Positions 1-64,000 of a stretch of DNA of 64,000 nt are shown here, piece by piece. The DNA is from Opitutales bacterium (GTDB taxonomy: Bacteria; Verrucomicrobiota; Verrucomicrobiia; Opitutales; Coraliomargaritaceae): assembly GCA_030729385.1 (NCBI GenBank), contig JANQXM010000048.1, positions 1 through 64,000 on the forward strand, given 5' to 3'. Made by a program: the position numbers and the translations under genes. Numbering within the stretch: position 1 is the stretch's first letter; every line of letters starts with the position of its first letter. Under the pieces are notes generated by a model. The model worked only from the letters and a program-made list of their open reading frames with translations. It searched no databases and had not been told where the DNA came from.

Positions 1-306
1 CTCGTTAAAAAAACTATGTTGGCTGGCGTCGGGCTGGCTGTCGTGACGAAAGATAAAGTTCTGGAGTCACTCGATGAATTGGTGGAAAAGGGGCGCTTGA
101 CGAAAGAAGAAGCTGCCGAGATGTCTGACCGCATCGTTAATGAAGGTAAGACCGAAACGGAGAAGGCTAAAGTGGAAGCTGGCCGCCTGTTTACCGAAAT
201 GCTACAGCGTGCAAATGTGGTGACTAAAGATCAATATGATGCGCTTGCTGCTCGTGTGACCGAACTGGAAGGACGCTTGCATAAGGAGTTTCCGAATAAC
301 GATTAG
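1..306 (+). CDS. Phasin-like small coiled-coil protein, 5' end outside window
   Basis: The frame is open from the first base, so the gene starts before the window; the first ATG inside it is at 16 but LVKKT precedes it in frame. The N-terminal part (LVKKTMLAGVGLAVVTKDKV) followed by 'LVEKGRLTKEEAAE' resembles the PhaF/phasin-like proteins annotated as polyhydroxyalkanoate synthesis regulators. The remaining ~80 residues are charged and helical, ending in a heptad-rich stretch (ALAARVTELEGRLHKE), which suggests a coiled coil. In that family the protein coats granules or acts as a small cytoplasmic helper; no PHA genes are visible here, so a granule role is only an inference. Confidence 0.75.
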   Translation, partial: LVKKTMLAGVGLAVVTKDKVLESLDELVEKGRLTKEEAAEMSDRIVNEGKTETEKAKVEAGRLFTEMLQRANVVTKDQYDALAARVTELEGRLHKEFPNND

Positions 307-317
307 TCGTTTCGGGA

Positions 318-345
318 GTTGTTTGTTGCTGGTTGTTTGTTGTTT
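318..345. repeat. Heptamer tract: four GTTGNNK units
   Basis: Four units of exactly seven bases follow each other: GTTGTTT, GTTGCTG, GTTGTTT, GTTGTTT. Read on the other strand the units are CAAC followed by three variable bases, the same core as the tract downstream of the next gene (756-783). The tract lies between the phasin-like gene and the ribosome-binding site (GGAGG at 355-359) of the four-helix-bundle gene. Confidence 0.8.
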
Positions 346-370
346 GAGGCGTGTGGAGGCGCGATGAATT

Positions 371-748
371 ATGGGACGTATTGATCGCTTTGAAGACTTG
401 GATTGTTGGAAGGCTTGTCGCGAATTGCGTGTGTTTGTGACTCGTGAAATTACGCCGCAATTACCTGCGGAAGAACGCTATCGCCTAGTCGATCAGTTGA
501 TCCGTGCGGCACGTTCGACCACTGCGAATATCGCGGAGGGTTTTGGTCGTCGGCATTACCTCGATAACGCTAAGTTTATTCGTAATAGTTTGGGCTCACA
601 GCATGAATGCCTCGATCATTTGATCGCAGGCAACGACGAGGGGATGATTTCAGATGAGCAGTTAGTGAAATTTAGAGTGATTTTTGAAAAGTCGTCGGCT
701 CTTTCGAATGGATATGCGAGCTATTTGGCTCGAACTGCGAAGGAGTAG
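371..748 (+). CDS. Four-helix-bundle protein (S23/IVP family)
   Basis: 125 residues, the usual length for the family first found as proteins encoded in 23S rRNA intervening sequences and structurally related to the Avd accessory proteins of diversity-generating retroelements. Family features visible are the opening 'DRFEDLDCWKACRELR', the central 'LVDQLIRAARSTTANIAEGFGR' type helix and the terminal helices. No enzymatic residues are apparent; the molecular role of stand-alone members is unknown. A GGAGG sequence 11 bases upstream supports the ATG at 371. The gene is free-standing, not inside an rRNA gene, and is bracketed by two inverted tracts of 7-base repeats, which suggests it arrived as a unit. 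Confidence 0.88.
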   Translation: MGRIDRFEDLDCWKACRELRVFVTREITPQLPAEERYRLVDQLIRAARSTTANIAEGFGRRHYLDNAKFIRNSLGSQHECLDHLIAGNDEGMISDEQLVKFRVIFEKSSALSNGYASYLARTAKE

Positions 749-755
749 TTTCTCA

Positions 756-783
756 CAACAAGCAACGTTCAACTAGCAACTCT
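756..783. repeat. Heptamer tract: four CAACNNN units
   Basis: Four in-phase heptamers, CAACAAG, CAACGTT, CAACTAG and CAACTCT, fill most of the 36-base spacer between the four-helix-bundle gene and the UbiB-type kinase gene. The invariant CAAC core with three free positions is the reverse complement of the tract at 318-345, so the two tracts form degenerate inverted flanks around 371-748. Confidence 0.8.
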
Positions 784-784
784 T

Positions 785-2428
785 ATGAAACCTTTTAACT
801 ATCTCTCGAATGCTGTCCGCGCCCCTGAAATTGTGGCGATTTTGGTGCGTTGGGGTTTTGAGGATTTATTACTGCAGCTAGATACACCGCAGTTCCTGTT
901 GCGGAATTTAGTGCGTGAGAAGGTCACGCATCTGACGCCTTACGAACGGGTGCGTAATGCCTGCGAGGAGCTTGGGCCGATCTTTGTGAAGTTTGGTCAG
1001 ATCCTTAGCACACGGCCTGATAAATTGCCTGAGCCGCTGGTGATGGAGCTCAAGAAGCTTCGTAGCGAAGTGGTGGCGCAGCCCTTTGATAAAATTAAAC
1101 CGATTCTGCTCAAGGAATTGGAATGTGACATTGAGGATGTCTTTGCGGAGTTTGACTCAGTGCCTGTGGCTGCGGGTTCTTTAGGCCAAGTCTATAAGGC
1201 GAAACTGATTTCGACAGGTGAGTGGGTCTGCGTGAAAGTGCAACGTGCTGATATTCATAAAACGATTTCGGCGGATTTAGAGATCATTGGTTGGTTCGCA
1301 CGCCAGTTGCATACGCGGATCGAAGAACTACAACCTTACAATTTGCCAACACTATTGGCGGAGGCGGAGAAGCGCCTACACGAAGAGTTAAATTATAAAA
1401 ATGAGGCGGACAACGCCGAGATTTTCCGAGCCTTGAATGATAAGCCGAAGGTATTTGCGCCGAGGGTATATCGTGCGCTGACCACACGGCGTTTACTAGT
1501 GACGGAATGGGTGGACGGATGTGCGCCCGATAAAATTACCTTTGTCGGAGAAGAGGCTAAAGAATTGGCGCGAATGGGCGGTGATTCCGTCTTTCACCAG
1601 ATCGTCGGCACGGGATTTTTTCACTCGGACCCTCACTCGGGTAATATGCTGGTGACGCCAGATCAGCGTATTTGCTTTCTAGATTGGGGGCAGGCTGGGC
1701 AAATTACCTTGGAGATGCGGCATCACTTGGCGGATCTTTTTGCCGCGATCACCGCGCGTGATGCAGCAAAAGTCATTCGAGTCGCGGAGCGTATGGCGGT
1801 GAACAACCGACGAATTGATCGTCGCCCAATAGAAAAGGAAGTTACCTTGCTGTTAAATAAGCATAGGGAGTTCGGTCCCTCTGGGACGAAGATGGGAACC
1901 GTTGGTCTAGAGATGCTGTATATTTTTGGCACCAATGGGATCGAGTTGTCGCCAGACTATGTCTTGCTTTCGAAAGCGATTCTTTGTGTTGAGGAAACAG
2001 CACGGACTATGGACCCTGAATTTGATATTCAAGTCGTTGCGCGTCCTTACCTCGAACAGCTGAACAAGGAGCGCTGGAGCGCGACGAGTATTGCGCAGCA
2101 CACCTTGTATCCGATGTTGTCGATGCTGCGTCGGATGCAGCAAATACCTGAGAACCTGCAGCGTATTTTACAGCGGATCGAAGAAGAGGATTTGCAGATT
2201 AACTTTCACCATACGGGGACGGAGAACTTGCAGGAGACTTTTAATGCATCGATGAATCGCCTGACAGTGGGTATCATCATTGGGTCCTTGTTGATCGGAT
2301 CTTCGTTGATTATTACGACCGGGGTGAAGCCATTGTTATGGGGGCACCCTGCAATCGGTATTCTTGGCTTTCTAGTTTCAGGCATGCTTGGGATGTATAT
2401 CGTGATATCAACGCTTCGTAAGCATTGA
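785..2428 (+). CDS. ABC1/UbiB-type atypical kinase
   Basis: 547 residues, the usual size for AarF/UbiB/ABC1 proteins, which support quinone lipid biosynthesis as membrane-associated ATPases. The family signatures are present: the KxGQ motif (FVKFGQ, about residue 70), an alanine/glycine-rich loop (AAGSLGQV) in place of a normal glycine loop, the lysine of VCVKVQ, the ExD motif (NEADNA), the catalytic HSDPHSGN and the metal-binding DWG. Two hydrophobic segments near the C-terminus (about 490-545) are the usual membrane anchor. menC and menE lie a few kilobases away, so a link to menaquinone is plausible but not shown. Its stop overlaps the start region of the following yjbQ-type gene. Confidence 0.92.
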   Translation: MKPFNYLSNAVRAPEIVAILVRWGFEDLLLQLDTPQFLLRNLVREKVTHLTPYERVRNACEELGPIFVKFGQILSTRPDKLPEPLVMELKKLRSEVVAQPFDKIKPILLKELECDIEDVFAEFDSVPVAAGSLGQVYKAKLISTGEWVCVKVQRADIHKTISADLEIIGWFARQLHTRIEELQPYNLPTLLAEAEKRLHEELNYKNEADNAEIFRALNDKPKVFAPRVYRALTTRRLLVTEWVDGCAPDKITFVGEEAKELARMGGDSVFHQIVGTGFFHSDPHSGNMLVTPDQRICFLDWGQAGQITLEMRHHLADLFAAITARDAAKVIRVAERMAVNNRRIDRRPIEKEVTLLLNKHREFGPSGTKMGTVGLEMLYIFGTNGIELSPDYVLLSKAILCVEETARTMDPEFDIQVVARPYLEQLNKERWSATSIAQHTLYPMLSMLRRMQQIPENLQRILQRIEEEDLQINFHHTGTENLQETFNASMNRLTVGIIIGSLLIGSSLIITTGVKPLLWGHPAIGILGFLVSGMLGMYIVISTLRKH

Positions 2429-2430
2429 GT

Positions 2431-2850
2431 ATGGCTGTATTCACAAAAGAGATACGATTCAGTGCACCTGGTAAATCGACGGAAGAATTTACGTCTGAAA
2501 TTATTTCCGGTCTTCGAGAATCGGGGTTTCGCGAAGGTTCCGTTTCAGTATTTTGCTGCCATACAAGTTGCAGCCTGGTGATCATGGAAAATGCCGATCC
2601 CTCCGCTCGTCGTGACTTGGAACGTTTTATCGAGCGCCTCGTGCCAGAGAATAATCCCGATTTCACTCATACCTATGAAGGACCGGATGACATGCCCAGT
2701 CATATTAAGATGGCACTGACTCGAACTGTGGAAGTGATTCCGTTTGTGGAGGGCCGTCTCTGTTTGGGCACTTGGCAAGGGGTATTCCTATGGGAGCACC
2801 GAGCACGGTCGCACTCACGACGAATCGTGTTGAGTTTTCAAGGCGAGTAG
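2431..2850 (+). CDS. YjbQ/UPF0047 family protein
   Basis: 139 residues from the ATG at 2431; a TTG at 2425 in the same frame overlaps the UbiB stop and is a less likely start. The whole length matches the YjbQ family: HTSCSLVIMENADP, then 'HTYEGPDDMPSHIK' and the C-terminal 'GRLCLGTWQGVFLWEHR'. Conserved histidines in these motifs make up the metal site. Members have a weak thiamin-phosphate synthase activity in assays, and the physiological role is unsettled. The tight junction with the kinase gene suggests one transcript. Confidence 0.92.
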   Translation: MAVFTKEIRFSAPGKSTEEFTSEIISGLRESGFREGSVSVFCCHTSCSLVIMENADPSARRDLERFIERLVPENNPDFTHTYEGPDDMPSHIKMALTRTVEVIPFVEGRLCLGTWQGVFLWEHRARSHSRRIVLSFQGE

Positions 2851-2854
2851 TGCC

Positions 2855-3175
2855 CTAGAAGCTTGCGAGGGAGTAGGACGTAATTTCTACGATCTGATTT
2901 TCGTCGATTGCGTAGATGTCGCAGTAGTGCATGTCGCTGTCGAGGTCAGCGCCTTCGACGATGATGTGCGATTTCCCTTTAATCACCCGGCCATTTTGAA
3001 AATTGGGTGTCCCTTGAGAGGCGGCGTCTTCACACATTTCTTTGACTGCTTCATTGCCGTCTATGGTTCGGTCGCCGACGATGTGCCACTCGATCCCATC
3101 AGCGATGTATTCGAGGGCTGGTGTGGAGTCGCCCATGGAGAAGGCTTCGCAGGCTGCTACGATTTTTGCGTTCAT
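2855..3175 (-). CDS. SnoaL/NTF2-like small protein
   Basis: 106 residues from the ATG at 3175. The pattern 'ACEAFSMGDSTPALEYIADGIEWHIVGDRTIDGNEAV' followed by a beta-rich C-terminus (GKSHIIVEGADLDSDMHYCDIYAID) is that of the NTF2-like/SnoaL cone fold used by small binding or isomerase proteins. I cannot assign a substrate. It follows the adenylosuccinate synthetase gene by only four bases and so probably ends the guaB-purA transcript. It converges on the yjbQ-type gene with no room for a separate terminator. A longer in-frame reading exists upstream but lies inside purA in another frame and is unlikely to be translated. Confidence 0.78.
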   Translation of the reverse strand: MNAKIVAACEAFSMGDSTPALEYIADGIEWHIVGDRTIDGNEAVKEMCEDAASQGTPNFQNGRVIKGKSHIIVEGADLDSDMHYCDIYAIDENQIVEITSYSLASF

Positions 3176-3179
3176 GGGT

Positions 3180-4727
3180 TTAGTGTGTGAGTTGTAGCAG
3201 CTCTTCAACCGCGGGCACGTCTTTGATGATCTGACTTGGCTCGGGGCCGACACCGATGTAGCGGAGGTTGGGCACTTTATTTTTGTTCGTGTCGCCGTGA
3301 TTGGCGACATCGATTAAGGCTTTCATCATCCAGGCGACATAATTTTTCGCGGCTTTAGGAAGATTGTTGAAGCTGCGCACACCAGAGATGTCTTCGCTCC
3401 AACCGGGCACGATTTTATAGACGGGTTTGAGCGTGCGTCGGTAGTTGTCATCGCGGGGCACGTGGTAGACGACATTGCCTTCGGCATCTTCGTATGCGAT
3501 GCAGATCTGAAGCTCGCCTTGCCAATCGCCAGCGTGGGAAAGGGCGTCGAGTTTATTGAGGACGAGGTCTTGGTAGCCTCCGTAGCGGAGGGCGTCACCT
3601 TTTTCGACAGCATCATACCAGCCGACCATGCGTTGCCGTCCGGTCGTGGCGCCGAACTCGATTTTACGGAGTTGTTGGCTGAGCGGGTGATCGAGATCGA
3701 TCTCAGAGATGAAGACGTGGGTGCCGACTTTGGTGTCGTATGCTTTACAGCAACCGACGTTGTGAATGGCTTGTGCTGGCACACCGGCGGATTGGAAAAA
3801 TTCCGGAGTGAAAGTGTGTGATGCCGTCACGTTGGGCGGGAAGCCGTGACGTTTGTCGAGCCAGTAGGCCTGACCGAACTCGCCGATGATGTAGTTGCCT
3901 TTGTCTTGCTCGCGGAGGATGAGTTCGCGTACGTCGACGACTTGAGGCGCAAGCGTTTGTCCTGCGGCCCAATACGTGTCGATGAGTTTGCCTGCATTGA
4001 GGGTGAAGGGTGCGTCGCCGGCAAATTGGCTGAAGTCGAATTCGCTGCTATCAAATTTCCCAGCATTGATGACTTCGGCATTGGCGCGAGTTTCGGCGCC
4101 ACTGAGCGTTTCGAAAAATGACGGCCAGCGTTCGGGTGCCACTTGGCAGACGTGCTCTATCACGCGAAGGGCGCGGTCGATGCGACCCTGCATTTTTGCG
4201 GCAAAAGCTTCTTTGCTGCCAAGGAAGTCGGCATAGTAAATTTGGAACTGACCGACCTCGTCGAGATAGGCGGGGGTGATGCCGCGACCAGTGGAGCCAC
4301 GTGGATCACTCTTTTGGATGTGCACGCGGTAGTCTTCCCATGCGAGGTCAAGCAGGCGATGGCAAAGGTCGGAAACGAGGCAGCGCTCATCGATGGCTAG
4401 GCGCGTGAGGGCGACATGGCCGTGTAGTTCTGCGTAGGCAGTTTCCCATAGGAACTTGCGCGGGTCGGCTACGACACCGCAACCAATCGGAAGGTGAGGC
4501 ACCTTCGGGTCGGCGACGCCTCCAGGGAGGAGGTTCAGCTTGAGACCGGCGACGGTGTGACCGGAGTTCGAGCCACCGTTGACTTTCATGACTGCGGCTA
4601 CGGCATCGTCACGCCCGGTGATTTCACGCAGTTCGTTGACGATTTCGAGGATGACGCGGCCTTTGCCTTCGTCTCCAGTGGAGATGCCAGTGTCGGCGAT
4701 GAGTTGTGAGCTAAATGGAGTGAGCAT
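3180..4727 (-). CDS. purA: Divergent adenylosuccinate synthetase
   Basis: 515 residues, against about 430 for typical PurA, which joins IMP and aspartate using GTP on the way to AMP. Key motifs remain: GDEGKG (catalytic Asp19), GGSNSGHT (catalytic His57), [10 protein letters not shown], the IMP-contacting glutamine in EFGQAYWLD (EGAQGTLLD in E. coli), [13 protein letters not shown] and KLDALS. The rest is strongly diverged, with extra length in the middle (about 190-250). Retention of the catalytic aspartate argues for ordinary PurA chemistry rather than the phage PurZ reaction, where that residue is changed. It sits 43 bases after guaB, so the two IMP-consuming branch enzymes appear to be co-transcribed. 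That this is the cell's only PurA is inference. Confidence 0.82.
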
Positions 4728-4733
4728 CTATTA

Positions 4734-4770
4734 AAAAGCTAGAAAGCTGAAAGTCGGGAAGGCTGAGAAA
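4734..4770. repeat. Imperfect heptamer-like tract between guaB and purA
   Basis: The guaB-purA spacer is mostly a stuttering sequence: AAAAGCT, A, GAAAGCT, GAAAGTC, GGGAAGG, then CTGAGAA. Units are about seven bases with one slip. It is purine-rich on the plus strand and less regular than the other tracts in the window, so membership in the same family is probable but not certain. Confidence 0.5.
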
Positions 4771-6354
4771 TTATTTAGAAGAGTCGCTGGTAGCTTCGCT
4801 TGTTTTGACGGTGATGACATCGTGCGGTGCGGACTCGCGTTGGCCGGCAGGACTGACACGGATGTAGCGTGCATTCGCACGGAGCTGTCCGAGATTTGCA
4901 GCACCGAGGTAACCCATGCCAGATTGGATGCCACCTACGAGTTCGCGAAGGACGGCTGCCAGTGGTCCGACGGACTCTTTAAGGGCTTCGATGCCTTCGG
5001 CTGCGGCCTTAGTTGCGACGTCTTTACGGTCGTGCCCATAGCGAGCGGCGGAGCCGTCTTTCATGGCTGCGCTGCTACCCATGCCGCGGTATTGCTTATA
5101 GAGTTTGCCGTTGATTTCGAGTAGTTGCCCCGGGGCTTCGTTACAACCAGCAAGCAGGCTGCCACACATGACGCCGTCGGCGAGGGTGAGGGCTTTGACC
5201 ATGTCACCGGATTTGGTGATGCCGCCGTCGGCGAGGATGGCGACGCCTTTTTTGCGTGCGGCAATCGAGGCGCAGTAGAGTGCGGTCATTTGAGGAATGC
5301 CTACACCAGCAACGATACGAGTCGTGCAGATAGAGCCGGGACCTTGTCCAATCTTAATCGTGTTGGCGCCTGCATCGGCGAGGAAGTCGACGCCTTCCGC
5401 GCTAGTGACATTGCCAGCGATCAAAGTGAGATCGGGGAACTCTGAACGGAGCATGCGGATGGCATCGCCCACGCCCTTGGAGAATCCGTGTGCGGTGGAG
5501 ACGGCGATGGCATCGACACCTTCGTCGACGAGTGTGCAGACATGACCGAGGATGCGGTCGCGATCAAGCTCGCCATCTGGCTTGCGGTGAGCGGAGATCG
5601 CTGCACCACACATCAAACGGAAGTGACTGTCGCGGGCAGGTTTGACAGTTTGTTGCGATTCTAGACCAATGCGCTCGATGTCGCTTAAAGTGAAGAGACC
5701 GCAGAGACGGTCTTCTTCGTCAACCACCAGAATTTTGTGGATACCCATGTGCTGGGTGAAAAATTGATCGGCCGCTTTAATCGGGTCGTGAGTGATTTCT
5801 TTTTCAGTCAGGGTGTAAACTTGATCGCGTGGAGTCATCGCTTCGGAGACTAAGCGATTCGCGTAGCGTGCTTTGACCACACGCCCAGGTAGTAGACCGA
5901 GGAGGTGGTTATTGCCATCCACTACAGGGAAAGTGCTGAACCCGAAACCGCGGTCTTGGATGTAGTCGAGGACTTCGCCGATTTTTTGATCGGGACCGAC
6001 TTTGATCGGTTCTTGAATGAAGCCGTGAATATGGTTTTTCACACGAGCCACTTCTTTGACCTGATTCTCATCGCTCATGTTGTAGTGGATGAGGCCCATG
6101 CCGCCGTTTAGCGCCATTTCGATAGCCATCTTCGACTCTGTTACAGTGTCCATGTCCGAAGAAATGATCGGTATCTGGAGCTCAAGCGAAGGCGACAATT
6201 TGGTCGCGAGGGATGTCTGGCGTGGCAACACGTCGGAGTAGAGTGTCGCCAAGGAGATGTCGTCGTAGGTTAAGCCGACGGGCAAATTGCTGATAAAAAA
6301 GGATTCAGCGGCCTGATAGTAATCTTCGATACGTGGTGCAGCGGGTGCTTTCAT
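4771..6354 (-). CDS. guaB: IMP dehydrogenase
   Basis: 527 residues; oxidises IMP to XMP with NAD, the committed step to GMP. The barrel begins at GLTYDDISL (about 27), followed by the substrate-binding SSDMDTVTE. Two CBS repeats are inserted at about 115-235 ([17 protein letters not shown] and [18 protein letters not shown]). The catalytic loop is GPGSICTTR, and the flap region [10 protein letters not shown] follows. It is longer than the usual ~490 residues because of N- and C-terminal extensions. The start codon overlaps nothing coding and faces menC across a short spacer holding a 9-base inverted repeat. It is the first gene of the guaB-purA-NTF2-like operon. Confidence 0.96.
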
Positions 6355-6375
6355 GGAAAGACTCCACCAAAAGAT

Positions 6376-6400
6376 TGTCTTTTCTCAAGTTGAAAAGACA
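6376..6400. promoter_or_regulatory. 9-bp inverted repeat between guaB and menC
   Basis: TGTCTTTTC, a 7-base spacer, then GAAAAGACA: a perfect 9-base inverted repeat in the 58-base divergent intergenic region. Position and symmetry fit an operator for a dimeric regulator controlling the purine operon, menC-menE, or both. It does not resemble the PurR sites I know, so the regulator is unknown. There is no T-run on either side, so a terminator is unlikely. Confidence 0.55.
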
Positions 6401-6412
6401 GTTGTTTGTGAA

Positions 6413-7381
6413 ATGAGCCCTCAAATCTCCATAAAGCCGTATCGGCGGACTTTTCGACAGCCTTTGCGCACTGCGCATGGGATATGGTCAGTTCGGGAGG
6501 GTTTTATCGTCCGAATCGAGAAAAATGGTCGTTTCGGCTATGGGGAAATCGCTCCAATTGCGGAATTTGGCACGGAGACGGTGTCGGTCGCCGCCGCATT
6601 TTTGGCTAAATATGCTCAAAACCCCGAAATTGCGGTGCCCGTTGAGCTGCCATGCTGTGCTTTTGGTCTCAGTGCGGCTTTGGCGCAGGCTGAGGCGAGT
6701 TGCGCCCAAGTTCCCGACTCAGGGACGGTCGCCCCGATACAGTATGGAATTGCGGCCCTGTTGCCTGCTGGGGAATCTGCCATAACTGCCATAGGCGCGA
6801 AAGTAGCCAGCGGGTTTAATGTATTCAAATGGAAGATCGGTGTGGAGCCAATCGAGGTGGAGTTGGAGCTGATGCGTCAATTAATGTCACTTTTGCCTCC
6901 AACGGGTCAGCTACGGCTCGATGCGAACGGCGGGCTGACTGATACTGAGCTCAAAACTTGGCTTTCTGCATTGCGGCATTTTAAAGCGCAGCTTGAGTAT
7001 CTGGAGCAACCAATGCCCCCAGGGAATGAAAGTATCATGCAAGCGCTTGCCTTAGGGTCGGGCATCTCAATAGCACTCGATGAATCATTGAATGGAAGCG
7101 AAGCCGCGCATTGGCTGGAAAATTGGCAAGGCCCGCTCGTGGTAAAGCCTGCACTCATGGGGAATGTCGGTTCTTTAGTCGAACGACTAAAGCCGGTGGC
7201 CGACAGTATCGTGCTATCGTCAGTATTTGAAACTGGGGTGGGGGTGACGAATGCCGTTTCGATCGCAGATCAATTGCTGGGGATGAATCGCGCGCTTGGG
7301 TTTGATACTTGCGATGCTTTTGACGATGGTCTGGATCTCACGCCCGAAGATGTATGGAAACAATTGCCCCATTTGATATAG
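6413..7381 (+). CDS. menC: o-Succinylbenzoate synthase (enolase superfamily)
   Basis: 322 residues from the ATG at 6413; an earlier in-frame ATG at 6353 lies on top of the guaB start and the inverted repeat and is less likely. It dehydrates SHCHC to o-succinylbenzoate in menaquinone synthesis. Visible active-site elements are the KxK pair in FKWKIG, metal ligands in LRLDANGG, EYLEQP and IALDES, and the opposing lysine in VVKPALMG. The enolase superfamily also holds dipeptide epimerases with the same motifs. The overlapping menE gene decides for MenC. Confidence 0.88.
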   Translation: MSPQISIKPYRRTFRQPLRTAHGIWSVREGFIVRIEKNGRFGYGEIAPIAEFGTETVSVAAAFLAKYAQNPEIAVPVELPCCAFGLSAALAQAEASCAQVPDSGTVAPIQYGIAALLPAGESAITAIGAKVASGFNVFKWKIGVEPIEVELELMRQLMSLLPPTGQLRLDANGGLTDTELKTWLSALRHFKAQLEYLEQPMPPGNESIMQALALGSGISIALDESLNGSEAAHWLENWQGPLVVKPALMGNVGSLVERLKPVADSIVLSSVFETGVGVTNAVSIADQLLGMNRALGFDTCDAFDDGLDLTPEDVWKQLPHLI

Positions 7382-8664
7382 AAGCGCTTAAGCGTGATTG
7401 GATCGAGGGCATTGCTGGGGATGTCTTCTCCGAAGAAGTGTCTCGATGTGCATCAAAGATCAAGGCTGGTGGCGAGCGCGTGCAGTTGGGTGGTGTGTTG
7501 ATCTGCGAGCAAGATCCTGTTGCGTTTGCAGCTGCGTTTTTTGCGGCGGTGTCGTTAAGCGTGCCAGTTGTCTTGGCAAACCCGAGATGGGGGCGATTTG
7601 AGTGGGCTACGTTTCAATCCCTCGTGAATCCTGCGCTGACTTTTGGGAAGTCATTCTTTGAGCCCCAAGAGGGGCAGCATGATCCGCTGCCGCGGGGCTC
7701 GATTCTGATCCCGACAGGTGGCACCACAGGGGGTGTGAAGTTGGCGATCCATTCGTGGTCGAGTCTCCACGTCGCTGCTCGCTCAGTAGCAGACTTTCTT
7801 GGAGGTGGACCGGTTAATAGCTGCTGTTGTTTGCCGCTTTTTCATGTCAGTGGTCTGATGCAGCTGATTCGTAGCTTTGTTTCAGATGGTTGTATCCGGT
7901 TTGATGATACGAAAATGGAAGGCTATTGTCTTTCACTGGTGCCGACTCAATTGCAGCGCCTATTGCAGGATGAGATGAGTTGCAGGAAGTTGGCGACCGC
8001 ACGTGCGATCTTTGTTGGCGGTGCGGCGATGCCTACAGCCGTAAGCGAGCAGGCGCGAGCGCTGCGACTGCCGATCATTCCAGTTTATGGAATGACGGAG
8101 ACAGCCGCCATGGTGGCAGCTGTGCCGAGTGATGATTTTATTGGTAGTCCATCCGCGGGAGCGGTGCCTGTTGGAGGGGCACGTTTTCAGATCGCGCCTG
8201 ATGGTCGCCTTCGCATACACAGCCCCGCGCTATTTGTCGGCTACCAAGGGCAAGCTGCGATTGATCCAGTTGAGGGCTACCTCACTGACGATGAAGCGCG
8301 GATCGATGAGGATGGTAAATTGCATGTCTTGGGTCGCGCGGATCGTCTGATTATCAGTGGCGGCGAAAAAATCGATCCCCGTGAAGTCGAGGACGCTATA
8401 CGTGAGGTAGCTGGATTGCAGGAAGTCATTGCGATTGGTTATCCAGATGCAGAGTGGGGAGAGAAGTTGGTCGTCTTTTACGTGGATCGACCTGGCAGTA
8501 GACGTATTTCAGAATGGCAGGATTCTTTGTGGGAGCAGTTGGCAAATTACAAATTCCCAAAGCAGTTGATTTCGGTGCCTAAGTTGCCGGTCGATGAGCG
8601 AGGTAAGTTGGATTGGTCCATGATCCATACTGCCGTGGAGGATAATTTAAATGAGAGTAGATAA
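7354..8664 (+). CDS. menE: o-Succinylbenzoate-CoA ligase
   Basis: 436 residues, the short length typical of MenE within the adenylate-forming enzymes; it activates o-succinylbenzoate with ATP and CoA. Motifs: the phosphate loop [11 protein letters not shown] (about residue 118), [19 protein letters not shown], the hinge region [20 protein letters not shown] and the C-terminal lysine in DERGKLDW. It overlaps menC by 28 bases, which points to translational coupling. The rest of the menaquinone pathway is not in the window. Confidence 0.9.
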
Positions 8665-8669
8665 GTGAT

Positions 8670-10412
8670 ATGAATAAAGCGGACATCGTAGATATACTTG
8701 AGGACATCGCTGTCCTTTTAGAACTGAAGGGGGAGAACCCGTTTAAGATACGCGCCTACTCGGGCGGTGCTCGTGTGCTGGACACGATGGAAGAAGATCT
8801 TGGGGCGATTATTGAGGCAGGAGAGTTGGGCTCTATTAAAGGAATTGGTTCTGCCTTGGTGGATAAAATTGAAACGCTCCATTCTACGGGCGAGCTGGAG
8901 TATTATACTAAGCTACGCGAGTCAGTTGCACCGGGTTTGATCGAGATGCTGGATATCCCAGGTCTTGGCGGGAAGAAGGTTAAGAAGCTGCATGACGAAT
9001 TGAAGGTAGAGAGTATTGATGCGTTGAAGGCTGCGTGTGAGTCGGGCGAGGTGGCTGCAATCAAGGGCTTTGGCCCGAAGTCTGCGGAGAAAATATTGAG
9101 CGGGATTGCCAATCGGGCGGCCTACGCCATGCGGCATCATTGGTGGACGGCGCGCGAGGTAGCTATGCCGATCCTAGAGGGCTTGCGCGCATTGTCGCAA
9201 GTGGAGCGAGCCGAGGCAGCAGGTAGTTTGAGGCGTTTGCGTGAAACGGTGGGCGACCTTGATTTTATTGTATCTTCGTCTGAGCCACAGCCAGTGATGG
9301 ACTGGTTTGTCGGGCAGCCGGGTGTGACCGAAGTGACGGCGCATGGTGCGACGAAATCAAGCGTGCGATTTGAAGGAGGCTTACAGGCGGATTTACGCGT
9401 GGTGCCCGCGGAGCAGTTCGCTTTTGCGCTGCATCACTTTACTGGATCGAAGGAGCATAATGTGGCGATGCGACAACGCGCACTGGCTCGCGGCTATAGT
9501 TTGAGTGAGTGGGGGCTCGCTGAAAAATCTGAAAACGGAAATCTGAAATCTGAAATATCGGATTCGATCCGCTCGGAGTGCGAACTATTTGAATTTTTAG
9601 GATTGGCAGAAATTGCGCCGGAGCTGCGTGAAGGCTTAGGTGAACTGGAGTCGGCAGAGTCGAAGGCATTGCCGCAGCTAATTGAAGCGAAGGATATTCG
9701 TGGCGTTTTTCACAATCACACGACGGCCTCGGATGGACGTGCTTCGATTGAAGAGATGGCGGGCGCGGCAGAGTCTTTGGGTTTCGAATATCTGGGTCTC
9801 GCGGATCACTCGAAGGCGAGTTTTCAAGCCAACGGGCTTAGCGACGAACGGGTGCTTAAGCAAGTGGAGCAGATTCGCGCGTTTAATGAATCCGGTGAAT
9901 CGCCAGTGCATGTATTTTCCGGGATCGAGTGCGATATATTGCCTGATGGATCACTTGATTTGGAAGATGCGACGCTGGACGCTTTGGACTACGCGGTGAT
10001 GTCGGTGCATTCTTCTTTCAGTCAGTCTGAAGAGGAGATGACGGCGCGTGTGATTAGGGCGATCGAGCATCCGGCGACCATGATGCTTGGGCATCCGACG
10101 GGGCGTATTCTGCTGCGGCGTGAGCCTTACAAAATTGATCTGCAGAAAGTCATTGATGCGGCGATTGCGAACAAGGTGATCATTGAGATCAATGCGAACC
10201 CGCATCGTCTGGATATGGATTGGCGCCTATGGCGACGTGCCGCAGAGCGTGGTTTAATGTGTGCGATCAATCCCGATGCTCACGACACTACAGGTCTACG
10301 ATATTTTGAGGCTGGTGTGAATGTCGCGCGTAAAGGTTGGTTAACTGCTAGGCACGTGTTGAATACCAGAGGGGCAACTGGTGTGGCAAAGTGGTTTGCC
10401 GATCGAGAATAA
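8670..10412 (+). CDS. polX: PolX family DNA polymerase/3'-5' exonuclease
   Basis: 580 residues, the normal PolX size. The order is an N-terminal helix-hairpin-helix region with repeated GIG/GFG hairpins (about 50-150), the polymerase palm ([18 protein letters not shown] with the DLD metal aspartates, and the strand holding QADLRVV), then a C-terminal PHP nuclease ([24 protein letters not shown]). It fills short gaps in base excision repair and trims 3' ends. An unusual linker ([14 protein letters not shown], about residues 285-300) is encoded by a heptamer tract (9520-9556) and is longer than I expect in PolX. It begins five bases after menE and converges on the AsmA-like gene with a 10-base gap. 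Confidence 0.93.
9520..9556. repeat. Heptamer tract inside polX
   Basis: The coding strand reads CTGAAAAAT, then four in-phase heptamers CTGAAAA, CGGAAAT, CTGAAAT, CTGAAAT. It encodes the extra linker between the polymerase and PHP domains. The same CTGAAA-type units recur at the 3' end of trpB (27024-27053). Confidence 0.75.
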
Positions 10413-10422
10413 TGTGCGCTTC

Positions 10423-13125
10423 TTAAAATCGAGGAATGAGGTTCCTCGGGTCGTAGAGTGAGCGCCATTTCTGATCCTTCAAAGTGCCCGTCAGTTGAAA
10501 GCTTAGTAGCTTGGGGAGGGGGCTTTTGAGTATGTCTCCTACCATTTTTAGTGCTGAATCAGGTGAGCCGACGTTGGTGAAGAGGCCTACGTTGACTTTC
10601 ATGTCGAGCGCTTGTTCACGCAGTGTTATCGTGCCGAGCGCGTTGATTCGAGTGCGCGGTCCATCTATTTGAAGTTGCTCGAATTGGATGAGTTCTTCGA
10701 TTAGCTGGAAGCGACCGCTCATCGTGTCGAGGTTGAAGGAAGTGAAGCTTAGCGGAGTATCTTTCAGTAATCGCGAAAGTGGACCGAGCAGTTGAATTGC
10801 GCCGAGTTGCTTGTTGCGAAGGGTGAAATCACCGTATCCATTATGTTTTAATGGATCGTCGACTGGACCACTTGCATGTAGGTGGATGTCGATGTAACCT
10901 TCCTCACGCGCTTGTATTTCAGCGGCGGATTTGTCCTTCGCCCCAAGGTCAGTTCTCAATGTGGCCAGTTGAGGCAAGCGCTGGATGGCTAATGCTTGTT
11001 TGGCATTTTCTAATTGAACCGAGTAGCGAAGTTGAGCCGGGCTGTCTGTTGGAGTGAGGATGTCGATCATACTGTTACCGATACCATCGGCATAGCCGAA
11101 TTTCACGTCACGCAGGTAAGTGCTTTGCTTTCGTCCGTAGAGGTCGAATTTTAGGTGGTCGAGTGGGATGCCTTTGAATTGAATCGGTCCCATGCTATCG
11201 GCGGTTAAGTTGAAATAACTACTATCTTTATATCGGGGGTATGCGGCGTTAAATATTGCGCCGTCAAGTGAGCAGAGGGGCATTTGTCCCGTCTCGAAAT
11301 CGTCAAGGATGGCTGCGATATCTGTGCCGAATAGTTTCTTTGCATCGTCTAGTTGTAGCTGCGCATCGAATTTCATGCGGATGGATGCGGGTGAGGGAAG
11401 ATCACCTGGCATGGAAACGAAGCCGATCGTTCCTGTTGCCCAACCACCATTGCTTTTAGCATCGATATCAGTGACTTCCGAGTAGCGCCCTCGACCGCGA
11501 ACGACCACTGTCGCATCATCTACCATGACATCCATGAAACGAACTTTTTCTGCAAAGGCATAACCGAAGTAGAGCTCGCAAGCGGACTCCTTTGCATTGC
11601 CATAAATAATGAAATCGCCCTTGTTCTGTTGGACTTCACTGAAATCGAAATCCACGAATATACTGCCCCACCAGGACGGGAGTAGGTCGTTGTAATCGTA
11701 AGGAATCGCGGATCCGATGAGGGAGACTTTGTAGTCCCAAGTATTGCTATCGAGGCTGAAGGTTAGGTCCACCCATTGCCAGTTGCGGCGAACGTAAACT
11801 TCCTCGAGTTTATAAACTCCATTTCGGAAGGATGCCTGCGCATTGACCGTATCAAATAGTATGTTGCCGACACTAAGCCCTGCTGTTTCTGCCGAGAGGG
11901 AAGCGCTATTGAGTATAAACCCCTCTGCAAAATCAAGTGAGAGATCATAGTAGGGCGCTTCGGAAAACGAGAGTATTGGTAGTGTCTTCGCGAGGTCTTC
12001 CGGAACTAGATCTAAAAGATCTACGCTGCCTTTTGCTTGGACATTGCCCAGTTGTTTAGCTGTGTCGATTTCTGCGTTAAAGGTGACTGCGCCCCTCAGC
12101 CCGCTGGTGGCGCCTGCTAGCTGTATGATCGGATAATCGCTCGGGTCTACTTTCATTAGCGGAGCGATTAGTTTGATCCCGTGGATACTTAATTCACGGG
12201 CAAAGACATCTACGGCTGGGAACTTTCCTTCGAGTAGGGTCTTCCAGTCTTCGGGCGCGATGATTGCATCTAGGTTTTGCGCAGTGACCGCATGCTTCGG
12301 CAAATTGAATTGTTTGGCTTTAACTCGAAGGGATTCTTCTGCGACATATTGGTTATCCTTGATGAGAAAACTCGCATCTACCCGGAAGTTTTGTCCGTCA
12401 GCGAGTGGGTGCTTCAACTCACGACTCGATATGCGTGTGATGATTTTGACTGTGCCGTCTTGCTGTGCTGTTAAGTTGAATGCCAAGGTGGGCGTCGTGA
12501 AAATATTGAAGCGCTCCCTTTGTTTGATCGCTTCTGATGCGTAATTATAGAATTGGTCGATGTCGGTCTGCGTGGTGGTTTTGCTTGAGGTCGTGCTGAT
12601 GGGCCATTCGACAGCGCCGCGCAAGCGAATGTTTTGATGGAGTGCAGCAAAGGAATCGATCTGAATAATGCCATCGGTAGGAGTCATGCTAAATGCGACT
12701 CGCTCTAGAATTGGGCGACGTAATCCATCAGGAGAATATACGGCAGGAAGATAGAGTGTGCCGTTTGAGACGACGACTCCTTCAATATATGGAGTGTAGT
12801 TATTTGCAGCATCTAGGCGGACGTGCGCAACGACACCGTCCGATTCGAGGACTGATTGGCGTATGTTGCCGGTCCAAATGGAAACTTTGCTGAATTCCAA
12901 GTCACCATTCAATTTTAGGCGAATCGTTTCTGCCTCGAATCGCACGCCGGGAGGCAAATGCGAGTCGATCAGTTTAGAGGTCCACTCCCGCGGTAACGGG
13001 ATGTAGCCATAGATAATTAAGCAACCGAGTATGAACGCCTGCGCGATGAATAGCAGTAGTAGTGACGTGTCTAAGAAAAGCTCCAGCAGGAGACTGCTTT
13101 TCGACCTTTTCTTAAATGTGTTCAC
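10423..13125 (-). CDS. AsmA-like envelope protein
   Basis: 900 residues. A single hydrophobic segment (about 14-42) precedes a long beta-rich domain that should lie in the periplasm. The C-terminal part (GYGDFTLRNKQLGAIQLLG through RFQLIEELIQFEQLQIDGP to LGTITLREQALDMKV) has the pattern of the AsmA C-terminal region. Proteins of this superfamily form bridge-like structures linked to phospholipid transport between membranes. The GTG start at 13125 overlaps the stop of the DUF4340 gene by four bases, so it is the last gene of the EpsI/ABC/GldG operon. Which lipid or partner it serves cannot be read from sequence. Confidence 0.8.
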   Translation of the reverse strand: MNTFKKRSKSSLLLELFLDTSLLLLFIAQAFILGCLIIYGYIPLPREWTSKLIDSHLPPGVRFEAETIRLKLNGDLEFSKVSIWTGNIRQSVLESDGVVAHVRLDAANNYTPYIEGVVVSNGTLYLPAVYSPDGLRRPILERVAFSMTPTDGIIQIDSFAALHQNIRLRGAVEWPISTTSSKTTTQTDIDQFYNYASEAIKQRERFNIFTTPTLAFNLTAQQDGTVKIITRISSRELKHPLADGQNFRVDASFLIKDNQYVAEESLRVKAKQFNLPKHAVTAQNLDAIIAPEDWKTLLEGKFPAVDVFARELSIHGIKLIAPLMKVDPSDYPIIQLAGATSGLRGAVTFNAEIDTAKQLGNVQAKGSVDLLDLVPEDLAKTLPILSFSEAPYYDLSLDFAEGFILNSASLSAETAGLSVGNILFDTVNAQASFRNGVYKLEEVYVRRNWQWVDLTFSLDSNTWDYKVSLIGSAIPYDYNDLLPSWWGSIFVDFDFSEVQQNKGDFIIYGNAKESACELYFGYAFAEKVRFMDVMVDDATVVVRGRGRYSEVTDIDAKSNGGWATGTIGFVSMPGDLPSPASIRMKFDAQLQLDDAKKLFGTDIAAILDDFETGQMPLCSLDGAIFNAAYPRYKDSSYFNLTADSMGPIQFKGIPLDHLKFDLYGRKQSTYLRDVKFGYADGIGNSMIDILTPTDSPAQLRYSVQLENAKQALAIQRLPQLATLRTDLGAKDKSAAEIQAREEGYIDIHLHASGPVDDPLKHNGYGDFTLRNKQLGAIQLLGPLSRLLKDTPLSFTSFNLDTMSGRFQLIEELIQFEQLQIDGPRTRINALGTITLREQALDMKVNVGLFTNVGSPDSALKMVGDILKSPLPKLLSFQLTGTLKDQKWRSLYDPRNLIPRF

Positions 13126-15083
13126 TCGTCTGCGGGTTGAGCGGTTGGGCGCGACTCTTCGACTGGTTTAATCTGGGCAGGAGCTTTGACGTCGTCTCCA
13201 GTTATCTCGGGCGGAACTTGCATGGTATCCGTTAGCTCATACATCGCGTCGAGTAGCGATTGCGGGATTTCGAAAATGCTATTGTGCAACTTGGAGCCGC
13301 CAATTTGAACCGTGCCAGATAGCCGCTTAGTAAATTGGTAAGTCCGTGTGTCTGTGCGTTTAGTTTCGCCTCCAGGTAGTGAGATTGTGGCGGTGACTTG
13401 ATACTTCCAAGGGATGTTGGTTTCACTGTCGACTTGATGAGATCCATCCGTGTATTCGTCTTTCAAATACGATTTAACATTAAACTGCCGGATCGATTCT
13501 AGAATCACGAGAATGTTGGTTCTTTCTTTTTCGGTAAGATCTGCGAGCGCGTTGTTCCATAGTGCGGTTTCATCGCCCAAACTGTTTTTAAAAATTTGCG
13601 TGCCGTCTTGTAGGTCTTCGAGGGCAATGGATGTGATGACGGCTGCTTCGGGCAGTGTGTCTAAGTTGCGATTGCGATAGTGCAATGCATTGAGTGGTAG
13701 CATATTTAATGTGGCACGACGATCCACCTCGTAGATGTATTCGGCGCGGTTGTTCCGTGCGTATAACTTTTCATTCTCTGCCTCTGGGTGGGCGAGGAGT
13801 AGAGCTTGATCGGTGCTTTCCCCGGTAGAAAGAGTGATATTTCTTCGAGGTTGATTGAAGCCTAAGCGTTCGAGGTCGGCAGCATTTGGGGCATCAATTG
13901 CAAAGCCGCTAGCTCTCATGTCGTGGAGATTAGAAATGAGTCTTTGCATGATCGCGGGGTCGGCGCGACGTGGTTGGATGTCGTTGCCCGCACTGCTTTC
14001 AATCACTTGCCATTTGCCGGTTTCGATTTTTTGAAGTCGTATTTGGTGACCGTTTTCTGCAATGTTTATGGATGTCAGGTCTTCTTTGTTGAAGGTCATG
14101 AAATTGCGCTCACGGAGTGCCTCTTGGGCTTCGCGCAATTCATCGAAAGGTTTAGAGCCGACAGTGAACACGGTGGGGTTGTCGTCGAGCTTGGCGAAGT
14201 AGGCAGTTCCTTTTGGTGAGTCGGGGTCGAGGTTTCCGAGAAGTAATGTTTGACGGCGTTTATTGCCTTGTATCGTCACGCGCATGAGTGGGTTTTCCAG
14301 CCCTTGTATGATGGGGTCATTATTACCCAGTTCTTTGAATTCGACGACTTTGGCTGCCGTGAGCGTATTGATAGTGTTGGAAACCAGTTCAGGGTTGGCT
14401 TCTGCATTGAGGGGGGCTTCAAAGTTCCACCCGTTGTTGGTGCGTGCTAGGCGAACTTTCAGGTCTCCATTGCTGGCGGAAGCAGGCGATTTGATCTGAA
14501 GGTTGAGTGCCTCCACTTCGAAAACTGGGATATCAAAAATCTCACGTGTCCGCAGGTCCGCTAAGTCAATTAGTAGACCGCCAACGACTTCGCGGCTGAC
14601 GACAAAAATGTCCTTACGATTGGGTCCAAGTATGTAGATGTTATTCCCGATTTCCGTCAATGTGCCCATGCTGAGCGTGATCGTATCTTCGCCATCTGCG
14701 ATTATCAGTTCAAATAAAGGATCATCTAGGCCGTAGTCCGCAAGGGACTTCCCGGTTTTTTCAATTTCTTCTACGGAGAATGAGGCTTCCTCTTCAAGGA
14801 ATTGAAGCTGATTCAGGATTCGGTTGACTGCGAAATAATTGGCGGACCATTGCATGGGCTCACTGATGCTCCATGCAGAACCGTTGCGAACGATCACGAG
14901 TGGCGCGTCCAATTTTTTGCCGCGCAATTCGATACGATCTGCTTCGATCACTTCACGACCGATTTGACCAGAGAGGCCTCCCATGGTTTGGTCGGTGCGT
15001 TCTGCCCGTTTTCCGAGGAAAGCAATGAGCCCAAATGCGATGATGTTTAGGGCGAGAAGAAAGACTGTAAATTTTAGACGCAT
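13122..15083 (-). CDS. DUF4340 domain protein
   Basis: 653 residues with an N-terminal membrane anchor (FTVFLLALNIIAFGLIAFLG) and a long extracytoplasmic part containing repeated DUF4340 beta units, such as 'NGSAWSISEPMQWSAN' and 'NNGWNFEAPLNAEAN'. DUF4340 proteins are found beside GldG-type ABC components, as here, where it lies six bases after the GldG-like gene. The C-terminus is rich in proline, glutamate and alanine. Function is unknown; the context suggests a periplasmic subunit of the same ABC system. Confidence 0.88.
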   Translation of the reverse strand: MRLKFTVFLLALNIIAFGLIAFLGKRAERTDQTMGGLSGQIGREVIEADRIELRGKKLDAPLVIVRNGSAWSISEPMQWSANYFAVNRILNQLQFLEEEASFSVEEIEKTGKSLADYGLDDPLFELIIADGEDTITLSMGTLTEIGNNIYILGPNRKDIFVVSREVVGGLLIDLADLRTREIFDIPVFEVEALNLQIKSPASASNGDLKVRLARTNNGWNFEAPLNAEANPELVSNTINTLTAAKVVEFKELGNNDPIIQGLENPLMRVTIQGNKRRQTLLLGNLDPDSPKGTAYFAKLDDNPTVFTVGSKPFDELREAQEALRERNFMTFNKEDLTSINIAENGHQIRLQKIETGKWQVIESSAGNDIQPRRADPAIMQRLISNLHDMRASGFAIDAPNAADLERLGFNQPRRNITLSTGESTDQALLLAHPEAENEKLYARNNRAEYIYEVDRRATLNMLPLNALHYRNRNLDTLPEAAVITSIALEDLQDGTQIFKNSLGDETALWNNALADLTEKERTNILVILESIRQFNVKSYLKDEYTDGSHQVDSETNIPWKYQVTATISLPGGETKRTDTRTYQFTKRLSGTVQIGGSKLHNSIFEIPQSLLDAMYELTDTMQVPPEITGDDVKAPAQIKPVEESRPTAQPADE

Positions 15084-15089
15084 CAGGAT

Positions 15090-16571
15090 TTATCGGCGGC
15101 GAAGGAGGAATACGAATAGCCCGAGCAGAGCAGTGCCTGCAGGCATGAGTGCGAAGTAAAGCAGCATACGTTTGAGGTCTTGTTGGCTCATTACGATTTG
15201 ATAGCTTTCGAGTGGGCGCGTGGCAATGTTGAGTAAGCTGTTTCTAGAGAGTGCCCAATTAATGGAATTAAAAAAGAGCGTGCGATTGCCGAATGCGCGT
15301 AGTCGGTTGTTGGTGATGAAGTCGGAATTTCCGAAGACGACAAAGCGCCCGCCGGGGATGTTGATTCCTAATTCGGAGCCTGCGCTGCGGGTGGAAACCG
15401 TTGCGATGCTGATTGGACCTTTGAGATCGCGTCCTGGATCGAATTGCATCACATTTTGAGTCCGGTAGTCGCGCTCACCCCAGCTCAGTTCAGAGGTGCC
15501 AACGATCTGCTCTACTTTGAGGCGCTCATCGTTGAGAGACGCCGGATCTGTGCGGACGGGGCGCGGCATGCCAAAGAGTGCGGTGATTTGGTATTCGACG
15601 AGTAAGTTGGTGATGGGGTGCTCCGCAAAGCGGCGAATGATCAAGTCGCCTCCTTGTGCGCGGTAGTCTGGTCCATCATCGATCACGGAGTAGTCGTCGG
15701 CGAGCACGCCCCAGTCATAGAAAAGTTCATCCATACCATGGCGGCGACCCGGGTCGATCAAGACGACCATGCGGCCATTGCGGTCGCTCATGTAGCGGCG
15801 GAGCTTCTCGACTTCTTCAGGTAGCAGACTGGCTTGCGGGGAGGGCACGACGATGAGGTCGGCGTCTGCCGGGACATCGGGGTCGACTGCAAGGTCGAGC
15901 GTGGCGAGGGAGTAGTTGCGCTCACGCAAAAAGTTTTCCAATTGCGATAGGCCTCGAAGCGCATCCACATCGTCGAGGCGCATTTCACCATGTCCGACAA
16001 GGAAGTAGATTTTGTCTGCCTTCTTTGAAGCAACATCAATGACGGCAGATGTGATTGCTTTTTCACCTCGGAAGCCGCGTATCTGTTCGCCTTCGACTTC
16101 GAAGAGTTCGGCTTGCCGCACTTTACGCGTGCGCTCGCCCATCGCGACGAGGATGATGTTTTCCTCGGTTAATTTGTAGGCGTTTGCGAGCTCTTGCGCG
16201 CGCTTTCGTTGGCGGTAAATATCGACGAACTCGATGTTCACATACGACTGCCCGTCACGCATGCCGGCGGCTTCGTATTCGCGAAACAGCTTGCGGAGGT
16301 GTTGGTGTATTTGGACAAGTTCGGGAACCTCGGGATCATTTGGGATCGTGACTATGATCTCAATCGGTTCATCCAATTCTCGTATGTAGGCTTTAGACTC
16401 CGGAGCCAGGGTGTAAGTGCCGGATTCTGTTAAATCGATACGTCCAAAATATTTTGCTGCTAGGAAGTTGAGCGCGATAATTAAGCTGAGACCGAGCAGT
16501 ATCTGCGCGGATCGGTTAAAAACACGGAACCGCCGAGCAATTCTAAATTCGTTAAAGCGACTGCGTTGCAT
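15090..16571 (-). CDS. GldG-type ABC system auxiliary protein
   Basis: 493 residues. Membrane segments at about 22-42 and at the C-terminus (MLLYFALMPAGTALLGLFVFLL) enclose a soluble domain. The soluble part has the GldG/DUF7088 pattern: LTESGTYTLAPESKAYIREL early on, then an IFT52-like core with 'KIYFLVGHGEMRLDD' and 'VLIDPGRRHGMDELFYDWGV'. In gliding Bacteroidetes GldG works with GldA and GldF. In other phyla the same set occurs without gliding, and its cargo is unknown. It overlaps the permease gene by one base. Confidence 0.88.
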   Translation of the reverse strand: MQRSRFNEFRIARRFRVFNRSAQILLGLSLIIALNFLAAKYFGRIDLTESGTYTLAPESKAYIRELDEPIEIIVTIPNDPEVPELVQIHQHLRKLFREYEAAGMRDGQSYVNIEFVDIYRQRKRAQELANAYKLTEENIILVAMGERTRKVRQAELFEVEGEQIRGFRGEKAITSAVIDVASKKADKIYFLVGHGEMRLDDVDALRGLSQLENFLRERNYSLATLDLAVDPDVPADADLIVVPSPQASLLPEEVEKLRRYMSDRNGRMVVLIDPGRRHGMDELFYDWGVLADDYSVIDDGPDYRAQGGDLIIRRFAEHPITNLLVEYQITALFGMPRPVRTDPASLNDERLKVEQIVGTSELSWGERDYRTQNVMQFDPGRDLKGPISIATVSTRSAGSELGINIPGGRFVVFGNSDFITNNRLRAFGNRTLFFNSINWALSRNSLLNIATRPLESYQIVMSQQDLKRMLLYFALMPAGTALLGLFVFLLRRR

Positions 16572-17335
16572 TAGGCTTTTGCTTCGATGACAAGTGTGGA
16601 CAGGCCGAGCAGTAGAACTGCGGTGCTTGTATAATAAAAGAAGGGGCGCGTATCGATGATGCCTCTAGAGAAATCATCGAGGTGTTGGAAGATCTGTAGG
16701 TAGTTGACGGTGGCGTCTAACCAAACAACGAGGTCGACGCTGTTTTCTGCGATATTACCCAATTGCTGACCGCCGACGATGACCACAAAGAGTGTGGTGA
16801 AAGAGAGCATGCCTGCGACTAGTTGGCTGCGGGTGATACTACTGGCAAAAATGCCGATCGCGATGAAGAGCAGACCGCTGGTGGCGAGAAACAAGTAGCC
16901 GCCAGTGAGAGAGGCCATGTCGAGTATGGCGCCGCCCTCGGAGGCTTGCGGGTATAACTTATTTGCGATCAAGGGAAAGCCGAGTGTCGCGAACCAAAGA
17001 AGCATGTAAAAGATGTAGGCTCCGGAAAATTTACTGAGCACCACCGCAACGCGAGAGGTGGGGGTAGTCATCAGTGTATCCAATGTGCCGATACTGCGCT
17101 CTCCCGCGATGCTGCGCATCGTCAATAAAGGCACGACGAAAAAGACGGGAATCCAGAAAACGCTGAAGAACTGGACTGAAGGCAACATGTCGGCCGGAGC
17201 ATTGACCATGCCCCGAAGAATTGCCCAATAGAGAAAGCCCATGAGGCAAAGGAATAGGACCGAAGCAATATAGGTCGGCGGGCTGATTAACAGCATCCGT
17301 AGCTCGTGCTTTAGCAGTATGAAGTAGTGTCTCAT
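16571..17335 (-). CDS. ABC-2 type permease (GldF-like)
   Basis: 254 residues with six hydrophobic segments; it opens with 'LLKHELRMLLISPPTYIAS', the usual cytoplasmic lead-in of GldF-like permeases. The short loop 'AGERSIGTLDTLMTTPTSR' is the typical coupling element of ABC-2 permeases. It is expected to sit in the inner membrane as a dimer with the ATPase encoded 23 bases upstream. Substrate unknown. Confidence 0.9.
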   Translation of the reverse strand: MRHYFILLKHELRMLLISPPTYIASVLFLCLMGFLYWAILRGMVNAPADMLPSVQFFSVFWIPVFFVVPLLTMRSIAGERSIGTLDTLMTTPTSRVAVVLSKFSGAYIFYMLLWFATLGFPLIANKLYPQASEGGAILDMASLTGGYLFLATSGLLFIAIGIFASSITRSQLVAGMLSFTTLFVVIVGGQQLGNIAENSVDLVVWLDATVNYLQIFQHLDDFSRGIIDTRPFFYYTSTAVLLLGLSTLVIEAKA

Positions 17336-17358
17336 TGTGTGGTCGCGGAAATACTTGT

Positions 17359-18366
17359 CTATGCTTTGGCGGCGGCTTTGGGTTTATTTTCGATGGTTTC
17401 TTCCCAAGAGCGCTTAGTCGCTGCGAGGAAAATTTCCTCAAGGTTCGGCACGCGGGGTGCGAGGCTGTGTAGTGTAAATTTGGGTGATTGGCTAAGCGCG
17501 GCAATTAATTGCGCGCCGAGATTTTTCGTTTCGTCACCTTCTGTGCGAAGTGAAAGGCGGTGAGTATTATCGCCGAGTTCTTGCCGATGAATGATTTCGG
17601 AGGTGATGCCGTGCTCTTTTAGGGCAACCAAGAGATCTGGCTCGCTGCCTTTGATTTCGACGTCGAAACGGTTGCCGGGGAGAAACTCTTCTCGTAAACT
17701 TTCGCTCGTGCCGCTGGCGACGACTCGACCGCGGTTGATGATGATGACCCGATCGCAAGACCGTTCGATTTCGGGCAAAATGTGGCTGGAGAGGACGACG
17801 GTGAGCTTGCCGCGTAGGTTATCGATTAGTGTCCGGATGCCTTGAATTTGATGTGGATCTAGTCCGATGGTAGGCTCGTCCATGATGATGACTTCAGGAT
17901 TGCCGAGTAGTGCGTCGGCGATGCCCACACGCTGGCGGAAGCCTTTAGAGAGTGTGCCGATGATTTTGCGCCGTGCTGTGCGGGCGAGGTCGCAAATTTC
18001 CATGACTTCTTGCACGCTTTCACGGAGCTTGTTCCCTGGGACTTCTTTTAGACGTGCGCGGAAACGAAGGTATTCAACGACACGCATATCGTCGGGGAGG
18101 GGATTGTTTTCCGGCATGTAGCCGATCTTCCGCTTCACTTCGTGCGGATTTTGGGCGACGCAGATGCCGCTGACCCACGCTGAGCCGGAGGTTGCAGACA
18201 TGATGCCTGAGAGAATTCGCATGGTTGTGCTTTTTCCCGCTCCATTTGGACCCAGAAATCCGACGACTTCTCCGGGGTTGACCGTGAAATTGATATTTTG
18301 GATCGCGGTGATCGCCCCGTATTGACGGGTAAGATTCTCGACGCGTATGCTAGGGATGGGCTCCAT
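17359..18366 (-). CDS. ABC transporter ATP-binding protein (GldA-like)
   Basis: 335 residues. Walker A is GPNGAGKST (39-47), the signature is LSKGFRQRVG and Walker B is VIIMDEPTIGLD, followed by the H-loop SSHIL. A C-terminal extension of about 100 residues after the nucleotide-binding domain is usual for GldA-like ATPases. It should energise the permease and GldG/DUF4340 partners encoded directly downstream. The EpsI-like gene lies 81 bases upstream on the same strand and may be in the same transcript. Confidence 0.93.
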   Translation of the reverse strand: MEPIPSIRVENLTRQYGAITAIQNINFTVNPGEVVGFLGPNGAGKSTTMRILSGIMSATSGSAWVSGICVAQNPHEVKRKIGYMPENNPLPDDMRVVEYLRFRARLKEVPGNKLRESVQEVMEICDLARTARRKIIGTLSKGFRQRVGIADALLGNPEVIIMDEPTIGLDPHQIQGIRTLIDNLRGKLTVVLSSHILPEIERSCDRVIIINRGRVVASGTSESLREEFLPGNRFDVEIKGSEPDLLVALKEHGITSEIIHRQELGDNTHRLSLRTEGDETKNLGAQLIAALSQSPKFTLHSLAPRVPNLEEIFLAATKRSWEETIENKPKAAAKA

Positions 18367-18447
18367 GGATGCTTTGTATGAACTGTGGCGGTGAAAGAAT
18401 ACACCGCAAAATGCGCGGAATGGAAATTTGACTCGATCTTCCTAGAT

Positions 18448-19146
18448 TTAGTTCGAAGTGGGTTCTGTGTCGGCTGCTAGTCCGATTTCAGCAAGACTGT
18501 CTAATATCTGCTGAACGCCTTGGATTTGTTTCAATTCTTCGATGCTCTTATTGCTCGAGAGGCGAATGAAGAATTGTTCCTGACGTAGGTTGAGACCGTG
18601 GTCCTTAATATCGATCAAGGAGGCAAATATGTTGTGTCCGCCTTGTTGCTTGTAACTGAAGGCGCTGCCGCCTACGAGGTGCCAGAAATACACTTTTTGA
18701 GAATTGCCGCTTTTTTCGAAGACGCCGTATTCTGCCGGTTCAAAAGGAGTGGTCTTGGACTCGAAGGGGATGCTGTATTCGCGATCGGTGCGGGTCCATC
18801 CGTTTTGCACCCAGCATGTGTCCGGAGTGTGTGCTCCGGCCCAGCGGTAGGATGTCTTGCCGGGACTCCAGTAGGCAATGTAGAGCCCAACGAAGATGTC
18901 ATCCTTTTGAAATATGCGGAATAGTGCGTCGTCGAAATCAAGGAAGTCCGTTATCCGGGCACTCATTTCGGGTGATTCGGCCATATCCATGTCCTTAATT
19001 TCCCAGTTATCGAGTTTATCGGGCACGATTTCAGCCAGTTGGCGCTCAAGTGTCGGTTCAGGGGGTGGGACAAAAGCAAAATATGCTCGTAAACCTAATG
19101 CGGTCATTAGGATTAGGAAGCCAGAGATGAGAATGATTTTTTTCAT
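18448..19146 (-). CDS. EpsI-type exosortase-associated protein
   Basis: 232 residues with one N-terminal membrane segment (IILISGFLILMTALGLRAYFAF). The conserved EpsI pattern is present: a YWSPGKTS strand, then 'AGAHTPDTCWVQNGW' with the family's histidine and cysteine, and 'VYFWHLVGG' further on. EpsI proteins accompany exosortases and exopolysaccharide export; some are fused to the exosortase. No exosortase and no PEP-CTERM protein is visible in the window. The gene faces an O-antigen ligase-like gene across 178 bases, which fits an envelope-polysaccharide role, but its partner must be elsewhere. Confidence 0.8.
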   Translation of the reverse strand: MKKIILISGFLILMTALGLRAYFAFVPPPEPTLERQLAEIVPDKLDNWEIKDMDMAESPEMSARITDFLDFDDALFRIFQKDDIFVGLYIAYWSPGKTSYRWAGAHTPDTCWVQNGWTRTDREYSIPFESKTTPFEPAEYGVFEKSGNSQKVYFWHLVGGSAFSYKQQGGHNIFASLIDIKDHGLNLRQEQFFIRLSSNKSIEELKQIQGVQQILDSLAEIGLAADTEPTSN

Positions 19147-19324
19147 TTTGAGGTGAGTTTGTGATATGGAACACAGTATTGCCTACAGACTCAAGTCAAC
19201 AGGTGGTGGGTCTCGGTTCCCTTTTGTATACTGTTTCGGGTGTGCTGGCTGATATTTCTTGTTTAAATCAGGCACATCGTTGTATTGCCTAAAATCTCCC
19301 CTTTTCTCTCTGTTTACTTAGTAT

Positions 19325-21277
19325 ATGCCTACTCTCGTTGATAAGTCCGGTAACATCGCTTACTTTGGTCACCTTAGTTGGGGGGATTTTTTTGATTGGT
19401 TGGTTACTTTCTGCCTTGGGGGTATCATTGCCTTGTTTACAGTTTCCCTAGGTGGGGTGCGAGCCGATACACATTTGGTTTTACTGCCATTATTTGCATT
19501 ACTGCTTAGTTTGCATGGCATTTGGTTGGCCGTTGATGGTGAAGCACAAAAGCGACTGAGCCATGTCCCCTTTTTCTTTGCGCCATTTATTGCTTTGGCG
19601 GTCATCAATGTGAATTGGTTGAGTCCAACGCCATGGTTGGGGCGAATGGAGCTAGTATATGGTCTCGAAGCTTTTATTTTCTTCTGGGTGCTTGTAAATA
19701 ACGTGCGGACTCGTGCGCATTTGTGGGCTTTGGTTGTGGTTGCGTTGATTCCTGCTGCCTACGGTCTGCTTATAGGCTTTTTTCAGTTCTTTCAAAATCC
19801 CGATAAAATAGCGGATTCGCTGGCGAATCACTCCATTAATTTGAGTGGCGATTTCCTAGGGCAAGCGACGGGCTCCTTTGCGGATCCTAATTCTTTTGCG
19901 GTCCTTCTATTGGTATTATTGCCGGTTTTCTTGATAGGTGGGGCGGTTCCAAGATTGCCGGGCATTCTGCGATTGATGTGCCTCTATGTGGCCTTGGTGT
20001 TTCTTATCGCACTTGTGATGACGCAATTGTATTGGCCTTTGTTTGTGATGGTTCCGATCATCATCGTGATACCCTATCTATGTTTTCAGAAGTGGAAGCC
20101 GCGCGTAATTTTGCCCATTTTGGCGGCGGTGCTTTTGCTGTGTTCAGTAGTTTTACTTACTTTTCTACATCCGAAGTTTCAAAAGAGCTACGTTAAGGCG
20201 ATTTCGTCCGATGGTGATGCCGTGCGTTTAGTTCTTTGGAACGGAGCGAGTCAGTTGATTCAGGAATCACCGATCTTGGGTGTTGGTGGCGGAGCGTTTT
20301 CTACGGCATTTGAGCAACACCCTGATATCACTTTCGAGGCCTTCGCGCAGACGCCGCATAATGATTATTTATTACTGCTCACTGAGTATGGAATAGTTGG
20401 TTTCGTGTTGTTGAGCTTGCCGGTCTTTTGGATTTTTCGGACCAGTGTTAAACGATGGAGAGCCACTCATGCGCGATTGAGACTAAAAAATCGCAAAGGG
20501 AATATTATGCCGCCGGAGAAGTTTTTCCTTACAGTCGGTCTGTCCGGACTGATGGCTTTTGCGTTGTGCGCGTTCTTTAGTTTCGTGTTTTATGTGCCGA
20601 GTCTATTGCTGTATGGCGTGCTCTTTTTGGCTATTCTAGTGAAGACGAGTATGAATCGCCTTATGAAAATAAGTAGTTCTGGGGGTGCGCGACTACTGTA
20701 TGCCTTGAGTGCCTTTGTTTTTGCTTTTGTTCTATATGCGCACGCAGCACCTATGTTGGAATCGCAAGCGCTAGAATTGCAAACGAGGCAACGTATGGAG
20801 CACTTAATTGAACAACGGGTGCACATATCTGGGAATACTCAGCTTCTAAAGAATGTTATTCTGAAGTATGAGGATGCTGTATTTTTGGATCCGGATAATG
20901 TGGACGCGTGGATTGGATTAAGCGCGGCGCACTGCCAGCGTTTTTATCAAGCTCCAGCAGATTTCGCAGAAATAGGCGCTGCTGCTGTGGCCGCGGGAAA
21001 GCGGGCAACGGAGCTCGGCAATGAATATGCTTTAGCATGGTCGCAGCTAGGAAACGCCTACTCGTTCAGCGGGGAGATTGAGCTGGCGCGTGAGTCGTTG
21101 ACCCGAGCTCTTGAGTTGGCCCCGAATAATAGCCAAACTTTGTATTACTGGGCAGCGTTTTTGAGCCATTTCCCCGAGAGTCGAGTCGAGGCTTTGCGCT
21201 ATGTGGAAACTGCTTTAGAGGTAAACCCTAACAATGTCGCCGCTCGACGCCTTCAACAAAAACTTTTGATCCTATGA
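19325..21277 (+). CDS. O-antigen ligase/polymerase-like protein with TPRs
   Basis: 650 residues. About eleven membrane segments cover residues 30-470. A periplasmic loop carries the Wzy_C/WaaL pattern: 'RLVLWNGASQLIQESPILGVGGGAF' and, later, 'TPHNDYLLLLTEYGIVGF'. The last ~150 residues hold at least two to three TPRs ('YALAWSQLGNAYSFSGEIELARESLTRALELAPNN'). The family ligates or polymerises lipid-linked glycans at the outer face of the inner membrane. It overlaps the FecR-like gene by four bases (ATGA), so the two are co-translated. Confidence 0.87.
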   Translation: MPTLVDKSGNIAYFGHLSWGDFFDWLVTFCLGGIIALFTVSLGGVRADTHLVLLPLFALLLSLHGIWLAVDGEAQKRLSHVPFFFAPFIALAVINVNWLSPTPWLGRMELVYGLEAFIFFWVLVNNVRTRAHLWALVVVALIPAAYGLLIGFFQFFQNPDKIADSLANHSINLSGDFLGQATGSFADPNSFAVLLLVLLPVFLIGGAVPRLPGILRLMCLYVALVFLIALVMTQLYWPLFVMVPIIIVIPYLCFQKWKPRVILPILAAVLLLCSVVLLTFLHPKFQKSYVKAISSDGDAVRLVLWNGASQLIQESPILGVGGGAFSTAFEQHPDITFEAFAQTPHNDYLLLLTEYGIVGFVLLSLPVFWIFRTSVKRWRATHARLRLKNRKGNIMPPEKFFLTVGLSGLMAFALCAFFSFVFYVPSLLLYGVLFLAILVKTSMNRLMKISSSGGARLLYALSAFVFAFVLYAHAAPMLESQALELQTRQRMEHLIEQRVHISGNTQLLKNVILKYEDAVFLDPDNVDAWIGLSAAHCQRFYQAPADFAEIGAAAVAAGKRATELGNEYALAWSQLGNAYSFSGEIELARESLTRALELAPNNSQTLYYWAAFLSHFPESRVEALRYVETALEVNPNNVAARRLQQKLLIL

Positions 21278-22206
21278 CGCCATCAAACGTATTCACATTT
21301 GTTGCTACTGCCTTAAGTCTTTTTGTGCTGCAGGCACGTGGATCTGAGCAGGAATGGGTTCGGGGTGCGGTTGCTGTAACGCACTGGGACGAGGGGCTTG
21401 AACTCGAGCAGCTTGGAGGAGTCAAGGTGCCAGTGAGTGCGGCTAGTTTACCTCACTATGTCGGCGGCCTTTGGTCTGTCGACGCAGACCATTCTGAGCG
21501 ATTACTGTTAAAGGCATCGAATTCTGTTTTATTGGATTACCGAGGCAGGGGATATTTATCTATTGAGCGATTTGAGCAAAACGCAGACTTTTCTGGCGAT
21601 TGGCTGGCTAGCGAAGAGGAGTCTGCTCAGAGTCGAATGATTCTAAACCTTCGAGCCGGCGGGTTGCTGGTCGATCAGCGGAAATTAAGTGAAGCATCTC
21701 AACTGACCGTGGAAACTCCAGTCGGCCGGATCGCCGCTAAAAAGCATGCGCTTTGGATGATCGAGCTGACGAAAGATGAGCGCAAAAGGACCTATCGATT
21801 TGAAGTTCAATGTGTTGACGGAGTGGTGCGGATGGTCGATCTAACAGGGCGGATATTTACGATTCGTTCGGGTCAGCGAATCAGTGGCGCAGGCGCAGCG
21901 GGAACTCCTTCAGTGGAAGTAGCTGAAATAACTACCGCGGCGACTGAATATTTTGAAGGTTACTCGAGTCGAGTCGCGGAACTGGCTACAATGGACATCT
22001 CCCAAGAAGCTTTATTGGCTGAGACTGTCCCGCTGGTTTATAAGCAGTCTACTGCAGTAGAAGAGATTGTGACTGATCGAGTAGATGCATCAAGCCTTCA
22101 GCTGAAACGTCCATATGCGATTGAGTATTCAGCAAGGGCGGCACCGGTGACAGAGTTTAGAGGCGTCGCACGTCCGCCTTCGGCTTATGAAGCGGATTTG
22201 TTCTGA
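21274..22206 (+). CDS. FecR-like secreted protein
   Basis: 310 residues with a hydrophobic start (FTFVATALSLFVLQARG) that looks like a signal peptide. The middle contains a FecR-type beta region: 'SQLTVETPVGRIAAKKHALWMI' followed by 'VRMVDLTGRIFTIRSGQRIS'. In CHASE2-cyclase operons such FecR-like proteins are thought to sense or bind envelope polymers. The C-terminal ~80 residues match nothing I recognise. It lies between the ligase-like and cyclase genes in a tight set. Confidence 0.68.
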   Translation: MTPSNVFTFVATALSLFVLQARGSEQEWVRGAVAVTHWDEGLELEQLGGVKVPVSAASLPHYVGGLWSVDADHSERLLLKASNSVLLDYRGRGYLSIERFEQNADFSGDWLASEEESAQSRMILNLRAGGLLVDQRKLSEASQLTVETPVGRIAAKKHALWMIELTKDERKRTYRFEVQCVDGVVRMVDLTGRIFTIRSGQRISGAGAAGTPSVEVAEITTAATEYFEGYSSRVAELATMDISQEALLAETVPLVYKQSTAVEEIVTDRVDASSLQLKRPYAIEYSARAAPVTEFRGVARPPSAYEADLF

Positions 22207-22226
22207 GGCTTGGCATTTGTTGTTGA

Positions 22227-24617
22227 TTGGCACAGTTTGATTCCATCGTGAACCGCCTACAGCATAGTTTATATTATATCGGGATCATTCTTGGTTCGAT
22301 ATTACTATGGGGCATATTGTCCGTATCCGGTCTGTTGGATGGCGTGGAGCAAGAAGCCATGCGTTGGCGTTATCTTGCGCGTGGAGAGCGAGCTTCGAGT
22401 GCACCCATTGTGTATGTGGATTTGGATGCCGATTCGGTCGGGTCGATAGGTGCGCGACCTTGGGACCGTGCAAATTTTGCCGTGTTGCTGCATGCGCTAT
22501 TAGGACCTGGTCAAGCAAGGGCGGTCGGCGTCGATATCATTTTTTCACAGATTGGGCATGGCTCCTTGTTGGACTTAGAGCGTGCGCGGGCGGGCGATGT
22601 CGCGCTGGGGCAAGCGGTCAGTAAGTATCGAGATGAAGTCGTATTAGCTGCGGCCTATACGGGCACGACCGGTGCGGATATAGTGCCATTAATTCGGATG
22701 GGGTTCGATGATCCGCGGACGAACACTTTTCCTGAATCACCTAGTTATCCAATCATTGATTGGGGTGTGGGGCGATTGGGCTTAGCGAATGTCGATGAAA
22801 CTCTTGGGCGCGGGGTGATACCACGCTGGGTGGTCGGTTTTGTTGACGTCGAAGGGGAACTTTATTCGCGTATTTTAATGTTTGGGATGCGGAATCAACT
22901 GTATGATGTGTTGAACGAACCTCAGATCGTCGAAGATGAGCAGAACTTTACGCTTATTGATAAAGACGGCTGGGCCCCGCATCAAATTCCGCGCGAGTCG
23001 GAGCATACTTTGTATTCATTGGGCTTGGAGTTGTTTCTGGCAGCTCACGGGTTGAAGGGTGATGACGTGGAAATCTCTGCTGATGAACTTGTGATTCGTA
23101 AGGGAGACGAAGTCTTTAGACGTGTGCCACTGGTGGGGCAGCAATCAGTTGAGGTTAATTGGTTTGAGGGGTGGAACGTTGCGGGACCGACTGAGCATTA
23201 TAGCATGCAGACCGTGCGCGAGCGTGCCGCAGCCTTGAGTCAGGCCGCGAAAGTAGGCGATGTCGCGGGTGTAATTGAACTCGAGCAGTGGTTCCAGCGT
23301 TTTAAAGATAAGGTCATTTTTGTGGGGCCGGTGGACCCTCAACTAAAAGATATCGCGCCGACTCCCTTTAACCGAGAGCCTGTTCCGAAGGTGGGTGTGC
23401 ACGCCAACCTGTTTCGGACATTGGAAGATGAAGCATACGTGTCTCGGGTGAGCGCAGTTCAAGGTCTTTGGGTGATGGCACTATTAGCTGTCACTGTTGC
23501 GGTTTTCGCTGTATGGGGTGGAAGAGGCCGATCATTCACACGATTTGGATCGATTATATTGGTCACCGGGTATGGTATTTTTGTTTTTGTGGCCTTTGGT
23601 GCATGGCATTTGGTGCTGCCTTTAATTGCACCGATTGGAGCCAGTGTGACTGCCGCTTTTGGTGTGATCTTGCTTAAACTCGGCACAGAAGAGTGGCAGA
23701 AGCGCCGGATTAAAACACTTTTTGGTGCTTACGTTTCGCCTGAGTTGGTTGATCAGATGGTCGAAGCGCAGCGTGACCCGGAATTGGGCGGCGCAGAAGC
23801 GGAGATCACCGCTTTGTTTTCTGATGTAGAGGGCTTTTCCACGCTTTCCGAGGAGTTGCCGCCGGATCAATTGGTTGCTCTGATGAACGAATATCTCGGT
23901 GCGATGACAGATGCGCTTCAGGTCGAAGGAGGGACATTGGATAAATATATTGGCGATGCAATCGTGACGATGTTTGGCATGCCGCTTCCATTGGTGGATC
24001 ACGCCGCCCGTGCCTGTATTGCCGCCCAGCGGATGCAAGAGCGACATGCTGCCTTACGCGAGCAATGGACTGCTTCTGGCAAGTGGCCCGAGGCGATTCT
24101 AAAGATGCGCACACGGATTGGGTTGAATACCGGGCATGCGGTTATCGGCAACATGGGGAGTAGTTTCCGGTTTAATTACACTATGATGGGTGACTCTGTG
24201 AATTTAGCCGCTCGCTGTGAAAGCGGGGCGAAGACTTATGGCATTTATACCATGGTGACAGATGTGACCTTGCAGGCTGCGTTAGCGGTCTGTCCTGATT
24301 TAGAATATCGGAAATTGGACCGCATCATCGTGAAAGGACGGTCTAAGCCAGTTGAAGTGTTTGAGCTTTGGGATGGTAGTATGGATTTAGCCGAGGCAGC
24401 GAAATGCAAGGAGCATTACGAGGCTGGCTTGCAGCACTATTTCAAAGGAGATTGGTCTGCAGCACTCGCATGCCTTGAGCTGTCCGAGCCGATGGAGCCA
24501 TCACGTAGTTATGGTCCTACGACGCCATCAGCGGTCATCGCGCAGCGCTGTCGCTCTTTCCTCCAAAGCGGTGTTCCCGAGGGCTGGGATGGTGCCTATC
24601 GGATGGAGACGAAATAA
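22227..24617 (+). CDS. CHASE2-domain adenylate cyclase
   Basis: 796 residues from a TTG; a GTG at 22248 is an equally possible start. The order is an N-terminal membrane segment, a CHASE2 sensor (about 30-390: 'APIVYVDLDADSVGSIGARPWDR', 'AVGVDIIFS'), three further membrane segments (about 410-490) and a class III cyclase (about 520-700). The cyclase has metal aspartates in ALFSDVEGFS and TLDKYIGDAIV. The substrate-selecting lysine (DKYIGDA) and aspartate (MMGDSVNLAARCE) specify ATP over GTP. A short TPR-like tail follows. It should make cAMP in response to a periplasmic signal, perhaps relayed by the FecR-like neighbour. Confidence 0.93.
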   Translation: MAQFDSIVNRLQHSLYYIGIILGSILLWGILSVSGLLDGVEQEAMRWRYLARGERASSAPIVYVDLDADSVGSIGARPWDRANFAVLLHALLGPGQARAVGVDIIFSQIGHGSLLDLERARAGDVALGQAVSKYRDEVVLAAAYTGTTGADIVPLIRMGFDDPRTNTFPESPSYPIIDWGVGRLGLANVDETLGRGVIPRWVVGFVDVEGELYSRILMFGMRNQLYDVLNEPQIVEDEQNFTLIDKDGWAPHQIPRESEHTLYSLGLELFLAAHGLKGDDVEISADELVIRKGDEVFRRVPLVGQQSVEVNWFEGWNVAGPTEHYSMQTVRERAAALSQAAKVGDVAGVIELEQWFQRFKDKVIFVGPVDPQLKDIAPTPFNREPVPKVGVHANLFRTLEDEAYVSRVSAVQGLWVMALLAVTVAVFAVWGGRGRSFTRFGSIILVTGYGIFVFVAFGAWHLVLPLIAPIGASVTAAFGVILLKLGTEEWQKRRIKTLFGAYVSPELVDQMVEAQRDPELGGAEAEITALFSDVEGFSTLSEELPPDQLVALMNEYLGAMTDALQVEGGTLDKYIGDAIVTMFGMPLPLVDHAARACIAAQRMQERHAALREQWTASGKWPEAILKMRTRIGLNTGHAVIGNMGSSFRFNYTMMGDSVNLAARCESGAKTYGIYTMVTDVTLQAALAVCPDLEYRKLDRIIVKGRSKPVEVFELWDGSMDLAEAAKCKEHYEAGLQHYFKGDWSAALACLELSEPMEPSRSYGPTTPSAVIAQRCRSFLQSGVPEGWDGAYRMETK

Positions 24618-24627
24618 AGGTGCTGCA

Positions 24628-24948
24628 TTAGTAGCAGCGTAACCCCGGATCGACATCAACCGACCAAGCGTGAATGCCGCCACTCATATTGATCGCATTC
24701 GTGTGGCCTCTGGCTTCTAGGTATTGAACAACATTGAGGCTGCGCATGCCGTGGTGGCAGAGGACGACGAGTTTGCCGTCTTTGGGCAGTGCCTCGATGT
24801 GTTCCGGGATGAGTCCCATCGGGATGTGCAGTGCACCCTCAATCCGGCAAATCTCCAGCTCGGAGTCTTCCCGAACATCGAGAAAAACCACTTCGGGGTC
24901 GTTTTCACGTAAATTTGCGGCTTCTGAGGCACTGATTTCCTTGTTCAT
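24628..24948 (-). CDS. Single-domain rhodanese
   Basis: 106 residues from the ATG at 24948. One rhodanese domain: [11 protein letters not shown], then the active-site loop CHHGMRS with the catalytic cysteine, and '[10 protein letters not shown]' near the end. Such proteins carry sulfur as a persulfide. It is a small cytoplasmic protein, probably monocistronic, divergent from kdsB (30 bases apart) and convergent with the cyclase gene. Confidence 0.9.
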
Positions 24949-24978
24949 TGCCGATCTTTGATGATGATTGTCGATCAA

Positions 24979-25725
24979 ATGTCAAAGACCCCCTCCATTA
25001 TTGTGCCCGCTCGGTTGGCATCGACTCGGTTCCCGCAAAAGCTACTGCACTGCGTTCGTGGTAAGCCGATCATACTCTGGACGGCTGAGCGTATCCGCGC
25101 GGTGGCACCAGAGTTCCCGCTGTATTTTGCAGTGGATGACGATGCACTTGAGCAGTGCCTTGATGCTGCAGGCTTTGCCGTGGTTCGCACTCGGCCCGAT
25201 CATCCAAGTGGCACTGACCGCTTGGCCGAGGCCAATGCGATCGTCGGTGCGCCTTCCGTTATAAACGTGCAGGGCGATGAGCCCCTTGTGACTGGCGAGC
25301 AGATCCGTGCCCTCGCCAAAGGGCTCGAAGGGGAGGCGGCGATGTCCACCCTCGCCATTCCGTTTGATAGGGCTGAGGATTTTGCCAACCCCAATCAGGT
25401 CAAAGTCGTGCGTGATCGTTCCGGCTATGCCTTGTATTTTTCACGCTCACCGATTCCTTATGCGCGCGATCTGGCGGGGCAGGTTGATACGGATTGGTTG
25501 TCTGCTCATGAGTGTTACCGTCATCTTGGGCTTTATGCCTACAAGGCTGATTTCCTCAGCGCTTTTTCGACCTTAGAACCCGGATTTTTGGAAAATATCG
25601 AAAAGCTCGAACAGCTCCGCGCCATGGAGCATGGTTACCGCATTCATGTCGGCATCACCGACCAGCCGACCATCGGGATCGATACGCCCGAAGACATCGC
25701 TGCGTTCGAAGCGCGCTTATCCTGA
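24979..25725 (+). CDS. kdsB: 3-deoxy-manno-octulosonate cytidylyltransferase
   Basis: 248 residues from the ATG at 24979, matching the usual ~250; in-frame ATGs at 24961 and 24964 would add a short tail without family similarity. It activates Kdo to CMP-Kdo for lipopolysaccharide. Motifs: [17 protein letters not shown] at the N-terminus, '[18 protein letters not shown]', 'NVQGDEPLV' and '[12 protein letters not shown]'. Its presence supports an LPS-bearing outer membrane. Confidence 0.94.
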
Positions 25726-25804
25726 TTTTTAGAGTGTGATCTAAGGCGCTGTCAAAAGGACTGCCAGCTTGACAAAGCCAGTCACACGCAACCGTATTCT
25801 ACCT

Positions 25805-27043
25805 ATGCAATCCGCAAAACCAGCCCTTGAAGTCGATCCCGTCAATTTGCCTGACGAGCGTGGTCACTTCGGCCCTTATGGTGGCATGTATGTGCCGGAA
25901 ACTTTGATGACCCCGCTCTTCGATTTGACAGAGGCCTATCATGATGCCCGCAAAGACCCTGAGTTCCTCAAAGAGCTCGACTTCCAGTTGCGTGAATTTG
26001 CTGGGCGCCCGACCAATCTCTATTTCGCAGATCGCCTGACTGAGCATTGCGGCGGAGCTAAAATCTATCTCAAGCGCGAAGACTTGCTCCACACCGGAGC
26101 GCACAAAATCAACAATGCCCTCGGTCAAGCCTTGCTTGCCAAGCGCATGGGTAAGAATCGCATTATCGCCGAGACCGGAGCGGGGCAACACGGCATAGCG
26201 ACTGCTGCGATGTGCGCCAAGATGGGCTTCGAGTGTGTCATCTACATGGGCGAAGAGGACATGCGTCGCCAATCACTCAACGTGTATCGTATGCGTCTCT
26301 GCGGCGCCGAAGTGCGCTCTGTCACTGCTGGTCAACGCACGCTCAAAGAAGCTGTTAACGAAGCCATGCGCGACTGGGTCACCAACGTGCGCACCACGCA
26401 CTACATCATTGGTTCTGCGCTCGGTTCGCATCCGTTTCCGATGATGGTGCGTGATTTTCATCGTGTCATTGGTGAAGAATGTCGCCGTCAAATTATAGAA
26501 AAAGAAGGTCGCTTGCCCGACGAAGTTGCTGCCTGTGTCGGTGGTGGTTCGAATGCGATTGGTATCTTCTTTGCCTTTTTGAAAGACCTTGAAGTCAACC
26601 TCACTGGCGTCGAAGCCGGAGGACGCGAAATCAAACGTGGGCATCACGCGGCACGTTTTGAAGGCGGCAAGCTCGGCGTCCTACAGGGCGCGAAGACTTG
26701 GATCTTACAAGACGAAGACGGTCAGATTGACCTCACGCACTCTGTCTCTGCTGGTCTCGATTACGCTGCAGTCGGACCAGAGCACGCGTATTATAAAGAC
26801 GCTGGGCGAATCGACTTTGGTTATGCCACCGACGCCGAAGCGCTCGATGCATTTAAGGCACTTTGCGCTATTGAGGGCATCGTCCCAGCATTAGAATCAT
26901 CGCACGGCATCGCCTACACTATGAAGCGTGCCCGTGAAATGTCCTCCGATCAAATTATCATCGGCAACCTCAGCGGTCGCGGCGATAAAGACGTCCAAGA
27001 AGCCGCACGGGTCTTGGGAAATGCTGAAAATCTAAAAACCTGA
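25805..27043 (+). CDS. trpB: Tryptophan synthase beta chain
   Basis: 412 residues from the ATG at 25805; an in-frame TTG at 25769 coincides with a TTGACA that could be a -35 box. It joins indole and serine to make tryptophan. The PLP lysine is in [13 protein letters not shown], the phosphate-binding loop is GGGSNAIG, and the C-terminal SGRGDKD motif is present. The last codons (AENLKT) come from a heptamer tract that continues past the stop. No trpA is in the window; trpG follows directly. Confidence 0.96.
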
Positions 27044-27053
27044 AAACTGAAAT
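27024..27053. repeat. Heptamer tract at the trpB 3' end
   Basis: CTGAAAA, TCTAAAA, a 2-base slip, CTGAAAA, CTGAAAT. The units are the same CTGAAAW type as the tract inside polX. The tract encodes the last residues of TrpB, including its stop codon. Confidence 0.7.
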
Positions 27054-27059
27054 ATACAT

Positions 27060-27094
27060 CGACGTTCAATGTTGGGCGTTCGATGTTCGACGTT
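27060..27094. repeat. Heptamer tract upstream of trpG
   Basis: Five in-phase heptamers ending in YGTT: CGACGTT, CAATGTT, GGGCGTT, CGATGTT, CGACGTT. The last unit ends four bases before the trpG ATG, where a ribosome-binding site would be, and none is visible there. Confidence 0.8.
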
Positions 27095-27098
27095 CGTT

Positions 27099-27662
27099 AT
27101 GCTGCTAGTCATTGATAATTTCGACTCTTTCACCTACAATCTGGTTCAATATTTTGGACAGCTTGGGGTGGAGCAACAGGTCTATCGCAACAACGCGATC
27201 ACAGTCGAGGAAGCCCTTGAGTTCAATCCTGACCGCGTCATGATTTCTCCCGGACCATGTTCGCCGAACGAGGCTGGCGTGAGTCTTGATATGATTGCCG
27301 CCTTTGCCGGGAAGAAGCCCCTGCTCGGCGTATGCCTCGGGCACCAAAGCATTGGGCAGCACTTCGGCGGTAAAGTCGTTCGTGCGGATCGCCTCATGCA
27401 TGGTAAAACATCACCAGTGAAGCACCGCGACACCGATATCTTTAAGGGCATGCCCAACCCGATGGAAGCCACTCGCTACCACTCGCTTTTAGTTGAGCGC
27501 GCCACCTTGCCAGATTGCCTCGAAATCACCGCCGAAACTGAAGAGGGCGAGATCATGGGTCTCGCCCACAAAGACCTCCCCGTCTGGGGCGTTCAATTTC
27601 ACCCTGAGTCGCTGGCCACTCAAGACGGCATGAAGATGCTCGAAAACTTCCTTAAATTGTAA
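27099..27662 (+). CDS. trpG: Anthranilate/aminodeoxychorismate synthase glutaminase subunit
   Basis: 187 residues from the ATG at 27099; the earlier in-frame ATG at 27069 falls in the repeat tract. It is a class I glutamine amidotransferase with [13 protein letters not shown] at the start, nucleophile cysteine in [11 protein letters not shown] and catalytic histidine and glutamate in GVQFHPES. It supplies ammonia to TrpE or PabB. Neighbouring trpB favours the tryptophan role, but dual TrpG/PabA use is common. Confidence 0.93.
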
Positions 27663-27675
27663 CTCCCTAACAAAT

Positions 27676-28146
27676 ATGCGTTGCCCTAAATGCACTTCCC
27701 TAGAGACCAAGGTTCTCGACACCCGATCCGGTAAAAACGAAACCTCGATTCGCCGTCGCCGTGAATGCCTCGACTGCGAATACCGCTTCACCACAATCGA
27801 AGAAGTGCTTCGCGCGGACCTTCAAGTGGTCAAGCGTGATGGTCGCCGAGAAGATTTCGATCGTAGTAAGATGCTTGGCGGTTTGAAAAAGGCCGTCGAA
27901 AAACGCCCGATCGATGTCATGCAGATCGAGATGCTGATTGCAGATGTCTTGGCCTCATTGGAAAAAGAATACGACCATGAGATTCCCTCTCAGGCGGTCG
28001 GCGAGCAAATAATGCTGCGACTCAAGCACCTCGATCAAATCGCCTACGTTCGCTACGCATCTGTTTATAAAGACTTCCGTGATCTCGGTGAACTTGCACA
28101 GGAAATACTCGATCTAAAAGCATCGACCGAAAATGGTAAAAAGTGA
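27676..28146 (+). CDS. nrdR: Transcriptional repressor NrdR
   Basis: 156 residues, the usual length. An N-terminal zinc ribbon (cysteines 3, 6, 31 and 34) binds DNA, and an ATP-cone (about 45-140, starting [14 protein letters not shown]) senses ATP/dATP. It represses ribonucleotide reductase genes. I see no paired NrdR boxes in the window, so its targets lie elsewhere. It starts 13 bases after trpG and overlaps the next gene by 14 bases. Confidence 0.96.
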
Positions 28147-28609
28147 TCCCGTCGATCAGTTACGGACACTCAACGAAGTGTTGGCCCGCGCCAGTGCTTC
28201 CGATCCCGAACGCGCCGAAAATGCACGCCGCGCATTAGAGTTTTTCAGCCACGAAGATGCTGATAGCGGCAGCAGACTTTGCTTGCGTGACTGTGCAGAC
28301 AAACTAGCCAAGCTGCACCTCGGCGATGAGGCTACCAGCGAGCTCGCTTTTGCGCACTGGCATGTGCCCACGTTGGAAGACTTTAGCCCGCTTTGGATCC
28401 GCCAAGCGATCGTCACTGAAATGAAAAAACTGGCGGGTCGTCGTCAGTCGCTCCTCCTCGTCACTGGTCTCCGCGAAACGGTTTGCCCGGATGGCAGTTA
28501 TTGGACCAAAAAACGCCAGGCTCAATATGACCGAGTTCGCACTTGGGTGGACGACCTGGCTTGTGCTTGGGTCACGCGAGGTGCGCAGCTGCAAGTGGTG
28601 GTTTTATAA
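28133..28609 (+). CDS. Protein of unknown function linked to nrdR
   Basis: 158 residues, apparently cytoplasmic: no signal or membrane segment. The N-terminal half is helical ('[25 protein letters not shown]'). The C-terminal half alternates strands and helices, with '[21 protein letters not shown]' and a final 'GAQLQVVVL' strand. I do not recognise a family. The 14-base overlap with nrdR implies translational coupling and supports the gene being real. Confidence 0.62.
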
Positions 28610-28840
28610 CTTTTTATAAGTCCTAATTTAATTATTTTATTTACGTTATTTATCTCCGGGTAGCCATTTATAGGCTTCGTATGGGCATACTTTTCTCCTT
28701 AAGTATGCTGTTAGCGTTTGAGCGATTTAATGTGCTATCACGCTTTCGGACTTGTTATAGATCAGTGCTTAAGTAGTCTAGCGTTTGCGATTAGAAGCAA
28801 TCGTGTAACCTCAAAGTTCCACCTCAACCATTAGAAAAGT
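28610..28840. other. Longest spacer in the window, with an 8-bp hairpin
   Basis: AT-rich spacer after the nrdR operon. It contains GCATACTT (28685-28692), an 8-base loop and AAGTATGC (28701-28708), a perfect stem but without a following T-run, so termination is only possible, not shown. No tRNA cloverleaf and no convincing small reading frame are visible. The rest presumably holds the promoter of the secreted protein gene at 28841. Confidence 0.5.
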
Positions 28841-29320
28841 ATGCGCCCAATATTCTTTATTCTTCCATTCCTTGTTCTATTTCAGCTGGTCTCAAATGCA
28901 GCTGATAATGTTAGCCATCTAAAAGGCATCAATTTCCTCTATATGAATGTGGATACCGGCTTAGCCACTGATGTTAAATTGGCTGAGCGATTGGATCTAA
29001 CCGATATCATGGAGCTGCAACTGCGTCGAGGAGGCATCATGTTGCGCCCTCTGATTGCGAATCAGCCGATGACGAATGTTCCTCTGGTTGAATTGTCTGT
29101 CGATACTTCGGGTAACGGCGCAACTGACTACACGCTCGTCCTGCGGGTTAAAGACTTTGTCACGATTGATCGTAATAAGGAAAAGACCATCGCGACTACA
29201 TTTGAATTGCGCCGCTCCGGCAGCCATGGCGGTAGCAGCAATGAGATTGATGGCATCAAAGCCGAGCTACGTGAGCTCATGGCTGAGTTCGTCGATCACT
29301 TCAAATCCCAGAACCCTTAG
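28841..29320 (+). CDS. Secreted protein of unknown function
   Basis: 159 residues with a clear signal peptide (FFILPFLVLFQLVSNAADN, cleavage likely after SNA). The mature part is predicted beta-rich in the middle ('LVELSVDTSGNGATDYTLVLRVKDFV') and helical at the end ('GIKAELRELMAEFVDHF'). I do not recognise a family. The HIT gene starts seven bases after its stop. Confidence 0.68.
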   Translation: MRPIFFILPFLVLFQLVSNAADNVSHLKGINFLYMNVDTGLATDVKLAERLDLTDIMELQLRRGGIMLRPLIANQPMTNVPLVELSVDTSGNGATDYTLVLRVKDFVTIDRNKEKTIATTFELRRSGSHGGSSNEIDGIKAELRELMAEFVDHFKSQNP

Positions 29321-29327
29321 TCCAAGT

Positions 29328-29666
29328 ATGTCTACGCTCTTCGAAAAAATCATCGCTCGGGAAATCCCAGCGAAGATTGAGCACGAAGACGAGCACTGCA
29401 TCGTCATCCACGATATCGACCCGCAAGCGCCGACTCATTTTTTGGTGATCCCAAAGAAAGTTATTCCGCGCGTGGCCGAAGCGACTGACGCAGATCAAGC
29501 TACGCTCGGACACCTCTTGCTCACGGCGGCCGCCGTAGCAAAGAAGCTCAATCTAGAAGGCGGCTTTCGCACCGTGATCAACAATGGAGAAGACGGTGGC
29601 GAAACTGTGCCCCACATGCACGTGCATGTGTTAGGTGGGCGTTCGCTATCTTGGCCTCCAGGCTGA
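29328..29666 (+). CDS. HIT family nucleotide-binding protein
   Basis: 112 residues from the ATG at 29328, the standard size for HinT-type proteins. 'STLFEKIIAREIPAKIEHED' opens the fold and the catalytic triad HMHVHVLGG closes it. Such proteins hydrolyse nucleoside phosphoramidates and adenylates. A longer in-frame reading upstream runs through the previous gene in another frame and is not credible. It converges with the DUF5069 gene with one base between stops. Confidence 0.94.
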   Translation: MSTLFEKIIAREIPAKIEHEDEHCIVIHDIDPQAPTHFLVIPKKVIPRVAEATDADQATLGHLLLTAAAVAKKLNLEGGFRTVINNGEDGGETVPHMHVHVLGGRSLSWPPG

Positions 29667-29667
29667 A

Positions 29668-30084
29668 TTATTTACGGCCTTCGTCGTATTCGAAGTATTC
29701 GACCATCGTTACGATGTCGTTGCGGTCTGATAGACCACTCTCCGCTTTACGTTCGGCTACAAGCTCGGTTACTTGATCGTTCCAACCCAGCTTGGTAAGG
29801 AAGTGGTTCCAAATTAGAATATCGTTTTCATCCAGTTCACGACCATTCTTGTAGCACCACTCGAGCAGCGATTCGTCGCTGCCTCCTTTAAGCGTTTCCT
29901 CGATCAACTTCTTGTAGTCGATTCGAAGAAAGCTGCAGCAGCGTCCGTCCAAACCTACGCCGAGGTGCCCATGGAAGTCCTCACGCAAGTTGTCTTCAGT
30001 ATGCTTGCGGATCTTATCCAGCATGCGCGCGAAGTAGAGCATGCCCTTGGTTTCTTGATAGGCGGTAATAGGTGCTTGTGTCAT
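29668..30084 (-). CDS. DUF5069 domain protein
   Basis: 138 residues from the ATG at 30084. The pattern 'MLDKIRKHTEDNL' and 'GLDGRCCSFLRIDYKKLIEETLKGGSDESLLEWCYKNG', followed by 'DILIWNHFLTKLGWND', is that of DUF5069, a small cytoplasmic family. No function is known. It lies 139 bases downstream of the CrtI-like gene on the same strand and may be independent of it. Confidence 0.85.
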   Translation of the reverse strand: MTQAPITAYQETKGMLYFARMLDKIRKHTEDNLREDFHGHLGVGLDGRCCSFLRIDYKKLIEETLKGGSDESLLEWCYKNGRELDENDILIWNHFLTKLGWNDQVTELVAERKAESGLSDRNDIVTMVEYFEYDEGRK

Positions 30085-30223
30085 GTGGCAGCAATAAGCC
30101 CGTGATCCTGCATTGGTCAAATACAGAAGACCTAATATTCAAAGCCTAGATATTTGATCTATAAGAGTAAGCTTCGCTTGCCTGCATTGCCTGCGCATCC
30201 ATCCACTGCGTCTGCTTGCCTTT

Positions 30224-31735
30224 TTAGTCGCCCTGCAACACGTGCAGGTTGGCCATCGAGATGCCGCTGAGCATGGCGCCGACGATACCAAGGAACCCTT
30301 GGTCCGTGCCGGCAAGGTAGAGATTATCCAAATGTGTGCGACCGTCTTTAATTTTATTCGGTGCGCCATAAATCGCACCGTTTAGGTGCCCTGTGTATTT
30401 ACGCACCGTGCGTGGGGTGAACATGTCGCTGGCGATTCGATGTTGTGCAATGATATCTATTGCAGATTGCAGGGTAGGGACGGCTGTCTCTAGCCGTCCG
30501 TCGTTTGCTGCGGACGCCTGATGGCAGACGTCCCTACCTTTAGGGTGTGGTAGTAGACCTAAGGTGACTTTTTGTAGTTCGTCATACCAGTAGGCTTTCT
30601 GGGCGAGATAGTCTTCTTCATCGAGCTCGCACCATTTGTCATGGTTGGCCATAGCAGTGACTCGGAGGAAGCCTTCGTCGAGTTGGCGACCTTCGCCGTA
30701 TTGGTAATTGTTCGGGAAACAAATCACACCACTGGTCGGGTCTACGAGTGCATCATCCACGCGGGCATAGCGAAAGCGCTCAGCGGTATTGAAAAAGATG
30801 ATGGTGTCGTTCCAGCCGAAGTCCGTAGGTTGTTGGTCGAAAGCGGTGATGGTTTCGGTGAAACTGAGCTGACCTATGTTGTCCGCTTCCGCGTCGGCGG
30901 GTTGATCTTCGCAGAGACGGGCGGTTTCGACGGCTCCGGCGGTGGAAATGATTATGTCAGCGGTGATGGTGGCGCCACTGTCCAGTTCGATGGCAGACGC
31001 TTTGCCGCCGGATGTATGGATTTTTTGAATACCGCACTTCATTTTGCGGATGCCGCCGAGGGAGCGGTATTTATCCTGAAGGAGTTTAATGATCACGCGC
31101 ACGCCGTCGAGTGGGCGGGCAAAGCCTTCGAAGAACAGGGAGCGAAACATGATTGCGAATTGACCGTAGTCCATGTCGTGCTCTTCAGCACTGCCGTAAT
31201 ACATGACGGGGCAGAAGATCATATCTTCGAGCAGTGGATCGCTGATGTGGCGCTGCACCGCTTCGCGAGCGGAGGTAGGGATCGCGCCGAGATTGAAAGC
31301 GTCGAGTGTGCGGACTTCTTCAGCGAGGGCGCGAAAGCTATCGATTTGTTTTGGGAAGGCGCGGGCGACTTCGCTTTCAAAGAAGCTGAAGTCGTTGGTG
31401 AAGCCTAGGTCGCAACCAGGGAAGGCGATACGTGAGCCATTCTGAGGGCAGAGGTCGAGCGCATCGTATGGGATGCGGAGTTGGCGCAGCAGCTTGGTGA
31501 GGGGTGTGCCTTTCGTGCCCTTGGGCACGTAGTTCGTCATGGCGTGCAGACCCACGTCGAACTTGCGACCTGCTTGGCTGTAAAAGGAGTTGAGCCCCCC
31601 GGAAGCGTTGTGCCGCTCCAGGATGATGACATTCTTACCTGCGAGCGCGAGGCGGATGCCCGCAGCGAGACCAGCCATGCCCGCGCCGATGATCACGGTT
31701 TCGAAGTGTTGGTTGTCGAGGTCGTTGGGTTTCAT
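30224..31735 (-). CDS. CrtI/CrtISO-like FAD-dependent oxidoreductase
   Basis: 503 residues from the ATG at 31735. An N-terminal FAD-binding motif (VIIGAGMAGLAAGIRLALAGKNVIILERH) and a C-terminal 'LYLAGTDQGFLGIVGAMLSGISMA' place it among phytoene desaturase, carotene isomerase and retinol saturase-like flavoproteins. It follows an ACP and a ketoacyl synthase, so its substrate may be an ACP-bound acyl chain rather than a carotenoid; that is inference. A palindromic repeat is inserted in frame (30473-30538) and adds about 22 residues (GRDVCHQASAANDGRLETAV). Confidence 0.82.
   Translation of the reverse strand: MKPNDLDNQHFETVIIGAGMAGLAAGIRLALAGKNVIILERHNASGGLNSFYSQAGRKFDVGLHAMTNYVPKGTKGTPLTKLLRQLRIPYDALDLCPQNGSRIAFPGCDLGFTNDFSFFESEVARAFPKQIDSFRALAEEVRTLDAFNLGAIPTSAREAVQRHISDPLLEDMIFCPVMYYGSAEEHDMDYGQFAIMFRSLFFEGFARPLDGVRVIIKLLQDKYRSLGGIRKMKCGIQKIHTSGGKASAIELDSGATITADIIISTAGAVETARLCEDQPADAEADNIGQLSFTETITAFDQQPTDFGWNDTIIFFNTAERFRYARVDDALVDPTSGVICFPNNYQYGEGRQLDEGFLRVTAMANHDKWCELDEEDYLAQKAYWYDELQKVTLGLLPHPKGRDVCHQASAANDGRLETAVPTLQSAIDIIAQHRIASDMFTPRTVRKYTGHLNGAIYGAPNKIKDGRTHLDNLYLAGTDQGFLGIVGAMLSGISMANLHVLQGD
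30473..30538. repeat. Palindromic double-hairpin element within a coding sequence
   Basis: Outer inverted ends GGTAGGGACG (30473-30482) and CGTCCCTACC (30529-30538) enclose two hairpins. The first is GACGGCT/AGCCGTC (30479-30485 with 30492-30498), and the second is GGACGCCTG/CAGACGTCC with one mismatch (30512-30533). The element is in frame with the oxidoreductase. Its first 22 bases recur in part at 50382-50406, so it is a dispersed repeat. Confidence 0.85.
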
Positions 31736-31773
31736 CGCGGTTGTGTGGTTTGACTGCTCCAGATACAACGAAA

Positions 31774-31792
31774 CACAGGCAAGATGCCTGTG
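31774..31792. repeat. Short palindrome between ACP and oxidoreductase genes
   Basis: CACAGGCA, loop AGA, TGCCTGTG: a perfect 8-base stem with a 3-base loop. The same stem length and AGA loop occur in the element at 52097-52115. In the mRNA of this minus-strand operon it would form a stable hairpin between the acp and oxidoreductase reading frames. Confidence 0.65.
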
Positions 31793-31824
31793 CTACGTGT
31801 GTGTGCGGCGGGTGCCACTGAAAA

Positions 31825-32073
31825 TTATGCGTTGAACTTGGGAGTCAAGTATTCGGCGCAACTGTCGAGAGAAGCTAGCTTCGGGTAGTCTTCCTCCGGC
31901 ACTTCGATGTTATGCTGTTTGCGTAGCTCCATCACGATGTCGAGGAAATCCATGGAATCGAGGTCCATTTGATCGCGAAGATTCACCTCGGGCTTGATGT
32001 TGGAAGTGTCTTCGTCGGGTGCGATTTCATCGATGATGTCGATGACGATTTGTTTTACTTGGTCTTCTGTCAT
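31825..32073 (-). CDS. Acyl carrier protein
   Basis: 82 residues, acidic. The phosphopantetheine serine lies in LDSMDFLDIVMELRK. It carries acyl chains as thioesters. The position between a FabF-like synthase and a CrtI-like oxidoreductase suggests a dedicated ACP rather than the housekeeping AcpP. A second, different ACP-like gene lies at 44846-45142. Confidence 0.93.
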   Translation of the reverse strand: MTEDQVKQIVIDIIDEIAPDEDTSNIKPEVNLRDQMDLDSMDFLDIVMELRKQHNIEVPEEDYPKLASLDSCAEYLTPKFNA

Positions 32074-32115
32074 ATTAAGAATAGCTGATAGCTAAGGGCT
32101 AATGGATAATGAGAG
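32074..32115. repeat. Heptamer tract between KAS and ACP genes
   Basis: Six in-phase heptamers: ATTAAGA, ATAGCTG, ATAGCTA, AGGGCTA, ATGGATA, ATGAGAG. The middle four follow a loose AKRGMTA-like pattern. It fills the whole spacer between the two genes, starting directly at the ACP start codon. Confidence 0.72.
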
Positions 32116-32118
32116 TGT

Positions 32119-33357
32119 CTAGTCTTCGAACTTCTTGACGATAAGCGCGGAGTTGATGCCTAGCATTCCGAAAGAGTTGTTGAGGATAACTTTGACCGCG
32201 TCAACCTTGAGAGGCTTGTTTATGACGAGATTTCGTAGTGCGCACTCGGGGTCAAGCTCTTCGACGTTGATGGTCGGGTGGATGATGTTGTCCTGGAAAG
32301 AGGGGAGATTGCCTGCCAGTTCGAGGGCGCCGGCGGCACCCATGGCGTGACCGATAAAACTTTTCGTGTTGTTGATGTAAGTCGTCGGACTGTCGCCAAA
32401 GACTTCTCTGATCGCCTTACACTCTTGAATGTCGCCCATCGGTGTCGATGTGGCATGGGTGTTGACGATGTCGATCTCTTCGGGAGTCATGCCCGCGACC
32501 TTAAGGGCGGCACGCATACACTCAGTCTGGCGAACGGGGTCTGGTAGGACGTAGTCACCCGCGTCGGAGTTGATGCGGTAACCGACGATTTCCGCAATGA
32601 TGTTGGCGCCGCGGGCTTGTGCGTCTTCGAGGCGCTCGAGCACATAAATAGCGCCTCCCTCGGAAACGACGATTCCGTTGCGGGTTTTGTCAAAGGGGCG
32701 GCTTGTCTTGTTGATGTCGGTTTCGTGCGTGCCGAGTGCACCTTGGCTTTTGAAGCCGGCGAAGATGCCAAAGGATTGGATGCTTTCACTGACACCGCCG
32801 GCGAGAGCGACATCGACTTCGCCAAGGCGAAGCATTTGCAGCGCTTGTATTAGGCCGGCATTACCAGCAGCGCAAGCAGCACCGATGGTGTAGTGTGGTC
32901 CGGTGATCCCCATGTTGATGGTGATTTCACCTGCAGGGTTGTTGGCTACAGTGCGAGGGTTGTGGTGGTGCGTCCAGAAACGGGTGTCGTATTCAAATTT
33001 AGAGATGTTGTAGACCTCGTTTTCCGTTTCGACATTACCGTGCTCAGTGGTGCCGACATAGACGCCGATGCGGCTCTTGTCAAAATTTTCAAAGTCTAGG
33101 CCGCTGTTGGCAACCGCTTCGCGAGCGGAGTAAATCGCTATACTGCCGGCGCGCGTGCCGACACGCAGTTCTTTGCGGGTCTGGTATTTCTTGGGATCGT
33201 AGTTGCAGACGCCAGCAGGGACTTGGCCCATGTAGCGCATTTCGATCATTTGAATACCCGCAACCCCTTCGAGGAGATTCTTACGGTATTCCTCAAGTGT
33301 GTTGCCATTCGGCGAGGTCAGGCCAATGCCTGTGATAACGATGCGCGACTGATGCAT
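32119..33357 (-). CDS. Beta-ketoacyl-ACP synthase (FabF-like)
   Basis: 412 residues, normal for KAS II. The catalytic triad is Cys in GAACAAGNAG, His in NTHATSTPMGD and His in KSFIGHAMGAAG. It extends an ACP-bound acyl chain by condensation with malonyl-ACP. It is the first gene of the cluster with an ACP and a CrtI-like oxidoreductase, which makes a specialised acyl-chain pathway more likely than general fatty acid synthesis. It diverges from galE across 146 bases. Confidence 0.9.
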   Translation of the reverse strand: MHQSRIVITGIGLTSPNGNTLEEYRKNLLEGVAGIQMIEMRYMGQVPAGVCNYDPKKYQTRKELRVGTRAGSIAIYSAREAVANSGLDFENFDKSRIGVYVGTTEHGNVETENEVYNISKFEYDTRFWTHHHNPRTVANNPAGEITINMGITGPHYTIGAACAAGNAGLIQALQMLRLGEVDVALAGGVSESIQSFGIFAGFKSQGALGTHETDINKTSRPFDKTRNGIVVSEGGAIYVLERLEDAQARGANIIAEIVGYRINSDAGDYVLPDPVRQTECMRAALKVAGMTPEEIDIVNTHATSTPMGDIQECKAIREVFGDSPTTYINNTKSFIGHAMGAAGALELAGNLPSFQDNIIHPTINVEELDPECALRNLVINKPLKVDAVKVILNNSFGMLGINSALIVKKFED

Positions 33358-33503
33358 GAATAAGCGGGTAGGTTTACCATGTATAGAGGTAAGCCTGTCA
33401 ATAGTGTAAAATCATAGCTGGGGCGCAAACCAAGTTTCAGATTATTTCTACGATTCATTCTTTTGGTTTGGACAGGGCAATCCTAGGGGGTTTGTTTACT
33501 TAG

Positions 33504-34493
33504 ATGAACGTATTAGTTGTTGGAGGAGCCGGATATATTGGTAGCCATTGTGTGCGTCAGTTAGTGGCTGCGGGGCATAAGCCAGTCGTATTGGACAATT
33601 TAGTTTTTGGGCACCGTGGTGCGGTCAGCCCTGAAATCCCATTTTATGATGTCGATCTGGGTGATCCAGAGGCAGTTGGTCCGATTCTCCGAGATGAGAA
33701 GATCGAGCTGGTTATGCACTTTGCCGCCTTTGCATATGTCGGCGAGTCCGTGACTGAGCCCCGTAAATACTACGAAAACAACTTTGTCGCGACCCTTCGC
33801 CTGCTGGAGACGATGCTGGACAATGGGGTTAAAAAGTTCGTCTTTTCATCGACCTGCGCGACCTACGGCGAACCGCAGAGCCTGCCAATCGTAGAGACTT
33901 TGCCGCAATCACCGATCAATCCATACGGTCAAACCAAGCTCGACGTGGAGAATTGCCTCAAAGCATTCGCGCATGCCTATGGCTTAAGTTTTGCCGCTTT
34001 CCGCTACTTCAATGCCGCCGGGGCCTCTGAAGACGGCACGATCGGTGAAGATCATAACCCTGAGTCTCATTTGATCCCGTTGGTCATCGATGCGGCCACT
34101 GGTCGCCGTGAAAATATTAAGATTTTTGGCACAGACTATCCGACTCCCGATGGCACCTGCCTGCGCGACTACGTCCACGTGGACGACCTTTCCCGCGCGC
34201 ACATTGCCGTATTCCCGAAGTTGGAGGAGGCAGGTGCAGGCTATTTCTATAATTTGGGCACTGGTCGCCCGAATTCAGTTCGTGAGATCATCGAGGCCGT
34301 TGAGGCTGTGACTGGGCTGAAAGTCCCAGTTGTGGAAGACGCGCGTCGCCCTGGCGATCCGCCCGCGCTCTATGCGGATTCAAGCAAGGCACAGCAGGAA
34401 TTAGGCTGGAAAATCAAGTTTACGGAGGTGAAGGACATTATCGAGACCGCTTGGCGCTGGCATAAAGCCAATCCAGACGGTTTTGACGATTAA
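33504..34493 (+). CDS. galE: UDP-glucose 4-epimerase
   Basis: 329 residues. NAD-binding GGAGYIGSHCVRQL at the N-terminus, catalytic serine region SSTCATYGE, catalytic YGQTK with its lysine and 'RYFNAAGASEDGTIGEDH'. It interconverts UDP-glucose and UDP-galactose and supplies galactosyl units to envelope glycans. Related epimerases on other UDP-sugars cannot be excluded. It appears to stand alone, before the sigma-factor operon. Confidence 0.92.
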   Translation: MNVLVVGGAGYIGSHCVRQLVAAGHKPVVLDNLVFGHRGAVSPEIPFYDVDLGDPEAVGPILRDEKIELVMHFAAFAYVGESVTEPRKYYENNFVATLRLLETMLDNGVKKFVFSSTCATYGEPQSLPIVETLPQSPINPYGQTKLDVENCLKAFAHAYGLSFAAFRYFNAAGASEDGTIGEDHNPESHLIPLVIDAATGRRENIKIFGTDYPTPDGTCLRDYVHVDDLSRAHIAVFPKLEEAGAGYFYNLGTGRPNSVREIIEAVEAVTGLKVPVVEDARRPGDPPALYADSSKAQQELGWKIKFTEVKDIIETAWRWHKANPDGFDD

Positions 34494-34537
34494 TCGCGGT
34501 ATTTACTGATCGAGGTCCGACAAGCGACTTAGGCTTT

Positions 34538-34557
34538 GCAATTCGTATAAAAATTGC
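34538..34557. promoter_or_regulatory. Inverted repeat upstream of the sigma-factor gene
   Basis: GCAATT (34538-34543), eight bases, AATTGC (34552-34557). The loop contains TATAAA (34546-34551), which could be a -10 box, 23 bases before the sigma-factor ATG. It could be an operator at the sigma promoter or a weak terminator for galE, since a short T-rich stretch follows. Confidence 0.35.
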
Positions 34558-34574
34558 TTTGTTGGTGTTCTAAT

Positions 34575-35207
34575 ATGGACGCTACCAGTTCAACAACCAA
34601 ATCGATTTTCCCTGCTCAAGAAGCGCAGGTGTCTCAACGCGATTTGGATTGGGCAGTGGTTCAGAAGGTGCAATCCGGCAATGTGGGTGCATTTGACCAG
34701 CTGGTGCAGAAGTATCGCGAGCAGATATTTTCCGTTGTTTATAACATGACGAGTAACCGCGAAGATGCTTCAGACCTCACGCAGGACGCTTTTATTAAGG
34801 CTTTTCAGGCGATTGGTCGTTTCCAGGGTAAATCCTCGTTTTTCACCTGGCTTTACCGAATCGCGATCAATTCGACGATGACTTTCCTTAAAAAGCGCAA
34901 CCGCCGGCGCTTTATTAGCTACGAAAATATTAACGAAGAAGTCTCCAGTTCAGAGATATTTGAGCGTTTAACCGCGAAAAACCAGTCCGAAAAAGGAGCT
35001 TTAATCAGCGAATTACAGGAAAAATTGAACGATGCGCTGCAAAAATTGTCTCTTAAACATCGTACTGTTGTTATTTTACATGAAATCGAAGGCCTTGAGC
35101 ACGCTGAAATCGCAGAAATCACTAAGACTTCTGTCGGCACAGTTCGCTCAAGATTACACTATGCCAAGCATCAGCTTCAGGCATATTTGAAGGATTATAT
35201 CGGCTAA
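34575..35207 (+). CDS. RNA polymerase sigma factor, ECF type
   Basis: 210 residues from the ATG at 34575. Region 2 (about 40-110) includes 'DASDLTQDAFIKAFQAIGRFQGKSSFFTWLYRIA'. Region 4 (about 150-205) contains 'LSLKHRTVVILHEIEGLEHAEIAEITKTSVGTVRSRL' with its helix-turn-helix. The spacing and lack of regions 1 and 3 define an ECF sigma. It is followed within 29 bases by a one-pass membrane protein that may be its anti-sigma factor, then by a HtrA-like pseudoprotease. Confidence 0.93.
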   Translation: MDATSSTTKSIFPAQEAQVSQRDLDWAVVQKVQSGNVGAFDQLVQKYREQIFSVVYNMTSNREDASDLTQDAFIKAFQAIGRFQGKSSFFTWLYRIAINSTMTFLKKRNRRRFISYENINEEVSSSEIFERLTAKNQSEKGALISELQEKLNDALQKLSLKHRTVVILHEIEGLEHAEIAEITKTSVGTVRSRLHYAKHQLQAYLKDYIG

Positions 35208-35236
35208 AACACCCTGCGACTACCAATTATCAGATT

Positions 35237-35788
35237 ATGCCTAAACTAACTAAAGAACATCAAGAAGAAGTTAAAGTAGAGGACCTTCTCCGTCTCAAGC
35301 GGATGGAGCGCCCTGACGATGCTTTCTGGGGCAAGTTCGACCGCGAATTGCACCAGCGCATGTTACAGACTCTAGTGAAGAAGGATCCCCTGTACGTTCA
35401 AGTGTTCCGTGCGCTTTCCGGTCGTTTCGCGCAGAGTTCTGCCGTGGCTTGTGCTGCACTCTTTATCGCGATGATGGTGGTGCGCCCAGCTTTTGTGGGC
35501 ACAGGTGTTACTGATTTTAATGTCGCGGAAACAGAAACCACTGTAAGTGCTCCTGTTTTAGCCGTTGAAATGGCGATGTCAGATTTGGATGAAGCGGCTT
35601 TAAATGGGCAGCGTGATTATCAAATCGATCGTATTTCGACCGAAACCGACACAGCGGATGCCGCATTTACTCGTGATTTTGGTATGGACGGTTTTGAGCT
35701 AGCTCTAGGTAGTGCAGATTATTCTGCCGATGTAGCTGCGTCTCGTCCTGCTTTCGGTAGCACGAGTGTGGCGAGCTTGGTATACTAG
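35237..35788 (+). CDS. Probable membrane-anchored anti-sigma factor
   Basis: 183 residues. A charged N-terminal helix region ('KEHQEEVKVEDLLRLKRMERPDDAFWGKFDREL') of about 70 residues is followed by one membrane segment (about 72-90, SSAVACAALFIAMMVVRPAFVG) and a periplasmic tail without recognised domain. That layout, small cytoplasmic part then one span, and the position directly after an ECF sigma gene fit an anti-sigma factor. No zinc-binding HxxxCxxC motif is present, so it is not a ZAS-type member; the assignment is contextual. Confidence 0.6.
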   Translation: MPKLTKEHQEEVKVEDLLRLKRMERPDDAFWGKFDRELHQRMLQTLVKKDPLYVQVFRALSGRFAQSSAVACAALFIAMMVVRPAFVGTGVTDFNVAETETTVSAPVLAVEMAMSDLDEAALNGQRDYQIDRISTETDTADAAFTRDFGMDGFELALGSADYSADVAASRPAFGSTSVASLVY

Positions 35789-35793
35789 ACTGT

Positions 35794-36855
35794 ATGCGAT
35801 CTCTAGTTGCTTGGATTATTTGCGTCCTAGGCTTTGGCGCTGTTACCGCCTTTGCAAACCCGACTGACGCGCTTGCACTGCAACAGCGTCTAGTTTCAGT
35901 ATTTGAGCAAAATAGGGCCGCAGTCGTTCGCGTGAAAGGCGCGTATGTCGGTCCGGATGTCGATGATAAGAAGCAAGTGATGCTCCGAGTGGGCACCGGT
36001 TTTTTTATCAGTAAAGAAGGTCATGTCTTGGTCAGTGCTAGTCGCGCGGCCGGGGCAGAGCGTGTTTGGGTCGAGTATGAAGGTAAATCGTATGCGACGG
36101 AGCCAGTGGGGCATGATCGTTTAACGAATATTTCCGTGCTCAAGGTGTTAGAGCCTCCAAAAGAGTTTTCCATTATTCCAATTGATACCAGCGTAGCGCG
36201 TCCTTCAGTGGGCTCCATCGCGGTCGCGATCACCTGCCCGTTGGATTTTGATCCATCTCCTTCCATGGGCATTTTTACCGGAAGTGAGAAGAAACTGGGC
36301 AATCAATTATTTCCTACTGAGTATATCCGCACGTCGATTTCGGTTGAGGCGGGTCAGGGCGGTTGCCCCATTCTTGATATCAATGGCCGATTTATCGGTA
36401 TGACGGTGGCTTCGGTGCCTGACTTGGATGCTTCTTATTGTCTGCCAGCTGCCGCATTGGCGCGGGTGCGAGACGATTTACTTTTTTCGGGGCATGTCAT
36501 CCACAGCTGGATGGGCTTTGAAGTTAGAAGCCATTTGAATCTGGATGACAGCCAGGGGGTCATCCTTTCCAAGGTGATTGAAGGCGCTCCCGCGGAAGAG
36601 GCCGGACTATTGGAGGGCGATCATTTGCTCTCGATCAGTGGGCGTGAGATTTCAGATGTTTCCGATGTGCCTGGGGCGATTTTCTTCACCCGAGCGAACC
36701 AATTTTCCTCCATTCTTGTAAAGCGTGGCGAGGAGGAGCTAGAGTTTTCTGTGAAAACGCTACCACGCCCTGAGAAAGACACCGTGCTCAGTTCCGCTGT
36801 TGTCGTGCCTGTGGATGCTGAAGCTAAAGAACTGCAGACTGGGTCTGAGGAGTAG
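35794..36855 (+). CDS. HtrA-like protein with PDZ domain, catalytic triad lost
   Basis: 353 residues with a signal peptide (about 1-21). Residues 62-220 follow the trypsin-like fold of DegP: GTGFFISKEGHVLV, then 'VGHDRLTNISVLKV', 'EAGQGGCPILDINGRFIGM'. Aligned by eye to DegP, the catalytic histidine is Ser83, the aspartate Asn112 and the serine Gly189, so it should not cleave. A PDZ domain follows (about 235-320: 'GVILSKVIEGAPAEEAGLLEGDHLLSISG'). It starts five bases after the putative anti-sigma gene, so the PDZ domain may bind unfolded termini and signal to the sigma system. That role is inference. Confidence 0.85.
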   Translation: MRSLVAWIICVLGFGAVTAFANPTDALALQQRLVSVFEQNRAAVVRVKGAYVGPDVDDKKQVMLRVGTGFFISKEGHVLVSASRAAGAERVWVEYEGKSYATEPVGHDRLTNISVLKVLEPPKEFSIIPIDTSVARPSVGSIAVAITCPLDFDPSPSMGIFTGSEKKLGNQLFPTEYIRTSISVEAGQGGCPILDINGRFIGMTVASVPDLDASYCLPAAALARVRDDLLFSGHVIHSWMGFEVRSHLNLDDSQGVILSKVIEGAPAEEAGLLEGDHLLSISGREISDVSDVPGAIFFTRANQFSSILVKRGEEELEFSVKTLPRPEKDTVLSSAVVVPVDAEAKELQTGSEE

Positions 36856-36867
36856 AGGTCGGTCAAA

Positions 36868-36885
36868 TACCCGTGCAATCGGGTA
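36868..36885. terminator. Possible bidirectional terminator
   Basis: TACCCG, six bases, CGGGTA in the 32-base gap between the converging HtrA-like and gcvT genes. The stem is short and no full T-run follows, so this is a weak candidate. Confidence 0.35.
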
Positions 36886-36887
36886 GA

Positions 36888-37970
36888 CTATTTATGTAGT
36901 GGCGGCTTGGCAATTTGAAGTGCCAGCTTGTTACCTCGAAGATCTACGAAGAGCGGCTCATTAAGCGAATCGCTATTGATGATCGCGCTGCCGATTGGGC
37001 AATTGATCATCGGAGATAAGGTGCCGGATAGCACTTTGCCGATCGCTTCACCTGCTTCGTTGATGACCGGCGTGCCTTCGCGGGCGATGCGGCGGCCTTC
37101 TAGCTTGAAGTGTAGCACGCGGCGCGGGATGCCGTTTTCCTTTTGCTCGGTCAGTGCATTCTTCCCGATGAAGTCTTCTTTGTTGAGTTTCACTGTCCAG
37201 TCGAGGCTGGCTTCTAGGGGAGTGATGTTGTCGCTCAATTCATGACCATAGAGCGGAAGCCCTGCCTCCAGTCGGAGACTGTCACGTGCGCCCAGTCCGC
37301 AGAGTTTTAGCCCGAATGCCTCGCCTTCGATCAATATTTGCTTGGCCAATTGCTCGACTGCTTTCGGCGAACTATAAATTTCGAATCCGTCCTCACCGGT
37401 ATATCCTGTGCGGCAGACGCGTATTTTCTCCCCAGAGAAGCTGATCTGAGTATGCCAGAAACGCTTGATGTCAGAAACTCCGTCCAGACCAATCGCCATT
37501 AAGATCGCTTCCGCCTTAGGTCCTTGTAGCGCCAGTAGGGCATATTCGTCAGAGTGGTCTTCGATTTCGACATCCAGCGCCCAGCGCTCGGCTTGCTTGA
37601 GGAACCACCCGAAGTCTTTCTCGATGTTACTGGCATTGACGCAAACGAGGAAGGTTTCTTCGCCAGTTCTATAAATAATCAAATCATCGACCACGCCGCC
37701 GTCGCCCATGCACATCGGGGAGTAAACCGCTTTGCCTACGGGTGCCTTGCGCACCGCGTTGACAACCAAGCGATCGAGGAACAGTGCCGCATCGGCACCA
37801 TGGACGTGAAATTCGCCCATGTGGCTGACGTCAAAGAGACCTGCTGAGGTGCGGACGGCCTTATGTTCTTCCAGAATACTGGAATATTGCACGGGCATGT
37901 TCCAGCCGCCGAAGGCGACGAAGCGGGCGCCTTGTTCGGCGTGAAAATTGTGAAGTGGGATTTCTAGCAT
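36888..37970 (-). CDS. gcvT: Glycine cleavage system T protein
   Basis: 360 residues from the ATG at 37970; a TTG at 37982 is an alternative. It takes the aminomethyl group from GcvH to tetrahydrofolate, releasing ammonia. Family features: '[22 protein letters not shown]', '[13 protein letters not shown]', '[13 protein letters not shown]' and '[21 protein letters not shown]'. It diverges from gcvP across a 157-base spacer in which I see no glycine riboswitch. gcvH is not in the window. Confidence 0.95.
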
Positions 37971-38127
37971 CGGATCGGTCAATATTTGGTCAATTTGAGA
38001 GTAAATTCTCGAATATCATACAAAGATACTTGCGATGCAATAAGACAGGCTTTGTCTGGCAATCAACTAATGCGCCGTTTTTCAATTTTGACTGAGGCGT
38101 CACAATAATCCGATCACATCTTTCCAA

Positions 38128-41091
38128 ATGTCCACACCATCGACCGATTTGCGTGAAAAAGCACGCCACTACATCCCCGCAAATGATGCTGAAATAGAGC
38201 AGATGTTTGCGAGTATCGGGAAGACCTCCTTTAAGGGTCTATTCGAGCACATCCCTGCAGACGTGCTGTTTGCCGACGCTCCGGATTTGCCTGAGGAGCT
38301 CGACTATGAGGCGCTTCGTGCGCGCTTGCAGGCGATTTCCGAGAAGAACCGCGTTGGCACGAGCTTTCTCGGTGATGGCGTGTTGGATTTAGAGCCTTCT
38401 CCAGTGATCGGCCCCGTTTGCGATATTCGTAACATGACGACGGCTTACACGCCATACCAGCCGGAGCTGAGCCAAGGCACCTTGATTGCACACTGGATCT
38501 ACCAATGTTCCATGGCTCGGCTGACTGGTTTTGAGGCGGTCAATGCCTCGCTCTACGACCGATCCACCTCCATTTTTGAGGGTATTTGCGCGGCCATTCG
38601 CATGAGTCGCGGCAAAACTGCTGCGATTATCCCCGAAACGCTTTACCCTGGAGACCTTGAGGTGTTAGCAACGCTCTCGGAGGAGACTGAAGTCGAGTTG
38701 ATCCGTGTGCCCGCCAATGCGGCGACAGGCTGTATCGATTTCGATGCCTTGAAGGTCGCGGTGGATGCCTCACTCGATCGCTTGGCCGTGATTGTGTTCC
38801 CGCAGGTCAATACTTTCGGCTTAATTGAGTCGGTTGATGAGCTGACGAATCTTGCTGCCGAATCAGGTGTTAAGTCGGTTGCTGTGATCGATCCATTGCT
38901 TCTGACGAAAGGTGGCTTGAAGCCACCGTCTGAATTTGGCGAGAAGGGTGCGGATATCATTGTAGGCGAAGCGCAGCACCTTGCGCTGGCGCCCAATTTT
39001 GGCGGACCGGGCCTCGGGCTCTTCGGTGTGCGCTTTTCATCTAAGGACCGTAACGGCGTCCGCGCGGCACCCGGTCGTTTTATCGGTAAGGCTAAGGATT
39101 CTTCTGGGCGAGATTGCCGAGTGGGTGTCCTTTCCACGCGCGAGCAACACATCCGCAAGGACAAGGCGACGTCCAACATTTGCTCGAATCAGGCATTCGT
39201 AGCCACATTGGTCGGTGCTGCTCTGTTAGAGCGTGGCGATGCCGGGCTTGGTGAGATTCTAGGCACCATCCGCATGCGATTGAAATCAGCAGTGGAGGCG
39301 TTGACTGCCTTGGAAGGTGTGACTTTAGCGTTTCCGGAGAGTGTATGTTTCCATGAGGTGACATTTGAGCTCTCTAAATCGGTTGCCGATGTTTTGGCTG
39401 CAGCCAGAACATCGGGCATTCTAGCGGGAGCGGATGTTTCAGACCGAATCGAAGGTGGGCGTTCGTTGCTCAAGTTGTCATTCTCGAATCGTGAGCAAGA
39501 TTTGGCAGCCCTTGTGGCAGTCTTTGCGGATGTATTTGGTAGTGATGGCGAGGGTAGTGCAGAGCAATTGAAACCAGTCGGTGACAAATCTTTAAGAGCA
39601 TCTGCTCCAGGTCTCCCGCAGTATAGCGCTAAGGAAGTCATTGAGTATTACACCAAACTTGGAGACTTGAATGTCAGCCCGGATGACGGCTGCTACCCAC
39701 TGGGTTCCTGCACCATGAAGTATAATCCCTTGGTGAATGACTGGGCGGCTGGTTTGCCTGGATTCACTGATGTGCACCCGCAAGCGCCAATCGAAGATGC
39801 ACAAGGCTGTCTCTATGTGCTGCATGAGACTCAGGAGTGGTTCAAGAAGATCACCGGTCTCGCTGGTGTCACGACACAACCGCTAGCGGGCGCCCAAGGT
39901 GAGTTGGTCGGGCTGAAGTTGTTCCAGGCTTACCACAGTGATCGTGGTGAGGTGCGTGATGTCGTGTTGATTCCTCGCTCCGCTCACGGGACCAATTTTG
40001 CCACTGCCACAATCGCAGGCTTCACCGGCAAAAAGGGTAAGATTGTATACCTCGATGCGGATGTCGCTGGTCGTGTGTTGAATGAGGATCTGGATCGTCG
40101 AATCGAAGAATATGGCAGCCGTATTGCCGGTATCATGATCACGAATCCGAATACCAGTGGTATTTTTGAGACCTCTTTTAAGCAGATTGCGGAGAAGATT
40201 CACGAAGCTGGTGGTCTAGTCTATATGGATGGAGCCAATATGAATGCCATTGCTGGCTGGGTGGATCTCGGTGCGCTCGGAGTGGATGCGGTTCACAATA
40301 ACTTGCACAAAACCTGGACGATTCCACATGGCGGCGGTGGTCCCGGCGACGCGATGGTTGCTGTTAGCGAACTTCTGTTACCTTATTTGCCTGGTCACCA
40401 GATCGAGTTTGATGGCGAGCTCTACCGTCCCGTCAAAGCGGAGAAATCCATCGGTTCTTTCCATCGCCACTGGGGGAATTTCGCTCACAAGGTGCGCTGC
40501 TATACTTATTTGCTGCGTCTTGGGCGTGAGGGCGTGCGCCGTATGTCAGCCATGGCTGTGCTGAGTGCGCGTTACCTGCACAAGCAGATGGAAACCGATT
40601 ATGCGACACTTCCTGCTGGTTCGGACTCGGAGCCGCGCATGCACGAGTTCATTCTCACTTTGAAGCCAGAAGACTTTGGTGCCCTCGAATCGGTAGGTTT
40701 GCGCAAGACTGATGCCGCGCCACGGATTGGAAAGCTCTTCCTCGATTTCGGTTTTCACGCGCCGACAGTTGCGTGGCCCGAGCCGCTTGGTCTCATGATT
40801 GAGCCGACCGAAAGCTATACCAAGGCAGAGTTGGATCGATTCGCTGATGCCGTTAAAGCGATCATTAAGCTGGTGAAGGAGCATCCACAGGTGCTGAACT
40901 CCGCGCCGCACTTTACGCCGATTGATCGCGTGGAAGAAGTCGAAGCGAATCGCGATGTGTGCCTTTCTGAATCATTGGAAACTTTACCAGTGCTCAATGT
41001 TGCGCGGATCACTTCTCGTGAATTAGCGAAGATGCCGGTCGATGAGATTTACTCTAAAATCGTCGAAGCAGCCGCAGAACAGGCTGTTTAG
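38128..41091 (+). CDS. gcvP: Glycine decarboxylase, fused GcvPA-GcvPB type
   Basis: 987 residues. The first ~450 follow the GcvPA subunit of two-subunit decarboxylases: ARHYIPANDAEIEQMFASIG, 'FLGDGVLDLEPSPVIG', 'TAYTPYQPELSQGTL'. The rest follows GcvPB: 'DGCYPLGSCTMKYNPLVND', 'PLAGAQGELVGLKL', and the PLP lysine 728 in NNLHKTW. It decarboxylates glycine and transfers the aminomethyl group to the lipoyl arm of GcvH. Large single-chain GcvP is common, but here both halves look like the separate-subunit form joined by a linker around 455-475. Confidence 0.93.
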   Translation: MSTPSTDLREKARHYIPANDAEIEQMFASIGKTSFKGLFEHIPADVLFADAPDLPEELDYEALRARLQAISEKNRVGTSFLGDGVLDLEPSPVIGPVCDIRNMTTAYTPYQPELSQGTLIAHWIYQCSMARLTGFEAVNASLYDRSTSIFEGICAAIRMSRGKTAAIIPETLYPGDLEVLATLSEETEVELIRVPANAATGCIDFDALKVAVDASLDRLAVIVFPQVNTFGLIESVDELTNLAAESGVKSVAVIDPLLLTKGGLKPPSEFGEKGADIIVGEAQHLALAPNFGGPGLGLFGVRFSSKDRNGVRAAPGRFIGKAKDSSGRDCRVGVLSTREQHIRKDKATSNICSNQAFVATLVGAALLERGDAGLGEILGTIRMRLKSAVEALTALEGVTLAFPESVCFHEVTFELSKSVADVLAAARTSGILAGADVSDRIEGGRSLLKLSFSNREQDLAALVAVFADVFGSDGEGSAEQLKPVGDKSLRASAPGLPQYSAKEVIEYYTKLGDLNVSPDDGCYPLGSCTMKYNPLVNDWAAGLPGFTDVHPQAPIEDAQGCLYVLHETQEWFKKITGLAGVTTQPLAGAQGELVGLKLFQAYHSDRGEVRDVVLIPRSAHGTNFATATIAGFTGKKGKIVYLDADVAGRVLNEDLDRRIEEYGSRIAGIMITNPNTSGIFETSFKQIAEKIHEAGGLVYMDGANMNAIAGWVDLGALGVDAVHNNLHKTWTIPHGGGGPGDAMVAVSELLLPYLPGHQIEFDGELYRPVKAEKSIGSFHRHWGNFAHKVRCYTYLLRLGREGVRRMSAMAVLSARYLHKQMETDYATLPAGSDSEPRMHEFILTLKPEDFGALESVGLRKTDAAPRIGKLFLDFGFHAPTVAWPEPLGLMIEPTESYTKAELDRFADAVKAIIKLVKEHPQVLNSAPHFTPIDRVEEVEANRDVCLSESLETLPVLNVARITSRELAKMPVDEIYSKIVEAAAEQAV

Positions 41092-41166
41092 CTCTTTAAC
41101 CGCTAGTTTTTCAATGGAACTCTAAGCTTCCACCGCAGGTCATATCGCTTACAATAGTTATTTGTT

Positions 41167-41814
41167 ATGAATGAAATGTTAGCAATTTTTGCAGGGGTCG
41201 GATTAGCGGCGGCCTGCGGTTTTCGTGTCTTTGTCCCTCTGTTTATTGCGAGTCTCGCGGCTAATACAGGTTACGAGACAGAGCTGTTGATGAATTTTAA
41301 CATGCAGGAGCTTCTAGGTGAGCATCACTGGCTTGGAAGTGATCTAGCGACAATCACGCTGGGGATCGCTACTGTGGTTGAAATCGGCAGTTATTATATC
41401 CCGTGGCTGGATAATGCGCTGGATTCGATTGCGACACCAGCAGCTGTGATCGCTGGCACCTTTATCTCTGGCGAAATGATGCCTGACTTTATCGGAGATG
41501 GTTCGGTTAAGTGGGCTGCTGCTGCAATCATGGGCGGTGGCACAGCAGGCTTGGTGCAAGGCGCTTCGGTGATTACCCGTGGCACTTCCACGGCAACGAC
41601 TGGAGGTATTGGTAACCCAGTAGTCTCTACGGCTGAGCTCGGAGGTTCGATTTTGACTGCTGGCTTAGCGATTCTGGTCCCGCTTCTTGCCGGTTTACTT
41701 GTATTGGTTTTGCTCTACTATGTGATCCGCACGATCTTCCGCTTCTTCAAAAACCGTTCCGCGCAAAAAGGTGAAGTCGTTTCGCAAGATCCGGCGCCAC
41801 CTCCGGCGACTTAA
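41167..41814 (+). CDS. DUF4126 membrane protein
   Basis: 215 residues with four to five hydrophobic segments. The pattern 'GLAAACGFRVFVPLFIASLAA', 'WLDNALDSIATPAAVIAGTFISG' and 'GGGTAGLVQGASVITRGTSTATTGGIGNPVVS' is DUF4126, an inner-membrane family of unknown function. The C-terminus after the last span is cytoplasmic-looking and proline-rich. Single gene, closed by a strong hairpin. Confidence 0.88.
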   Translation: MNEMLAIFAGVGLAAACGFRVFVPLFIASLAANTGYETELLMNFNMQELLGEHHWLGSDLATITLGIATVVEIGSYYIPWLDNALDSIATPAAVIAGTFISGEMMPDFIGDGSVKWAAAAIMGGGTAGLVQGASVITRGTSTATTGGIGNPVVSTAELGGSILTAGLAILVPLLAGLLVLVLLYYVIRTIFRFFKNRSAQKGEVVSQDPAPPPAT

Positions 41815-41826
41815 TAACTTTACACA

Positions 41827-41854
41827 AAAGGCGGCACTGCGAGGTGTCGCCTTT
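41827..41854. terminator. Bidirectional terminator hairpin
   Basis: An 11-base stem AAAGGCGGCAC/GTGTCGCCTTT with one G-T pair and a 6-base loop lies between the converging DUF4126 and nucleotidyltransferase genes. The A-rich left arm and T-rich right arm serve both directions, although the T-run is short. Confidence 0.7.
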
Positions 41855-41858
41855 ATAG

Positions 41859-42761
41859 TTATAGATTTGCGGGATACTCGCCCGAGGCGATCAGCGTTTG
41901 GATACTGGATTGCACGAAAGGCTTGTCGTCGGGGTAAGTGACACCGAACCACGAACCGCTGGTCTCAATCACAGCGCAGTCAGTTTGCTCTGATTGTATC
42001 AACTCATCGATGACTGTGGGGATGTAGCACTCGGACTTCATTTCAGAGCCGTGCTTGCCGAGGAACTCCACGAAGTGCGCTTCTAAGCTGGCAAATAGTG
42101 CCGGCGTGAAACCCCAAAAATTCATTGAGACGATGGCATCGGCCGCAATGTTAACTCGTTGGTTGGTTAAGTTGCTGCCGCGAACGATACCGTCTTCACC
42201 CTTGGCGATCACGGTGTGTTCCTCGACGCCTTTAAGGAAACCGTCTTCGACGAGGCAGAGCCCACGGTTGACCGATCCATGCTCAGATAAAGTGTTTTCT
42301 AGACGATAACCGACCATGCAGGTGCGCAGTTCGGGCTCATCGTTACTTTGGTTGAAATAATCGGCGAGCTGTTGATAAGCATCTTGCCCGTAAAAGTCGT
42401 CTGCATTGATCACGGCAAAGGGAGAGTCGATGTCGTTGCGAGCAGCGCGAACCGCGTGGGCGGTGCCCCATGGTTTTTCTCGGCCTACGGTGATGGTGAA
42501 ACCTTCGGGCAGATCGTGCAGTTCTTGGAAAGCGTAAGCGACTTCGATACGGTCGCGAAATTTATCGCCGACCGCAGTTTTGAACGCATCAGCGAAATCG
42601 CGCCGGATGACGAAAACGACTTTGCCGAAGCCCGCGCGAATCGCGTCGAAAACGGAGTAGTCGAGCACGGTTTCGCCGTTTGGACCCATGGGGTCGATTT
42701 GCTTGAGACCGCCGTAGCGGCTGCCCATTCCGGCAGCTAGAATTAAGAGTGTAGGTTGCAT
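41859..42761 (-). CDS. Sugar-phosphate nucleotidyltransferase-like protein
   Basis: 300 residues. The nucleotidyltransferase signature AAGMGSRYGGLKQIDPMGPNGE starts at residue 9 and the metal-binding 'FAVINADDFYG' follows at about 115. Such enzymes make NDP-sugars or related activated phospho-compounds; the exact substrate cannot be told. It is the last gene of a minus-strand set with sugar transferase, ACP, SDR and adenylating ligase, so an activated sugar for a surface glycan is a reasonable guess. Confidence 0.82.
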   Translation of the reverse strand: MQPTLLILAAGMGSRYGGLKQIDPMGPNGETVLDYSVFDAIRAGFGKVVFVIRRDFADAFKTAVGDKFRDRIEVAYAFQELHDLPEGFTITVGREKPWGTAHAVRAARNDIDSPFAVINADDFYGQDAYQQLADYFNQSNDEPELRTCMVGYRLENTLSEHGSVNRGLCLVEDGFLKGVEEHTVIAKGEDGIVRGSNLTNQRVNIAADAIVSMNFWGFTPALFASLEAHFVEFLGKHGSEMKSECYIPTVIDELIQSEQTDCAVIETSGSWFGVTYPDDKPFVQSSIQTLIASGEYPANL

Positions 42762-42768
42762 ATGATTT

Positions 42769-44085
42769 TTATGCCTTCTTGAGGCGGGCGTTGATATTTA
42801 AATTTTGGGTGATCGTAACCTGGCTGGGTATTTTCCACGGGGCGAGTTTAACGCGGCAATGGTTACGGATGAGTCGTTTCCAAGCGCGTGTTTCGTGACT
42901 GGCTTGGCTGACGATTTCGCAGACTATCGCGCTGCCGGTGATAGGGTCTTCTTTTCCAAATACTCGGCAATCTTCAATCTCCGGAATGTCGCGAAGCACC
43001 GTTTCAATCTCCGCAGGATGCACTTTTTGACCGCCGACATTGATCACCGCACTGGCACGCCCGATGATGCGGATGTGACCCTCGCTGCCTTCTTCGACGA
43101 GGTCGCCTGTGCGATACCAACCGTCTGCCTCAAGTGAACTTTCGTCGGCGTTGAGGTAACCAATTATACGGGAAGGTGTTTTGAGCCATAGCTCGTCTTC
43201 AATGACTTTCCACTCTGTGTCGCGGTCTTCGATTTTAAAGAAAAGGCTGCTTTTGTTTTCACTTTTGATACGAACCGCACCTGTTTCGCTGGTGCCAAAT
43301 TTCTGTTGTAGATCGGCATTAGGGAAAGCTTCTGCAACACGTTGTAGTAGCGGTGCTGGCATAGCCTCGGCTCCGTAGGCGATGATTTCGACAGAGCTGC
43401 AGTCGTGCTTCTCGGGTGTGTGAGCGAGGCACATTAGGTTGAGGAAAGTCGGTGATGCGGGCAGTATGTTGACCGCATGTTTAGCGATGGCGGCTCCGGC
43501 AGCTTCAGGCGTGCGTGCTTCGGGTATGACGAGTGTTGACCCAGCGAAGAGCGTGCGAAAGGCACTGTCCAATCCGCCGATATGATCAATGAGCAATAGA
43601 AGTAGGCTGCGATCTTGGCGGGTGTTTATGCTTTTGTAGCGGTCGAGTAGAGCGTCCAAATTATGTAGCATGCCCTTCGGTTTGCCGCTTGTGCCACTGC
43701 TGAAGAGCACGAGTCCACTGCTTTGCAATTGCTCGTAGATTTTTGGGCGTTCTGGACTGGCTTGTTCGACAAGTGCGATAGTCTGTCCCGTGCCGGTGAG
43801 GCGATAATCCGCAGCGGCAATCTCCTGCATGTCGGCTTGCTCGACTATTGGTAATTCTGCCGGAAGCGGTAGGGCGATGTGCTGTGTTTGAGCAATGGCG
43901 AGCAGCGCGGCTAGACCTTCGATGCTCGTCTCTGTCTGAATGGCAATGGTCGCCGGTGTAGATGGCAGCTTGGATGCGATGGCGTGAATGGATTTGCGGA
44001 AGTCTTTGTAGGTCCAACTCTGTCCTGCTTCATGGCAAGCGATACGTTCGTCAAATGCGCTAAGCTTAGTTTCGATCCAGTTCAT
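42769..44085 (-). CDS. Short acyl-adenylating ligase, altered C-terminal lysine site
   Basis: 438 residues, as short as MenE. Adenylation motifs: VLFSSGTSGKPKGMLH (about 128), FGTSETGAV, 'DGWYRTGDLVEEG' and 'GRASAVINVGGQKVHPAEIE'. At the very end, where these enzymes carry a catalytic lysine in a GK pair, the sequence is NINARLKKA, so that lysine seems replaced by arginine or shifted. With the ACP 0.8 kb upstream it may load an acyl group onto that carrier. The hairpin at 44110-44129 lies just before its start. Confidence 0.82.
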   Translation of the reverse strand: MNWIETKLSAFDERIACHEAGQSWTYKDFRKSIHAIASKLPSTPATIAIQTETSIEGLAALLAIAQTQHIALPLPAELPIVEQADMQEIAAADYRLTGTGQTIALVEQASPERPKIYEQLQSSGLVLFSSGTSGKPKGMLHNLDALLDRYKSINTRQDRSLLLLLIDHIGGLDSAFRTLFAGSTLVIPEARTPEAAGAAIAKHAVNILPASPTFLNLMCLAHTPEKHDCSSVEIIAYGAEAMPAPLLQRVAEAFPNADLQQKFGTSETGAVRIKSENKSSLFFKIEDRDTEWKVIEDELWLKTPSRIIGYLNADESSLEADGWYRTGDLVEEGSEGHIRIIGRASAVINVGGQKVHPAEIETVLRDIPEIEDCRVFGKEDPITGSAIVCEIVSQASHETRAWKRLIRNHCRVKLAPWKIPSQVTITQNLNINARLKKA

Positions 44086-44109
44086 TCGATGTATTATCGT
44101 TTTGTGGAG

Positions 44110-44129
44110 GGCAATGCTCCGTCATTGCC
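44110..44129. repeat. Perfect hairpin between SDR and ligase genes
   Basis: GGCAATG, loop CTCCGT, CATTGCC: a 7-base perfect stem in the 68-base spacer of the minus-strand operon. It could stabilise or attenuate the downstream message; it resembles the other short palindromes in the window only in structure. Confidence 0.5.
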
Positions 44130-44153
44130 GTTCAGTCTTGATAGACATGCATT

Positions 44154-44849
44154 CTAGTTGACGCCACCGAGATAGATAACCTGTCCAGTGATGAAGTCGC
44201 TTTCAGGGCGAATAAAGAAGTCCACTGCATTGATCACGTCTTTGACTTCCCCCATGCGGCGGATGGCTTGGCGTTGAAGTAGTGCTTCCATTTTATCGGC
44301 AGGCACGCCGCGTATGAGGTCGGTCTCGATTGGTGTCGGCCCGATCGCGTTGACGGTAATTTGTAGCTCTGCGAGCTCGCGGGCTAAGATGCGGGTGAGG
44401 CTTTCAACGGCTGCCTTACTTGCGGCGTAAATTGCTTCGCCTTCAAGATTGAGCGGATGCGCGACTGTAGTGAAATTAATGATACGACCGGCTTTCGTCG
44501 AACGCATGAGCTTTGCCATTTCGCGGCAGAAGAGAAACGTGCCCACGACGTTGGTCTGCAAAATACGGTTCACGGTCGAAGCTGGGGTCAGTAGGGCGTG
44601 GTTCATTGATGCGATGCCTGCATTGTTGAGCAGTGCATCGACCTGACCGAATTGTTTTTTGAGTGTGCGGGCCATGGCGACGACGGCTTCTTCGTCGCTC
44701 ACATCCAGGCTGAAGTGGGTGTAGTGCTCGTGTTGAATTGAAGCGTCGCCTCGGCTGCAGCCAGCCACATTCCAGCCTTTGTTTAAGTAGTGCTGGGCAA
44801 GGGCTTGGCCGATGCCTTTTCGGGTGCCTGTGATGACGATGGTTTTCAT
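44154..44849 (-). CDS. Short-chain dehydrogenase/reductase (FabG-like)
   Basis: 231 residues. NAD(P)-binding TGTRKGIGQALA, NNAGIAS, the catalytic YAASK tyrosine and lysine, and the usual 'NAIGPTPIETDLIR' loop. The catalytic serine position reads threonine (INFTTVAHP), a tolerated change. It overlaps the ACP gene by four bases, so the likely substrate is a 3-oxoacyl group on that ACP, in the manner of FabG. Confidence 0.88.
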   Translation of the reverse strand: MKTIVITGTRKGIGQALAQHYLNKGWNVAGCSRGDASIQHEHYTHFSLDVSDEEAVVAMARTLKKQFGQVDALLNNAGIASMNHALLTPASTVNRILQTNVVGTFLFCREMAKLMRSTKAGRIINFTTVAHPLNLEGEAIYAASKAAVESLTRILARELAELQITVNAIGPTPIETDLIRGVPADKMEALLQRQAIRRMGEVKDVINAVDFFIRPESDFITGQVIYLGGVN

Positions 44850-45142
44850 GATTTGATTCGTTCAATGATGGCGTCCACTAGGCTGCTGACGTCGCGAAAA
44901 GGAGAGTTCTTAGCGCTCATCGCTTTCTCGTCGGCGAGGGCGATGGATGCGCCGAATTTCTCGTCAATGGCTTCTTCGATATCGGCGATGAGGTTGACCA
45001 GCGCCATGCTGTCGAGTGAGCCGGTGCTGGCGTAGAGTGTGCTGCTGGCATCGGCTGATTGTAGCGCAGCTATTTCGAAATCTTCCGCAAGGAGGCGAAC
45101 AGATTCGAGGACTAGCGTTTCGATTTCAGAACGATCAGGCAT
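44846..45142 (-). CDS. Acyl carrier protein-like protein
   Basis: 98 residues from the ATG at 45142. The carrier motif is GSLDSMALVNLI with the candidate phosphopantetheine serine; the acidic helical surroundings fit an ACP. It differs clearly from the ACP at 31825-32073. Its start overlaps the sugar transferase gene by eight bases and its end overlaps the SDR by four, so the three are translationally coupled. Confidence 0.85.
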   Translation of the reverse strand: MPDRSEIETLVLESVRLLAEDFEIAALQSADASSTLYASTGSLDSMALVNLIADIEEAIDEKFGASIALADEKAMSAKNSPFRDVSSLVDAIIERIKS

Positions 45143-45743
45143 CTGTTTGTGTGTGGTCGGGAGTCGGAGGGTTTTGAGAACCGAAAAATTCACCACGTGT
45201 GGCGTGCCCCTCTGCGGAGATGTTTTCGCGGCGTATGACGGTCCATATGGTTAAACCGAGAATTTTGAGATCGAGCAAGAAGGAACGGTTTTGCACATAC
45301 CACAGGTCGAGTTCGAATTGTCGTCCCCAACTTAGACCATTACGCCCGTTGACTTGTGCCCATCCTGTGATGCCGGGGCGGACGTCGTGGCGACGCGATT
45401 GCTCGGGAGAGTAGCGTTCTAGGTAGACAGTGGGGAGTGGGCGTGGACCAACGAGGCTCATATCGCCGGTTAGCACATTCCAGAGTTCCGGCAATTCGTC
45501 GAGGCTGGTGCTGCGCAAGAACTGGCCCCAGCGAGTCATCCGTTCTGCGTCGCTGCCCGTGCCGTCTCGCATAGTGCGGAATTTAAGAATGGAAAAGGCT
45601 TTCCCGTTTTGCCCCGCGCGCACCTGGCGAAAGAAAATAGGTCGCCCGAGAACTACCAGTTGTATGATGCACAGCACGCAGAGTGGGATACAGAGCACGC
45701 TCAGGCCGACTAAGGTCGCGAGTATGTCGAAGAGGCGCTTCAT
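45135..45743 (-). CDS. Undecaprenyl-phosphate sugar phosphotransferase
   Basis: 202 residues with one strong N-terminal hydrophobic segment (about 8-34) and the bacterial sugar transferase core: 'FFRQVRAGQNGKAFSILKFRTMRDG', 'TSLDELPELWNVLTGDMSLVGPRPL', 'RPGITGWAQVNGR'. It places the first sugar phosphate on undecaprenyl phosphate to start a glycan. It is the first gene of the cluster that ends with the nucleotidyltransferase. Confidence 0.92.
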   Translation of the reverse strand: MKRLFDILATLVGLSVLCIPLCVLCIIQLVVLGRPIFFRQVRAGQNGKAFSILKFRTMRDGTGSDAERMTRWGQFLRSTSLDELPELWNVLTGDMSLVGPRPLPTVYLERYSPEQSRRHDVRPGITGWAQVNGRNGLSWGRQFELDLWYVQNRSFLLDLKILGLTIWTVIRRENISAEGHATRGEFFGSQNPPTPDHTQTDA

Positions 45744-45884
45744 CTAGAAAATAGTTTTTTGTAAGGTTGGGGAATAGGTTACGATTTCATTGACTCACGC
45801 AGAGCAGTCAAACCTAGCTTTGACAGTTTTTTATTCATCTATAGACTCATTTCTTTCCTTTTTTAACACAAACACAGTAGAACT

Positions 45885-47057
45885 ATGATACTCGACGCCA
45901 ATGAACGCACTTTTCCTCCATTCAGCCTCACTCGTTTGCTGACGACTTGCTTCGGGCATGGTAATGGCGAGAAAGTCTGTATTTTAATCGATTTGCCAAA
46001 TCCTAAAGATATCGAAGATTTTAAGTTTCTGGAAGACGATACGCTCTCGATTCAGAATTATGGTCATGAGACCTTTTATAAAGGCTTTAAAACCGGCGGT
46101 CTTGAAGCGATGAACTGGGCCGGCGGAGATATTTTTGCCTATAAGGAAACCGGGGGAAGTAACCTCGACATGGAGGATGAGTGTTATGACCCTGAAGGTA
46201 ATTTACTGAGTTTGGACAAAGATATCTATACGGAATATGATATCATTCTGACGGTTTCGACGTTTTCTGCTACGGCACCACTCACCGCGAAGTGCAAGGA
46301 ATTCGGTTTTCGCGGGGCAACATTGCATGGGTTGAATCAGATCATTTTGGCGACAGGTCTTTCCGTTGATTACGATCTTGTGAGTGAAGAGGCAGAGAAG
46401 TTGCGCCTAGGGCTAACAAATGCGGACCGTTTTGAGATCGATTTCGAGGTAGAGAACAAGGTCTATACCTTGAAGCTACACACTAATGGGCAAGAAGCGC
46501 AGAAGAGCCATGGCTTGTGTCCTCCGGGTAAGCCCGATGTGGCCAATCTCCCTGCCGGTGAAGTGTATTTTGTTCCAGAAAGCGCCGAGGGTGTCTTTCC
46601 TTTTAAATACGATGAGAGCACGATTGGCTTACTCCACGTGGAAGATGGCAAAATCGTTAAGTCGCAATTCGTTTATGGTGATTATGCTGAAATTGAAGAT
46701 CACAACCGCCGCCTAAAAGACGATCCCATGATCGGTGCGCTTGGCGAACTCGGCTTCGGCACACAGGTGCTGCCTTTCTCTGGTCGCGACATTCAGGATG
46801 AAAAGATCCTGGGCACGATTCACGTAGCAACGGGTCGCGACGACCACCTAGGTGGCAACATCACTCCGGACCTCTTCAAGACGCATGAAAACGCCTCGCA
46901 TGATGATGTGCTCTATGCTCCACACAAGACGCCGGAGATTCGCCTACAGCAAGCTCGTATGATTAAGAACGGCGAGACGACCGTGCTGATCGAGCACTAC
47001 AAACCTGCGAAGTTCATGGTCGACCTCTTGGAGGCGGATCTACCGGTAGACGCTTAG
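45885..47057 (+). CDS. M29-like (aminopeptidase T type) metallopeptidase
   Basis: 390 residues. The C-terminal half has the M29 pattern: LPAGEVYFVPESAEGVF with a ligand glutamate, 'GALGELGFG', 'DEKILGTIHVATGRDDHLGGN', and 'ASHDDVLY' with a His-x-Asp pair. These match the dinuclear metal ligands of aminopeptidase T-like enzymes. The N-terminal half is diverged. It precedes the OvoA-C-type methyltransferase by four bases, so the two probably share a message. Whether it still cleaves peptides or has been adapted is open. Confidence 0.72.
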   Translation: MILDANERTFPPFSLTRLLTTCFGHGNGEKVCILIDLPNPKDIEDFKFLEDDTLSIQNYGHETFYKGFKTGGLEAMNWAGGDIFAYKETGGSNLDMEDECYDPEGNLLSLDKDIYTEYDIILTVSTFSATAPLTAKCKEFGFRGATLHGLNQIILATGLSVDYDLVSEEAEKLRLGLTNADRFEIDFEVENKVYTLKLHTNGQEAQKSHGLCPPGKPDVANLPAGEVYFVPESAEGVFPFKYDESTIGLLHVEDGKIVKSQFVYGDYAEIEDHNRRLKDDPMIGALGELGFGTQVLPFSGRDIQDEKILGTIHVATGRDDHLGGNITPDLFKTHENASHDDVLYAPHKTPEIRLQQARMIKNGETTVLIEHYKPAKFMVDLLEADLPVDA

Positions 47058-47061
47058 GCGA

Positions 47062-47811
47062 ATGATGCCCACCAACCCATACGAATCGGACGAACTGCTG
47101 CAGCAGTATCTGGTCTTTCATTACGCTACCGCTACGGAGCAATTTCCATATGGTTTCGGTGGGGCAGATGCGCTGGATTTTCCGAAGCGTTGCGCCTTGG
47201 AAGGTGTGGACTTTTCACGACTATCCGAACCAGCACGTGCGCTGGATCTCGGTTGTTCGGTGGGGCGTTCGTCTTTTGAGCTCGCCAGACATTGCTCCGA
47301 GGTCATCGGAATCGATTATTCGCATGCTTTTATCGACGTTGCGAAGCGGCTCCAAGTCGATGGGCAGCATCCCGCCACGCGGTTGGACGAGGGGTCGGCG
47401 ACGACGGCTCTCGATGTTATTGTCGACCCAGTTGTCGACCGTAGTCGCGTGAGTTTTGAGCAGGGTGATGCGCAGCACATTCGTCCGGATATCGGACAAT
47501 TTGATGTGGTGATCGCTTGTAATCTGATCTGCCGATTACCCGAGCCGATGCGCTTGTTGGCGCGGTTGCCTGATTTACTGAAACCGGGCGGTCAGTTGTT
47601 TATAACGACGCCTTTCACATGGCTGGAAGAATACACGCCTTCTCAAAATTGGCTCGGTGATGGGGCTCAGGATTCTTTTGCGGGGCTGCGCCGAGCTTTA
47701 GAGCCCGCCTTTGGCTTACAACGGCAATGGGACATGCCATTCCTTATTCGCGAGCACGCTAGGAAGTTTCAATATAGCATCGCGCAGGCTAGCTGCTGGA
47801 CGCGGAATTAG
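47062..47811 (+). CDS. Stand-alone OvoA C-terminal-type methyltransferase
   Basis: 249 residues matching, end to end, the C-terminal methyltransferase module of ovothiol synthase OvoA: NPYESDELLQQYLVFHY, SAM-binding 'ALDLGCSVGRSSFELARHCSEVIGIDYS', 'FDVVIACNLICRLPEPMRLL' and the ending 'IREHARKFQYSIAQASCW'. In OvoA this module is held responsible for N-methylating 4-mercaptohistidine. The N-terminal iron sulfoxide synthase is not fused here and not encoded nearby. The real substrate is therefore uncertain; the adjacent M29-like gene is the best clue. Confidence 0.88.
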   Translation: MMPTNPYESDELLQQYLVFHYATATEQFPYGFGGADALDFPKRCALEGVDFSRLSEPARALDLGCSVGRSSFELARHCSEVIGIDYSHAFIDVAKRLQVDGQHPATRLDEGSATTALDVIVDPVVDRSRVSFEQGDAQHIRPDIGQFDVVIACNLICRLPEPMRLLARLPDLLKPGGQLFITTPFTWLEEYTPSQNWLGDGAQDSFAGLRRALEPAFGLQRQWDMPFLIREHARKFQYSIAQASCWTRN

Positions 47812-47975
47812 GCCTTTTGGGCTGCGCTGAGCGTGGGGCTGAGGGTTTAGCGTCAAGCCGCTGCCTTTATTCGAGTTTCTAATGTCGTTATGCTGAGTTA
47901 TGGCATTCTCTACTTCTGCTGGCAAACGGTCGCAAAAACTTACCACGTTTGTGGCGAACCACTATATATGGGCTT

Positions 47976-48554
47976 ATGGATAGGTCAGCATACTATAACT
48001 TGGGCGAAAGTGGGATGGACGCTATTCGCTTCGGCGGGCAAACGCCCGTCCCGGATCAGTGCCAATTGGCTCATTTGATCCCACTTTTGATGCGCATCGC
48101 GAACAAGTCTCGCCTGGGTCTTTATGATCTCAGTGGCGTGCAATTTGTGAGTATGATGGAGATTTGTGCAGGCTCGCGTGTGAAGGTTGTGCCGACTGTG
48201 GAATTAGCTGCCTCGATTCGTGTCGATTTTGTTAAAGGCGTGATTGAAGTCTCTCAGGATGATGCAGGTGGTCTGCGTGATGCGATATTTGCAGCAGTCA
48301 TGTTACGTGTTTTCAATGAAGAGCCGGCGCTTCGCTCTAATCTCGCAGCGATGCTCGATGAAGTGAAGCTGCGTTTGCTCGATGAATTGCCGCAAGTGCT
48401 CACCTATTCTGGATCTTCGGAGCTAAAGCTTTCGATGCTAGAAGATGGTCGTCTTGTGATTAAGACCAATCGTTATCCTCGCTCCTGTGCTTTGCCATAT
48501 CCACTCAAAGAGAAAGTGGTGGAAGAGAAAGCCATTATGCTCAGCGCGGCTTAA
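47976..48554 (+). CDS. Protein of unknown function
   Basis: 192 residues from the ATG at 47976. Cytoplasmic-looking, with a middle part rich in strands ('MEICAGSRVKVVPTVELAASIRVDFVKGVIEVS') and a helical stretch ('LRSNLAAMLDEVKLRLLDEL'). I recognise no family. The early codons include a small CGGGC/GCCCG palindrome (48035-48048). A longer TTG start exists at 47949. It converges on the DUF502 gene. Confidence 0.62.
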   Translation: MDRSAYYNLGESGMDAIRFGGQTPVPDQCQLAHLIPLLMRIANKSRLGLYDLSGVQFVSMMEICAGSRVKVVPTVELAASIRVDFVKGVIEVSQDDAGGLRDAIFAAVMLRVFNEEPALRSNLAAMLDEVKLRLLDELPQVLTYSGSSELKLSMLEDGRLVIKTNRYPRSCALPYPLKEKVVEEKAIMLSAA

Positions 48555-48574
48555 GCTGTAAAAGGGCAGATTTA

Positions 48575-49240
48575 CTAAGCCTTTGCTTCGCTCGGATTTT
48601 CGATCTGAATGGGTTCCCCGGTCTTTGGGTCAGGCACGACCGCGCCGCCAGAAATGATCAGCTTAATGCCATCAGTGATGCTCATCTCAAGTCGTGTGAC
48701 GTCGGAGTCTGGCAGCATTAAAAGGAAGCCGCTCGTTGGGTTGGGTGTCGTTGGCACAAAGATATTTACAATGTGCTCTCCAGTAACTCTTTGAGCTTCC
48801 CCTTTAGCTGTGCCTGTTAAAAACCCGAGCACGTAACAACGTGGCCGTGGATACTCGATCAAGACCACTTCCTGGAAGACTGATTTTTCCTGCTGGCTGA
48901 AGGTGTCGACGATTTGTTTAACGCTTCTATAGACGGTGTTAATGATAGGGACTCGGTCTAGGAGCCGTTCGATGCTATTCAGCATGATTTTCCCAATGAA
49001 AAACTTGGAAAAATACCCCAGCAAGGTGATTAGCAGGAATACGACTGCGACAGAGATGAATTTGAGCATGAGCTCGACTGCAGGTAAGTCCCTCCAATCT
49101 GGATCGAGATACCAAAAGAAGAAGTTGCTCGCTGGCGTGCCGAGGCGTTCCAATAGGAAACTGATCACGATGATCGTCACACCCAGTGGGAGGATGACGA
49201 CTACGCCGGTGATAAAAGCATTACGTAAGGAGCGAAACAT
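48575..49240 (-). CDS. DUF502 membrane protein
   Basis: 221 residues. Two membrane segments (about 8-30 and 57-82) and the DUF502 core 'RVPIINTVYRSVKQIVDTF', 'VVLIEYPRPRCYVLGFLTG', 'NIFVPTTPNPTSGFLLMLP'. In plants LIKE COV proteins share this domain; bacterial function is unknown. Single gene. Confidence 0.93.
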   Translation of the reverse strand: MFRSLRNAFITGVVVILPLGVTIIVISFLLERLGTPASNFFFWYLDPDWRDLPAVELMLKFISVAVVFLLITLLGYFSKFFIGKIMLNSIERLLDRVPIINTVYRSVKQIVDTFSQQEKSVFQEVVLIEYPRPRCYVLGFLTGTAKGEAQRVTGEHIVNIFVPTTPNPTSGFLLMLPDSDVTRLEMSITDGIKLIISGGAVVPDPKTGEPIQIENPSEAKA

Positions 49241-49362
49241 ATCTGAAATTCTGGTTTAAGTGCAACGCGAGGACGGGTCTGTGGCGAGTCGGAAACGATT
49301 ATTATATTACCCGTGAAATCGGGTTTTGCCATGTTCGAATTTGCTTACAATATGTGACTCTA

Positions 49363-50376
49363 ATGCCTGCAACCTCACCAACTGTCACAGGAACACGTGC
49401 GCCGCGACGCTCGAAAGTGGGACCTTTGCTATTGGCATTGATGATACAAGCAGGACTGCTGTTGGTGGCTGTATTTGTGGTGGTTCTGGTGCCGGAGTTC
49501 AAGTCGGACCCGGAGTTTGTTGCCCGAAAGAAGATTTATCTGCCACAGAAGGAGTTGGAGCACAAAGTCGCCCTGGCAGAGTTTCAAAATGCGGCTAGTT
49601 CGCCGATGCAGATGGAGCGCATTAGCACGGCGGCACTTTTGCCCGATGCTCTGCCATCGTTGCCGAACATGCCGACGAGTGAGTTCAACCCGATCGAGCG
49701 GAACCCTGCTGCCTTGCAGTCCGATTCTTTGCTCGGGCAATCGGGAGTGCTGGGTGCTCTGCAGGGCTTGAAGACGGAATCGTCGTCGGCTTCGTTGTTT
49801 GGTATTCAAGACAGTGGACAGCGTATCCTCATACTTTTTGATAATAGCTCGACCGTCTGGAACAAAGCCAGTGCCGCGGGCGTATCGACCGATACCTTTG
49901 TCCGCGAGTTGGCTGTGTTGATTGACGGCTTGAACGCGAACACGCTCTTCGGGTTGGTGCCCTTTGCGCAGCAAGTCGGCACCTTTAGGGATTACATGAT
50001 CGCGGCAGGTGCACGAAATAAACAAGCCGCTAAACTGTGGGTGCGCGATAATGTCCGTTCCAGTCGCAAGAACACGCAGCTACCATTCGAGGTGAATGGT
50101 ATTCAAGGCGCCCTGACGGTTGCATTTCAAATGGAGCCCGAAGTCATTTTCATCGTTTCAGACGGAGACTTTCAGCGCGGTAAAAGCGAGAAGTTTAGTG
50201 GAGGCGATGTGCCTTGGGATGATGTGGAAAAGACACTGCGCGATCTTGTTCGCGAGTATGGTATCGAGCCGCGTATCCACTTTATTGGTTTCAAGGTCGA
50301 ACTCGAAGCCGGCGATGCGATGGAGAAAATTGCACGTCGTTATAAAGGTAAGTTCAGCGACTTCGCGAAGCGGTGA
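49363..50376 (+). CDS. Membrane-anchored von Willebrand A-like protein
   Basis: 337 residues from the ATG at 49363; a GTG at 49354 is an alternative. One membrane segment (about 20-45: 'LLLALMIQAGLLLVAVFVVVLV'), a low-complexity linker rich in Ser/Pro/Ala, then a VWA-like domain from about residue 145: 'RILILFDNSSTVWNKA' with a DxSxT metal site, and 'EVIFIVSDGDFQRGK' later. Such domains bind protein ligands through a metal. A fragment of the palindromic repeat begins six bases after the stop. Confidence 0.72.
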   Translation: MPATSPTVTGTRAPRRSKVGPLLLALMIQAGLLLVAVFVVVLVPEFKSDPEFVARKKIYLPQKELEHKVALAEFQNAASSPMQMERISTAALLPDALPSLPNMPTSEFNPIERNPAALQSDSLLGQSGVLGALQGLKTESSSASLFGIQDSGQRILILFDNSSTVWNKASAAGVSTDTFVRELAVLIDGLNANTLFGLVPFAQQVGTFRDYMIAAGARNKQAAKLWVRDNVRSSRKNTQLPFEVNGIQGALTVAFQMEPEVIFIVSDGDFQRGKSEKFSGGDVPWDDVEKTLRDLVREYGIEPRIHFIGFKVELEAGDAMEKIARRYKGKFSDFAKR

Positions 50377-50381
50377 GACTC

Positions 50382-50406
50382 GGGTAGGGACGGCTGCATT
50401 CTCTAG
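50382..50406. repeat. Truncated copy of the palindromic element
   Basis: GGGTAGGGACGGCTG is identical to 30472-30486; after a 3-base insertion TCTCTAG matches 30487-30493. Only the left arm is present; the right half is missing. This shows that the element at 30473 belongs to a dispersed family. Confidence 0.75.
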
Positions 50407-50523
50407 GGTTCTAACTGCTCAATAAGTTTCTCGTCTGTCGATGGTTTTGGTGACGATACAAATTTCCATAATGATTGATCCTTGGTTGCTAGTTCGAAGT
50501 TGAGAATGTTAACTGCCACAGCT

Positions 50524-51408
50524 ATGATACCTACTTTACATATCATTACAGGACCGACTGCTGTTGGTAAAACAGAGTATGCGTTGAAGTATGCGGAACA
50601 GCATGACGCGGAGATTGTTTCGTGTGATGCGTCCTTGGTGTATCGTGGCATGGATATTGGAACTGCGAAGCCAACTAAGGAAGAACTAGCTCGTGTGCCA
50701 CATCATTTGATCGATGTGAATGCGGTTGATGAGCCTTATGATATTGTTGCTTATGTGCGTGATGCCGAAGCAGCGGTTGCGGATATCGTGGCGCGTGGAA
50801 AGTCAGTTGTTGTGACAGGTGGTAGTGGGTTTTATTTAAAGAGTTTTTTCGCGCCGGTGATTGACATTGTAAAGGTTAGCGATGCCGAGCGTCAGCAAGT
50901 GGCCGCGCTTTATGAAGCTGAAGGCTTGGATGGCTTGTTAGCTGATTTGCAGAAACGTAGCCCAGAGGGTATTGGTAATTTAGATCCAAAAAATCCGCGT
51001 CGCGTGCTGCGCGCTTTGGAGCGGTGTATCGCCTCTGGTAAGTCGTTGCCAGATCTGCAGGCAGAATTTGCTGCGAGACCTGAGCCTTTTGGTGAGTTTG
51101 AGAAGAAGTTGATTCTTCTTGAGCGAGATACTGAAAACCTAAAGCAGCGTATCGCTCAGCGGGCGCAGAATATGGTTAATGATGGTTTGATATATGAAGT
51201 CGAAAAATTGGTCGAACTAGGGATTCGTAAGAATCCGAGCGCCTCATCTGCGATTGGTTATCGTGAGACCTTAGCCTTTTTAGATCATAAACTTGAAATG
51301 CGAGAGCTCGTTCCTGAGATTGTTCAAAACACAGTTCACCTAGTGAAAAAACAGCGCACCTGGTTCCGCACACAAATTCGTGAGCCGGATGAGCAGATTA
51401 ATTTTTAA
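50524..51408 (+). CDS. miaA: tRNA dimethylallyltransferase
   Basis: 294 residues from the ATG at 50524. P-loop GPTAVGKTEYAL, then 'SCDASLVYRGMDIGTAKPT', GGSGFYLKS, and the C-terminal 'SSAIGYRETLAFLDH'. It adds the isopentenyl group to A37 of tRNAs reading UNN codons. tag follows 18 bases downstream. The codons here are AT-richer than in the neighbouring genes by eye. Confidence 0.95.
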   Translation: MIPTLHIITGPTAVGKTEYALKYAEQHDAEIVSCDASLVYRGMDIGTAKPTKEELARVPHHLIDVNAVDEPYDIVAYVRDAEAAVADIVARGKSVVVTGGSGFYLKSFFAPVIDIVKVSDAERQQVAALYEAEGLDGLLADLQKRSPEGIGNLDPKNPRRVLRALERCIASGKSLPDLQAEFAARPEPFGEFEKKLILLERDTENLKQRIAQRAQNMVNDGLIYEVEKLVELGIRKNPSASSAIGYRETLAFLDHKLEMRELVPEIVQNTVHLVKKQRTWFRTQIREPDEQINF

Positions 51409-51426
51409 TCAACGAATACTATTTTT

Positions 51427-51990
51427 ATGTGTCAACGTTGCCAATGGTCAGTCGGTTCGGAGCTTTATAAAAGCTATCACGATGAAGAGTGGGGCGTGCC
51501 GGTATGGGATGATCGAGTGCTTTTTGAGTTTCTCATTCTTGAGGGTGCGCAGGCAGGGCTCAGTTGGATCACGATACTGAATAAGCGGGAGAACTATCGT
51601 CGGCTCTATGATGGTTTTGATGCGGCTAAGATCGCACACTACGATGCTGTAAAGGTCGCCGAGTTGCTAGCGGACGCCGGAATCGTGCGCAACCGCTTGA
51701 AAATAGCTGCGTCGATTGGCAATGCGCAGGCCTACCCGCGAGTTGTCGAGCGTGAGGGCAGTTTCGCAAAATGGCTGTGGCAATTCGTGGGCGGTCAACC
51801 AATACAAAATAGCTGGAAGTCTTTAGCAGATGTCCCTGTCAGCACACCCGAGTCGGATGCGATGAGTAAAGCGCTCAAGAAAGAAGGCTTCAAGTTTGTC
51901 GGCAGCACTATCTGCTATGCCTTCATGCAAGCCGTCGGTATGGTTAACGATCATACCACTGATTGCTTTCGATTCGCGCAGCTGCGTTAG
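51427..51990 (+). CDS. tag: DNA-3-methyladenine glycosylase I
   Basis: 187 residues. Typical opening 'CQRCQWSVGSELYKSYHDEEWGVPVWDD', then 'LFEFLILEGAQAGLSWITIL', and a C-terminal 'VGMVNDHTTDCF' with zinc-binding histidine and cysteine. It excises 3-methyladenine from alkylated DNA. It probably shares a transcript with miaA. The gene is followed by a palindromic element. Confidence 0.94.
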   Translation: MCQRCQWSVGSELYKSYHDEEWGVPVWDDRVLFEFLILEGAQAGLSWITILNKRENYRRLYDGFDAAKIAHYDAVKVAELLADAGIVRNRLKIAASIGNAQAYPRVVEREGSFAKWLWQFVGGQPIQNSWKSLADVPVSTPESDAMSKALKKEGFKFVGSTICYAFMQAVGMVNDHTTDCFRFAQLR

Positions 51991-52036
51991 TGGGGTTTCG
52001 GACTGACTCTGACAGGCCTATCTTCATCCTTTTTGT

Positions 52037-52121
52037 TGTAGCCATGGCAGTCTCCTGCCGTGTTTTGCGATTGTGGACAAAGTCGATGCTGACGATCACG
52101 TCACAGAGTGACGTGGCTACA
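52037..52121. repeat. Composite palindromic element
   Basis: Outer inverted ends TGTAGCCA (52037-52044) and TGGCTACA (52114-52121). Inside are GGCAG/CTGCC (52046-52059) and CACGTCAC-AGA-GTGACGTG (52097-52115). It occupies the gap between the converging tag and pseudopilin-like genes and may also stop transcription. Its architecture matches the element at 30473 although the sequence differs. Confidence 0.7.
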
Positions 52122-52199
52122 TTATATTCAGAGGCATGGTTTTACAAACGTATGGGGAGAGCTTCGTGGTTCACTATACCAATGAATAGCCTGAAGGCT

Positions 52200-52790
52200 C
52201 TACTCAGAGTCTTGCTGGGCTTGATTGATGGCGAAGTCATCGTTGGTCCAGTGCTGTTGGTCGGGGCCGGCGGAGCGGATTTCCATTTCTTGTGCGGAGA
52301 GCGCGTGGAAGAAATAAGGGGTGCCCCATTGGTCGAGTAGCTGTTTGTCTGTGAGTGCCTGGCTTTGAGGATCGAGGAAGACGATACGCTTTGGGTTTTT
52401 GCCGAGGAGTTGTTCGGTGATTTCTGTGTTCTCGCTGCCGACTGGATTTTCTTTATAGGCGAATCGGTAGTGGCTGATGAGTTGATCGATCACTGTAAGT
52501 GCTTCGTCAGGGTCGATGGTTTGGTCGAGTGTGCGACTGGCATCTACGGATGGGTTGTAGAGCACGCGCCCATCTGCGAGGCGAGTGAGTCTGGGGTCGT
52601 CGGGTTGGGGTATGTCGTAAGGGTTCGGCTCGGTGGTCTGGCTCGTGACTGATTCGGATGTGGTTGCGGGTGTATTATTTTGGGTCTCACTCGCAGTGTC
52701 ATTTGCGACGTCAATCGAGCTCACCTTCACATAAAGGAGTAGCAGTAGGCTGGCGCCTACGAAGATGAGGATCATCCAATTTTTTTTCAT
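52200..52790 (-). CDS. Small anchored protein with pseudopilin-like C-terminus
   Basis: 196 residues. N-terminal hydrophobic segment (WMILIFVGASLLLLLYV), a Ser/Thr-rich linker, then a C-terminal 'DQWGTPYFFHALSAQEMEIRSAGPDQ' that resembles the GspG-like end (WGxPY...SxGxD). It lacks a clear prepilin cleavage motif. It lies five bases after the DUF1501 gene and completes the three-gene set with the DUF1800 protein. Function unknown. Confidence 0.65.
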   Translation of the reverse strand: MKKNWMILIFVGASLLLLLYVKVSSIDVANDTASETQNNTPATTSESVTSQTTEPNPYDIPQPDDPRLTRLADGRVLYNPSVDASRTLDQTIDPDEALTVIDQLISHYRFAYKENPVGSENTEITEQLLGKNPKRIVFLDPQSQALTDKQLLDQWGTPYFFHALSAQEMEIRSAGPDQQHWTNDDFAINQAQQDSE

Positions 52791-52795
52791 CTAGT

Positions 52796-54370
52796 CTAAA
52801 TGATGGGTGGCACGTAGGGCGGGAGGAATGCGAGGTTTGCGGTTCCACTGATATCAAACGGATCTTCGAAGCGGTTCAGGTTCGGGAAGATGGTTTCCAT
52901 CTCGCTACTGCCGATCGGGACGCCAAACCAGTTGGCCATGACGGCGGCAAATTGATCGACCGAGGTGGTGGGTATCCAGCGACCGCGTGAGCCACTGGGC
53001 ACGTCGTTGACTCCGCCGACTTCTAGTGTGGGGTAGCTGCCGTAGAAGTTGCCGCCGTTGACGGCTCCACCGAATACGAAACTGTGTGAGCCCCATGCGT
53101 GGTCAGTGCCTGCCGAATCAAAGTCGGTGCCGTTGGGTGTCCACGTGCGATTGAAATCGGAGGCTTGGAAGGTGGTGACTTTATCGTAGCTGAAGTCGGT
53201 GTCGATGGTGCTGGCGTCCAGCGCTTTCATACCGGCGTTGAAGGCACCGATAGCGCGGTCTAATTGATCGAGCAGTGCGGGCTGCGCGCCGTTAATGTTG
53301 GCGTGGTTATCAAACCCGCCGAGATCGACGAAGAATATTTGACGATTGTTGCCCATGCATTCGCGACCGGCGATGAGTCGTGCGACTGATTTTAGTTCAT
53401 TAGCAACGCCACTGTCGGCTTCGTGATCAAGCCAGATTTGATCAAAGTCGACATCGGATGGAGTGGCTGCGATAGCTTCGTTGATGATGGTCTCGTTGGC
53501 GCGTGCACTGCGCACGACCTCGCCGTATCCTTCTTCAAGTATGTGCGCGTGGCTGTATTGCATGATACGCTCCAGCGCTTCAAATCGTCTGCCGGTTGAA
53601 TTGGTCTTGTAGCTGCCATCGGTGTTTAAGGCGCTGGCGTAATTTGTGCCGAAACCTGCGAGACTAATCGAGCCAGAGGAGGTGACGGAAAATGGGCTCA
53701 CGCTACTGCCGCTCATGAACTGATTGTTCCCTGCCGCGGTAATCATCATCGATGTCTGGCTGTTGATGTTCCAGGCGTCGTGATAGAGTTCGGCGACGCG
53801 TGCGCCCCAGCCAGAGATGTAGGGCTTGTCGGAGATGGATGACATCCATTGTGTGACTTGGTCGGAATGGGAGAACAGTTGTTTGGGTAAACTGGTGGTG
53901 CTGTAGTCGTTCTTATTGGTTGGCTCGGCGAGGGTGCCGACGTTGGTGATGAAGCCTGCTTCACTATTATCAAACATCGCCTTCAGGTTCACTAGGCTCG
54001 GGTGCATGCCGAAGGGATCGGCTCCGGGGACGGTGATCGGAAGAGTATTGTCAGCACCTGTGGGATTGTAAGAAGTGGTGATGCCGTTGGGGATGCCAAC
54101 CACGCCTCGATCGTTTGCATAGGCGTCGGCTTGTGGGTTGCCGGTGATGGGGATCAGCACGTTGTTCATGTCGCAGCCGCCACGCAGGAAAATACAGACG
54201 AGAGCTTTGTAGTCGGAGCCGACAAGTGAGCCGCCCAGTGCGCTGGCAGCGGCTGAATTGATCAGCGAGAGTTGTGCGATGGTGTTGACGAGTGGACCGA
54301 TTGTCATCGCGCCACAAGTGCCTGCGCGGAGAAATTGCCTGCGGGAAATATGGTTCAAATTTTTAGACAT
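52796..54370 (-). CDS. DUF1501 protein with Tat signal
   Basis: 524 residues. A twin-arginine signal (ISRRQFLRAG, residues 8-17) is followed by a hydrophobic stretch to about 43, so it is exported folded. The DUF1501 core includes 'ALVCIFLRGGCDMNNVLIPI', 'SGWGARVAELYHD', 'FFVDLGGFDNHANI' and 'DHAWGSHSFVFGGAVNGG', related to the alkaline phosphatase superfamily. It follows the DUF1800 gene by five bases, and the two families are a standing pair. Confidence 0.93.
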   Translation of the reverse strand: MSKNLNHISRRQFLRAGTCGAMTIGPLVNTIAQLSLINSAAASALGGSLVGSDYKALVCIFLRGGCDMNNVLIPITGNPQADAYANDRGVVGIPNGITTSYNPTGADNTLPITVPGADPFGMHPSLVNLKAMFDNSEAGFITNVGTLAEPTNKNDYSTTSLPKQLFSHSDQVTQWMSSISDKPYISGWGARVAELYHDAWNINSQTSMMITAAGNNQFMSGSSVSPFSVTSSGSISLAGFGTNYASALNTDGSYKTNSTGRRFEALERIMQYSHAHILEEGYGEVVRSARANETIINEAIAATPSDVDFDQIWLDHEADSGVANELKSVARLIAGRECMGNNRQIFFVDLGGFDNHANINGAQPALLDQLDRAIGAFNAGMKALDASTIDTDFSYDKVTTFQASDFNRTWTPNGTDFDSAGTDHAWGSHSFVFGGAVNGGNFYGSYPTLEVGGVNDVPSGSRGRWIPTTSVDQFAAVMANWFGVPIGSSEMETIFPNLNRFEDPFDISGTANLAFLPPYVPPII

Positions 54371-54375
54371 GGCGC

Positions 54376-57300
54376 TTATTTTTTGATTTGGTATTCGGGC
54401 GTGAAGGTGATTAAGAAAAGAATATTCTCTAGCTTATCACGGCGGTCGGCATCGTCGTTGCTGCCATTGAATGGGTCGCCGTAAGCACCTGTGATGGAGT
54501 CGATGATGAGTTCGCGCGGATTCTTAAGGAGGTCGTCTACGCCGGCGATGCTGGGGTCGTCATCGTCGTTGGGATCGTAGGGATACTTGATTTTAAAAAT
54601 CCCATTAGTGAGGCGCTTGTCGAGCTCGTCGAGTATGGCTTCGTCGGCGAGTGACTCGGGACTGCGGCTCGGGTCGCTGCTGTTGTCGGGTGCCGTGGCA
54701 GGGTAGAATGCGTCGGCTATGGCTTGGAGTGGCAGGCGTGTGTTGTCGTTGCTGTCGGTTGAGTTGTTGTTGACACCATATGCGAGTCTTTGGTTGGCGA
54801 TAGTGTTGCCGAGGCTGATGCCGCCTTGCCCACTTTCAGAGAGTGTGATCTGTTCGAAATAGTTAATGTTACGAATGATGTCTTGCTCGTTTGCGAGTTG
54901 CAGTTCGGGGGAAACGAGACCTGCCGCGCCGATCGCGCCGCCTGGATTAAAGTCCGGTAGGTAAAAGTTGAATACCGTTTCTTGATCGAAGGGATTCATT
55001 TGCAGCCCTTCGGAGCCACTGGTGAAGAAGCTGTTGAACATGAAGCGAGCATTTCTCTCATGGTTTGCAAGTTGCTCCGCGGGATAATCGAAGGTGTTGA
55101 GAAAGAGGTCTGCGTTGGCAAAACTGGCTGGTGCTGCATCGTATGGGCTGGCGCCGGAAGGGTCGGTGAGGGGGATATAGCTGTAAGCGTCGAAGGCGCG
55201 TAGTAATTGTAAGTAGCCTTCAAGTGGTGACTTCTTTAACCCGAATTGCGTATCGTAAACATCTAGGTTGCGGGCCTCGGGATCAAGTAGGATGGCTTTG
55301 ACGGTGAGTCCGAGATGTCCCTCCGAGTTTTTAAAGACGGTTGCCACGCGATGCAGATACTCGGTCGATGGGTTGGATGTGGTGAAGCGTTGTATCAGTC
55401 GGCGTGATACAAATGCGGGTGTGCTGATGTGGCTATTGACCATGTCGAAGTCGGGCAGACCGTCGCCTGGCTTGCCAGCCAGCCAGTCGATGGCGGCCTC
55501 TACATCGGCAATGCCTTGATCGCTGAAGTCGGGCAGGGCGCTATTGTCGATGGTGGTGCCGGCAAATGTCTTTGGACCTAGGCTGTGATAGTCGCCGAAC
55601 ATCTTCATTGGGTAGAGATACTGTCTGGCCATTGGCCCCGAGAGGGTGCTCGCGTTGAAAGTATCGTTGTCGGGGGCATAGGGAACGCCGCCCCATTGGT
55701 AGAGTCCGTTCGGAGTGTTGCGCTCTAAGCTGAAGCTTTGGCCTGTGAGGATTTTTGCGAACTCTTGAATATCGGCATTGGTGTAGCTCGCTTCGGGGAG
55801 CCCGTTGGGGGTGAGGCGCAGTTTGCCATCGGGCCAGATGTTGAATAGACCGATCGTGAAGAGCTGCATGTTCTCTCGCGCGAGGTTTTCATCGGGATAT
55901 GTGTCGAACAGACCGTCGCCGTCGAAATCGATCGCCTTCTGATTCTTTAAACTGGAGAGCCATGCGCCCATCAGTGGACTCCAGTTTACGTAGCCAAGTA
56001 TGCTGCGATAATAACCGAAGGCGTGGTGGTTGAATTGATCTTGGTAGTTTACGGTTGCGAAGGGTTGATCCTCGATCGTGCTCAGCGAGTTGCTGACGAC
56101 GACGATCTGTTGTAGTGAGAAGCCCATTTTCTGGCGTAACTGATCTTTGGCGTTCAGCATCAAGTGTGAGAATGTGCTGCGGTTCAGATTTCTGTAGCCG
56201 GTGGATGAGATGAGATTATTGGTGTCATCTGCCAGTAGGTATTCAGGGCGCGTGATTGGGAAAGGGGCACTTAGATACCAAAGCTCCGAGTTGGGGGCAT
56301 CGCGATTGATTGTGGGCCATGTGGCGGGAGTCGTTGGCGTTGGCGTGACGGTATCGGTGATATTGCGCGCGGGGTCGAAGACGCCAGAGAGTTTTAAATA
56401 TTGAAAGTAAGTGGCGGTAAAATAATCGAGAAGAAAGGTCTGCTTGGTGACCGTGGGATTCATCTGGTCGTCGATCCATGTTTCGTATGCGCTGTGGCGA
56501 TGGTAGTTTGGGTCGGTGACGCGCTCGGCATTAATCGTATTGAGCAGCGCTGCGACGCTGGCATCGGTGGCTCCAAAGGTGGCTTGGTTTAGAAAGCGTC
56601 TGACTTCAGCTTCAAGTAGATCGCCGCTGAGTTGTGGGTAGCCACTAGTGCCTGGTGCGTCGGCTGCTGCGGCATCGCCGGGATCGCTGATCGAACCTTC
56701 GGAGAGATTTAGGAAACCCCAGATCTCACCAGCAGGATTGCTGACTGTATGAACATTGAGATAAAGCGAGGTCTCTCCGTTTTGCCCGAACAGTGAATCG
56801 ATAATGGTTTGTTTGGATGCCGCACCGCCCAAGGTGGGGACGGCACCTGAAGATTCCTGTAAGTCCCATGGGTAGCCATCGCCTTCGACCGCGCTTCCGG
56901 GGTCTTCGCCGGCGAGCACTTGGACGGGGTAATATTTTAGCTGGCCATTGAAAGGGTCCGAGCCTGGGGAGGCGCCGGATTCATCGCCCGGTGTGTTGGT
57001 GATCGCATAAATGATGCTGCCGGCGGTGTTGCCTGGGTTGGCCTTGTGCACGTGCGAGTCTTGTTGGGCATCGTTTAAGTTCGAGAATTGGTTCCAGAAG
57101 CGCATCTCAGTGCGTGGGCCGTTGATAGTAGCTGTCACGGATCCGGAGCCGCTCGTCGCGTTGACTGCTTTGCCGTCTTGGCTGAAGGCGCCAGTGAAGA
57201 TGGTGAGGTTGTCTGGGCTATCCGGTAAGTCGAAGAGTTGAATGGACGCGCCGCTAAATAAAGTGGAGATCGTGTAACTGCTGTCAGGCGAGGGTGCGAT

Positions 57301-59448
57301 GCCGATGTTCAAGGTCTCGGGGTATTCGTTGATCTCGTCGTTGATCGCTTTAACGGTGAGGATTTTTTGACGCTCGCCGAATTCGAAGTGCACGCTGTCA
57401 GTGATGATGTTGCCGTCTTCGTCGATGATTTGATAGTCCTCTATTTCGGCTGCCTCATCGCCGGCGGTGCCAACCAGCATGCAGCAAGAGCCGTCGCAAA
57501 GAGTGACGGTGCTGCCAGTTTCTTCGAGGGGTATGATTTCTAGATGGACGGTTACCGGAGTCAGCACGCCTTCGCGCGTGATGGTGATTTCGCCATCGTC
57601 GGGAATGGTGTTTGGATAATTACTTTCCATCGCGCAGGCGTCGGAGCCGTAGAGTGCGATGTCGGGTAGACCGGTGGCACCTGCTAGGTAGGCTTGCAGC
57701 GTGTCGACGTCGGGTGTGCCATTGATGGTCTCTGAATCGAAAAACAGCAGGTTGGCGTAAGGTGCGAGTGCGAGTTCTTCCCAGTCGGGGATTATGTCGC
57801 TGTCTTGATCTTGTTCTTCAACGGAGAACTTAAAGAAGTTAGGAGTGGGACCGCCACCAAAGTCGACCTCGTTGGCGACTAGATAGCCCTCTCCGGGAAT
57901 GTTGCCAGTCGATATAAACCAGTCGTCGTAAACTATGTTTGGGGTGCTTGGTGCCCCCATGCGCAATGTGCTGATGCTCTGGATTAAGTTGGCACCAAGA
58001 TCTTTAAAGTTTAAGCTAGTCGCGGAGCCGATGAGGTTGCCCGTTGTGTCGCTCACATAGATGTCGAATGTGTCTGCCGCGACAGTCAGGGTTTCTGTGG
58101 GGGTTCTGTATTCAAACCCTTCGCCTGCTAGCGAGAGAACCATTTCGATGCGGAAAGTCTTATCAAAAAGAATGTCCACTTGTGCCTCGCTGGCGCCTGA
58201 TCCGCCTGCGCGGACGACTGCGCCTGTTGGGTTCGATGTGCTGTCTTCTATATCGATCCGAGGCCCTTCTTGACTGTAGTCTGAGCCATTCATGAAATAC
58301 AGATAGCTGTCTTGTGCGCCCGACCCCATGTTGAAGAGCCAAGTGGCATAGAAGTGATCACTGCTGCCGCTTCCTAATGTGAGACGTTCTTCGCTGCCGG
58401 TTCCAACATTGCCACTGACGCGCTCTACATCGCCTGACGTGCCTGTTGGACCTGCTTCGATGCTTGTGTTGTTTGGCCAGAGTGTGCCTGTCTGACCGAT
58501 GCTATCGTAGTCGTGTTCGAGTAGGGTGTTGCCGCTGACGGTCTTTGTGTGGAAAAACACTTTTGCGAGGTCGTCTCTTTCGAGGAGTTCGATTTCCGCG
58601 GTTCCGGGGAGTGACCATGCTATCTGCGCGTGTTGTCGCGGAATTGTGGATACATAGTGCAGTTCGATATGATATCGGTTACCCGCGATGAGGTCGACTG
58701 CGTCAGAGCGTTGCGTGGCATATGTGTCCCATTCGCTGGGAGCTAATCCGGTTTGTGTGGGTAAAACCTCGGCAATTTTCAATGTGCTCTTTTCGTCAGG
58801 AGTTAGGTCGAGGTAGAGCTCGGCGGGACCGCCGGCGGTTAAGAAGAAGGTGTAAGCTCCAGTTTGAGGTGCTTCGATCCAGCAGGATAGGCGTGCGCCA
58901 TAGCCGGTGGCTAGAAAGTCCGGCGCTTTTGGAAGGGCGTTATAGGCGGTGCCGTCGGGTGCGCTGGGATAGGTGCTTAGATCATGTAGGTCGCTAATGG
59001 TATCGCCGGGGAGGTCTGACCAAAAATCAATACGTATAGAGCTTAGCGTTTCTGCTACGCCGTCGTTTTGTATGGAGAGGGAGCGCGTGGCATTGTCTCC
59101 GGACCAAGATGGAGGCACGTCATAAAAATTGGTCAGGTCGCTGGAGTGACTGACTGTATAGCTTTTGCCTCTGAGTGTATCGAAGTGCAGTTGCATCTCG
59201 ACGCCAGTCTCGTTGATTACCGTTGGGAATAATTGAGGGTGATCTGTAGAGTCGTTAGGGTCGGTTCCGGCGATACATTCTTCTAGGTTGGTGAAGCGGT
59301 CGCCATCGTCGTCGTCTTCGAGCACGAGATCGCTGGCGTTGAAGCGTTGCTCCCAGACATCGCTGAGCCCGTTGCCATTCTCATCAAGCGCCATCGCATA
59401 GCTGATGAACAAGGGGAAGGCGAAAAGGTAGAGGGGTATATGTTTCAT
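54376..59448 (-). CDS. Giant secreted DUF1800 protein with PA14, Calx-beta and CHRD regions
   Basis: 1690 residues. Signal peptide (about 1-20), then acidic calcium-binding-like loops (DENGNGLSDVW, DDDGDRFTNLEE), a PA14-like region (about 150-290), a concanavalin-like region (about 300-510), a Calx-beta-like stretch (about 600-720) and a CHRD domain (about 745-915, 'YLNVHTVSNPAGEIWGF'). The C-terminal DUF1800 part (about 950-1640) includes 'RRFLNQATFGATD' and 'LMLNAKDQLRQKMG'. It should sit outside the cytoplasm, perhaps at the cell surface binding carbohydrate or protein. It heads an operon with the DUF1501 and pseudopilin-like genes. No PEP-CTERM tail is present. Confidence 0.9.
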   Translation of the reverse strand: MKHIPLYLFAFPLFISYAMALDENGNGLSDVWEQRFNASDLVLEDDDDGDRFTNLEECIAGTDPNDSTDHPQLFPTVINETGVEMQLHFDTLRGKSYTVSHSSDLTNFYDVPPSWSGDNATRSLSIQNDGVAETLSSIRIDFWSDLPGDTISDLHDLSTYPSAPDGTAYNALPKAPDFLATGYGARLSCWIEAPQTGAYTFFLTAGGPAELYLDLTPDEKSTLKIAEVLPTQTGLAPSEWDTYATQRSDAVDLIAGNRYHIELHYVSTIPRQHAQIAWSLPGTAEIELLERDDLAKVFFHTKTVSGNTLLEHDYDSIGQTGTLWPNNTSIEAGPTGTSGDVERVSGNVGTGSEERLTLGSGSSDHFYATWLFNMGSGAQDSYLYFMNGSDYSQEGPRIDIEDSTSNPTGAVVRAGGSGASEAQVDILFDKTFRIEMVLSLAGEGFEYRTPTETLTVAADTFDIYVSDTTGNLIGSATSLNFKDLGANLIQSISTLRMGAPSTPNIVYDDWFISTGNIPGEGYLVANEVDFGGGPTPNFFKFSVEEQDQDSDIIPDWEELALAPYANLLFFDSETINGTPDVDTLQAYLAGATGLPDIALYGSDACAMESNYPNTIPDDGEITITREGVLTPVTVHLEIIPLEETGSTVTLCDGSCCMLVGTAGDEAAEIEDYQIIDEDGNIITDSVHFEFGERQKILTVKAINDEINEYPETLNIGIAPSPDSSYTISTLFSGASIQLFDLPDSPDNLTIFTGAFSQDGKAVNATSGSGSVTATINGPRTEMRFWNQFSNLNDAQQDSHVHKANPGNTAGSIIYAITNTPGDESGASPGSDPFNGQLKYYPVQVLAGEDPGSAVEGDGYPWDLQESSGAVPTLGGAASKQTIIDSLFGQNGETSLYLNVHTVSNPAGEIWGFLNLSEGSISDPGDAAAADAPGTSGYPQLSGDLLEAEVRRFLNQATFGATDASVAALLNTINAERVTDPNYHRHSAYETWIDDQMNPTVTKQTFLLDYFTATYFQYLKLSGVFDPARNITDTVTPTPTTPATWPTINRDAPNSELWYLSAPFPITRPEYLLADDTNNLISSTGYRNLNRSTFSHLMLNAKDQLRQKMGFSLQQIVVVSNSLSTIEDQPFATVNYQDQFNHHAFGYYRSILGYVNWSPLMGAWLSSLKNQKAIDFDGDGLFDTYPDENLARENMQLFTIGLFNIWPDGKLRLTPNGLPEASYTNADIQEFAKILTGQSFSLERNTPNGLYQWGGVPYAPDNDTFNASTLSGPMARQYLYPMKMFGDYHSLGPKTFAGTTIDNSALPDFSDQGIADVEAAIDWLAGKPGDGLPDFDMVNSHISTPAFVSRRLIQRFTTSNPSTEYLHRVATVFKNSEGHLGLTVKAILLDPEARNLDVYDTQFGLKKSPLEGYLQLLRAFDAYSYIPLTDPSGASPYDAAPASFANADLFLNTFDYPAEQLANHERNARFMFNSFFTSGSEGLQMNPFDQETVFNFYLPDFNPGGAIGAAGLVSPELQLANEQDIIRNINYFEQITLSESGQGGISLGNTIANQRLAYGVNNNSTDSNDNTRLPLQAIADAFYPATAPDNSSDPSRSPESLADEAILDELDKRLTNGIFKIKYPYDPNDDDDPSIAGVDDLLKNPRELIIDSITGAYGDPFNGSNDDADRRDKLENILFLITFTPEYQIKK

Positions 59449-59640
59449 CGAGCAGTAGAACGGTGTCGCCTTCGCCCTAAGGGGTGGTTCGGGGGTGGCG
59501 TGCGCGCCTACTATCTATTTATGCGTATTTATCTATATATCAAGGAGATACGTGTCGAGAATATAGCCTAAGCCCAGTTTAGGGGATGAACTCTATGTCT
59601 TTAGCGTCGAGGCTTTATTTGCGTATTCTAAGGGAGGCGA

Positions 59641-60237
59641 TTACTGCTCCTTGATCGCGTCTTGCAATGTGCGGATGTGGCCGTCCTTTAAACTGTAGAT
59701 CCAGCTGTGGATCTCGACGGATTGGCCGCGTTTCCAGGCATCACCTAGAACAGAGGTGCGTCGAAGGTTTTCCGCTTGTGCTATGACGTTGAGTTCGCAC
59801 ATGCGGTCGCATTTCGCTTCTCCTTCAAGGGGTTTTAGCTCGTTGATATGAAATGCCTCCACGTCTTGAATGTGGCGAAGCCAGTTATCGATCAAGCCGA
59901 GGGGCTGGTTGTTGAGTGCGGCTCTTACGCCACCGCAGCCATAGTGCCCGCAGACGATGATATGCTTCACTTTAAGCACTTCGACCGCATATTGAAGGAC
60001 GGAAAGTAGGTTGAGGTCGGTGTGCACAACCATGTTGGCAATGTTGCGGTGGACAAACACTTCGCCAGGCATCAGGCCAGTGATCTGATTGGCGGGCACC
60101 CGACTATCCGAGCAGCCGATCCATAAATATTCGGGACTCTGCTGCTGAGAGAGCTTATCGAAAAAAGTGGGGTCTTCTTGGGTGACGCTTTGCGCCCAAG
60201 TGCGATTGTTTTGCAGTAGTTTGGATAGTGTAGGCAT
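59641..60237 (-). CDS. Beta-class carbonic anhydrase
   Basis: 198 residues from the ATG at 60237. Zinc ligands and the catalytic dyad are in IGCSDSRVP and CGHYGCGG; 'MPGEVFVHRNIANMV' lies between them. It interconverts carbon dioxide and bicarbonate in the cytoplasm. Longer in-frame starts upstream lack similarity. It diverges from the MarR gene. Confidence 0.94.
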   Translation of the reverse strand: MPTLSKLLQNNRTWAQSVTQEDPTFFDKLSQQQSPEYLWIGCSDSRVPANQITGLMPGEVFVHRNIANMVVHTDLNLLSVLQYAVEVLKVKHIIVCGHYGCGGVRAALNNQPLGLIDNWLRHIQDVEAFHINELKPLEGEAKCDRMCELNVIAQAENLRRTSVLGDAWKRGQSVEIHSWIYSLKDGHIRTLQDAIKEQ

Positions 60238-60413
60238 AGTGGTCAGCAGTTGGTTTCTGGTAGTTTTCGTGAGGATAGTTGTCGTGACTCTCTGTGCAAG
60301 TCTATCGTTCATTTAGTGGGAGTGGTGAGTTCCCTAGTATACTGCAAGCTCATGCGAGTGGACGAACCGCTTCCTATGCATAGAATGATTTAACGATTTG
60401 GCAGGCCATTTAA

Positions 60414-60425
60414 CTTGACATCAAG
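60414..60425. promoter_or_regulatory. Candidate MarR operator over a -35 box
   Basis: The palindrome CTTGACATCAAG contains TTGACA (60415-60420), a consensus -35 box, and lies 13-24 bases before the marR ATG. Binding of the encoded regulator here would block its own promoter. A weak -10 (TGTTAT, 60439-60444) would place transcription start near the second ATG at 60450. Confidence 0.5.
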
Positions 60426-60437
60426 ATAAATGCAGTC

Positions 60438-60902
60438 ATGTTATGCATTATGCCTAAAATATATCAACATTCTGGTTCGCACCTTTTCCTTTTAATGTGG
60501 AAGGCTTCGCGGGCGGTGATGGCTTACGATCAGGCGAGCATCAGCCGCTCGGGTTTTGCTTCGCTTTCTGATTTTGGAGTGTTGGAGGTATTGTTGCACA
60601 AGGGGGCGCTGCCGGTGAATGCGATTGGCGAGAAGGTCCTATTGACTAGCGGATCGATCACGACGGCAGTGCAACGACTTGAAAAGAAAGGCTTTGTCGC
60701 TCGTGAGCGGAGTAAAACGGACGCTCGGGTGGTGCTGGTGCATTTAACCGAAGCAGGCCAGGAACTGATTGAAGCGGCCTTTGAAGCGCATGCCTCCGAT
60801 CTCGATTTACTGTTCGAAAATTTTGACGATGAAGATCGAGTACATTTTGCCGCGCTTATGGGCAAGCTGGGGCAACGTGCTGAAGTGTTGGGGTGGGGGT
60901 GA
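60438..60902 (+). CDS. MarR-family transcriptional regulator
   Basis: 154 residues from the ATG at 60438; an in-frame ATG at 60450 is an equally good start. The winged helix-turn-helix spans about 45-115: 'FGVLEVLLHKGALPVNAIGEKVLLTSGSITTAVQRLEKKGFVARERSKTDARVVLVHLTEAG' is the classic pattern with the D-x-R wing. Terminal helices form the dimer. Ligand unknown. The palindrome just upstream suggests autorepression. No target gene beside itself is obvious. Confidence 0.9.
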   Translation: MLCIMPKIYQHSGSHLFLLMWKASRAVMAYDQASISRSGFASLSDFGVLEVLLHKGALPVNAIGEKVLLTSGSITTAVQRLEKKGFVARERSKTDARVVLVHLTEAGQELIEAAFEAHASDLDLLFENFDDEDRVHFAALMGKLGQRAEVLGWG

Positions 60903-60917
60903 GTTCGCTTGCGTATA

Positions 60918-60964
60918 TAGCTTGGCGTCAAGCTAAGCGACGTGCGGACGTGTGAAACACGTCC
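60918..60964. repeat. Double hairpin between marR and tmk
   Basis: TAGCTTG-GCGT-CAAGCTA (60918-60935) and GGACGTGT-GAA-ACACGTCC (60946-60964) are two perfect stems in the convergent gap. The second begins with GGACG and is followed by CTCC, close to the GGGACG/CGTCCC ends of the element at 30473. It may double as a terminator. Confidence 0.65.
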
Positions 60965-60992
60965 CTCCATTGGGGCGGAATCGCTCGGCAAG

Positions 60993-61631
60993 CTAATGAG
61001 CTGTGGGGAGCAAGATCTCTACAGCTTCCCAAATCTCTGCTTGGATGGCTTCGATGCTTTGGTCGCCGTTGACGACTAGAAAGCGCTGGGGGTCGGCGGC
61101 TGCGGCTTTGAGGTAACCTGCGCGGACGGCTTCGAAAAATTCGATGGCTTCTTGTTCCATTCGGTCGAGTTTGCCGCCGCTGCGCGCTTTAACACGCTCC
61201 ATGCCGACTGTTGGATCTAGATCGATTAGGATCGTCAGATCGGGCAGGGTTTGGCCGATGGCAAATTGATTGATGGTATCGACCGAGACCGGATCAATTT
61301 GACGGGCGACGCCTTGATAGACGCTGGTTGAATCAAGGTAGCGGTCGCAGAGCACTATTTGGCCGGCGTCGATAGCTGGTTGGATGAGTGCGCGGGCGTG
61401 TTGTGCGCGGCTGGCGGTAAAGAGCAGGAGCTCTGCTTCGGGGCTCATGCCTTCGCCGACTTCATCGTGTTGGAGTAAATTGCGGATCGCTTCACCGAGC
61501 GGTGTGCCGCCTGGCTCGCGGGTTTGCACGACTTTGTGGCCAGCGGCTTGTAGGCTTTCATTTAGGGTGCGAATCTGGGTGGATTTGCCACAACCTTCGC
61601 CGCCTTCAAAACTGATGAATAAGCCTGCCAT
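60993..61631 (-). CDS. tmk: Thymidylate kinase
   Basis: 212 residues, normal length. P-loop FEGGEGCGKSTQ, the DRY motif in LCDRYLDSTSVYQG, and a lid region 'ARSGGKLDRME'. It phosphorylates dTMP to dTDP. It begins four bases after the PfkB kinase gene, so the two are co-transcribed. Confidence 0.95.
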   Translation of the reverse strand: MAGLFISFEGGEGCGKSTQIRTLNESLQAAGHKVVQTREPGGTPLGEAIRNLLQHDEVGEGMSPEAELLLFTASRAQHARALIQPAIDAGQIVLCDRYLDSTSVYQGVARQIDPVSVDTINQFAIGQTLPDLTILIDLDPTVGMERVKARSGGKLDRMEQEAIEFFEAVRAGYLKAAAADPQRFLVVNGDQSIEAIQAEIWEAVEILLPTAH

Positions 61632-61635
61632 CTGT

Positions 61636-62745
61636 TTACCAAGTGCTAATGAACTCGGCGAGCTCGTCGAGCGATGGGCTCACTGCGGTGCGCACGTAGA
61701 ATCCGGATGTCGCGACTGCGACCGTGAGTGCGGCAGTTGGTGAGAGACCGATAAGGCGACCGGTGACAAAGCCAGAGTTAAAATGATCGCCTGCACCAGT
61801 GGTGATCTTCGGTTTGTCGCAGTAGGGACCTTTCACGTATGCGGTGCCTTCTGGTGTGGCACAGGCTGCGTCGGCGGTTGGGTGGACAACGACAGTGTTG
61901 AGTTTGAGCTTCTGGCGGATACGCTCGGCCATGACTTGCAAGTTTTCTGGCGTATTTTCGAGTGCATCGAAACCGAGGAGTTTTTCGACTTGTTCAGCTT
62001 CGCGCAAATTGAGACCGAGGATGACTTTACCGAATTTTTCGAATTTCCCGAACAGATCGAGCACCTCGAGCAGGTCGTCTTCGGAGCGTTTTTCAGGGTC
62101 GGCGAGGTCGAAGAAGAAGGTGCGTTCAGGGTTGGGTTTCACCGCCGGCAGCAAGCGCTGGAGGAAATCGCGGAAAACATCGGAGAGGTAGGGGATCATC
62201 GTCCAGTTGACCATCGCGATGCAGTCGGACTCGCCGAAGACTTTGGTCAACTCGTCAGCACCCATTGCAGTGACGATGTGCTCGTAGTTGATTTCGTCGA
62301 GGCTGGCCATCGAGCCCAGCATGATCTTACCATCGGTGAACTCCGCGGCGTGGGTCACACCAGGATCAGTGATGGAGATGGCGTTTGTTTTCTTTGCGAA
62401 TTCTTCGAAAACAGGGTGGATCGTAGTCTTGCCGAGTGCGCCTAGATAGCGGACCCGGAGGCCATGGGCACTTTGCGCGTTGGCCATGATAGGACCGTTG
62501 CCACCTAGCTTTTCGATAACAGGGGCGAGTTCGATGTTAGCACTTTTACCCGCTGCGGAACTGATGCGGGCACCAAATTCAGTGATTGTTTTAATCGCTT
62601 CGAACTGGTCGCCAGGGCCGTGCCGCTTGTCCACCGGGTGGACGATCTTGTCGACGAAACCGTCGATGCCGACGAGCACTTTGATTTGAGGTGCTTTGGC
62701 GGCGTTCTCTTTGAGCTCGGAAAGGGTGATGCTTTTGTTGTCCAT
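61636..62745 (-). CDS. PfkB-family carbohydrate kinase
   Basis: 369 residues. 'LVGIDGFVDKIVHPVDKR' at the N-terminus is followed by 'KLGGNGPIMANAQSAHG'. The catalytic base is in TTGAGDHFNSGF near residue 315, and 'GLNLREAEQ' precedes it. PfkB kinases phosphorylate sugars or nucleosides; the substrate is not clear. Tandem with tmk. Confidence 0.86.
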   Translation of the reverse strand: MDNKSITLSELKENAAKAPQIKVLVGIDGFVDKIVHPVDKRHGPGDQFEAIKTITEFGARISSAAGKSANIELAPVIEKLGGNGPIMANAQSAHGLRVRYLGALGKTTIHPVFEEFAKKTNAISITDPGVTHAAEFTDGKIMLGSMASLDEINYEHIVTAMGADELTKVFGESDCIAMVNWTMIPYLSDVFRDFLQRLLPAVKPNPERTFFFDLADPEKRSEDDLLEVLDLFGKFEKFGKVILGLNLREAEQVEKLLGFDALENTPENLQVMAERIRQKLKLNTVVVHPTADAACATPEGTAYVKGPYCDKPKITTGAGDHFNSGFVTGRLIGLSPTAALTVAVATSGFYVRTAVSPSLDELAEFISTW

Positions 62746-62900
62746 GTTGTGTTTTAACGGGCATATGTATGTTTACGTGCTCATCGGAGCAAATCTTTTG
62801 TGTATAAGCTGTGAAAAGCTTTTTCGGTTTTTGCTGGCAGGGAATTGAACGTCCGTTGTTAATAGCGGTCTATCCAGCAAACACCTTTACTGATTCACAC

Positions 62901-63635
62901 ATGAGTTTCACTTTCTTATTCGATTCGCTTTTTATTCAAGCGGCCTCAGGGCCGAATGTTTTCACCTATTTTGCCCAGTCGAATTTCGCCGGCAAGGTGG
63001 TCATTGCGATCTTGGCGCTGTTCAGTATCGTCGCTTGGACGGTGATGTTGGGGAAGCACTTGGATTTGTCTAAGTTGCGCGCTCAAAATTTACGCTACGA
63101 GCGTTTGCTCAGTAAGGAGTCGCATTTGCTCGCCCTCGAAGCTGAGCGCCCATTGAAGGGTAGTGGTCCTTATTGCAATATTGTCCGCGATGCGCTCGAA
63201 GCGTTTTTCCGTTATGGAGGGGCAGTGGTTGATACTGATACTCATCGCGCGACCCTGCGCATGGGTCATGTGGAAAACGCGCTGCAACGTGCAGTGGCTG
63301 AACAGGTCATTCGCTATGAATCTAAAATGGTGCTCCTCGGCTCGATTGTGACTGGGGCTCCTTTCCTTGGTTTGCTTGGCACGGTGTGGGGTGTGATGGA
63401 CGCATTTGGTGGTATGGCTGGCGCAGGCTCCGCCAGTTTGCAAAGTCTCGCTCCCGGTGTTTCCGGTGCGCTGCTCACCACGGTTGCCGGTCTAGTGGTC
63501 GCGATTCCATCTGTTTTCGGTTACAATTATTTACTGCAAAGCACCAAGATCGCGGTGGTTGAACTGGAAAACTTTGCCAGCACCGTGGCCGACCGCCTTG
63601 AACTCGAAGCTCAAGCCGCGGCCGCCGAAGCATAA
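62901..63635 (+). CDS. MotA/TolQ/ExbB proton channel protein
   Basis: 244 residues from the ATG at 62901; an earlier in-frame start at 62811 adds an unlikely leader. Three membrane segments: about 26-46, 152-172 and 195-215. The conserved 'LGLLGTVWGVMDAFGGMA' and 'GVSGALLTTVAGLVVAIPS' are diagnostic. It forms the proton-driven motor with the ExbD/TolR protein encoded 42 bases downstream. Confidence 0.93.
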   Translation: MSFTFLFDSLFIQAASGPNVFTYFAQSNFAGKVVIAILALFSIVAWTVMLGKHLDLSKLRAQNLRYERLLSKESHLLALEAERPLKGSGPYCNIVRDALEAFFRYGGAVVDTDTHRATLRMGHVENALQRAVAEQVIRYESKMVLLGSIVTGAPFLGLLGTVWGVMDAFGGMAGAGSASLQSLAPGVSGALLTTVAGLVVAIPSVFGYNYLLQSTKIAVVELENFASTVADRLELEAQAAAAEA

Positions 63636-63677
63636 GATATTTCTTCATTCTACATTCGTCTTTCTTAATTCAAAAAA

Positions 63678-64000
63678 GTGGCTCGTAAATTCCATCGTAA
63701 AAATCGGCTCTCTGCCTTGACCGAGATCAACGTCACACCGTTGATCGACTTGGCCTTTGCGTTGCTGATTATCTTTATGATCACGACGCCGCTGTTGGAG
63801 CAGACGATCGAGGTCAGCCTGCCGGTCGAAGGGGCGAAGCCGCAGCCAGAGGAGCGTGAGGAGTTTCAATCCATCTCGATTGATAAGTCCGGTAATTACT
63901 TTTGGGGACCTGATCAAGTCACGATTGTGCAGCTCGCCGATCTTTTAGACACCGTGGCGATGGACCCCGCGCCGCCCGTTTTGAGTATTCGAGGCGACGC
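63678..64000 (+). CDS. ExbD/TolR family protein, 3' end outside window
   Basis: Starts at GTG 63678 and runs off the window after 107 codons. The opening 'KNRLSALTEINVTPLIDLAFALLIIFMITTPLL' contains the family's membrane segment and its proton-carrying aspartate (PLIDLAF). A periplasmic domain follows. It partners the ExbB-type protein upstream to drive a TonB- or Tol-like system, whose third component must lie beyond the window. Confidence 0.92.
   Translation, partial: MARKFHRKNRLSALTEINVTPLIDLAFALLIIFMITTPLLEQTIEVSLPVEGAKPQPEEREEFQSISIDKSGNYFWGPDQVTIVQLADLLDTVAMDPAPPVLSIRGD

What the first reader, a model, noticed from the sequence alone, without database searches (positions are those of the whole stretch)
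318..783. S23-type four-helix-bundle gene bracketed by inverted tracts of CAAC-NNN heptamers
The gene at 371-748 has on its left GTTGTTT, GTTGCTG, GTTGTTT, GTTGTTT and on its right CAACAAG, CAACGTT, CAACTAG, CAACTCT. Both are exactly 7-periodic and share the core CAAC with three free positions, in opposite orientation. This is seen directly. Relatives of this protein family include the Avd cofactor of diversity-generating retroelements. The inference is that the protein takes part in making or spreading the 7-base tracts, for example by a templated, slippage-prone process. This would be a new kind of small mobile or mutagenic unit.
Basis: partly seen in the sequence, partly recalled or inferred. 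Interest (0 to 1): 0.75.

Follow-up and report, generated by a model that had tools for sequence, protein, structure and literature searches.

The report
Mobile gene bracketed by heptamer arrays
A small bacterial gene of unknown role (the S23 four-helix-bundle family) sits between two mirror-image runs of a 7-letter DNA word; the pairing recurs in many phyla, each branch of the gene family has its own word, and close relatives of the unit have demonstrably inserted at new sites, which may help explain why 7-letter repeats are so common in bacterial DNA.

Summary
It is general. In 128 non-redundant S23 loci, lag-7 similarity is raised beside the gene (z 9.3 upstream, 6.2 downstream), the two arms are mirror copies, and clades of S23 protein have their own words (6-10 nt) that follow the protein across phyla. 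Solo arrays without the gene carry the word of their own genome's S23. Cyanobacterial plasmids give empty and filled sites at ~98% identity: the arrays are the ends of a ~430-bp mobile element, and a 181-bp gene-less derivative has jumped into genes. The window's copy is 90% identical to one in another genus whose flanking genes are 73-78% identical. A classical 23S rRNA intervening sequence has the same layout. Best reading: S23 elements are a widespread, largely unrecognised mobile family whose protein recognises its tandem-word ends. DGR-like templated mutagenesis is not supported: this genome has no reverse transcriptase. The cutting enzyme is unknown.

The parts
318..345 (-). Left terminal array: GTTGNNN x4 on the + strand (CAACNNN x4 on the - strand)
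   Evidence: no such array at the S23-less phasin|ubiB junction of G002 (L011)
371..748 (+). S23/IVP four-helix-bundle gene (125 aa), protein P0001
   Evidence: PF05635 84.8 bits; AlphaFold pLDDT 95.3; Foldseek to 2GSC TM 0.87 and to Avd 4DWL TM 0.75, probability 1.00
756..783 (+). Right terminal array: CAACNNN x4, inverted relative to the left one; ends just before the start codon of ubiB
307..783 (+). Whole inferred element (left array + S23 + right array) between the stop codon of the left gene and the start codon of ubiB; outer limits inferred from filled/empty comparison
   Evidence: Present in G000, G010, G014, G021, G024, absent in G001, G002, G004, G005, G008, G011, G019; S23 90.2% identical to G014 while flanks are 73-78%
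16..306 (+). Left flanking gene (96 aa, coiled-coil/phasin-like by eye; no Pfam match)
   Evidence: same neighbour in the relatives
785..2428 (+). Right flanking gene, UbiB/ABC1 atypical kinase
   Evidence: PF03109 216 bits

Best explanation
318-783 is one copy of an S23 element: a small mobile unit (about 430-480 bp) made of an S23/IVP gene whose two ends are inverted arrays of a short degenerate word. SHOWN: the arrays are part of the unit and not of the site; they share word, period and unit order between the two ends; the word follows the S23 protein lineage across phyla; gene-less derivatives with the same ends are dispersed and have inserted into genes; the unit inserts between genes of operons and, as the classical IVS, inside 23S rRNA. 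INFERRED: the S23 protein, an Avd-like helical bundle (pentameric in 2GSC), binds its own word as DNA or RNA, several units per array (arms with at least four units most often have 4-5), and so brings the two ends together for movement; the strand cutting and joining is probably done by another enzyme in trans, since S23 has no recognised catalytic domain. Array growth and shrinkage by slippage keeps the ends variable.
For: Generality: lag-7 similarity 0.369/0.337 beside S23 against 0.274/0.279 beside other ORFs, 128 loci; array density 0.95/kb near S23, 0.28 in other intergenic DNA, 0.04 in coding. Arms: own-pair reverse-complement score 37.6 against 19.1 for swapped pairs; unit order mirrored in 58 of 67 loci, combined P about 1e-7. 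Word follows protein: tree, cross-phylum nearest neighbour P 4e-11 against 0.02 for DNA 300 nt away; L042 and L051 each carry two S23 genes with two different words, each the word of its clade. Mobility: three cyanobacterial plasmids share the element in unrelated contexts, homology ending at the outer ends of the arrays; filled/empty sites at ~98%; truncated copy and gene-less hairpin at the same site; 181-bp derivative inside an S23 gene and inside rarA, with 46 places in 32 plasmid records. Window copy: S23 90.2% to G014, flanks 73-78%; absent from both same-genus relatives. Solo arrays match the word of their own locus's S23, P 2e-4, and are commoner in S23-bearing genomes, 12 against 2 lag-7 arrays in ~0.7 Mb each.
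Against: No catalytic residues or accompanying transposase are known for S23, and no binding was measured. Junctions are not uniform: two gene-less insertions have no target duplication, two S23 insertions show 3-5 repeated bases that may be either target or element. A few loci have arrays in direct orientation (L130, L165, L108). More than half of arms have fewer than four clean 7-nt units, partly because periods of 6, 8, 9 and 10 also occur and partly by decay. Empty sites at high identity come from cyanobacterial plasmids, not from the window's own species. The co-occurrence of S23 and solo arrays is confounded with genome size and general content of mobile elements.
Confidence: 0.8

Rival explanations
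1. RNA-only explanation: the arrays pair in the transcript into a long stem that RNase III cuts out, as in the 23S rRNA IVS; selection for the stem, not mobility, keeps the arms complementary.
For: The IVS of Coxiella is cut out by RNase III at a 28-bp terminal stem (PMC4990558); an Azospirillum 23S rRNA holds an S23 IVS with 7-mer arms; arms are mirrored in unit order; many insertions lie between genes of one operon.
Against: Mismatches between arms show no preference for G-U over A-C pairs in the sense RNA (81 against 131, the reverse of the expectation). It does not explain gene-less hairpins inserted in genes or the link between word and protein clade. It can be true in addition to mobility.
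Confidence: 0.15
2. Passenger explanation: heptamer arrays arise everywhere by polymerase slippage and S23 genes prefer to insert into them.
For: Heptamer arrays are the commonest intergenic tandem repeats in prokaryotes (PMC6344855), and slippage was proposed as the cause (PMC4692102).
Against: Empty sites have no array (L011, L390-L392, L396-L399); arms are inverted, not direct; the word follows the S23 protein over phyla; lags 5, 11 and 13 show no or few such arrays.
Confidence: 0.05
3. DGR-like templated mutagenesis: S23 acts like Avd with a reverse transcriptase that writes variable heptamers from a template.
For: S23 and Avd share the fold (Foldseek probability 1.00, TM 0.75); the three free positions of the word vary.
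Against: No RVT_1 in the window's genome and in only 13 of 44 genomes of its family, many S23-bearing genomes having none; no template/variable repeat pair and no target protein beside the gene; A is not over-represented among mismatched positions beyond its frequency (estimated from the counts).
Confidence: 0.04
4. S23 elements are non-autonomous passengers of a Y1 (IS200/IS605, RAYT-like) transposase, which moves hairpin ends without target duplication.
For: Y1_Tnp in 22 of 23 S23-bearing genomes of the family and in none of 21 without S23; two clean insertions with no target duplication, both just 5' of ATAA.
Against: The window's own genome has seven S23 loci and no Y1_Tnp match; a DDE transposase family shows the same kind of split (16 genomes, all S23-bearing), so the association is confounded with genome streamlining.
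Confidence: 0.2

Closest known systems
23S rRNA intervening sequences (IVS) with an S23/IVP ORF (Coxiella, Leptospira, Azospirillum)
   Same: S23 gene between terminal inverted repeats; [quoted passage not shown] 7-mer arms in the Azospirillum IVS
   Different: Here the unit lies between protein genes, arrays are seen at both ends, the word is specific to the S23 clade, and gene-less copies exist
REP/REPIN sequences and their RAYT transposases
   Same: One gene with cognate short repeats at its flanks, dispersed gene-less hairpins with the same sequence, co-variation of protein lineage and repeat (RAYT side from general knowledge)
   Different: No Y1 transposase domain in S23; the repeat is a tandem array of a 6-10-nt word, not a single palindrome
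MITEs
   Same: Short multi-copy gene-less units with terminal inverted repeats
   Different: The terminal repeats are arrays of a degenerate word and the partner gene encodes no known transposase
Diversity-generating retroelements (Avd)
   Same: Fold of the protein
   Different: No reverse transcriptase, no template and variable repeats
Heptanucleotide tandem repeats: STRR of cyanobacteria, GGGAATC of Xanthomonas and GGGGAYT of Nostoc (PMC4692102), TAACTGA of Beggiatoaceae (PMC4679880), global survey (PMC6344855)
   Same: Degenerate 7-nt tandem arrays, intergenic, sometimes inverted in pairs
   Different: The texts of the three papers do not mention S23; whether their words belong to S23 clades was not tested here

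Membership tests
S23/IVP protein family (PF05635, TIGR02436) | Profile match over the curated cut-off | tested here: met
   84.8 bits (cut-off 33.8) and 71.1 bits (cut-off 24)
S23/IVP protein family (PF05635, TIGR02436) | Four-helix-bundle fold of solved S23 proteins | tested here: met
   Model pLDDT 95.3; 2GSC TM 0.87, E 2e-6
23S rRNA intervening sequence | Lies inside a 23S rRNA gene | tested here: not met
   Window copy lies between two protein genes; met by the Azospirillum relative L389
23S rRNA intervening sequence | Complementary termini around an S23 ORF | tested here: met
23S rRNA intervening sequence | Excision of the RNA by RNase III | not testable with these tools
   Needs RNA
Diversity-generating retroelement | Reverse transcriptase | tested here: not met
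   0 RVT_1 matches in G000
Diversity-generating retroelement | Avd-like accessory protein | tested here: met
   Fold only: 4DWL, 8UBx probability 0.99-1.00, 5-9% identity
Diversity-generating retroelement | Template repeat and variable repeat in a target gene | tested here: not met
   Only the two inverted arrays were found beside the gene; no target gene
REPIN/RAYT system | Y1 tyrosine transposase | tested here: not met
   S23 has no Y1 domain; none in G000
REPIN/RAYT system | Dispersed gene-less repeats that match the gene's own flanking repeat | tested here: met
   In relatives; not measured over the whole of G000
Mobile element with terminal inverted repeats | Filled and empty sites with identical flanks | tested here: met
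   Cyanobacterial plasmids; same junction filled and empty in the window's family
Mobile element with terminal inverted repeats | Target-site duplication | tested here: inconclusive
   None in two gene-less insertions; 3-5 repeated bases in two S23 insertions
Mobile element with terminal inverted repeats | Own transposase | tested here: inconclusive
   S23 is the only gene; no catalytic domain known; activity not testable here

The most novel reading that the evidence does not exclude
S23 proteins are ring-forming, word-specific nucleic-acid-binding proteins that define a class of mobile elements found in many phyla, with ends recognised by the period and core of a tandem word (about one word per subunit) and not by a fixed sequence, and the dispersed products of this class account for much of the long-unexplained excess of heptamer tandem repeats in bacterial genomes.
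Probability: 0.45. Interest if true: 0.9.

Novelty: new variant of a known kind. Interest (0 to 1): 0.8.

Why it matters
[quoted passage not shown] Linking the two, with a word that changes with the protein, gives both problems one testable answer: purify an S23 protein and ask whether it binds its own word. It also places the classical 23S rRNA intervening sequences inside a much wider family of mobile elements that insert between operon genes.

Tried and rejected
RNA pairing as the force that keeps the arms alike: the G-U/A-C count gave the opposite of the expectation. Reverse transcriptase or Y1 transposase as a required partner: neither is in the window's genome, and a DDE family shows the same split over genomes as Y1, so the association is confounded. 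S23 in phages: no match. The Xanthomonas genome with both GGGAATC arrays and the solved S23 protein Xcc0516 could not be reached. A 49-kb stretch of a Nostoc plasmid showed only two lag-7 arrays, neither of the AGGAGTC word.

Full report
WHAT IS IN THE WINDOW. The gene at 371-748 is an S23/IVP protein (PF05635; TIGR02436). CAACNNN x4 matches the window only at these two places, on opposite strands, with an expectation of 0.00. For any 4-nt core at spacing 7, 200 shuffled windows gave no inverted pair. The unit lies between a small coiled-coil gene (16-306) and ubiB (785-2428); the left array begins 12 nt after the stop codon and the right one ends just before the start codon.

IT IS GENERAL. 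The same genome has seven distinct S23 loci, and all show periodic arrays of opposite sense on the two sides, though with a different word at each (by eye). I collected S23 loci from 80 named contigs in several phyla, from the window's family, its phylum and 20 further genomes. In 128 non-redundant loci the similarity at lag 7 is 0.369 upstream and 0.337 downstream against 0.274 and 0.279 at the flanks of other ORFs in the same loci; lags 14 and 21 follow, and 8, 10, 16 and 17 are raised because some loci have other periods. The control ORFs were not curated, so I also counted arrays by density: lag 7 has 0.95 per kb within 200 nt of S23, 0.28 in other intergenic DNA, 0.04 in coding DNA; lags 5, 11 and 13 have none or few.

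THE TWO ENDS BELONG TOGETHER. Upstream and reverse-complemented downstream flanks of one gene align at a mean score of 37.6 against 19.1 for swapped pairs. The period usually agrees on both sides: 7, 8, 9 or 10. In Bacteroidales loci with the same neighbouring genes it differs between species, 9 or 10, in both arms together. The order of variant units is mirrored between arms: 58 of 67 loci exceed the mean of unit-shuffled arms, combined P about 1e-7. Arms with at least four 7-nt units most often have 4 or 5; the S23 protein of Xanthomonas (2GSC) is a homopentamer according to the literature (PMC4990558), so one word per subunit is possible but not shown.

THE WORD FOLLOWS THE PROTEIN. On a tree of 164 S23 proteins the word changes by clade: AGAAGTC/GGAGTCA in one clade spread over Verrucomicrobiota, Bacteroidota, Acidobacteriota, Chloroflexota and a deltaproteobacterium, and also in cyanobacterial plasmids; GTTGNNN in the clade of this window; AAGATTGA (8 nt), TTGAGTGG (8 nt) and GTAGTG (6 nt) in others. 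Loci L042 and L051 hold two S23 genes each, of two clades, each with the word of its clade. For 126 loci with a neighbour of at least 45% identity in another phylum, array similarity to that neighbour is 0.173 against 0.111 for distant proteins (P 4e-11); DNA 300 nt further out gives 0.164 against 0.147 (P 0.02). Part of the closer-range correlation is common descent of whole elements, which is why the cross-phylum test matters.

IT MOVES. Aulosira, Nostoc and Trichormus plasmids share a ~430-bp element (78-82% identical) in unrelated surroundings; homology starts and stops at the outer ends of the CAGAAGT arrays. The Trichormus and Scytonema copies have empty counterparts at ~98% identity in other Nostocales; the Nostoc copy has empty counterparts too. 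At the first site a Brasilonema plasmid carries a hairpin with the same word and no gene, and Nostoc C052 a truncated element. In Nostoc N6 a 181-bp gene-less unit with the same ends sits inside an S23 gene that is intact in two close relatives; in a Calothrix plasmid a copy splits rarA. This unit has 46 places in 32 plasmid records. Junctions: the two gene-less insertions show no target duplication and both lie just 5' of ATAA; at the two S23 sites 3-5 bases, including the stop codon of the upstream gene, are repeated, which may be target or element.

THE WINDOW'S OWN COPY. At the phasin|ubiB junction S23 is present in G000 and four genomes of a second genus (G010, G014, G021, G024) and absent in both same-genus relatives and in others. 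The S23 gene is 90.2% identical to that of G014 and 85-86% to G024 and G021, while the flanking genes are 73-78% identical. The simplest reading is horizontal gain between the genera; slow evolution of S23 alone is unlikely, as the copy of G010, of the same genus as G014, is only 78.5% identical. At gltB|gltD the family shows every state: S23 with arrays, an 8-nt-word hairpin without S23, short remnants, and clean junctions of 21-23 bp.

SOLO ARRAYS. Arrays without S23 occur in S23-bearing genomes: 12 lag-7 arrays in 728 kb against 2 in 702 kb of genomes without S23, other lags about equal (P 0.013, or 0.003 at a looser threshold). In 71 named loci the solo arrays resemble the array of their own locus's S23 (23 of 122 in the top 5%, 6.1 expected; permutation P 2e-4).

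THE CLASSICAL IVS IS THE SAME THING. A hit on an Azospirillum plasmid turned out to be a 23S rRNA gene (RF02541, 2529 bits) with an S23 ORF between inverted AGAGGAC-type heptamers. For Coxiella the literature reports GACAGAT heptamers, variable in number among strains, before the S23 ORF, and a 28-bp terminal stem cut by RNase III (PMC4990558).

MECHANISM. Shown: terminal arrays, mobility, gene-less derivatives, link of word and protein lineage. Inferred: the protein binds its word. The model of P0001 (pLDDT 95.3) matches S23 proteins 2GSC and 2RLD and, with TM 0.75 and probability 1.00, Avd and the DGR ribonucleoprotein, so a nucleic-acid-binding ring is plausible. Unknown: the catalyst. The window's genome has no RVT_1, Y1_Tnp or DDE_Tnp_1 match. 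Y1_Tnp goes with S23 over the family (22 of 23 against 0 of 21), but so does DDE_Tnp_1 (16 against 0), so genome streamlining is an equally good reason.

NOVELTY. Of the papers found, none links S23 to arrays beyond the Coxiella IVS; heptamer arrays have been described as the most abundant intergenic repeats without a known function (PMC6344855) and in Xanthomonas and Nostoc, partly as inverted pairs (PMC4692102). Preprints and most subscription journals could not be searched. I rate the finding a new variant of a known kind (the IVS), because that is the nearest described unit, although the general form, with clade-specific words and dispersed gene-less copies, appears to be undescribed.

LIMITS. 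The named set was collected with one protein and leans towards its clade. Orthologous loci are not independent. Words were compared as 5-mer profiles, not as modelled motifs. No binding, transposition or RNA data exist here.

Noticed in passing
window 27024-27096: The junction before trpG (trpB-like gene upstream, by eye) holds an 8-periodic CTGAAAAC array followed by a 7/14-periodic GTTCGAC array and no S23 gene; the second word is that of distant S23 loci in G001 and G002 (L346, L347).
   Followed up: partly
window 9520-9565: A 7-periodic AAATCTG array lies in what looks like coding sequence, with no S23 gene near.
   Followed up: no
L381 1489-1845; L388 1489-1857: S23 genes inserted inside CRISPR-cas operons of cyanobacterial plasmids: between cas10/cmr2 and cmr3 (Picosynechococcus) and between cas6 and cas4 (Anabaena 90).
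   Followed up: partly
L395 882-1259: A second S23 gene of another clade, with GGGAAAA-type arms, at the next gene junction of the same kind of plasmid locus in Nostoc ATCC 53789 (pNsp_c); absent from pNsp_b of the same strain.
   Followed up: partly
L130, L165, L108: S23 loci whose arrays have the same orientation on both sides instead of opposite; unexplained.
   Followed up: no
G000, contigs C66 and C70 (L007, L008): Two short contigs of the window's assembly carry the same S23 locus with identical flanks, probably an assembly duplication.
   Followed up: no
L410: The rarA copy on Calothrix brevissima plasmid2 is also interrupted, by other DNA at another point than in plasmid1.
   Followed up: no
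arms of 72 S23 loci: Mismatches between arms are A-C more often than G-U in the sense strand; cause unknown.
   Followed up: partly
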